From: a virus
Direction: 5' to 3' (one strand)
Virus record (IMG/VR): IMGVR_UViG_3300045781_000164
Location: 1 to 20,940 of that record
DNA length: 20,940 nt
Notes under the pieces: model-generated
Told to the model about the DNA's origin: nothing
The model's input: only the letters and a program-made list of their open reading frames with translations
Database searches by the model: none
Program-made: the position numbers and the translations under genes
In this document: piece after piece, positions 1 through 20,940 of the stretch
Numbering within the stretch: the first letter of the stretch is position 1
Layout: each line of letters begins with the position of its first letter

Positions 1-156
1 CGCCATCGCGCCCCCGAGCGCCTGAGCGACTTCGCCCACCGAGAGGGGCTTGGTGCGGGTCCTGAGGAAGGTCGCGAGGCGAACCTCGTAATCCGCAGGG
101 GCGTCCACCGTCACGCCGTCCGTCCCGAGGTCCGAGTAAATGTAAAGATAAGCCAC
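1..156 (-). CDS. Phage protein of unknown function, 5' part only
   Basis: The gene begins with GTG at 156 and runs off the left edge, leaving 52 codons in view (begins MAYLYIYSDLGTDG). The start is chosen because a perfect AAGGAGG lies at 162-168, 5 nt upstream. The ATG that abuts this site is followed at once by a stop in its own frame and cannot be used. The visible part is rich in acidic and beta-forming residues and I recognise no domain. It follows the gene ending at 221 by 64 bp, and that gap and junction hold one copy of the repeated 14-bp palindrome. It is probably the next gene of the packaging and head operon. Confidence 0.6.
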   Translation of the reverse strand, partial: MAYLYIYSDLGTDGVTVDAPADYEVRLATFLRTRTKPLSVGEVAQALGGAMA

Positions 157-220
157 TACATCCTCCTTGATGTTGGTGACAAGGAGAATGTAACAAATGA
201 GGACGATGCAGTCCAGGAGT

Positions 221-754
221 TTATGCACTTAGCTGCACCGTTCCGCTTGCGTCGTCCGACAAGTAGAGGCCCATTAAGTTGGCTCGGCTCAGCAACTTCT
301 TGGCCTCTTCGTTCCACTTCTGCTCTTCGAGCCGCCATACCGGCCCCTGCCCGTCCACGTCCGGCCGGCTGTCCTTGATGTCCTCGATCAGCAGCATCGA
401 CACGAGCACGGCCTGGCTGCGCGGATCGGCGTAGAGGCCCTTGTCCACGAGCATGAGCACGAACATGGCGCTGACATAGAGCGCGTGGCGCGGATCGTCG
501 GCGCTGAGGTCGCGCAACAGCGTCTGCGCCACGTCCTCGACCCGGCGCGCGACGCGCGCGACGCCGACTTCATCGAGCTTCGTGAACGGGATTATGGCCG
601 CGTTGCCCAGGTGCTTCACGACGTCGGCGCGGAGCTCGAAGCCGCGCGCCTGGACCTGCTCCATGATCGTCAGCAGCATGTGCGCGGGCGTGGCGAGCTC
701 GACGACCTGAATGTCGCGGAGCTTGAGGTTGGCGCGGGCTGTGGCGGTCGTCAT
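221..754 (-). CDS. Phage hypothetical protein, 177 aa
   Basis: The start is the ATG at 754 (MTTATARANLKLRD), which overlaps the stop of the upstream gene as ATGA. The open frame extends further upstream, but there it is only a shadow of the neighbouring gene. The product looks mostly helical, with a hydrophobic helix pair around residues 90-125 and no clear signal peptide or DNA-binding motif. No family is recognised. It lies two genes downstream of the terminase, where phages often place portal or head accessory genes, but nothing in the sequence shows that role. The last codons overlap a copy of the 14-bp palindrome. Confidence 0.7.
   Translation of the reverse strand: MTTATARANLKLRDIQVVELATPAHMLLTIMEQVQARGFELRADVVKHLGNAAIIPFTKLDEVGVARVARRVEDVAQTLLRDLSADDPRHALYVSAMFVLMLVDKGLYADPRSQAVLVSMLLIEDIKDSRPDVDGQGPVWRLEEQKWNEEAKKLLSRANLMGLYLSDDASGTVQLSA
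224..237 (-). promoter_or_regulatory. 14-bp palindrome, operator-like site 1
   Basis: Minus-strand sequence TGCAGCTAAGTGCA. It overlaps the last codons of the gene ending at 221 and lies 68 bp before the GTG start at 156. It belongs to the repeated family with consensus TGCAGYTANCTKCA. Confidence 0.65.
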
Positions 755-1089
755 GGCTGTGATCTCGTCTTTCTGCGTTGAGGCCAGCGTTTCATCTGGC
801 CGACGATCTGGGCGCCGTAGTCGGGCGGCGGGTCGCCTTGGCTTGCGCGGGGGGTCTCCTTGTAGCTGCTGTCCTGCAGGCCCGAGGTCGTCGCGTAGTC
901 CTGATCGTGCTCGATCGCGGAGCCGCCGAGGTCCTGGGCCAGCTGGTCGATCCCGTCCACGTAGCCTTGGACCTGGACCTCCCAATCGAGACGGCTCGCG
1001 GTCGCGCCGCGTCGCGTCAACTCGTGGACGAACTGCTCGGCGTTGGCGTCCGACCAGAACCGGAAGCGCGAGACGGGACCGTCACTCAT
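751..1089 (-). CDS. Small phage hypothetical protein, 112 aa
   Basis: The ATG at 1089 lies inside the last codons of the terminase gene, an 8-bp overlap (ATGAGTGA), which indicates translational coupling. The first 45 residues (MSDGPVSRFRFWSDANAEQF and onward) suggest a strand-helix-strand unit. The rest is polar, with a basic C-terminus. I recognise no family. An upstream in-frame ATG at 1128 would lie further within the terminase gene and is less likely. Its position directly after TerL fits a small packaging or head-joining accessory protein, but that is inference. Confidence 0.65.
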   Translation of the reverse strand: MSDGPVSRFRFWSDANAEQFVHELTRRGATASRLDWEVQVQGYVDGIDQLAQDLGGSAIEHDQDYATTSGLQDSSYKETPRASQGDPPPDYGAQIVGQMKRWPQRRKTRSQP

Positions 1090-2998
1090 CGTGGACCTCC
1101 GCGACCGGCGCGACGCCGCGCGCCTCACGGACCGCGTCCATGTAGCGCTTCGGCGGCTGCTTCTCCTTGGCGGTCACCGAGTGCTTGGACGTGATCTTGT
1201 TCAGGCTCTCGGGGATGCGGCTCGTCGGAATGTTGTGCCGCAGCCACAACTCGCGGCGCATGGTGAGGCCGATCGCGACGCCGGCCAGCGCGTCCGAGAC
1301 GTCCTTCGAGCCCTGAGGCTTGTGGTCGATCTTGCGCTTCTTGGCGTCGAACTCCAGCGTGCAGAGCTCGAACTGGACCTTCTTGTGCGCCGGGGCCTTG
1401 ATGCGCCGGTCGTAGAGCGCCTGCTTCGTCAGGTCGTAGGCCGCCGTGTCCGTGTCCATCGACTGGTAGCCGACGATGAAGCCCTGCTGTGCAAGTATCT
1501 GCATACTGTCGGTGGACTGGAAGCTGTCGAAAGAGACCCACTTGATCGGGACCATCAGCTTGTCGCGCATCACGTAGAGCAGCCGGCGGATATTCTCGAA
1601 CTCGATCTCCCCGCCTTTCGGCGGCCTGATCTCCAGGATCATGTCGTATTGGATGATCGGCAGCGTCTCCTGGAAGTCGCCCCGGTTCATGTGCTTGAAG
1701 CCGGGGATATGGCCGACGCAGACGCCGGCGCTGTCCTTGGAGATCGACAAGTCCACATGGGCGAAGCGCGGCTCGCCGGGGTTCTGAATGCGCTTGGGGA
1801 ACAGCTGCAGCTTCGTGTGCTCGAAGTCGCACTCCTCGCGCGAGGCGATCGACGGCGCGACGCCGAAGCACTCGGCGACCGCGTCGGTGTTCAGGATGAA
1901 CGGGTGCAGCGCCTGGGTCGAGTAGCCGGCGATGTCTCGGATCGACTTGACGAGGTCGTTGTTGAACTGGTGCTCGTATTCGACGGGCACCGCCACCACG
2001 AGGCGCTCGTCCCGTTCCGCGACGATCTCGTCTTCGCGCAGGATGCGGGGCTTGCGGGTCTCGTCGCCAACGAAAACGCGGAACTTGTCGCCGCAGAAGC
2101 GGTCCGGGTCGATGTCCCAGAGCCGCTTGTCGTAGACGAATATGCGGTGGTTCGCGCCAGCTTCCTCCACCTTGCGGTCGGTCAGGCCGCCCGGATAGTT
2201 CTTCGACGACACGAGGCAGAGCATGCCGGGGAGCTCGCCCAACTGCATGAAGCGGCTTTCGCGGCGGCGGGCGATGGCGTTGTAGTTCTGGACCGCCTGA
2301 TCGTAGACCGAGCCGTCGCGGCTCGCCTTCGACTTCTCGACGACGGCCATGAAGTCCACTTCGTCGATGATGCCGCCGATGACGTTCTGGCCGATCGCGC
2401 CCGTCTCCTGGCCTGACACCGGCTTGACGATGATGCGCCTCGGGAACTTCATCTGCGACAGCGTGCCTTCCTCGAACCGGAAGTGGCGCTTGAAATAGGG
2501 GGCGCTGGAGATCATGGCCCGGAAGCGCTCGTAGTCCACCGACTTCGCGAGGTTGGCGTTCAGCGACTGGAAGACGATGACGATCTCGGACGCCGGGTCG
2601 AGATTGAACTCTTCGTGCGGGTTCCTGAGGCAGGACATCAGGTACAGCTGGTAGGCTTGGCAGTACAGGGCGATCGTGGTCTTGGCGACCCCGATGCCCC
2701 CGGTCAGAACGCTCTCGACGTACTTGCCCGAGTTCATCTCTTCGAGCTCCCGCATGACGTGCGGCCAGAGAACCTTGGGCGCGTTCATGTAGGACGGGTC
2801 CTCGACGAACTTCCGCACCCCGACGACGGGGAAGCGGTATTTCGTCAACTCGTGTAGAGGGTCCTTCGACCGCGACAGGCGCGCGAGCCATTCGATCACG
2901 GCGTCGAGGTCCTCGGGGAAATCGTTGGCGATCTCCGCGAGAAACTCCTGGGCGAGCTCGACGAAGTCGGGCTCAGGCTTCCTGGTCGGCCGGCTCAT
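1082..2998 (-). CDS. terL: Phage terminase large subunit
   Basis: The 638-residue product is the packaging ATPase and nuclease that loads DNA into the prohead. The N-terminal ATPase shows a degenerate Walker A at about residues 99-108 (GGIGVAKTT) and a Walker B at 209-216 (GIIDEVDF). The C-terminal RNase H-like nuclease has its acidic residues in the expected order: VDLS with D416, VSFDSF with D491 and KDVSDAL with D569. Length is normal for a two-domain TerL. The start overlaps the upstream gene by 26 bp, and the stop overlaps the downstream start, so it sits in the middle of a coupled operon. The replacement of the usual GxGKS/T core by GVAKTT is seen in some phage terminases. I am confident of the family, not of the packaging type. 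Confidence 0.95.
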   Translation of the reverse strand: MSRPTRKPEPDFVELAQEFLAEIANDFPEDLDAVIEWLARLSRSKDPLHELTKYRFPVVGVRKFVEDPSYMNAPKVLWPHVMRELEEMNSGKYVESVLTGGIGVAKTTIALYCQAYQLYLMSCLRNPHEEFNLDPASEIVIVFQSLNANLAKSVDYERFRAMISSAPYFKRHFRFEEGTLSQMKFPRRIIVKPVSGQETGAIGQNVIGGIIDEVDFMAVVEKSKASRDGSVYDQAVQNYNAIARRRESRFMQLGELPGMLCLVSSKNYPGGLTDRKVEEAGANHRIFVYDKRLWDIDPDRFCGDKFRVFVGDETRKPRILREDEIVAERDERLVVAVPVEYEHQFNNDLVKSIRDIAGYSTQALHPFILNTDAVAECFGVAPSIASREECDFEHTKLQLFPKRIQNPGEPRFAHVDLSISKDSAGVCVGHIPGFKHMNRGDFQETLPIIQYDMILEIRPPKGGEIEFENIRRLLYVMRDKLMVPIKWVSFDSFQSTDSMQILAQQGFIVGYQSMDTDTAAYDLTKQALYDRRIKAPAHKKVQFELCTLEFDAKKRKIDHKPQGSKDVSDALAGVAIGLTMRRELWLRHNIPTSRIPESLNKITSKHSVTAKEKQPPKRYMDAVREARGVAPVAEVHDE

Positions 2999-3602
2999 GC
3001 TCGATTACCTTGGTGCGTTCCTCGATCATCTTCATCATGCGCGCCGCGAGCATCGACATGCGCTCGTGGGTGCTCGCCACCTTCGAGAAGGCGACGTCGC
3101 TCTCGTTGCCGAGACCAATGTGCTCGATCACCTTCGGCGTCAGGCCGAGCAGGTCCATCCGGTGCTTGTGGACGTTCAGGATCGTCTGCATGATGCTCTG
3201 CTTGCGGGTCGCGTCCTCCAGGTTCTGGGTCAGCGACCAAAGCTCGCTCTCGACGAGGTCGAGCCGGGTCAGGCCCTCGCCGCGCGCGCGACTGTAATCC
3301 TGGGTGGACCCCATGAGCTCCCACCGCGCCTGGACGCGGCTCATGTAGCGGTCCATCTGGCGGGGATCATCGACCTCCAGGAGCAGCATCAGCTGCCGCT
3401 TCTGGCGGATGCCCTTGATCATCAGGAGTTCGACGCGCGCCACCTGCTGTTCGTCACGCAACGTCGGGTCGCGCTCGTCGTAGGTCGGCTCCGGGGGCAC
3501 GATCACCCGTTCGGGCATCGTGTCGCGGACTTCCGGCCGCTCCCCCTTCTTCAACTTGGCGGTGTAGACGACCTGTCGCTTCTTGATCTTGATCGGGGCC
3601 AC
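2973..3602 (-). CDS. Putative terminase small subunit (DNA-recognition protein)
   Basis: The 209-residue product ends inside the start of terL, the usual place for the small subunit. Residues 50-105 look like a helix-turn-helix region (from about VARVELLMIKGIRQKRQ to DRYMSRVQARWEL). A long helical stretch at 110-200 could support oligomerisation. TerS proteins bind the packaging site and regulate TerL. That role is inferred here from position, size and helical make-up rather than from a diagnostic motif. The N-terminus is basic (MAPIKIKKRQVVY). It follows the ParB-like gene by only 3 bp. Confidence 0.6.
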   Translation of the reverse strand: MAPIKIKKRQVVYTAKLKKGERPEVRDTMPERVIVPPEPTYDERDPTLRDEQQVARVELLMIKGIRQKRQLMLLLEVDDPRQMDRYMSRVQARWELMGSTQDYSRARGEGLTRLDLVESELWSLTQNLEDATRKQSIMQTILNVHKHRMDLLGLTPKVIEHIGLGNESDVAFSKVASTHERMSMLAARMMKMIEERTKVIEHEPADQEA

Positions 3603-3605
3603 GGC

Positions 3606-4475
3606 TTAGCTCTGTTTGTCGGCAGCTTGCTTCTTCGCCTCCTTGTGGGCGGCGTCGTTCGCGAGCTTGTCGTAAATCTTGGCGTGAGCCGCCTTGGCGA
3701 TCGACATCTGCTGGTCTTTGGGCAGGCTGTTGAACGTCTGGCAGATCACGGCGAGTGCGACATTGCGGAGTTTCGCCCCCGCGATGCCCATCGCCGCCTT
3801 CATCGCCTGATCATAATCCGCAACTTCGTGTCCAATCAAGGCCGTAACGTCCTCGCCGGCATATTTCATGGCCTTCTTCATGGCCACCGTGTACGCCTGG
3901 TGCTCGTCGGGCAGCAGAAGCAGGTTCACGGCGATCGGCCGCTCCACTTCTTGTGCAGATAGCTTCACGCCGTCGCCCGGCTTGAAGTCGGGGACCTTGA
4001 GCAGGTCGAGGACGCTGGTCTGCTCGTCTTCGCCGATGCCGGTCATGTGCCGGATTTGCTGCGGCGTGTAATCCTTGTGGAGGTCCACCAATAGCCGGGC
4101 GAGCCGGATCGGGATATTCTGGCCGCGCAAGCCGTTCATGGCGAGGGTGCGGACCTTGGCCTCGGTCTCCGTGTACGGGACCACGACGACCGCGATGCGC
4201 TTCTTGCCGGCGATCTTCGAGCTCTTCCAGCGGTGCTCGCCGTCCACAATCTCGAACTTGCCGGGCTTTTCCGAGTGCGGGCGACAGAGGATCGGCTGTT
4301 GCATGCCGCCGTCCTTCACCGCCGCGACGATGCCCTCGAAGAGCTCCGCCTCCATCGAGTTCGGGTTGTAGGCGTTCGGCTCGATGTCGTCGATCTCGAC
4401 CATGCGAATGTCGATGTCGTCCGCGTCGGTCTGCTCGACCTCGGCCTTGGTCTGCTTCTTGATCACGAGTGCCAT
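3606..4475 (-). CDS. ParB/Spo0J-like protein with helix-turn-helix
   Basis: The 289-residue product starts 10 bp after the DruA-like gene, behind a good AAGGAG site. The ParB N-terminal domain spans about residues 22-115. It carries the family motif as VDGEHRW at 78-83 and a following NGLRGQNIPIRLARLL segment at 114-129. A helix-turn-helix follows at about 136-160 (YTPQQIRHMTGIG). The C-terminus is Lys/Ala-rich and helical. Members of this family act in partition (CTP-dependent DNA clamps), as nucleases, or alongside phage DNA modification genes. No ParA partner is visible, so plasmid-type partition cannot be claimed. Its position between a DruA-like gene and the terminase suggests a role on phage DNA. 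It contains one copy of the 14-bp palindrome and has another 32 bp before its start. Confidence 0.85.
   Translation of the reverse strand: MALVIKKQTKAEVEQTDADDIDIRMVEIDDIEPNAYNPNSMEAELFEGIVAAVKDGGMQQPILCRPHSEKPGKFEIVDGEHRWKSSKIAGKKRIAVVVVPYTETEAKVRTLAMNGLRGQNIPIRLARLLVDLHKDYTPQQIRHMTGIGEDEQTSVLDLLKVPDFKPGDGVKLSAQEVERPIAVNLLLLPDEHQAYTVAMKKAMKYAGEDVTALIGHEVADYDQAMKAAMGIAGAKLRNVALAVICQTFNSLPKDQQMSIAKAAHAKIYDKLANDAAHKEAKKQAADKQS
3954..3967 (-). promoter_or_regulatory. 14-bp palindrome, operator-like site 2 (intragenic)
   Basis: Minus-strand TGAAGCTATCTGCA, a full match to the consensus, within the ParB-like coding sequence. Confidence 0.55.
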
Positions 4476-4485
4476 TGTGCTCTCC

Positions 4486-5340
4486 TTAGTCCGCTACGTC
4501 GTCATGTGCAGGTAGCTGCACGTTTGTCATCCGCTTGGCCGCCAACATGTTCGAGAGGCGGTAGCGCTCGGGGTCGAAGGTGATGATCGGCGAGTTGCCC
4601 GTGCTCTCCAGACGCGCCTTGAGCCAGCGCTCCTTCCAGTAGGCGACCTGATCGCCGAGCTTGTACATGGCGGTCCCGCCGAGCGGCGAGCCGGTGCGCA
4701 TGTGCGCCAGCCCCTTCTTGCGGAGCTCCATCGCGTAGAAGCCCTTGCCTTCGTCATCGACCTCGACGAGCTCGATCCCGCGCGGATGCAGCCGGTTGTA
4801 CTGGCTCCCCTTCCCGTGCAGCGTCCTGATGATGAAGTACACGTACTGGAAGCTGAACCGGAGCTCGTAGAGCCGCATCACTTCCTGGGAGGTCGCGATC
4901 AGGGCGAGCAGCTTTCCGCCGACCATGCCGCCGAACTCGTAGATCGGCAGGCAGCGCCGCATCATGATGACCTGGTGCTGGCGCTTGAGCCGCATGTCGT
5001 CGTTCTTGTCCCACTCGAACAGCCGCATCATGGGCTTGGACGTGTTCGGCGGGTCCGAGAGCGCGATCACCCCGAGGAAGCCGCCCGAGGTCTTGTCGAG
5101 CACCACCAGCGGCGACGAGCGCCCTGCCCCGGCGAAGCTCGGTTGCTGCGGCTCCGACGACAGGACTACGCGCCAATAGTCGAACACGTCCGACAGCTGC
5201 CCGGTGCGGCATTCGTGGACCTCGGGCTCGATCTTGGTCAGGTCGATCGGCTTGAGAAACGAGAGCGCGAGCGGCTCGACGTCCGTCAGATCGCGCAGCC
5301 AATGGTTCTGGCGCTTCACCCGGTCCATCGGCGATTTCAC
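4486..5340 (-). CDS. DruA-like protein (DUF4338)
   Basis: The start is a GTG at 5340 that overlaps the upstream stop as GTGA; an ATG four codons later is the alternative. The 284-residue product matches the DUF4338/DruA pattern I know. It has an N-terminal segment with DVFDYWRVVLSSEP near residue 48, a strand GGFLGVIAL near 83, a tryptophan-containing region LFEWDKN, the block VGGKLLALIATSQEVMRLYE near 140-160, and GSQYNRLHPRGIEL near 180. DruA was named from Druantia anti-phage systems, and its chemistry is unsettled. Here it stands without other Druantia genes, in a phage operon between a GNAT and a ParB-like gene. That argues for a phage DNA-handling or modification role rather than host defence. 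Family assignment is from remembered motifs. Confidence 0.75.
   Translation of the reverse strand: MKSPMDRVKRQNHWLRDLTDVEPLALSFLKPIDLTKIEPEVHECRTGQLSDVFDYWRVVLSSEPQQPSFAGAGRSSPLVVLDKTSGGFLGVIALSDPPNTSKPMMRLFEWDKNDDMRLKRQHQVIMMRRCLPIYEFGGMVGGKLLALIATSQEVMRLYELRFSFQYVYFIIRTLHGKGSQYNRLHPRGIELVEVDDEGKGFYAMELRKKGLAHMRTGSPLGGTAMYKLGDQVAYWKERWLKARLESTGNSPIITFDPERYRLSNMLAAKRMTNVQLPAHDDVAD
4507..4520 (-). promoter_or_regulatory. 14-bp palindrome, operator-like site 3
   Basis: TGCAGCTACCTGCA on the minus strand, within the last codons of the DruA-like gene and 32 bp before the ParB-like start. Confidence 0.65.
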
Positions 5341-5777
5341 TTCGACACCCTCTTGATCAGCGTGAAGCCGGCGTCCCGCTCGTCGAGCGTCTGGTAGCCG
5401 AGGCCGGCGTAGAAGGAGCGCGCCTTCGTGTTCTTGCGGCGCACGGCGAGCCGGATATGGGTCGCCCCGGCGACGACGCTCTCCGCCTCGGCCCAAAGCA
5501 TCAGCGTCCGCCCCGTGCCCTTGGGGGCGTCGATCGGGTGCGCGCAGACGTAGTGGACGTTGAACTTGTTCGGCTCCAGGCTCTTGGCGACGAGGACCAT
5601 GCCGAGGACCACGCCGCGCCAGTCGGCGACGCCGAAGATGAACGCGGGATCATCGACCTTGGAGGCCAGCGTCTGCGGCTTGACGCGCTCGCTGAACGCG
5701 GCCTGATAGACCAGGACCGCGCCGGCAACGTCGTCCATTGTGCCTCTGCGGACGGCGATCGAAGAGGGTCCCGACAT
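5337..5777 (-). CDS. GNAT-family N-acetyltransferase
   Basis: The ATG at 5777 shares its A with the upstream stop (TAATG), so the two genes are coupled. The 146-residue product has GNAT hallmarks: an N-terminal MDDVAGAVLVYQAAF helix, a central strand and loop VHYVCAHPIDAPKGTGRTLM that carries the acetyl-CoA pyrophosphate-binding motif A, and a C-terminal KNTKARSFYAGLGYQ segment typical of motif B. GNATs transfer an acyl group from CoA to an amine. The substrate cannot be read from sequence. It lies between a DUF2156-like transferase and the DruA-like protein, so it may act in the same pathway. Confidence 0.85.
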   Translation of the reverse strand: MSGPSSIAVRRGTMDDVAGAVLVYQAAFSERVKPQTLASKVDDPAFIFGVADWRGVVLGMVLVAKSLEPNKFNVHYVCAHPIDAPKGTGRTLMLWAEAESVVAGATHIRLAVRRKNTKARSFYAGLGYQTLDERDAGFTLIKRVSK

Positions 5778-6628
5778 TACCGGCGCTCCACCGCGTAGAA
5801 GTCGATCGTGCCCGAGCATAGAAGCTGCTTGCGCGCCGCGAGCTCCTTGTGGTCGGCGGGGCCGTCATTGACGGTGAGCCCCAGGTGTTCGGCCAGCGTG
5901 ATCGAGCAGAGCAGGTTCGACCCCGCGAAGAGCCCGTGCGTCTTTTCCCGGTCCGATCGTTGTGTGAAGCTAACTGCAAACCTGCCCGATAGGCGAGACC
6001 CCATCTCGTAGGCGATCATCTCCCCGGTTTCGCGGTCGAAGACGGCGGCGCAGGCGGCTGTCGGCTCGATCTCCTTGACGAGGGTCCAGTTGTCGATCAG
6101 CCAGTCGATCAGCGTCTTCTCGGAGGGACGCCAGAGCCGGTCCTTGGCCTCCGCGTACCAGCGGCGCGTCAGGTCCTTGAGCGCCGGCTCGAAGTCCTTC
6201 GGGCTAATGACGAGCGCCTCGGCCGCCGTGCGCGCGCGGGAGACCTCGTAGCGGCGATTGCGCAGCCGACCGCCTGGGAGGGCGGCAAGGCGCGCGGGGT
6301 CCATCAGGTATTCGGTCTGGATTTTCGTGACCTTGAAGCGCCGGGCGCGCAGCGGCTCCACCATGTACTCGGGAACGAACAGGACCCGATAGCCCTGCGC
6401 CCACTCCACGATGGCGCGGTAGTATTCGGCCTGGCTCAGCGGCGGGATCAGCCGGGCGTCCTTGTCGCTGACGAAAGCGCGAAAGCCGGCGATCTCCGCC
6501 AGCTTCCATTTCCCGCTCATCAGGCGCGGCAGGACGTTCAGCGGCCCATAGAAGGACGACGGCGCGTCAACAGCGTCGAGGCTCTCCTGCAGGACCCCCA
6601 TGAGGTCCTTGTAGACGGCGAGGTCCAT
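5777..6628 (-). CDS. DUF2156/FemAB-like acyltransferase, copy 2
   Basis: The start ATG at 6628 overlaps the stop of the upstream paralogue as TGATG. The product has 283 residues. The central motif LPGGRLRNRRYEVSRAR near residue 117 resembles the basic loop of the phosphatidylglycerol lysyltransferase C-terminal domain (DUF2156). A tryptophan-rich helix pair follows (LTRRWYAEAKDRLW, then TLIDWLIDNWT). A C-terminal GNAT-like core has MIAYEMGSRLSGRFAVSFTQ and a final segment with LFAGSNLLCSITLAEHL. This superfamily moves aminoacyl groups, often from aminoacyl-tRNA. No membrane segments are present, so a soluble or DNA/protein substrate is as likely as a lipid. It is clearly related to the next gene upstream. 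Confidence 0.75.
   Translation of the reverse strand: MDLAVYKDLMGVLQESLDAVDAPSSFYGPLNVLPRLMSGKWKLAEIAGFRAFVSDKDARLIPPLSQAEYYRAIVEWAQGYRVLFVPEYMVEPLRARRFKVTKIQTEYLMDPARLAALPGGRLRNRRYEVSRARTAAEALVISPKDFEPALKDLTRRWYAEAKDRLWRPSEKTLIDWLIDNWTLVKEIEPTAACAAVFDRETGEMIAYEMGSRLSGRFAVSFTQRSDREKTHGLFAGSNLLCSITLAEHLGLTVNDGPADHKELAARKQLLCSGTIDFYAVERR
5965..5978 (-). promoter_or_regulatory. 14-bp palindrome, operator-like site 4 (intragenic)
   Basis: TGCAGTTAGCTTCA on the minus strand, full consensus match, inside the coding region of the second DUF2156-like gene. Confidence 0.55.
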
Positions 6629-7551
6629 CACGGCTCCAGGCGGAAGAAGGGTGTGAGGCTGGCGACGACCTTGCCCTTGTTGTGGCGCAGCGCCGTGGTG
6701 TCGGCGGTGCCGTCGTTCTCCCAGGGCTCGTCGTGGAAACGGGCGAGGTCCTGCCACAGCATCCAGTTGCAGCCCTGGATCGGGTGCTCGCGGTCGAAGC
6801 GCTCGGTGTAGGCGCTCCACACGCCCTCGCAGAGCTTGGAGGCCACCGTGAAGGCGATCAGCTTGGCGTCGGCGTTGACCCGCGCGCCATAACACAGGAG
6901 GTCCGGCGCGGCGGCGCGCAGCGCGGTCCAGTTCTGCAGGAGCCAGTCGATCGAGGTCTTGTCGTAGGTCCTGAATTTGGCCTCGGCGTTCTGGCGATAC
7001 CACGCCTTGTTGACGGCGAGATAGTCTTCGACGTGGTCGCCCTCGAAGCGGCCTACCGTCGTCGCGCGCCGGCACTGGTTGATCAGGTTGCGCTGGTTGC
7101 GCAGCCGGCCGCCGGGGAGCTCTCGCAGCGTCGCCGTGGCGATCACGAACTCCTTCTGCTGCGGCGTCACCTTGTAGTGCTTGCGCAGCGCGTTGGCCGC
7201 CCATTCCGGGACCAGTGCCAGCGTCGCCTTAGCCTCGACGAAGCCCATCAGGGTCCGCCAGTAGGCGGCGCGGTCGGCCAGCGGCAGGACGCGGATCGCG
7301 CCGTCCACGCTCGCGAAGATCAGGGCGTCGGCGCGCTCTTCGACGAGCAGCACCTTGCCGAGTACCAGCTTCGGCGCGAGGTTGGGGAGCGACCACCAGA
7401 AGCTGGCGGCCCCGCAATCCGCCAGGGACTGCAAGGCGCGGGATCGGTGCTGCAGGAAGATTTGGAGCGGACGGCGCCCATCGAAAGGACCACCCTCCCT
7501 GGGCGGGAGGGGCCGCTCCACTGCGGCGTCCGCGTGATTGTTTGACAGCAT
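6628..7551 (-). CDS. DUF2156/FemAB-like acyltransferase, copy 1
   Basis: This 307-residue product is a paralogue of the following gene. Shared features in the same order are LPGGRLRNQRNLINQCRR near 144-161, the AWYRQNAEAKFRTYDKTSID segment, the WLLQNWT helix, a core strand with LIAFTVASKLCEGVWSAY, and a C-terminal GTADTTALRHNKGKV block. The motif LRNQRNLIN is closer to the canonical DUF2156 loop than that of copy 2. The N-terminus has about 22 residues more than copy 2. The chosen ATG has only a GGGGGC-like ribosome site, so a GTG ten codons later remains possible. The tandem arrangement suggests either two substrates or a heterodimer. No transmembrane region is seen. Confidence 0.75.
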   Translation of the reverse strand: MLSNNHADAAVERPLPPREGGPFDGRRPLQIFLQHRSRALQSLADCGAASFWWSLPNLAPKLVLGKVLLVEERADALIFASVDGAIRVLPLADRAAYWRTLMGFVEAKATLALVPEWAANALRKHYKVTPQQKEFVIATATLRELPGGRLRNQRNLINQCRRATTVGRFEGDHVEDYLAVNKAWYRQNAEAKFRTYDKTSIDWLLQNWTALRAAAPDLLCYGARVNADAKLIAFTVASKLCEGVWSAYTERFDREHPIQGCNWMLWQDLARFHDEPWENDGTADTTALRHNKGKVVASLTPFFRLEP

Positions 7552-7577
7552 GGCAGCCCCCGCGCGTCAAGCGCCTT

Positions 7578-8075
7578 TCAGAGAAGTTTGGTCTGCGTGC
7601 CGACCCAGGGCTCGAATTCGGGCCAGCGCACGTGCTGCTCGACTTTGATTTCGTATGGCCGGGCGTCAATCAGGGAGCCGTCCGTCATGATATGCGTTGT
7701 CTTCACGTTCGGGTGTTTGCGGTGATACCACGCCATCAGCTTGCCGGCCCGATGGCACTGGCAGGGCTGGCCCTCCGAGCACATCATGGCGACGCGCTTG
7801 CCCTCCCCCGCGAGCTCCAGCATGCGCTCCATCTTGGAGATGAAGGTCGGGTCGCCGATCTTGCGCTCCGACAGACCCCCCAGGATCGTGCCGCCATAGA
7901 GATATTGGAGCCCCTCGGCCGAAACGATCTTGATCAGATTGTCCCGCTGAAATTGGGGAAACCTCGACCTTGGAGCGGATCGAACGTCCACCAGCACGTC
8001 TATCGCATGCTGCTTCAGCAGACCTACGAACTTCTCCTTCGGATGGTTGCTATGCCCGATCGACCAGATTTCCAA
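7578..8075 (-). CDS. DUF488 family protein
   Basis: The TTG at 8075 is preferred because a perfect AAGGAGG lies 8 nt upstream (8084-8090) and the family begins at this point (MEIWSIGHSN). A longer frame reaches a GTG at 8129 but has no ribosome site there. The 165-residue product carries the DUF488 pattern: SIGHSN at 5-10, DVLVDVRSAPRSRFPQF near 26-42, a YLYGGTILGG block, and MCSEGQPCQCHRAGKL near 122, where the cysteines and CHR motif are typical. The biochemical function of the family is not settled. It occurs in bacteria and phages. An operator-like palindrome lies at 8137-8150, so expression of this gene and the transferase block below it may start or be controlled here. Confidence 0.85.
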   Translation of the reverse strand: MEIWSIGHSNHPKEKFVGLLKQHAIDVLVDVRSAPRSRFPQFQRDNLIKIVSAEGLQYLYGGTILGGLSERKIGDPTFISKMERMLELAGEGKRVAMMCSEGQPCQCHRAGKLMAWYHRKHPNVKTTHIMTDGSLIDARPYEIKVEQHVRWPEFEPWVGTQTKLL

Positions 8076-8136
8076 TTTGCGGTCCTCCTTGACCCTTCCA
8101 TCATGCCACGTGACCTTCCCGCTGTACACGGAAAAG

Positions 8137-8150
8137 TGCTGTTAACTGCA
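8137..8150 (-). promoter_or_regulatory. 14-bp palindrome, operator-like site 5
   Basis: TGCAGTTAACAGCA on the minus strand. It is intergenic, beginning 3 bp after the dCTP deaminase-like stop and 62 bp before the DUF488 TTG start. Confidence 0.65.
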
Positions 8151-8152
8151 GC

Positions 8153-8563
8153 CTATTTTTCGTAGATCGCCGGCTGCGCGCCCTTCTTCTGGCCCTGATA
8201 CTTGCCCCGATAGGGCCGGTCGGTCGGCTTATCGAGGAAGTGGAACAGGAACTGGCAGATCGGGTCGCCGGCCTTGATCTCCACGGTCTCGGGGCCAAGG
8301 TTCACGAGCTCCAGCGTGGCGTTGCCCTGGAAGCCTGGGTCGAAGAAGGTATTGAACGCCGACACGAACACCCGCGCGAAGGACGACTTGTCGCACACCG
8401 CCCCCGAGACGTCGTGCGGGATGATGAAGTCCTCGATCGTGTGCGCCAGCGCCCGGCTCGGCGGCAGGGAACGCAGCTTGCGCTTCAAGTTCGCGACCTC
8501 GGTCGGGCTGCCGCCGTCGAGCGCGCAGACCGCCTCCAGCAGGAACTCGAACGGCGAAATCAT
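8153..8563 (-). CDS. dCTP deaminase/dUTPase-like protein, 5' end interrupted
   Basis: The open part (136 residues from the ATG at 8563) shows the dCTP deaminase core. It has CDKSSFARVFVSAFN near residue 57, DPGFQGNATLELVNLG with the expected glutamate in TLEL, a KAGDPICQFLFHF strand and a C-terminal YRGKYQGQ motif. The family converts dCTP toward dUMP/dUTP, supplying ThyX with dUMP. Canonical proteins are about 190 residues and begin with an xLSxxxIL motif. That motif exists upstream in the same frame: a TTG at 8617 with AAAGGAG 6 nt before it reads MQLSA, then TAA at 8600-8602, then SILERC leading into this ORF. The ATG at 8563 has no ribosome site. The gene is therefore either broken by a nonsense codon or translated in an unusual way. 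Confidence 0.75.
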   Translation of the reverse strand: MISPFEFLLEAVCALDGGSPTEVANLKRKLRSLPPSRALAHTIEDFIIPHDVSGAVCDKSSFARVFVSAFNTFFDPGFQGNATLELVNLGPETVEIKAGDPICQFLFHFLDKPTDRPYRGKYQGQKKGAQPAIYEK

Positions 8564-8602
8564 CGGGGTGCTGGTGCCGACGCAGCGTTCGAGGATGCTT
8601 TA

Positions 8603-8616
8603 AGCAGATAGTTGCA
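8603..8616 (-). promoter_or_regulatory. 14-bp palindrome, operator-like site 6 (two mismatches)
   Basis: TGCAACTATCTGCT on the minus strand. It coincides with the first codons of the ancestral dCTP deaminase-like frame and starts 12 nt after the RapZ-like stop. Confidence 0.5.
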
Positions 8617-8628
8617 AGACGGGCTCCT

Positions 8629-8964
8629 TTAGGCCAGTGCGAAGTGGTGGACCGCGACGTCCGCGCCACCCTTGCGGAGCTCGGCGGCGGTGATCTCGGC
8701 CATAGCGACGGAGCGGTGCCGGCCGCCGAAGCAGCCGAAGGCGACGTGGACGCCGTAACCGGCCTCGTGCAGTGCCTTGTCGAGGTTCGTGGTGAACTTC
8801 GGACTGGACCGCACGAAGTCCTGCACATCCTTGTGCCGGCCGTCGAGCGGCCTGAGCTCGGGCGCGTGGTGCGGGTTGCGCATGTCCCGGCAGTCGATGA
8901 CGAACGCAGCGTCAGCCGGCGGTGCGCCATGCTTCCACGAAAACGAACTGATCTTCACCTTCAC
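8629..8964 (-). CDS. Stand-alone RapZ C-terminal domain protein
   Basis: The 111-residue product starts at GTG 8964, 5 nt after a perfect AAGGAGG. It is almost entirely the C-terminal domain of RapZ. It shows FVIDCRDMRNPHHAPELRPL near 21-40, DVQDFVRSSP near 46, and the signature GCFGGRHRSVAMAE near 77-90. In full-length RapZ this domain follows a P-loop kinase-like domain and binds glucosamine-6-phosphate and the sRNA GlmZ. Here the kinase half is absent, so the protein is a single-domain phage version. The conserved basic GGRHRS loop suggests that phosphate or sugar-phosphate binding is kept. The start overlaps the stop of the upstream broken gene. Confidence 0.85.
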   Translation of the reverse strand: MKVKISSFSWKHGAPPADAAFVIDCRDMRNPHHAPELRPLDGRHKDVQDFVRSSPKFTTNLDKALHEAGYGVHVAFGCFGGRHRSVAMAEITAAELRKGGADVAVHHFALA

Positions 8965-9188
8965 ATGAGCCTCCTTGGCTGTGCGCCCGTCGTCTCGAAG
9001 TCGTTGTCCGAAACCTGCCCCACGACCTCTTCGACCTCGTCGTCGTCCATGTTCGTGAAGCAGATTATGTTGCGCCGTTCCAAGACGTCGTCATCGACAA
9101 CGGCTTAGATCAGCAAACCGATGTCGGGGAACTTGGCGCGGACCTCGGCCTGGAGATCGTGGAGGAACTGCTCTACGGCTTGGGTCAT
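8961..9188 (-). pseudogene. Small acidic phage gene interrupted by an in-frame TAA
   Basis: From the ATG at 9188 the frame reads 27 codons (MTQAVEQFLHDLQAEVRAKF to GLLI), then TAA at 9105-9107. It then stays open for another 47 codons (AVVDDDVLERRNIICFTNMD to ARRLM-like end), finishing with a TGA that overlaps the RapZ-like GTG start. The overlap with the next start, and the strand-like run GLLI-AVVDDD across the stop, indicate one ancestral gene of about 75 codons. No ribosome site precedes any start in the second half. The family is not recognised. The codon may be a recent nonsense mutation, a sequence error or a readthrough site. Confidence 0.6.
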
Positions 9189-9195
9189 GTTCGCC

Positions 9196-9690
9196 TCACC
9201 AGTCAAAGGTCAACAGGCCGGCGACCCTGTCTGCATCGGCGTCGAGTAGAAGCCAGCAGCAGCCGTGTCGCCGTGCATAGTCCATGACATCAAACAGGTC
9301 GGTCTGGAACTCCCCGGCCTGGGCCTTGGCCTGCACCGGAGCCCAAAAGTCCTGATCGCTCGGGACGTGGATCAGCCAGCCGTAGTCGCCGTGCTCATAA
9401 CGGACGACGTCGAGCGAGTTCAGCTGCAGATGGTCAGCGGTGGTCTTGCTCACGTGAGCCGTCGAGAGCGCCATCAGACCCTCAATATGCGCCGGGACGG
9501 CGATCTCCAGCGCGAGCGCGGCTTTGGCGGCGGGATCAACGTCGGCGGTCGTGGCTTCTGTGATCATCTGCTCGACGATGGCGAACGCAGGCGGCTCGGG
9601 GTCCAGCTTGCCGAGGGTCATGTGGTCGGCCCACATTTGCCGAGCGAACTTCAAGGTGGCCTTCATGGCTTCGATCCGCTCCACCTTCAT
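9196..9690 (-). CDS. DUF5983-like phage protein
   Basis: The product has up to 164 residues. The ATG at 9690 abuts the AAGGAGG site with no spacer, so the GTG two codons later (9684), at 6-nt spacing, may be the real start. Residues 75-164 resemble DUF5983: an LSTAHVSKTTADHL strand-helix, a YGWLIHVPSD strand, a helix with DVMDYARRHGCCWLLLDADA and a short C-terminal LLTFDW. The N-terminal half is helical and unrecognised. Function is unknown; related proteins are common in plasmids, islands and phages. It sits just below a promoter and operator pair (9710-9754), so it may be the first gene of a separately controlled transcript. Confidence 0.65.
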   Translation of the reverse strand: MKVERIEAMKATLKFARQMWADHMTLGKLDPEPPAFAIVEQMITEATTADVDPAAKAALALEIAVPAHIEGLMALSTAHVSKTTADHLQLNSLDVVRYEHGDYGWLIHVPSDQDFWAPVQAKAQAGEFQTDLFDVMDYARRHGCCWLLLDADADRVAGLLTFDW

Positions 9691-9709
9691 CCTCCTTGAT
9701 GATCTGTGG

Positions 9710-9723
9710 GGAAGTTAACTTCA
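9710..9723 (-). promoter_or_regulatory. 14-bp palindrome, operator-like site 7
   Basis: TGAAGTTAACTTCC on the minus strand, nearly a perfect palindrome. It is intergenic, 20 bp before the DUF5983-like start and just downstream of a predicted -10 box. Confidence 0.7.
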
Positions 9724-9725
9724 TC

Positions 9726-9754
9726 ATTCTGGCCGGTTATGGGCTGGCGGTCAA
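9726..9754 (-). promoter_or_regulatory. Predicted promoter with adjacent operator
   Basis: A -35 box TTGACC (9749-9754) and a -10 box CAGAAT (9726-9731) are separated by 17 bp. The operator-like palindrome begins 2 nt after the -10 box, covering the likely transcription start. The promoter lies in the 3' end of the XRE gene and would drive the DUF5983-like gene and those after it. Confidence 0.5.
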
Positions 9755-10006
9755 GGTCGGGGCGTCTGTTTTGCCGCGTTTATTCGGGTTGACCTGGCAT
9801 AGGGCTTCGAGATCGTAGCCGAAGTAGACGAGCACCGCCTCGATGCGAACGATGTCGCGGTTCTTGCCGTCTTCGATGTTGCGGATGGTCGAACGGTTCA
9901 TGCCGACCCCGGCCGCCAGGGTCCGTTGGGCGATCCGGTGTTCGGTCCTGAGCTTGCGAACAAGGTCGCCCCAGAAGTTCTGGTCCACCACCGCGACCCC
10001 GATCAT
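9737..10006 (-). CDS. Small XRE-family helix-turn-helix regulator
   Basis: The 89-residue product starts at ATG 10006, overlapping the stop of the GNAT gene as ATGA. Residues 13-65 form an HTH_3/XRE domain: FWGDLVRKLRTEHRIAQRTL, then AAGVGMNRSTIRNIEDGK with the recognition helix at about 36-45, then a fourth helix with IEAVLVYFGYDLEAL. A short polar tail follows and there is no dimerisation or cleavage domain, so it resembles Cro-like regulators rather than a full CI repressor. It lies directly upstream of the promoter and palindrome at 9710-9754. That makes it one candidate for the palindrome-binding protein, but a repressor outside the window is equally possible. Confidence 0.85.
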   Translation of the reverse strand: MIGVAVVDQNFWGDLVRKLRTEHRIAQRTLAAGVGMNRSTIRNIEDGKNRDIVRIEAVLVYFGYDLEALCQVNPNKRGKTDAPTLTASP

Positions 10007-10425
10007 GCCCGGAGGATCGTCTCGTAAGTGAGGACCGCAAGGCCGACCCCCAACTTCTTGACGACCTCGATCGCGCCGACGTTCATCGGGTGGACCTGGA
10101 ACGCGATGCGGCCGACGCCCTTCGCATCCGCCCGCTGGCGCAGTTCGGCGTAGAGCTCGCGGAAGACGCCGCGCCGCCGGCTGGTCGGCTCGACATAGCC
10201 GAGGCTCACGACGAAGGCGTTGGTCACGTCATCGTGCTGCCAGCAGAGCACGCCGACGATCTCGCCGTCGTCCCGCTCGTAATGCAGGACTTCGTTGTGC
10301 CAATCGACCGGGCACACGCCGAGAAGCTCGGACGTGAAACCGTCCTGCACGAGTTCGTTCCAGCCTTCCGTGATCAGAGCGAAAGCCGGGGTCGCCGCCG
10401 CCGATTTGCGGTACTCGATTTTCAA
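10003..10425 (-). CDS. GNAT-family N-acetyltransferase
   Basis: The 140-residue product begins with TTG at 10425, 5 nt after AAGGAGG. It shows a DDGEIVGVLCWQHDD beta hairpin, the motif A strand and loop VVSLGYVEPTSRRRGVFREL near 72-91 (acyl-CoA binding, RRRGVF) and the motif B helix MNVGAIEVVKKLG near 113-126. It is a compact single-domain GNAT whose substrate cannot be told. It overlaps the XRE regulator gene, so the two are made together. It is not close to the other GNAT in the window (5337-5777) beyond shared family features. Confidence 0.85.
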   Translation of the reverse strand: MKIEYRKSAAATPAFALITEGWNELVQDGFTSELLGVCPVDWHNEVLHYERDDGEIVGVLCWQHDDVTNAFVVSLGYVEPTSRRRGVFRELYAELRQRADAKGVGRIAFQVHPMNVGAIEVVKKLGVGLAVLTYETILRA

Positions 10426-10440
10426 AGCCCCCTCCTTGGG

Positions 10441-10521
10441 TCAGTCTTGTCCGGGCAAGGGCTTCGCCGTGACGGCGAGGCCCACGAAGATCAGGCCGCA
10501 CAGCAGGAAGCCGCCGGCCAT
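10441..10521 (-). CDS. Very small single-pass membrane protein
   Basis: From the ATG at 10521 the frame encodes 26 residues: a hydrophobic run from GGFLLCGLIFVGLAVTA, then a short polar tail ending in TGA at 10441. The frame is open further upstream to a CTG at 10542 that overlaps the stop of the previous gene as CTGA. That would give 33 residues (LSEIFAYM before the membrane segment). No clear ribosome site is seen, so the start is uncertain and coupling is likely. The function is unknown. A lysis or membrane-anchoring role is possible but not shown. Confidence 0.45.
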   Translation of the reverse strand: MAGGFLLCGLIFVGLAVTAKPLPGQD

Positions 10522-10538
10522 GTAGGCGAAGATTTCGC

Positions 10539-10826
10539 TCAGTATAATCCCCACACCTTGGTCGTGGTCGAAAGCGCGGAGATTGCGGTCAGCGCGAGAT
10601 TTTGCTCGACGCCCGTGATTGGGAAGTTGGGCGCCGCGCCGCCCGTGAAGTCCTTGACGGTCGCGGTGCCGGCCTTGTCGCCGATGATTTTGCGCGGCGG
10701 CGGGAAGGCGGAGCCGTCTGTCGGCAGGAGAACGATCTTCGTGATCGGCGAGGCGAGCGTTGTCGCATTGGCGTCGGCGGGGCTCGTCAGCTTTTTACTG
10801 CTGCCGCCCCAGGAGAACATGCTCAT
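10539..10826 (-). CDS. Small phage protein, unknown function (95 aa)
   Basis: The ATG at 10826 overlaps the stop of the upstream gene as ATGA. A longer frame reaches 10874 but would run through the palindrome and the neighbouring gene. The product starts MSMFSWGGSSKKLTSP and is rich in Thr, Ala, Ser, Pro and Gly, with beta-prone stretches (ITKIVLLPTDGSAF, then TATVKDF, then a final TTTKVWGLY). Such small beta-rich proteins are common among phage structural or head-decoration genes. That is only a guess from composition and location. Confidence 0.65.
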   Translation of the reverse strand: MSMFSWGGSSKKLTSPADANATTLASPITKIVLLPTDGSAFPPPRKIIGDKAGTATVKDFTGGAAPNFPITGVEQNLALTAISALSTTTKVWGLY

Positions 10827-11377
10827 GTTTGCGCCCCATATAGTGATATTAACTGCATCTTCAAGATACACCACTCGCCGATGCTAGGCCAGGGAAAACT
10901 CAGGCGGAGAAGGGGACGCCCCCATAATACCCAAGCCGTTGCAGATGGTCCAGACCCCTCCGGGCTTGCTTGCGCGCTGTCTAGGAGCGGGCCAATTTCG
11001 GTGGACGGCTCCAGTGCAGGTAACATCAGATCGAGGGCCCTCTGCAGGGAGCTCTCCGGGCCGATGATCATGTAATCGCAGTCCGTGATGGCCTTGACGA
11101 GAAAGAACACGATCAGCCCCATCTTATCGACGCGGTGGCCTTCGCGCTGGTACGGCGCAGTGACCTCCAGGTGCGTCCGGTGCGCGCGGCGGATTATCTT
11201 CGAGCGTTCCGGCTCCCGCAGGTCCGAGAACGCCTCTTCGGACGCCTGGATCAGCCGCTCCTGGCACGTCTTGGCGTCGGGGTGGTCGGGATCGTTTACC
11301 CCGCAGATCAGGACGCCCAGGAACATCTGCGGGATGAGCAGCGCCTCTACGCGCTGCCGATCTGAGCGGTAGCCCAT
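10823..11377 (-). CDS. Phage hypothetical protein, 184 aa
   Basis: The ATG at 11377 lies 2 nt after the thyX stop. The frame is open upstream through thyX, but that part is a shadow. The protein begins MGYRSDRQRVEALLIPQMFL. It contains an acidic and basic helical middle (residues 35-90) and a strand-helix unit MGLIVFFLVKAITDCDYMI near 95-113. It ends with a Pro/Ser-rich tail that overlaps a copy of the palindrome. I recognise no domain. Its place directly after thyX and before small structural-like genes gives no firm clue. Confidence 0.65.
   Translation of the reverse strand: MGYRSDRQRVEALLIPQMFLGVLICGVNDPDHPDAKTCQERLIQASEEAFSDLREPERSKIIRRAHRTHLEVTAPYQREGHRVDKMGLIVFFLVKAITDCDYMIIGPESSLQRALDLMLPALEPSTEIGPLLDSAQASPEGSGPSATAWVLWGRPLLRLSFPWPSIGEWCILKMQLISLYGAQT
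10844..10857 (-). promoter_or_regulatory. 14-bp palindrome, operator-like site 8
   Basis: TGCAGTTAATATCA on the minus strand, with two mismatches in the second half. It lies in the last codons of the gene ending at 10823 and 18 bp before the next start at 10826. Confidence 0.55.
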
Positions 11378-11379
11378 GA

Positions 11380-12357
11380 TCAGAGGCTCTCCCCCGGCAG
11401 GGTCTTGCGATACTGCACCCAGCCCGGCCCGAGATTGCCGCCAAGTTCGGACGTCATCCGAGGCGTGCCGTTGACCATGAGAAGTGGAGCCCTCGGCACT
11501 TGGGCCTGGTGCTCGGCGGGGCTGACATGCAGTGGGGTCGAGGCCACCAGCTTGTCGTGGAGGGCGACGGCGCGCTCCAGCGTCATGTCGAAGCCATCCA
11601 CCGTCTTGTAAGACGTCGAAGCGCACCGCGCGACCGAGAGCTTGATCGCGTTCTGAAGCGCCTCGCCGCCCGACAGGACCACGGGTTCGTCGTTGGCGTC
11701 CACCGCGTCCACAAACGGCAGGTGCCACTGGCCAGGCTCCAGGAGCGTCGGGTACGAGGCTTGTTGCGCATCCCACATGCGGTCGGCCAGCATCTTGATA
11801 TGCGGCTCGGCGTCGGCGTGCCGGCGAAGCGCATAGAAGTTCGACCACTGCGTCCCCGTCACGACCACGGTGATATGGCTGAACGGCTCCAGCAGGCGGT
11901 TCACGATCTGCTTGTGGTAGCCGGCGTCGTCAAACGAGCGCGCCATCGCCACGGCGTTCTCGATGGCGTAGCGCCACGCATCCTCGCGAGAGCCCCAATT
12001 CCCATGCGGGCCGTTGTTCGCGTCGGAGTATTCGACTTCGGCGTTGCAGTCTTCGCTGGCCTGCATGCCTTTCTGGTTCTTGCCCCAGAACAGCGGGATC
12101 GCGGGATCGTCGAGCACGTCCTGGATCATCTTGCTGACCGGTATGGCGCGGCTTGAGCTCGCGTTGCGGGAGAGGTCCGGGTCCTCCATGAGGCTCGGCG
12201 TGCGGACCTCGACCTCCAGGTCTTCGCCGACGCGAAGCACGCGGTGCGTGCGGCCCTCGGCGTGTATCCAGCGCGGGTAGCGCAGGCGGAAGGTGGTCAG
12301 ACGCGGGGCTTGATGCCCCACGCTGTCCGCCACCACGGTAGCGGAAATGGTCGTCAA
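11380..12357 (-). CDS. thyX: FAD-dependent thymidylate synthase
   Basis: ThyX makes dTMP from dUMP using methylenetetrahydrofolate and reduced flavin. The 325-residue product has a phage-type version of the signature: THRVLR near residues 37-42 and, after an insertion, LSRNASSSRAIP near 62-73, where the family has HR followed by SxNxxSxR. A second conserved block, TGTQWSNFYALRRHADAEPH near 167-186, matches the nucleotide-binding region. The start is TTG at 12357, 7 nt after AGGAGA and overlapping the upstream stop as TTGA. It is longer than bacterial ThyX (about 220-250) because of insertions and a C-terminal extension, as in other phage members. With the dCTP deaminase-like gene it forms a dTMP-supply module. 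Confidence 0.9.
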   Translation of the reverse strand: MTTISATVVADSVGHQAPRLTTFRLRYPRWIHAEGRTHRVLRVGEDLEVEVRTPSLMEDPDLSRNASSSRAIPVSKMIQDVLDDPAIPLFWGKNQKGMQASEDCNAEVEYSDANNGPHGNWGSREDAWRYAIENAVAMARSFDDAGYHKQIVNRLLEPFSHITVVVTGTQWSNFYALRRHADAEPHIKMLADRMWDAQQASYPTLLEPGQWHLPFVDAVDANDEPVVLSGGEALQNAIKLSVARCASTSYKTVDGFDMTLERAVALHDKLVASTPLHVSPAEHQAQVPRAPLLMVNGTPRMTSELGGNLGPGWVQYRKTLPGESL

Positions 12358-12809
12358 GCGGCCTTCTCCTGAGTGAAGCTAGCTGCAATGGCCGCGATGC
12401 CGGCGTCTAGGCCGTCAGCAGCGGGATCGGCCGCAGAGGCGTCCGGGCTCGGCTGCGGCGACCGGGTCTGCTGCTCGTGCCCGGTGGTGAGCGTGTTGTC
12501 GCCAGCCGAAATGGGCGCGTTGTCGCCAGACGGGTCGGCCGACTTGACGGGCAGGCTGGTGTGCGGCCCATACGCGCTGAGGCCGCGCTGCGCCAGGTAC
12601 TGGACGAGGTAGTTCTGATACCACGCGGACTTGCTCAGGTCCTCCAGGCCGCCCTTCTGGCGGTGGCGCGACTGGTACTTGATCGCGTTGCCCTTGCAGA
12701 ACCCGATCATCTCGTCGGGCGTCAGCCACGCCTCCAGCACCTTGATCGTCTCGTAGGGGTCGTCCTTCCCCCCGTAGTGGCTCGGGTTGAACACGTTCTT
12801 CGTTTCCAC
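12354..12809 (-). CDS. DUF3310 family phage protein
   Basis: The preferred start is the GTG at 12809 (METKNVFNPSHYGG), with GGAG 8 nt upstream. The frame is open to 12893, but that part lacks family features. Residues 6-75 match DUF3310: NPSHYGG, ETIKVLEAWLTPDEMIGFCKGNA, IKYQSRHRQKGG, then LSKSAWYQNYLVQYL. The family is widespread in phages, is often labelled a nucleotide kinase without proof, and typically sits with nucleotide metabolism genes, as it does here before thyX. The C-terminal half (80-151) is low complexity, rich in Ser, Pro, Ala, Gly and Asp. It overlaps another open frame in the same direction (see the entry ending at 12957). Confidence 0.8.
   Translation of the reverse strand: METKNVFNPSHYGGKDDPYETIKVLEAWLTPDEMIGFCKGNAIKYQSRHRQKGGLEDLSKSAWYQNYLVQYLAQRGLSAYGPHTSLPVKSADPSGDNAPISAGDNTLTTGHEQQTRSPQPSPDASAADPAADGLDAGIAAIAASFTQEKAA
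12374..12387 (-). promoter_or_regulatory. 14-bp palindrome, operator-like site 9
   Basis: TGCAGCTAGCTTCA on the minus strand, full consensus match, at the 3' end of the DUF3310 gene and 17 bp before the thyX TTG start. Confidence 0.65.
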
Positions 12810-12957
12810 CGTGGGTCTCCATACTGCTTGGGAGGTTGGGGATCGCGAGCTCACCGAATGGCGACGGCTGCGCGACCGGTCTGCTGTGGACAAGGGCCAG
12901 GGCTCCGACGAAGCCGGCGAGGACGACGAGCGCTCTGAGCGTCTGATCTTTGTCCAT
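12415..12957 (-). CDS. Possible small membrane protein; frame overlaps DUF3310 gene
   Basis: The ATG at 12957 opens a frame whose first 49 codons do not overlap another gene and look real. They run MDKDQTLRALVVLAGFVGAL, continuing hydrophobic to ALVHSR, then a Pro/Ser-rich segment. This would be an N-terminal signal anchor. The frame then continues without a stop for about 390 bp inside the DUF3310 gene in another phase, where its Arg/Pro-rich composition looks like a shadow. Either the true gene is about 50-60 residues and lost its stop, or the tail is dual-coding. There is no good ribosome site. It is the first ORF after a terminator and a palindrome, so it may head the operon. Confidence 0.35.
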   Translation of the reverse strand: MDKDQTLRALVVLAGFVGALALVHSRPVAQPSPFGELAIPNLPSSMETHGGNEERVQPEPLRGEGRPLRDDQGAGGVADARRDDRVLQGQRDQVPVAPPPEGRPGGPEQVRVVSELPRPVPGAARPQRVWAAHQPARQVGRPVWRQRAHFGWRQHAHHRARAADPVAAAEPGRLCGRSRC

Positions 12958-12960
12958 TTG

Positions 12961-12974
12961 TGAAGTTAGCTGCA
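12961..12974 (-). promoter_or_regulatory. 14-bp palindrome, operator-like site 10
   Basis: TGCAGCTAACTTCA on the minus strand, full consensus match. It lies between the terminator at 12988-13017 and the first ORF of the long operon. The -10-like GCTAAT runs into it, but no convincing -35 is visible. Confidence 0.65.
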
Positions 12975-12987
12975 TTAGCGTTGACGC

Positions 12988-13017
12988 AAAAAGGCCGGGG
13001 GCGGGTCACCCGGCCTT
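12988..13017 (-). terminator. Rho-independent terminator
   Basis: On the minus strand a 9-bp perfect GC-rich stem (AAGGCCGGG with CCCGGCCTT), a 9-nt loop and then a run of T. It lies 6 bp after the stop of the membrane-protein gene ending at 13023 and separates that gene from the long operon. Confidence 0.85.
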
Positions 13018-13022
13018 CTGGG

Positions 13023-13871
13023 CTACTGCTCGAACGTGGCGTCCTTGAGGTAGTGCGCCTCGGTGAGCGACTGATCGTCTATCGCCTCCAGCTTCGCGCG
13101 CCCCAGGACTTCATAGCGATGCGCCATGCCTTTCACCTTCCGCATGCGCTCGACTACGACTTCGCCATTCGGAAACTGAACTTCCTGGTAGAACTCGTCG
13201 CCCCGCAGGTCGTGAACGAGGTCCGCGATCTCCGCCATGTCGGGACCCACCGTCGCCAAGGCGAAGCCTACGGCGAGCCCCGCTCCCACTCCGATGCAGG
13301 CGGCGATCAGGCCGACGCGCCGCCCCATAGAGGGGGCCTTCTCGAACCGGTAGCGGGTCTTGATTTCGTCGGGGATCGCGACGCGGTCGCCGCCGACTCG
13401 CCGCTCGACGTGGGACTTCTCGATCGCTTGTCCGACATCGACGATCGCGCTCGTTATGTCCACGCTGTCGCGCATGAACGGCAACCATTCGCATGGGACG
13501 TCAGGCGGGAGCTCCAGGCGCAAAATGCGATCCACGAGGTCCTGAACACGGTCGATCGCGGCCTGCGTTTCCCGAGCGCGGAACTGGAAGCCGCAGACGG
13601 CCGGCACGAGGGGAGACAAACCCTTCTGCTCGAAAAGGCTAGTGTCGAAATCGATCGGAGTCTCGGGGTCGATCTCGTACAGAGTAAACTCGTGCGTCAT
13701 GCCGGGCGCGTAGATCGTCGGATCATGCCCATCAACTGGTGTAAGGCTATAGAGCATAAGCAAGCCTTCGCGGATCGTGCGGCCGGATGCAGGCAGCCGC
13801 CATCCGAATATCATTCGGAATTCGTTCTCTTCTCCGATAGTCCCATCACGTCGCCACTTAACGCTTTCCAT
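13023..13871 (-). CDS. Hypothetical protein with one membrane segment (282 aa)
   Basis: The ATG at 13871 is taken as the start. The frame is open to a TTG at 13958, which would add 29 residues (WLRADGSTYRGLASS), and this longer form cannot be excluded. The soluble N-terminal part includes EFRMIFGWRLPASGRTIREG and MTHEFTLYEIDPETPIDFD. Next comes a helical region (residues 100-150) and then a hydrophobic, Gly/Ala-rich segment RVGLIAACIGVGAGLAVGFA at about 185-208. A C-terminal domain with VHDLRGDEFYQEVQFPNGEV follows. It is not recognised. It has its own terminator and is separate from the long operon, as expected for an accessory gene. Confidence 0.65.
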   Translation of the reverse strand: MESVKWRRDGTIGEENEFRMIFGWRLPASGRTIREGLLMLYSLTPVDGHDPTIYAPGMTHEFTLYEIDPETPIDFDTSLFEQKGLSPLVPAVCGFQFRARETQAAIDRVQDLVDRILRLELPPDVPCEWLPFMRDSVDITSAIVDVGQAIEKSHVERRVGGDRVAIPDEIKTRYRFEKAPSMGRRVGLIAACIGVGAGLAVGFALATVGPDMAEIADLVHDLRGDEFYQEVQFPNGEVVVERMRKVKGMAHRYEVLGRAKLEAIDDQSLTEAHYLKDATFEQ

Positions 13872-14176
13872 TCTGATCCACCCCGTCAGTCTATTCTTGT
13901 CATTACTGCTGGCGAGCCCTCGATAGGTCGACCCGTCAGCGCGCAACCAACCACCCAATGATTATGGGCGATCGGCGATCCCGAGTGCCGATTTACCTTC
14001 CCGCTTCCTCCGGAGTTCGACCCTGTCCTTCGACCCGATTCGCTCTATCTTGCATCGAGCGTGGTCGTCCAGCCGTAAGTCATGCCGCGCACATAATGCA
14101 AGTAATGTCACCACAACGCCGCCGGGTTCCCGTTGGAGTTCGCCCGCCGGTGTCCGGTATACTGCCTTGACGAGTT

Positions 14177-14362
14177 CTACCGATTCGTCTTGTTTACACC
14201 CGAGACCTGCAGTGTCTCGATCGCCTTTTCGGCGATCTGCAAAGCAAGCCTTTTTGGGATTGTCCAAAGCTGGTCGCCGAAGGTCCGCCGAACCCACCCC
14301 TCGACCAGGGCTCGGACCAGCCCATAGCCCTCCCACGCGGAACTGCGACTTCCTGCTGCCAT
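14177..14362 (-). CDS. Small hypothetical protein, 61 aa
   Basis: The ATG at 14362 has a strong GGGAGG ribosome site 6-7 nt upstream, and a degenerate copy of the 14-bp palindrome lies at 14382-14395. The product (MAAGSRSSAWEGYGLVRALV to VNKTNR) is basic and helical with two tryptophans, and I recognise no family. In another phase the DNA stays open from here to 13962, encoding a plausible tail (VELVKAVYRTPAGELQREPG, later DLRLDDHARCKIERIGSKDR). The true gene could therefore be a longer one split by a frameshift, spanning 13962-14362. Confidence 0.45.
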   Translation of the reverse strand: MAAGSRSSAWEGYGLVRALVEGWVRRTFGDQLWTIPKRLALQIAEKAIETLQVSGVNKTNR

Positions 14363-14381
14363 AAGCGCCCTCCCGTAGCCC

Positions 14382-14395
14382 GGCAGATAACTACT
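14382..14395 (-). promoter_or_regulatory. Degenerate copy of the 14-bp palindrome
   Basis: AGTAGTTATCTGCC on the minus strand, three mismatches to the consensus, 20 bp before the small gene at 14177-14362. It is weak and may be chance, but its distance to the start matches that of the good sites. Confidence 0.25.
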
Positions 14396-14504
14396 CTATG
14401 GTGCAGTCGTGTGCAATCGTCTTCCTTGCGACGTCAAGCTGATCTTCAACAGTGCGAAATACCAAGCCATTGGAAGCTCGCGCGAAATCGCGCCGCGCGA
14501 GCGG

Positions 14505-14516
14505 CGTGGCACTACA
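14505..14516. repeat. Left copy of 12-bp direct repeat flanking the IS
   Basis: CGTGGCACTACA, identical to 16280-16291. Its 10-bp core GTGGCACTAC also occurs at 18253-18262. Confidence 0.7.
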
Positions 14517-14536
14517 TTACGTAGCGTTAGTGTGGA

Positions 14537-16195
14537 TTATGCGTTGCTGACCTGGCGCACCGTCGGCGGCAGGGCGACGCCGAGAGCGGAGAGCGCGAGG
14601 CTGGCGATGGGGCGTGGGGCGGAACGCAGCAGGAAGCGCTTGCCGTCCTGCTCGACCTCCGTTTCGGTGAGCGAATCCAGATCGGCGATGACGTCGGGCC
14701 AGGACGTGCGGGCGCTCTTGCCGGCGGCGACGAGATGGTCCTCCAGTTCCTTCTTCAGGACCAACGCCAGGAAGCTGCACGCGACGTGGCCGCGGATCGT
14801 CTCGTCGAGCTTGTGATAGATCGGTCGCGTTTCGAACAGACTTTTTGTGGTTCGGAAAGCCCGCTCCACGGTCCAGAGTTGTTTGTAGACGAGCATTGTT
14901 TGAAGCGGCGACAGGCCGGCGTTGGTGCGTAGCACGAACACCCCGTCGTATTTTGCGTCCTCTTCGATCTTGGCGCGATCGATGGCGAAGCCGTCGCCGT
15001 CGCCGTTGGCGAGGAAGCGGCGAAAGCCCTTGTTGCCGACCAGGCTCTTGTCGCCCTTCTTCAGTTGCTTCTCCAGCGCCGCGACGATGGCGGCGCGGTC
15101 GGCGGCGTCTTTCCTCATCTGATCGAGATTGCGGCAAACGACATAGCGCCGGCCGGCGGTCTCCACCGCCTTGGCTTCGTATTCGACCTCGCCCCTGGGC
15201 TTGACGAGGGTCATGGGAACGAACGGCGCGGGATCGGCGAGAACGACCTCCTGCACCAGCTTGTCGCTTCGCTCGCGCACGCCCAGCACATAGAGGAGCT
15301 TGCGCGCTTCGAGTTCGGCGATCGTCTCGGCGCTGATCATGCCGCGGTCGGCGACGATGCAAACGCGGTCGATGCGAAAGCGGCGCTGCAAGCGATCGAT
15401 CGCCGGAATCAGGCTGCTGACATCGGTCGTGTTGCCGGGCCACATCTCCGTGCATACCGGCCGGCCATCGCCGTCGAGGAGAACGGCCAGGATCATCTGG
15501 TTCAGGTCCGGCCGATGGTCTTTGGAGAAGCCGCGCCGCCCCAGCGTCTGGCCGCCCGCGCCCTCGAAATACAGGCTCGTCGTATCCATGAACACCACGT
15601 CGAGCGTGGCGAGCAGATCGCGTCGATGAGCAAACAACTCCTCCTCCAGGACATCCTTCACGCAGCGCGGCGCGAATGGCGTCGCCCCGTCCTGCTGGTC
15701 GGCGGGCAACTCCTCGCCGAGCCAGGCCATCGTTCGATAGAGGTGATGCAGATCGAGGTCCTCGACGCCGTCGATGGCGTAATCCTCGCGCCAGCGATCG
15801 GCGGCGCGATCCGACCCGCCGGCGAACAGGCGATGCAGCACGGTGAGAAACGCGGCGCGCTCCAACGAGAACTCATGACCGCGGCGGCTTGCCAGTCGCT
15901 CGATCACGTCCCGACAGCCCGTCTCCTGCCACACCCGCTCGAAGGCGAGCGCCGGCCCGATGCGCCGCGTCGAGATCGTTGCGGCCTCGCCGCGCTCCAC
16001 GGCGTCGAGCACGATGGCCTTGGCGGCGAACCGCGCGCCCGAGCGCAGCAACCGCTCCAGTTGTCCGCTCGCTTGCAGTTCGTCGATGCGCCCCAGCGTG
16101 GCGATCACCTGCTGGCGTACGGCGGCGCCTTCGCGCCGGCTTTCGACGATTTGCAAATAGGCGCGTCCGGCGGAGGTTTTCTTGCGGAAATACAT
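14537..16195 (-). CDS. IS1634-family DDE transposase
   Basis: The product from the ATG at 16195 has 552 residues (MYFRKKTSAGRAYLQIVESR), a normal length for the IS1634 group. An upstream in-frame ATG at 16234 is less likely because the conserved N-terminus begins at MYFRKK. The three acidic residues of the DDE site are visible: D204 in VVFMDTTSLYFEG, D283 in IVADRGMIS and E444 in the YKQLWTVERAFRTTKS block, the typical Y-(2)-R/E-(3)-R/K signature. There is no internal stop or frameshift, so the element could be active. The gene has no strong ribosome site. It is oriented like the phage genes. Confidence 0.92.
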   Translation of the reverse strand: MYFRKKTSAGRAYLQIVESRREGAAVRQQVIATLGRIDELQASGQLERLLRSGARFAAKAIVLDAVERGEAATISTRRIGPALAFERVWQETGCRDVIERLASRRGHEFSLERAAFLTVLHRLFAGGSDRAADRWREDYAIDGVEDLDLHHLYRTMAWLGEELPADQQDGATPFAPRCVKDVLEEELFAHRRDLLATLDVVFMDTTSLYFEGAGGQTLGRRGFSKDHRPDLNQMILAVLLDGDGRPVCTEMWPGNTTDVSSLIPAIDRLQRRFRIDRVCIVADRGMISAETIAELEARKLLYVLGVRERSDKLVQEVVLADPAPFVPMTLVKPRGEVEYEAKAVETAGRRYVVCRNLDQMRKDAADRAAIVAALEKQLKKGDKSLVGNKGFRRFLANGDGDGFAIDRAKIEEDAKYDGVFVLRTNAGLSPLQTMLVYKQLWTVERAFRTTKSLFETRPIYHKLDETIRGHVACSFLALVLKKELEDHLVAAGKSARTSWPDVIADLDSLTETEVEQDGKRFLLRSAPRPIASLALSALGVALPPTVRQVSNA

Positions 16196-16279
16196 GGCGG
16201 GAGGCCGAATCGCGCACGAATAAGTGGTACGCACACGATAACGCCTATCTCAACGTAAATCAAGCAAAATAAGTATAAA

Positions 16280-16291
16280 CGTGGCACTACA
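16280..16291. repeat. Right copy of 12-bp direct repeat flanking the IS
   Basis: CGTGGCACTACA, identical to 14505-14516. Confidence 0.7.
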
Positions 16292-16443
16292 CGAATATGC
16301 AAATTCTAGCGCCCAATCCAATCATATCAGCACGTTACCCAAGGCAACCCCTCTCCAACTGTAGAAGATCAGTCAAGGAGCTCAACGACTTCGACGCAAG
16401 AACCGGCGCGAATACGCTCACGTAGGCAAGCCGCGCACGAAGT

Positions 16444-16641
16444 TCATGATACCGATTGCGCCAGTAATCGTCCGAGGATTTGGGTAAGATGGGCGACGTT
16501 GGCGCGGATCGCACGACGATCGACTTCCGACAAGGTCGAACGCTCGATCTCGTTCCAATTCAAACGTATCGCCTCTCGGATGCCATCTATTTCGAGTTGA
16601 ATTGCGGTGCGCGTGCGCGCGTGCGAGTCCCTTGCCGCCAT
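16444..16641 (-). CDS. Small hypothetical protein, 65 aa
   Basis: The product from the ATG at 16641 is a hydrophilic helical protein (MAARDSHARTRTAIQLEIDG, then IERSTLSEVDRRAIRANVAH, then LTQILGRLLAQSVS). Its heptad-like hydrophobic spacing suggests a coiled coil or helical hairpin. The frame is open upstream to 16803, but that part is Arg/Trp/Ser-rich and crosses a terminator hairpin, so it is not used. No clear ribosome site is seen. No family is recognised. It lies 153 bp from the end of the IS. Confidence 0.45.
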   Translation of the reverse strand: MAARDSHARTRTAIQLEIDGIREAIRLNWNEIERSTLSEVDRRAIRANVAHLTQILGRLLAQSVS

Positions 16642-16752
16642 TCGCGTCACGCCCCGAAACCCAGATGCAGCAGATACACTCCCCGAATTTGTTCGGCGCC
16701 AGCCTCGGAAATTACTCACGCACGTACTGCGACGCGCCCAACTCCAAGCGGG

Positions 16753-16798
16753 AAAGCCCTGCCGCTGATCTCGGGGATGTAAGCGGCAGGGCTTTTTT
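16753..16798 (+). terminator. Strong Rho-independent terminator (plus strand)
   Basis: A 14-bp perfect stem (16753-16766 with 16782-16795, arm AAAGCCCTGCCGCT), a 15-nt loop and a run of six T at its plus-strand 3' side. The minus-strand side has only three T. No convincing plus-strand gene lies upstream, so the transcript that ends here is unidentified. It could also act weakly for the minus-strand membrane gene at 16916-17185. Confidence 0.75.
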
Positions 16799-16915
16799 CG
16801 CAAAGCGCTTTACGCGGAACGCCTTGCCGGCTCGCGCAGCAGATTAAGTGCAGGGCGAGAAGGTTAGAATTCCGACGTAGAGCGGGAGTAAGAACTAGCG
16901 CGCGCAATTCTTTTC

Positions 16916-17185
16916 TCACGGCTTAGGCGTAGCTGCCGGCGCAAGAGGGGCTGCGTTCGGAGCTGGGCTGATTGGGGATGCAACCGGTGCATGGTCCTCC
17001 GTCACCGCTCTGTGTTCGACCGTATCAGACGAATTCATCCAGCGATCCCCATACGTATAGGCTAGCCCAAGGACGACGATAACTGCAACGACTGCAGCGG
17101 CGATCCAAGAGCCTGAAAAACGACCGGCGGGGAAACGACGAGTCTTGAGGTCGTTAGTAGGACCATTTCCCTGAAGATTTGACAT
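16916..17185 (-). CDS. Small single-pass membrane protein, 89 aa
   Basis: The ATG at 17185 is preceded by AAGGAGA at 7-nt spacing. The N-terminal 26 residues are polar and basic (MSNLQGNGPTNDLKTRRFPA). A clear membrane helix WIAAAVVAVIVVLGLAYTYG spans residues 27-46. A periplasmic-looking tail rich in Pro and Ala ends in APAATPKP. The topology is N-in, C-out by the positive-inside rule. Such small anchored proteins are common in Hyphomicrobiales chromosomes, and no function is known. It looks like host-type rather than phage-type DNA. It contains a partial match to the palindrome family at 17074-17087 that may be chance. Confidence 0.7.
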   Translation of the reverse strand: MSNLQGNGPTNDLKTRRFPAGRFSGSWIAAAVVAVIVVLGLAYTYGDRWMNSSDTVEHRAVTEDHAPVASPISPAPNAAPLAPAATPKP

Positions 17186-18429
17186 TATTGTTCTCCTTAC
17201 GGTTTAGCTACGATCCGGATAGGCATAAATATCTCAAGTATTACGTATTTCTCGGCATAGACGGTCGGGAAGGCACAGCAACATGCGACCTTCCGGACCG
17301 TTCGCCAGATTGCTTGCGGCGCTCCCCTGTCTGGGCGCATCTTTCCATGAAACTTGACCGTGTTCACCTTGATGATGTTGGCGTTACAATGTTACCATTG
17401 ATACGGGCCTTTGTGAGGTCCTCGGCGCGGCGTTGATGTATTACAAGCTCGCTTCGCGGCAGCGCGACAGCCTCGGAAAATACTCAGACCCTCGCCTAGC
17501 CAAGATTTGTCTCTCTGGAAAACGAAGCAGACCGCGCGAAAAGGCGCACTGCGGAGCGCGTTCGCCCAGCCCTTAGAGCTCGATTTTAAAGGCTTCTGGG
17601 CGTCCAGAATTCGGCCGAACGCGGAAATCAGCCGTCTATTGGCCATTTTCGCGCAGATCGAGAGTTTTCGGACAGTCTGCAAGATTTTTGAGACTTCGTC
17701 TGCGAGCAAGGCCTGCCACTTTGCCGATCGCTTTGGTGATTGCCCGGGCTTTGCGTACATCATGGCGACGGCCGGCTTCGCATTGCAGGCCCATCCATCA
17801 CCATTACCTATGGGACATAAGCCAACCCTCCGAGCGCCCGTACCCGCTCGGAACGCGCGCACATATGAAGTTAGGTTCACAGTATTTGCATCCAGACTGC
17901 ACGGGAGAGCAGAAAACGGGTGCGGTACGCGATCAAAAATACCCTTACTCTTCAAAGGGGCCATAAATCCCGCACCTTGGCGTTTTCGCCCGGAAATCCG
18001 CGATTGTCAGAGTTCTTTCCTGGGCGCCAATAACGTAAAAGCCCCTTGAAATCATTAAGTTTTTCTGGGAAAATCCCGCACCTGGAGAAAGATGCGGGAG
18101 AAATTTGTTCGTCGGCTGTTCCTCGATCGGCGACTGATCTGCGAGAGAACGTCGCGACAACTTATCGGCCGCCGGGGTTCGAACGGACAATGCAAACGTG
18201 CGGCTATCGGGCTCGCCTCTGTGACGGGCTCATGGCGACCGTAGGTCCTCCGGTGGCACTACGTTCCCTTTTGCGCTGCGCCCGGGGTGCTGCCCAGGCT
18301 GCGCGCCCCGCGTCTTAGGGGATGCGTATTTTCCGACCCTATCGCAGCGCCACGAAATCACTCAAAGCTACTTCCGGTATCTATCAAATCTAGGTCCGGC
18401 GAAACCACGTTCGCATAGGGGGCACAGCC
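17186..18429. other. 1.2-kb stretch with no gene I can support
   Basis: Two long frames lie here antisense to each other: 17392-17964 on the minus strand (190 codons) and 17507-18049 on the plus strand (180 codons). Neither has a ribosome site, recognised motif or neighbour coupling. Both have odd composition, and at most one can be real. The region also has a 13-bp direct repeat, AAATCCCGCACCT, at 17965-17977 and 18071-18083, with an inverted partial copy near 18091. A 10-bp match to the IS-flanking repeat lies at 18253. It looks like decayed mobile or repeat DNA. Confidence 0.4.
18253..18262. repeat. Third copy of GTGGCACTAC core
   Basis: This exact 10-bp match to the core of the direct repeat flanking the IS lies about 2 kb to its right. 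It may be a preferred target, a remnant of another element end, or chance. Confidence 0.35.
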
Positions 18430-18633
18430 TTGAGACAATATCGGCTTTACGAGCTCGACTACCGGAGCCGCGTTTTCAAACCGGCTATCTGGATCGATGC
18501 GGACAATGACAGTATGGCGACCGAGGTGGCGACCGCTCTTCTAGATGAGCGGGCTATAGAAATATGGGAGGGGCGTCGAATTGTTTCCTGCCTCAAACCG
18601 GATAAGCGGAAACGCGTGAGCGTCGCAAATTAG
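18430..18633 (+). CDS. Small hypothetical protein, 67 aa
   Basis: The TTG at 18430 follows an AGGGGG ribosome site, and no earlier ATG exists in frame. The product starts MRQYRLYELDYRSRVFKPAI and continues WIDADNDSMATEVATALLDE, then IEIWEGRRIVSCL. This beta-hairpin, helix and strand pattern, with a short xYRLYxLD start and an ALLDE helix, resembles a family of very small proteins common and uncharacterised in Hyphomicrobiales. It is the only convincing plus-strand gene inside the element and looks host-like. No partner genes are adjacent. Confidence 0.65.
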   Translation: MRQYRLYELDYRSRVFKPAIWIDADNDSMATEVATALLDERAIEIWEGRRIVSCLKPDKRKRVSVAN

Positions 18634-18866
18634 CGCCTGCGGATTGCGATTTGGTCGGATGTGTTACGGAACCGCTAATTCCTAAGAGTCTAATATAACT
18701 TCGACGCAAATTGGCAGCTGCTTACGGCCTGCTTTTGGACGCCCCCTAACCGCACATCTGGGACATTGCCCGCCGCGCGCCGAGCGTCGAGATGTAATCA
18801 CTTATCGCACGGTGCGTCGGAAGGAACCAAGCGCTTGGGCCTCCACGACTGAACGTTCCCGGCTCC

Positions 18867-19204
18867 TCAAGTTGGGCCCCCAATCGAGAACAGATCGCCG
18901 ACCTCGCCCGTCGCGCCGACCTTCGCAGCGGCCTGCATGGCGAGCTTCCTTGCGTTCGCCGCCTTTATGTAGTGGTGGGCCATGCCGGGGTCCGTCCAAC
19001 CGAGATGCAGCTGCGGGACGAGCCGGCCGGCTCCGAGCTTCCGGCGCTTCCGGCCCTCGAAGAATTTCGCCCCGAGCAAGTCGCGGTCGGCCTCCTGGAT
19101 GCCGAGCCTGAGTGCGTCGGCCAGCCTGCGCGCCCGGCAGTCCCGGCGTCTTCCTTGCCGTCGAGTTTCGACTTGGGGAAGACGAAGCGGTAGATTTTCA
19201 TGGA
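18867..19204 (-). pseudogene. Frameshifted gene next to the attachment site
   Basis: The ATG at 19204 has GGAG 5 nt upstream and gives a believable N-terminus (MKIYRFVFPKSKLDGKED). Around 19130-19150 the coding sense moves to another phase (RRLADALRLGIQEADRDLLG, then GRLVPQLHLGWTDPGMAHHY, then AARKLAM-like and GDLFSIGGPT), ending at 18867. The second half has a coherent amphipathic composition, while the first phase turns into Arg/Ser/Trp-rich nonsense, so a single indel or a programmed shift joins them. The full product would be about 112 residues, with no recognised family. The gene has a TTGACC promoter and a palindrome just upstream, which marks it as part of the phage regulon. Confidence 0.55.
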
Positions 19205-19245
19205 GGCTCCATGTTATTCGCTGCACTGTCCCCATTGAGTTTTCG

Positions 19246-19259
19246 TGCAGATAACTTCA
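19246..19259 (-). promoter_or_regulatory. 14-bp palindrome, operator-like site 11
   Basis: TGAAGTTATCTGCA on the minus strand, full consensus match, 42 bp before the ATG at 19204. Its first base is the last base of a predicted -10 box. Confidence 0.7.
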
Positions 19260-19285
19260 TTTTATCGCTTGGGGAGTGTGGTCAA
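19259..19285 (-). promoter_or_regulatory. Predicted promoter overlapping an operator
   Basis: A -35 box TTGACC (19280-19285) and a -10 box TAAAAT (19259-19264) are separated by 15 bp, slightly short. The palindrome starts within the -10 box and would cover the transcription start. It drives the frameshifted gene at 18867-19204. Confidence 0.5.
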
Positions 19286-19419
19286 TCCCAATTCGACCGC
19301 CTCTTCGTGTTTTTGTCGAGTCTGCACTGTAACGTCACCCTACTGCACACGGATTGCATTTTAAACCTGCGTGCCGCGTGCATGCTCTCGGTGGGCGCCC
19401 TCGGGGCGCTGGCGGGACG

Positions 19420-19441
19420 GTCCCACCAGAAGTCCCACCAG
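19420..19441. repeat. Tandem 10-bp direct repeats near the attachment site
   Basis: GTCCCACCAG occurs at 19420-19429 and again at 19432-19441, a 12-bp period, 63 bp from the tRNA fragment. Direct repeats at this distance are typical of integrase arm-binding sites, which is the proposed role. Confidence 0.45.
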
Positions 19442-19503
19442 TGCAGTTCGTACGCCACGCAACCATCTGATCTTGCTGCGGACGCGGTCCTGCGTGCCTA
19501 GCG

Positions 19504-19548
19504 TTCCTAAACCTGGGGTCAGGGGTTCGATTCCCTTCCGGGACGCCA
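19504..19548 (+). other. Attachment site: 3' fragment of tRNA-Arg(CCT)
   Basis: The 45 nt read as tRNA positions 32-76: anticodon loop TTCCTAA (anticodon CCT), the 3' side of the anticodon stem ACCTG, variable loop GGGTC, T arm AGGGG-TTCGATT-CCCTT, acceptor strand CCGGGAC, discriminator G and encoded CCA. The sequence before 19504 cannot pair with ACCTG, and no D arm or 5' acceptor GTCCCGG is present, so this is not a complete gene. Identity starting exactly at the anticodon loop is the classic end of a tyrosine-integrase element in a tRNA gene. Orientation puts the island to the left and chromosome to the right. Confidence 0.85.
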
Positions 19549-19670
19549 TTTTCCAGCGGTTTTTCCCCACGGCCCCGATGAGCGTTTCGCTGCGGAGAAT
19601 CGGCGCGTTGTTCAGCGCCGAGTTTCCCGGACGTCGCGTCTCTCGTCGGCTTCGTCTTCCTGACGCGCCC

Positions 19671-19698
19671 CGCGCCGTTGGGGAAGCCGAACGGCGCG
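19671..19698. repeat. Inverted repeat (9-bp stem) upstream of ndh
   Basis: CGCGCCGTT at 19671-19679 pairs with AACGGCGCG at 19690-19698 around a 10-nt loop. There is no T tract, so it is not a standard terminator. It lies in the 277-bp gap between the tRNA fragment and ndh and may be a regulatory hairpin or operator. Confidence 0.4.
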
Positions 19699-19825
19699 AT
19701 TTGAGCCGAGGCTCGGTCCCCGGCGCTTGAAGTTGCCGGCGGCCATCGCACGTTCTACTTTCGTTTAGATACCGGCCTCAACGTATCGCCAGATGGCGGC
19801 GTAGTGCCGGTGAATCGGGGGCTGA

Positions 19826-20940
19826 ATGGCGCAGGCGGAACCTCATCGGATCGTGATCGTCGGCGGCGGGGCCGGCGGGTTGGAGCTGGCGACGCAGCTT
19901 GGCGATACGCTCGGCAAGGCGGGCCGCGCCACGGTCACGTTGGTGGACAGGAGCCGCACCCATGTCTGGAAGCCCCTGCTGCACTCCGTCGCCGCCGGCA
20001 GCCTGCGCCGCTCGCAGCACGAGTTGAACTATCTCGCGCAGGCGCACTGGCACAAATTCCGCTTTCGGCTCGGCGAGATGGCCGGGCTCGACCGGGCGGG
20101 ACGCAAAATCGCCCTCGCGGCGCTGCATGACGAGGAGGGGCGCGAGATCTCCCCGCCCTCCTGGCTGCCTTACGATACGCTCGTGGTCGCGGTCGGCAGC
20201 GTCACCAACGATTTCGGCACGCCTGGGGCGGCGCAGTTCGCAGTCCCGCTGGAGACGCCGGAGCAGGCGGGCCGCTTCAACCGCCGCCTCGTCAACGCGT
20301 GCCTGAGGGCGCAGACGCAGGCCGAGCCGATCTCGCCCGGCCAGTTGCACGTCGCCATCATCGGCGCCGGCGCGACCGGGACCGAGCTTGCGGCGGAACT
20401 GCATCACACCGCGCGCGAACTCATCGCCTATGGCCTCGACCGCATCGATCCCGAACACGATCTCAAGATCGTGCTCATCGAGGCGGCCGACCGCATCCTG
20501 CCGGCGCTGCCGCAACGCATCTCGGCCGCAACACAGCGATTGCTCGAAGAGATCGGCGTCGAGGTCAGGACGGGGGCGCGGGTCGCCGCGGTGCGCGAGG
20601 ACGGCGTCGCGCTGGCGGACGGGGATTTCGTGCCGAGCGACCTCGTGGTCTGGGCGGCCGGGGTCAAGGCGCCCGCCTTTCTCGCCGAGATCGACGGGCT
20701 GGAGACGAACCGCATCAATCAGCTCATCGTGCGCCCGACGCTGCAGGCAACGCGCGACGACCATGTGTTCGCCATCGGCGACTGCGCCTCCTGCGCACGG
20801 CCGGGCTATCCGCAGCCGGTGCCTCCGCGGGCGCAATCGGCGCATCAGATGGCGGAATTCATGCTCGGCCAAATCGACAATATTCTGGCCGGGCGGCCGC
20901 TGAAGGACTTCGTCTACCGCGATTTCGGCTCGCTGGTTTC
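19826..20940 (+). CDS. ndh: Type II NADH dehydrogenase (NAD(P)/FAD-dependent oxidoreductase), 3' end outside window
   Basis: The ATG at 19826 opens a frame of 371 codons that runs off the right edge; family members have about 430 residues. The product oxidises NADH and passes electrons to quinone at the membrane surface without pumping protons. The N-terminal FAD-binding motif IVIVGGGAGGLELA is at 9-22 and the second dinucleotide-binding motif VAIIGAGATGTELAAEL at 176-192. The ATG motif before it (VVAVGS) is near 120-125, and the late FAD-contacting VFAIGDCAS is at 314-322. All are intact. There is no strong ribosome site, only a G-rich run. It is chromosomal, on the outer side of the tRNA attachment site. 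Confidence 0.93.
   Translation, partial: MAQAEPHRIVIVGGGAGGLELATQLGDTLGKAGRATVTLVDRSRTHVWKPLLHSVAAGSLRRSQHELNYLAQAHWHKFRFRLGEMAGLDRAGRKIALAALHDEEGREISPPSWLPYDTLVVAVGSVTNDFGTPGAAQFAVPLETPEQAGRFNRRLVNACLRAQTQAEPISPGQLHVAIIGAGATGTELAAELHHTARELIAYGLDRIDPEHDLKIVLIEAADRILPALPQRISAATQRLLEEIGVEVRTGARVAAVREDGVALADGDFVPSDLVVWAAGVKAPAFLAEIDGLETNRINQLIVRPTLQATRDDHVFAIGDCASCARPGYPQPVPPRAQSAHQMAEFMLGQIDNILAGRPLKDFVYRDFGSLV

Follow-up and report, generated by a model that had tools for sequence, protein, structure and literature searches.

The five consecutive genes that lie upstream of the terminase in this viral DNA raise the question of what three transferase-like proteins, a DruA-like protein and a ParB-like protein do at such a position. 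The original prediction, made from the window (the whole 20,940-nucleotide stretch analysed here), was that the genes are probably co-translated and may form a DNA-modification system. Our analysis indicates that the block probably serves the phage as a DNA-modification cassette. DruA would be its writer, paired with a DpdB-like ParB, and an aminoacyl or acyl group would be provided or further processed by the FemAB and GNAT proteins.

Gene content of the block

The block is encoded on the minus strand and runs FemAB-a, FemAB-b, GNAT, DruA/DUF4338, ParB; a small ORF and then TerL come next. The features of the region are:

7578..8129, minus: DUF488 protein, upstream neighbour of the cassette (PF04343, 2.4e-15; linkage only)
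6628..7551, minus: FemAB-a, DUF2156/FemAB aminoacyl-transferase-like (PF09924 LPG_synthase_C, 2.5e-10)
5777..6628, minus: FemAB-b, divergent second member of the FemAB-like pair (TGATG overlap of its start with the stop of FemAB-a)
5337..5777, minus: GNAT acyltransferase (PF13673/PF00583, ~1e-6; TAATG junction with FemAB-b)
4486..5340, minus: DruA/DUF4338-like, proposed DNA writer (PF14236, 3.2e-7; GTG start; GTGA junction with GNAT)
3606..4475, minus: ParB-like, proposed DpdB-like partner (PF02195, 4e-13)
2973..3602, minus: 209-aa ORF in the small-terminase position (varies together with the cassette)
1082..2998, minus: TerL, terminase large subunit (PHROG terminase, 7e-4)

The predicted gene order and coupling were borne out when the junctions were read from the sequence (TGATG, TAATG, GTGA and a 10-base gap); the gap, between DruA and ParB, includes AGGAGA ahead of the ParB ATG. 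The coupled start of GNAT is ATG 5777, whereas the mechanical ORF extent to 5819 had to be corrected.

The AlphaFold model of FemAB-a (pLDDT 84) matched PDB entry 2hqy with Z 26.6, L-PGS/MprF with Z ~ 18, and the aminoacyl-tRNA-dependent Sbb17/Sba18 (Z ~ 15.5) and FemX (Z ~ 15). These model matches, along with a PF09924 score above the cut-off, assign a predicted tandem-GNAT (LPG_synthase_C/FemX) fold to FemAB-a. The fold is common to the aminoacyl-tRNA-dependent transferases FemX, MprF and Sbb17, but FemAB-a differs from them in being a phage protein in a DNA-modification neighbourhood. Some of the aminoacyl-tRNA-dependent transferases on which FemAB-a models were solved together with a small-molecule amine. 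FemAB-b itself has no Pfam match; it is 30–32% identical to FemAB-a (1.9e-30), and its ortholog in L010, an independent 95.6 kb contig, is 54% identical (L010:6385-7236) and matches PF09924 at 2.9e-9. A GNAT ortholog with 40% identity lies at the equivalent place in L010.

DruA scored 30.2 bits against PF14236, above the curated gathering cut-off of 27, and its orthologs, which carry the conserved core LHGK..Y.RL..RG, scored 35.5–42.9 bits. The DruA model, built with three sequences, was poor (pLDDT 48.5), and we base no fold claim on it; a GNAT domain is the annotation given to DUF4338 elsewhere (PMC10853773). The protein beside the proposed writer belongs to the ParB superfamily (PF02195). 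TerL is at most 60% identical to the terminases of isolate phages, with that of RcZahn at 60%. The 209-aa ORF has no family match in Pfam or PHROGs. A ThyX-like gene (11380-12357) was considered as a cassette member and rejected, because it is missing from G003, a 95.8 kb cassette phage. The DUF488 gene occupies the same position in all DruA phages for which the available sequence extends far enough upstream.

Recurrence of the cassette and covariation with ParB

Relatives were retrieved with an alignment of the FemAB pair in genome contigs and with a ParB alignment in viral contigs; single-sequence queries of the viral contigs with FemAB, DruA and TerL found none. Versions of the cassette were present in ten further distinct phages, making 11 with the window. 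The identical five-gene order recurs in L010, and variants of it in the nine others, so the block is not a chance arrangement. Homologues that never co-occur would have counted against the original prediction; the genes do co-occur. DruA immediately precedes ParB in every phage except one, where only a D12 methyltransferase gene intervenes.

The part between FemAB and DruA is interchangeable, and consists of FemAB and GNAT, of a D12-methyltransferase-like protein, or of more FemABs and an amidoligase. The distant cassette of L021 encodes three FemAB-like proteins, an Amidoligase_2 protein (7e-11), DruA, a D12 N6-adenine DNA methyltransferase (8e-12) and ParB. The DruA-ParB pair is thereby kept in an unrelated terminase background, the L021 TerL being only 19% identical. 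In another locus (L017), DruA and ParB occur without FemAB. For the middle protein of the type-2 cassettes, neither Pfam nor PDB gave a significant match, and hhalign scored weakly (27% over 59 aa). Its profile matches the L021 D12 protein at 9e-4, which is no more than suggestive of D12 membership, and its motif reads NPPT in place of DPPY.

In the ParB tree the cassette types separate exactly, with support of 100/99 (L021 and VH2 form long branches), whereas this split appeared in 0 of 200 bootstraps of the TerL tree. The 209-aa ORF behaves similarly, being 21–77% identical among the DruA phages versus 5–17% to phages with a sugar cassette. Since ParB and TerS lie next to the cassette, the covariation may partly reflect linkage.

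No FemAB relatives were found among annotated phages, where the only DruA match was in Pelagibacter phage Mosig, in a different context, and DruA was not found in PLSDB plasmids.

The position upstream of ParB in other phages

Phages with terminases related to that of the window (RcZahn, DLP3/DLP5, Rhizobium and Vibrio phages) carry an amino-sugar/glycosyltransferase cassette in the same slot before ParB-TerS-TerL; none of its enzymes are those of the DruA cassette, and the accompanying ParB belongs to another clade. In RcZahn, DLP5 and the Rhizobium phages it comprises an epimerase, an aminotransferase and a glycosyltransferase, and in RcZahn and DLP5 additionally a deacetylase and a methyltransferase. 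DLP3 is a sister phage of DLP5 and shares its genes, and DLP3 DNA resisted 15 of 15 restriction enzymes (PMC7326821); for the related Vibrio phages, the published papers that we searched held no restriction data.

We also collected 72 more distant loci by ParB similarity alone. A DpdA-like DNA transglycosylase gene was found in 28 of them (approximately 19 independent cases, since many viral loci are near-duplicates), always upstream and on the same strand, and in 24 of the 28 it was directly upstream, within ~ 150 bp of ParB. These DpdA-linked ParB genes, which the ParB profile also retrieves, have QueC/PTPS/QueF/FolE neighbours. The insertion of modified bases into the DNA of phages is the work of DpdA (PMC6884629) and makes use of DpdB, an ATPase resembling ParB (PMC12839542). 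DpdA and DruA were mutually exclusive: DruA occurred in none of the 72 loci, and the DpdA profile had no match in the window, the other DruA loci or the sugar loci. No preQ0 synthesis genes were seen in the window or G003.

The DpdA-DpdB 7-deazaguanine system of phages 9g, CAjan and Rosebush resembles the present block in that its modification enzyme lies immediately upstream of a partner from the ParB family, an arrangement that in our loci also occurs upstream of the terminase; its biosynthetic genes lie further upstream. It differs in that no DpdA was found in the DruA phages and no preQ0 genes in the window or G003, DruA replacing the writer and FemAB/GNAT, the D12-like protein or the amidoligase replacing the supply genes. 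Since related phages keep DNA-modification genes at this position, the block probably encodes an undescribed means of masking the viral DNA against the defences of the host.

Probable DNA modification and the alternatives

DNA modification, as originally predicted, is the best-supported reading, strengthened rather than proven by these data: the slot holds DpdA, QueC/QueF/FolE or D12 DNA-methyltransferase genes elsewhere, ParB follows the cassette in its variation rather than TerL, a distant version includes an N6-adenine methyltransferase, and the DNA of DLP3, closely related but equipped with a sugar cassette, is restriction-resistant. The thymine route that the original prediction also invoked found no support: for a hydroxymethylase of the thymidylate-synthase type, PF00303 was absent from five relatives and none was seen in G003 (the window being a fragment).

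The data establish which genes are present, that their order is conserved, that the slot is occupied by replacements elsewhere, that ParB covaries with the cassette, and the fold of FemAB. We infer that the DNA is the target, and the base, the donor and the order of steps are proposed on the same footing. The gene on the upstream side of ParB would be an enzyme acting on phage DNA, namely DruA here, DpdA or a D12 methyltransferase elsewhere, and a glycosyltransferase in the isolates most closely related, with ParB as the DpdB-like partner of DruA. The FemAB pair, as aminoacyl-tRNA-type transferases, and GNAT would make or extend the transferred aminoacyl or acyl group, their place being taken in sister phages by the D12-like protein or the amidoligase. 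Because no hydroxymethyl-pyrimidine enzyme was found, the most likely attachment site would be the exocyclic amine of a base, with adenine N6 favoured. Modified DNA may then escape host nucleases, and ParB and the small terminase, as partners, would be matched to such DNA. It is conceivable, if somewhat less than an even prospect, that a base (likely adenine N6) is aminoacylated or peptidylated with amino acids delivered from aminoacyl-tRNA by FemAB and installed by the DruA-ParB pair. We suggest with similar caution that this chemistry has not yet been described, and belongs to a module swapped with DpdA, glycosyl and D12 systems; on that view the DruA/DUF4338 proteins of bacterial defence systems would also gain a DNA base-modifying function.

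Two known systems offer partial parallels. Mom of phage Mu, a GNAT-superfamily enzyme, modifies adenine N6 with a small acyl-type group and needs no hydroxymethyl base beforehand (PMC7824862); the system in the window, in contrast, is multi-gene, with a FemAB pair, DruA and ParB, and no cassette protein matched the Mom family in Pfam or PHROGs. The CmoX/CmoY carboxymethylcytosine system combines a methyltransferase-like handle with a ligase, frequently beside a ParBc gene (PMC12783734), but CmoX targets cytosine C5 and the ligase is AMP-forming, neither of which is seen here.

Alternatively, FemAB and GNAT could aminoacylate a lipid, peptidoglycan, surface sugar or virion protein, serving superinfection exclusion or lysogenic conversion, with the ParB-TerL side as a hot spot for accessory genes and the DLP5/RcZahn sugar cassette likewise altering LPS. 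The best-known FemAB/DUF2156 substrates are indeed lipids and peptidoglycan/cell wall, and surface-sugar loci also have WbqC-like and aminotransferase genes. The DLP3 glycosyltransferase was discussed by its authors for both LPS change and DNA glycosylation (PMC7326821). We nevertheless consider modification of the host envelope or virion unlikely, given the DpdA, preQ0 and D12 genes in this slot, the ParB that follows cassette type, the restriction resistance of DLP3 DNA, and the fact that DruA/DUF4338 is known from DNA-defence systems.

Slightly less probable still is that the block joins two units with no functional relation, one of ParB plus the small ORF for packaging or plasmid-type prophage maintenance, the other of FemAB/GNAT/DruA as co-transcribed accessories. 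ParB and a small ORF adjoin TerL everywhere, and DLP5 is kept as a phagemid, to which its ParB proteins were linked (PMC7326821). Against this, Pfam scans of the window and G003 recognised no ParA gene, the ParB split matches cassette type, DruA and ParB stay together even with the unrelated L021 terminase, and DpdA is paired with ParB homologues in the 28 loci described above. An inter-phage defence module related to Druantia, with DruA acting on invading DNA, is very improbable: DruA (PF14236) is a Druantia component, and a cellular DUF4338 gene adjoins nuclease- and helicase-like ORFs, but the window ORFs scanned include none of DruB-E (the YprA-like helicase among them) and no nuclease set, and the location of the genes, beside TerL, is a conserved part of the core and not a variable accessory site.

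If the DNA-modification reading is true, an aminoacyl-transferase route is added to phage DNA modification, and DruA/DUF4338 gains a testable biochemical role. A writer role for DruA in a phage DNA-modification cassette has not been described before, and the literature searched held no description of the pairing in this cassette. A search rule would also follow: among phages of this large terminase group, the DNA-modification slot would be marked by the gene immediately upstream of ParB. Applied to public phage data, the rule would flag many modification cassettes that are as yet uncharacterised. In a phylum-wide genome search, a distant DruA match lay in a different, defence-like context in an unrelated genome (L039), and the ParB clade occurred in one of 398 genomes, the previously found Burkholderiaceae MAG.

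The gene block and its relatives

All genes of the block lay on the minus strand of the window, which is the entire virus record (20,940 bases). From the most upstream to the most downstream, they were:

7578-8129, minus strand, DUF488 protein
6628-7551, minus strand, FemAB-a, a DUF2156/FemAB transferase (PF09924, 2.5e-10)
5777-6628, minus strand, FemAB-b, 30-32% identical to FemAB-a
5337-5777, minus strand, GNAT (PF00583/PF13673, about 1e-6)
4486-5340, minus strand, DruA/DUF4338 protein (PF14236, 3.2e-7)
3606-4475, minus strand, ParB (PF02195, 4e-13)
2973-3602, minus strand, 209-aa ORF in the small-terminase (TerS) position
1082-2998, minus strand, large terminase subunit (TerL)

The original prediction of a coupled five-gene block was confirmed, with junctions reading TGATG, TAATG and GTGA, followed by a 10-base gap containing AGGAGA. 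The AlphaFold model of FemAB-a (pLDDT 84) was structurally closest to the DUF2156 protein 2hqy (Z 26.6). Next came L-PGS/MprF (Z about 18), the peptide synthases Sbb17/Sba18, which depend on aminoacyl-tRNA (Z about 15.5), and FemX (Z about 15).

A FemAB pair profile retrieved two MAG contigs (95.6 and 96.0 kb). The same five-gene order, which the original prediction had proposed seeking in other phages, was found with this profile at locus L010, where the gene order was identical to the window (identities: FemAB-a 49%, FemAB-b 54%, GNAT 40%, DruA 60%, ParB 66%, TerL 51%). Locus L011 read FemAB-a, a 361-aa protein, DruA, ParB, TerS and TerL. ParB and DruA profiles added the viral contigs L015-L020, L021/L022, L040/L041 and L049. 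Three layouts followed DUF488: (i) FemAB-a, FemAB-b, GNAT and DruA in the window and L010, (ii) FemAB-a, a middle protein and DruA in L011, L015, L016, L018 (assigned without its DUF488 flank in sequence), L020 and L041, and (iii) DruA alone in L017. The short fragment L049 displayed only DruA-ParB-TerS-TerL. The distant locus L021 carried three FemAB-like ORFs, an Amidoligase_2 (7e-11), DruA, a D12-class N6-adenine DNA methyltransferase (8e-12) and ParB. The type (ii) middle protein had a CGSC motif close to the N-terminus and NPPT farther along; its profile matched the L021 D12 protein at 9e-4, with a weak hhalign score. DruA was immediately upstream of ParB in 10 of 11 distinct phages, the exception being L021, where the D12 gene alone separates them.

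We also observed an insertion of about 1 kb that interrupts TerL behind residue 106 at both L020 (8703-11474) and L019 (1975-4746), possibly an intein or intron. A cellular DUF4338 gene adjoined nuclease- and helicase/ATPase-like ORFs (L039, 6410-10571), a defence-like context.

The slot upstream of ParB

TerL relatives included isolates of about 80-100 kb, namely RcZahn (60% TerL identity to the window), DLP5/DLP3 (54%), Rhizobium phages RHph_TM16/Y1_11 and Vibrio phages. ParB, a small ORF and TerL were common to these isolates, and upstream GNAT2, HTH and RapZ-C genes were also common to RcZahn and the Rhizobium phages. In place of FemAB-FemAB-GNAT-DruA, RcZahn carried deacetylase, epimerase, aminotransferase, methyltransferase and glycosyltransferase genes, with similar sets in DLP5 and the Rhizobium phages; Vibrio VH2_2019 had PIG-L, two WbqC-like genes, a methyltransferase and a glycosyltransferase. 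Such an amino-sugar/glycosyltransferase cassette preceded ParB-TerL at isolate loci L004/L009, L005, L006, L008 and L035. Genomic DNA of DLP3, the DLP5 sister with an identical set of genes, resisted 15 of 15 restriction enzymes, which its authors took to mean that the DNA is modified (PMC7326821).

Searching with a ParB profile that covers the whole group yielded another 72 loci (L057-L128). In a sample of these, QueC, PTPS, QueF, FolE, radical SAM and D12 methyltransferase genes were found just upstream of ParB. Nine individually tested proteins matched the queuine-type ribosyltransferase PHROG, which is how DpdA is annotated. DpdA has been experimentally shown to insert 7-deazaguanines into phage DNA (PMC6884629). 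The DpdA profile matched 28 of the 72 loci (roughly 19 independent cases, given several near-duplicates), always upstream and on the same strand, and 24 of the 28 genes lay within about 150 bp of ParB. DpdB, the partner of DpdA, is a ParB-like ATPase (PMC12839542; PMC6392294). DruA and DpdA were mutually exclusive among the loci compared. This exclusion and the placement of DpdA suggest that the position directly upstream of ParB belongs to the enzyme acting on phage DNA, and is occupied here by DruA. With DpdA at 28 of them and D12 methyltransferases at others, the 72 loci offer many more candidate modification cassettes, retrievable by ParB alone.

Across 15 phages, the TerL tree required three changes of cassette label, and no bootstrap tree gave a single split. 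The ParB tree was split exactly by cassette type (support 100/99), with long branches for L021 and VH2. Small-ORF identity was 21-77% among DruA phages and 5-17% between types. The TerL of L021 was only 19% identical, near chance, yet this locus keeps related ParB (33%), small ORF (27%), DruA and FemABs. These results indicate that the cassette, ParB and the small ORF are inherited together. Linkage between neighbouring genes can account for part of this covariation, but TerL is also adjacent and does not follow cassette type.

Proposed modification chemistry

The slot homology to known systems considerably strengthens the original idea of DNA modification, short of proof, and we consider it likely that the cassette modifies DNA. 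A thymidylate-synthase-type hydroxymethylase was not found in five relatives. A Pfam scan of G003, the complete record to which L015 belongs (95.8 kb), covered all but the shortest ORFs and those spanning the borders of the scanned segments; it matched RecA, DnaB, RuvC, primase, dUTPase/DCD, PPDK, phosphatase and tail genes, and no further base-modification enzyme among the ORFs scanned. Any DNA modification would therefore be expected to come from the cassette, with an exocyclic amine a more probable acceptor than a hydroxymethyl group. Among such amines, adenine N6 would be favoured because of the D12 association and the Mom precedent (PMC7824862).

The FemAB-a fold, the gene order, its conservation, the replacement of genes in the slot and the covariation are observations; we infer DNA as the target, the base, and the following donor and order of steps. 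FemAB-a and FemAB-b would take an aminoacyl group from aminoacyl-tRNA and load or extend it, and GNAT would add an acyl group; in sister phages the D12-like protein or the amidoligase may participate. DruA, annotated elsewhere as a GNAT domain (PMC10853773), would join the group to DNA or otherwise act there, ParB would assist it in the manner of DpdB, and packaging proteins would be matched to the modified DNA. The aminoacyl-tRNA-derived chemistry is a tentative part of this scheme.

Additional features of the window and G003

A ThyX-like protein was encoded at 11380-12357 of the window (phrog_85, 2e-69) and also in DLP5, L017, L041 and L021; it was absent from G003. The dispersed palindrome TGMANNTANNTKCA, with lineage-specific inner bases, occurred 44 times in G003, against an expectation of 0.1. 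The window had 9 copies, and its own variant occurred 12-15 times with 1-2 mismatches. Positions in the window were 224, 1490, 3954, 4507, 5965, 8137, 9710, 11015, 12374, 12961 and 19246. The copies look like genome-wide repressor "stoperator"-type or ParB-type sites. The element contained a DDE_Tnp_1-type transposase (14537-16234, 1e-12), past which few genes could be recognised as phage genes, and the right part may be decayed prophage. The plus-strand ORF at 19826-20938 was judged by eye to be an NADH-dehydrogenase-like host protein, and a tRNA-3'-end-like stretch lay near 19500-19560, where Rfam and ARAGORN found no tRNA; the host-like ORF and this stretch suggest a prophage boundary in the region 19500-20940. 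The cassette phage G003 also encoded an Acb1 anti-CBASS protein and an ADP-ribosyltransferase domain (L030-L032).
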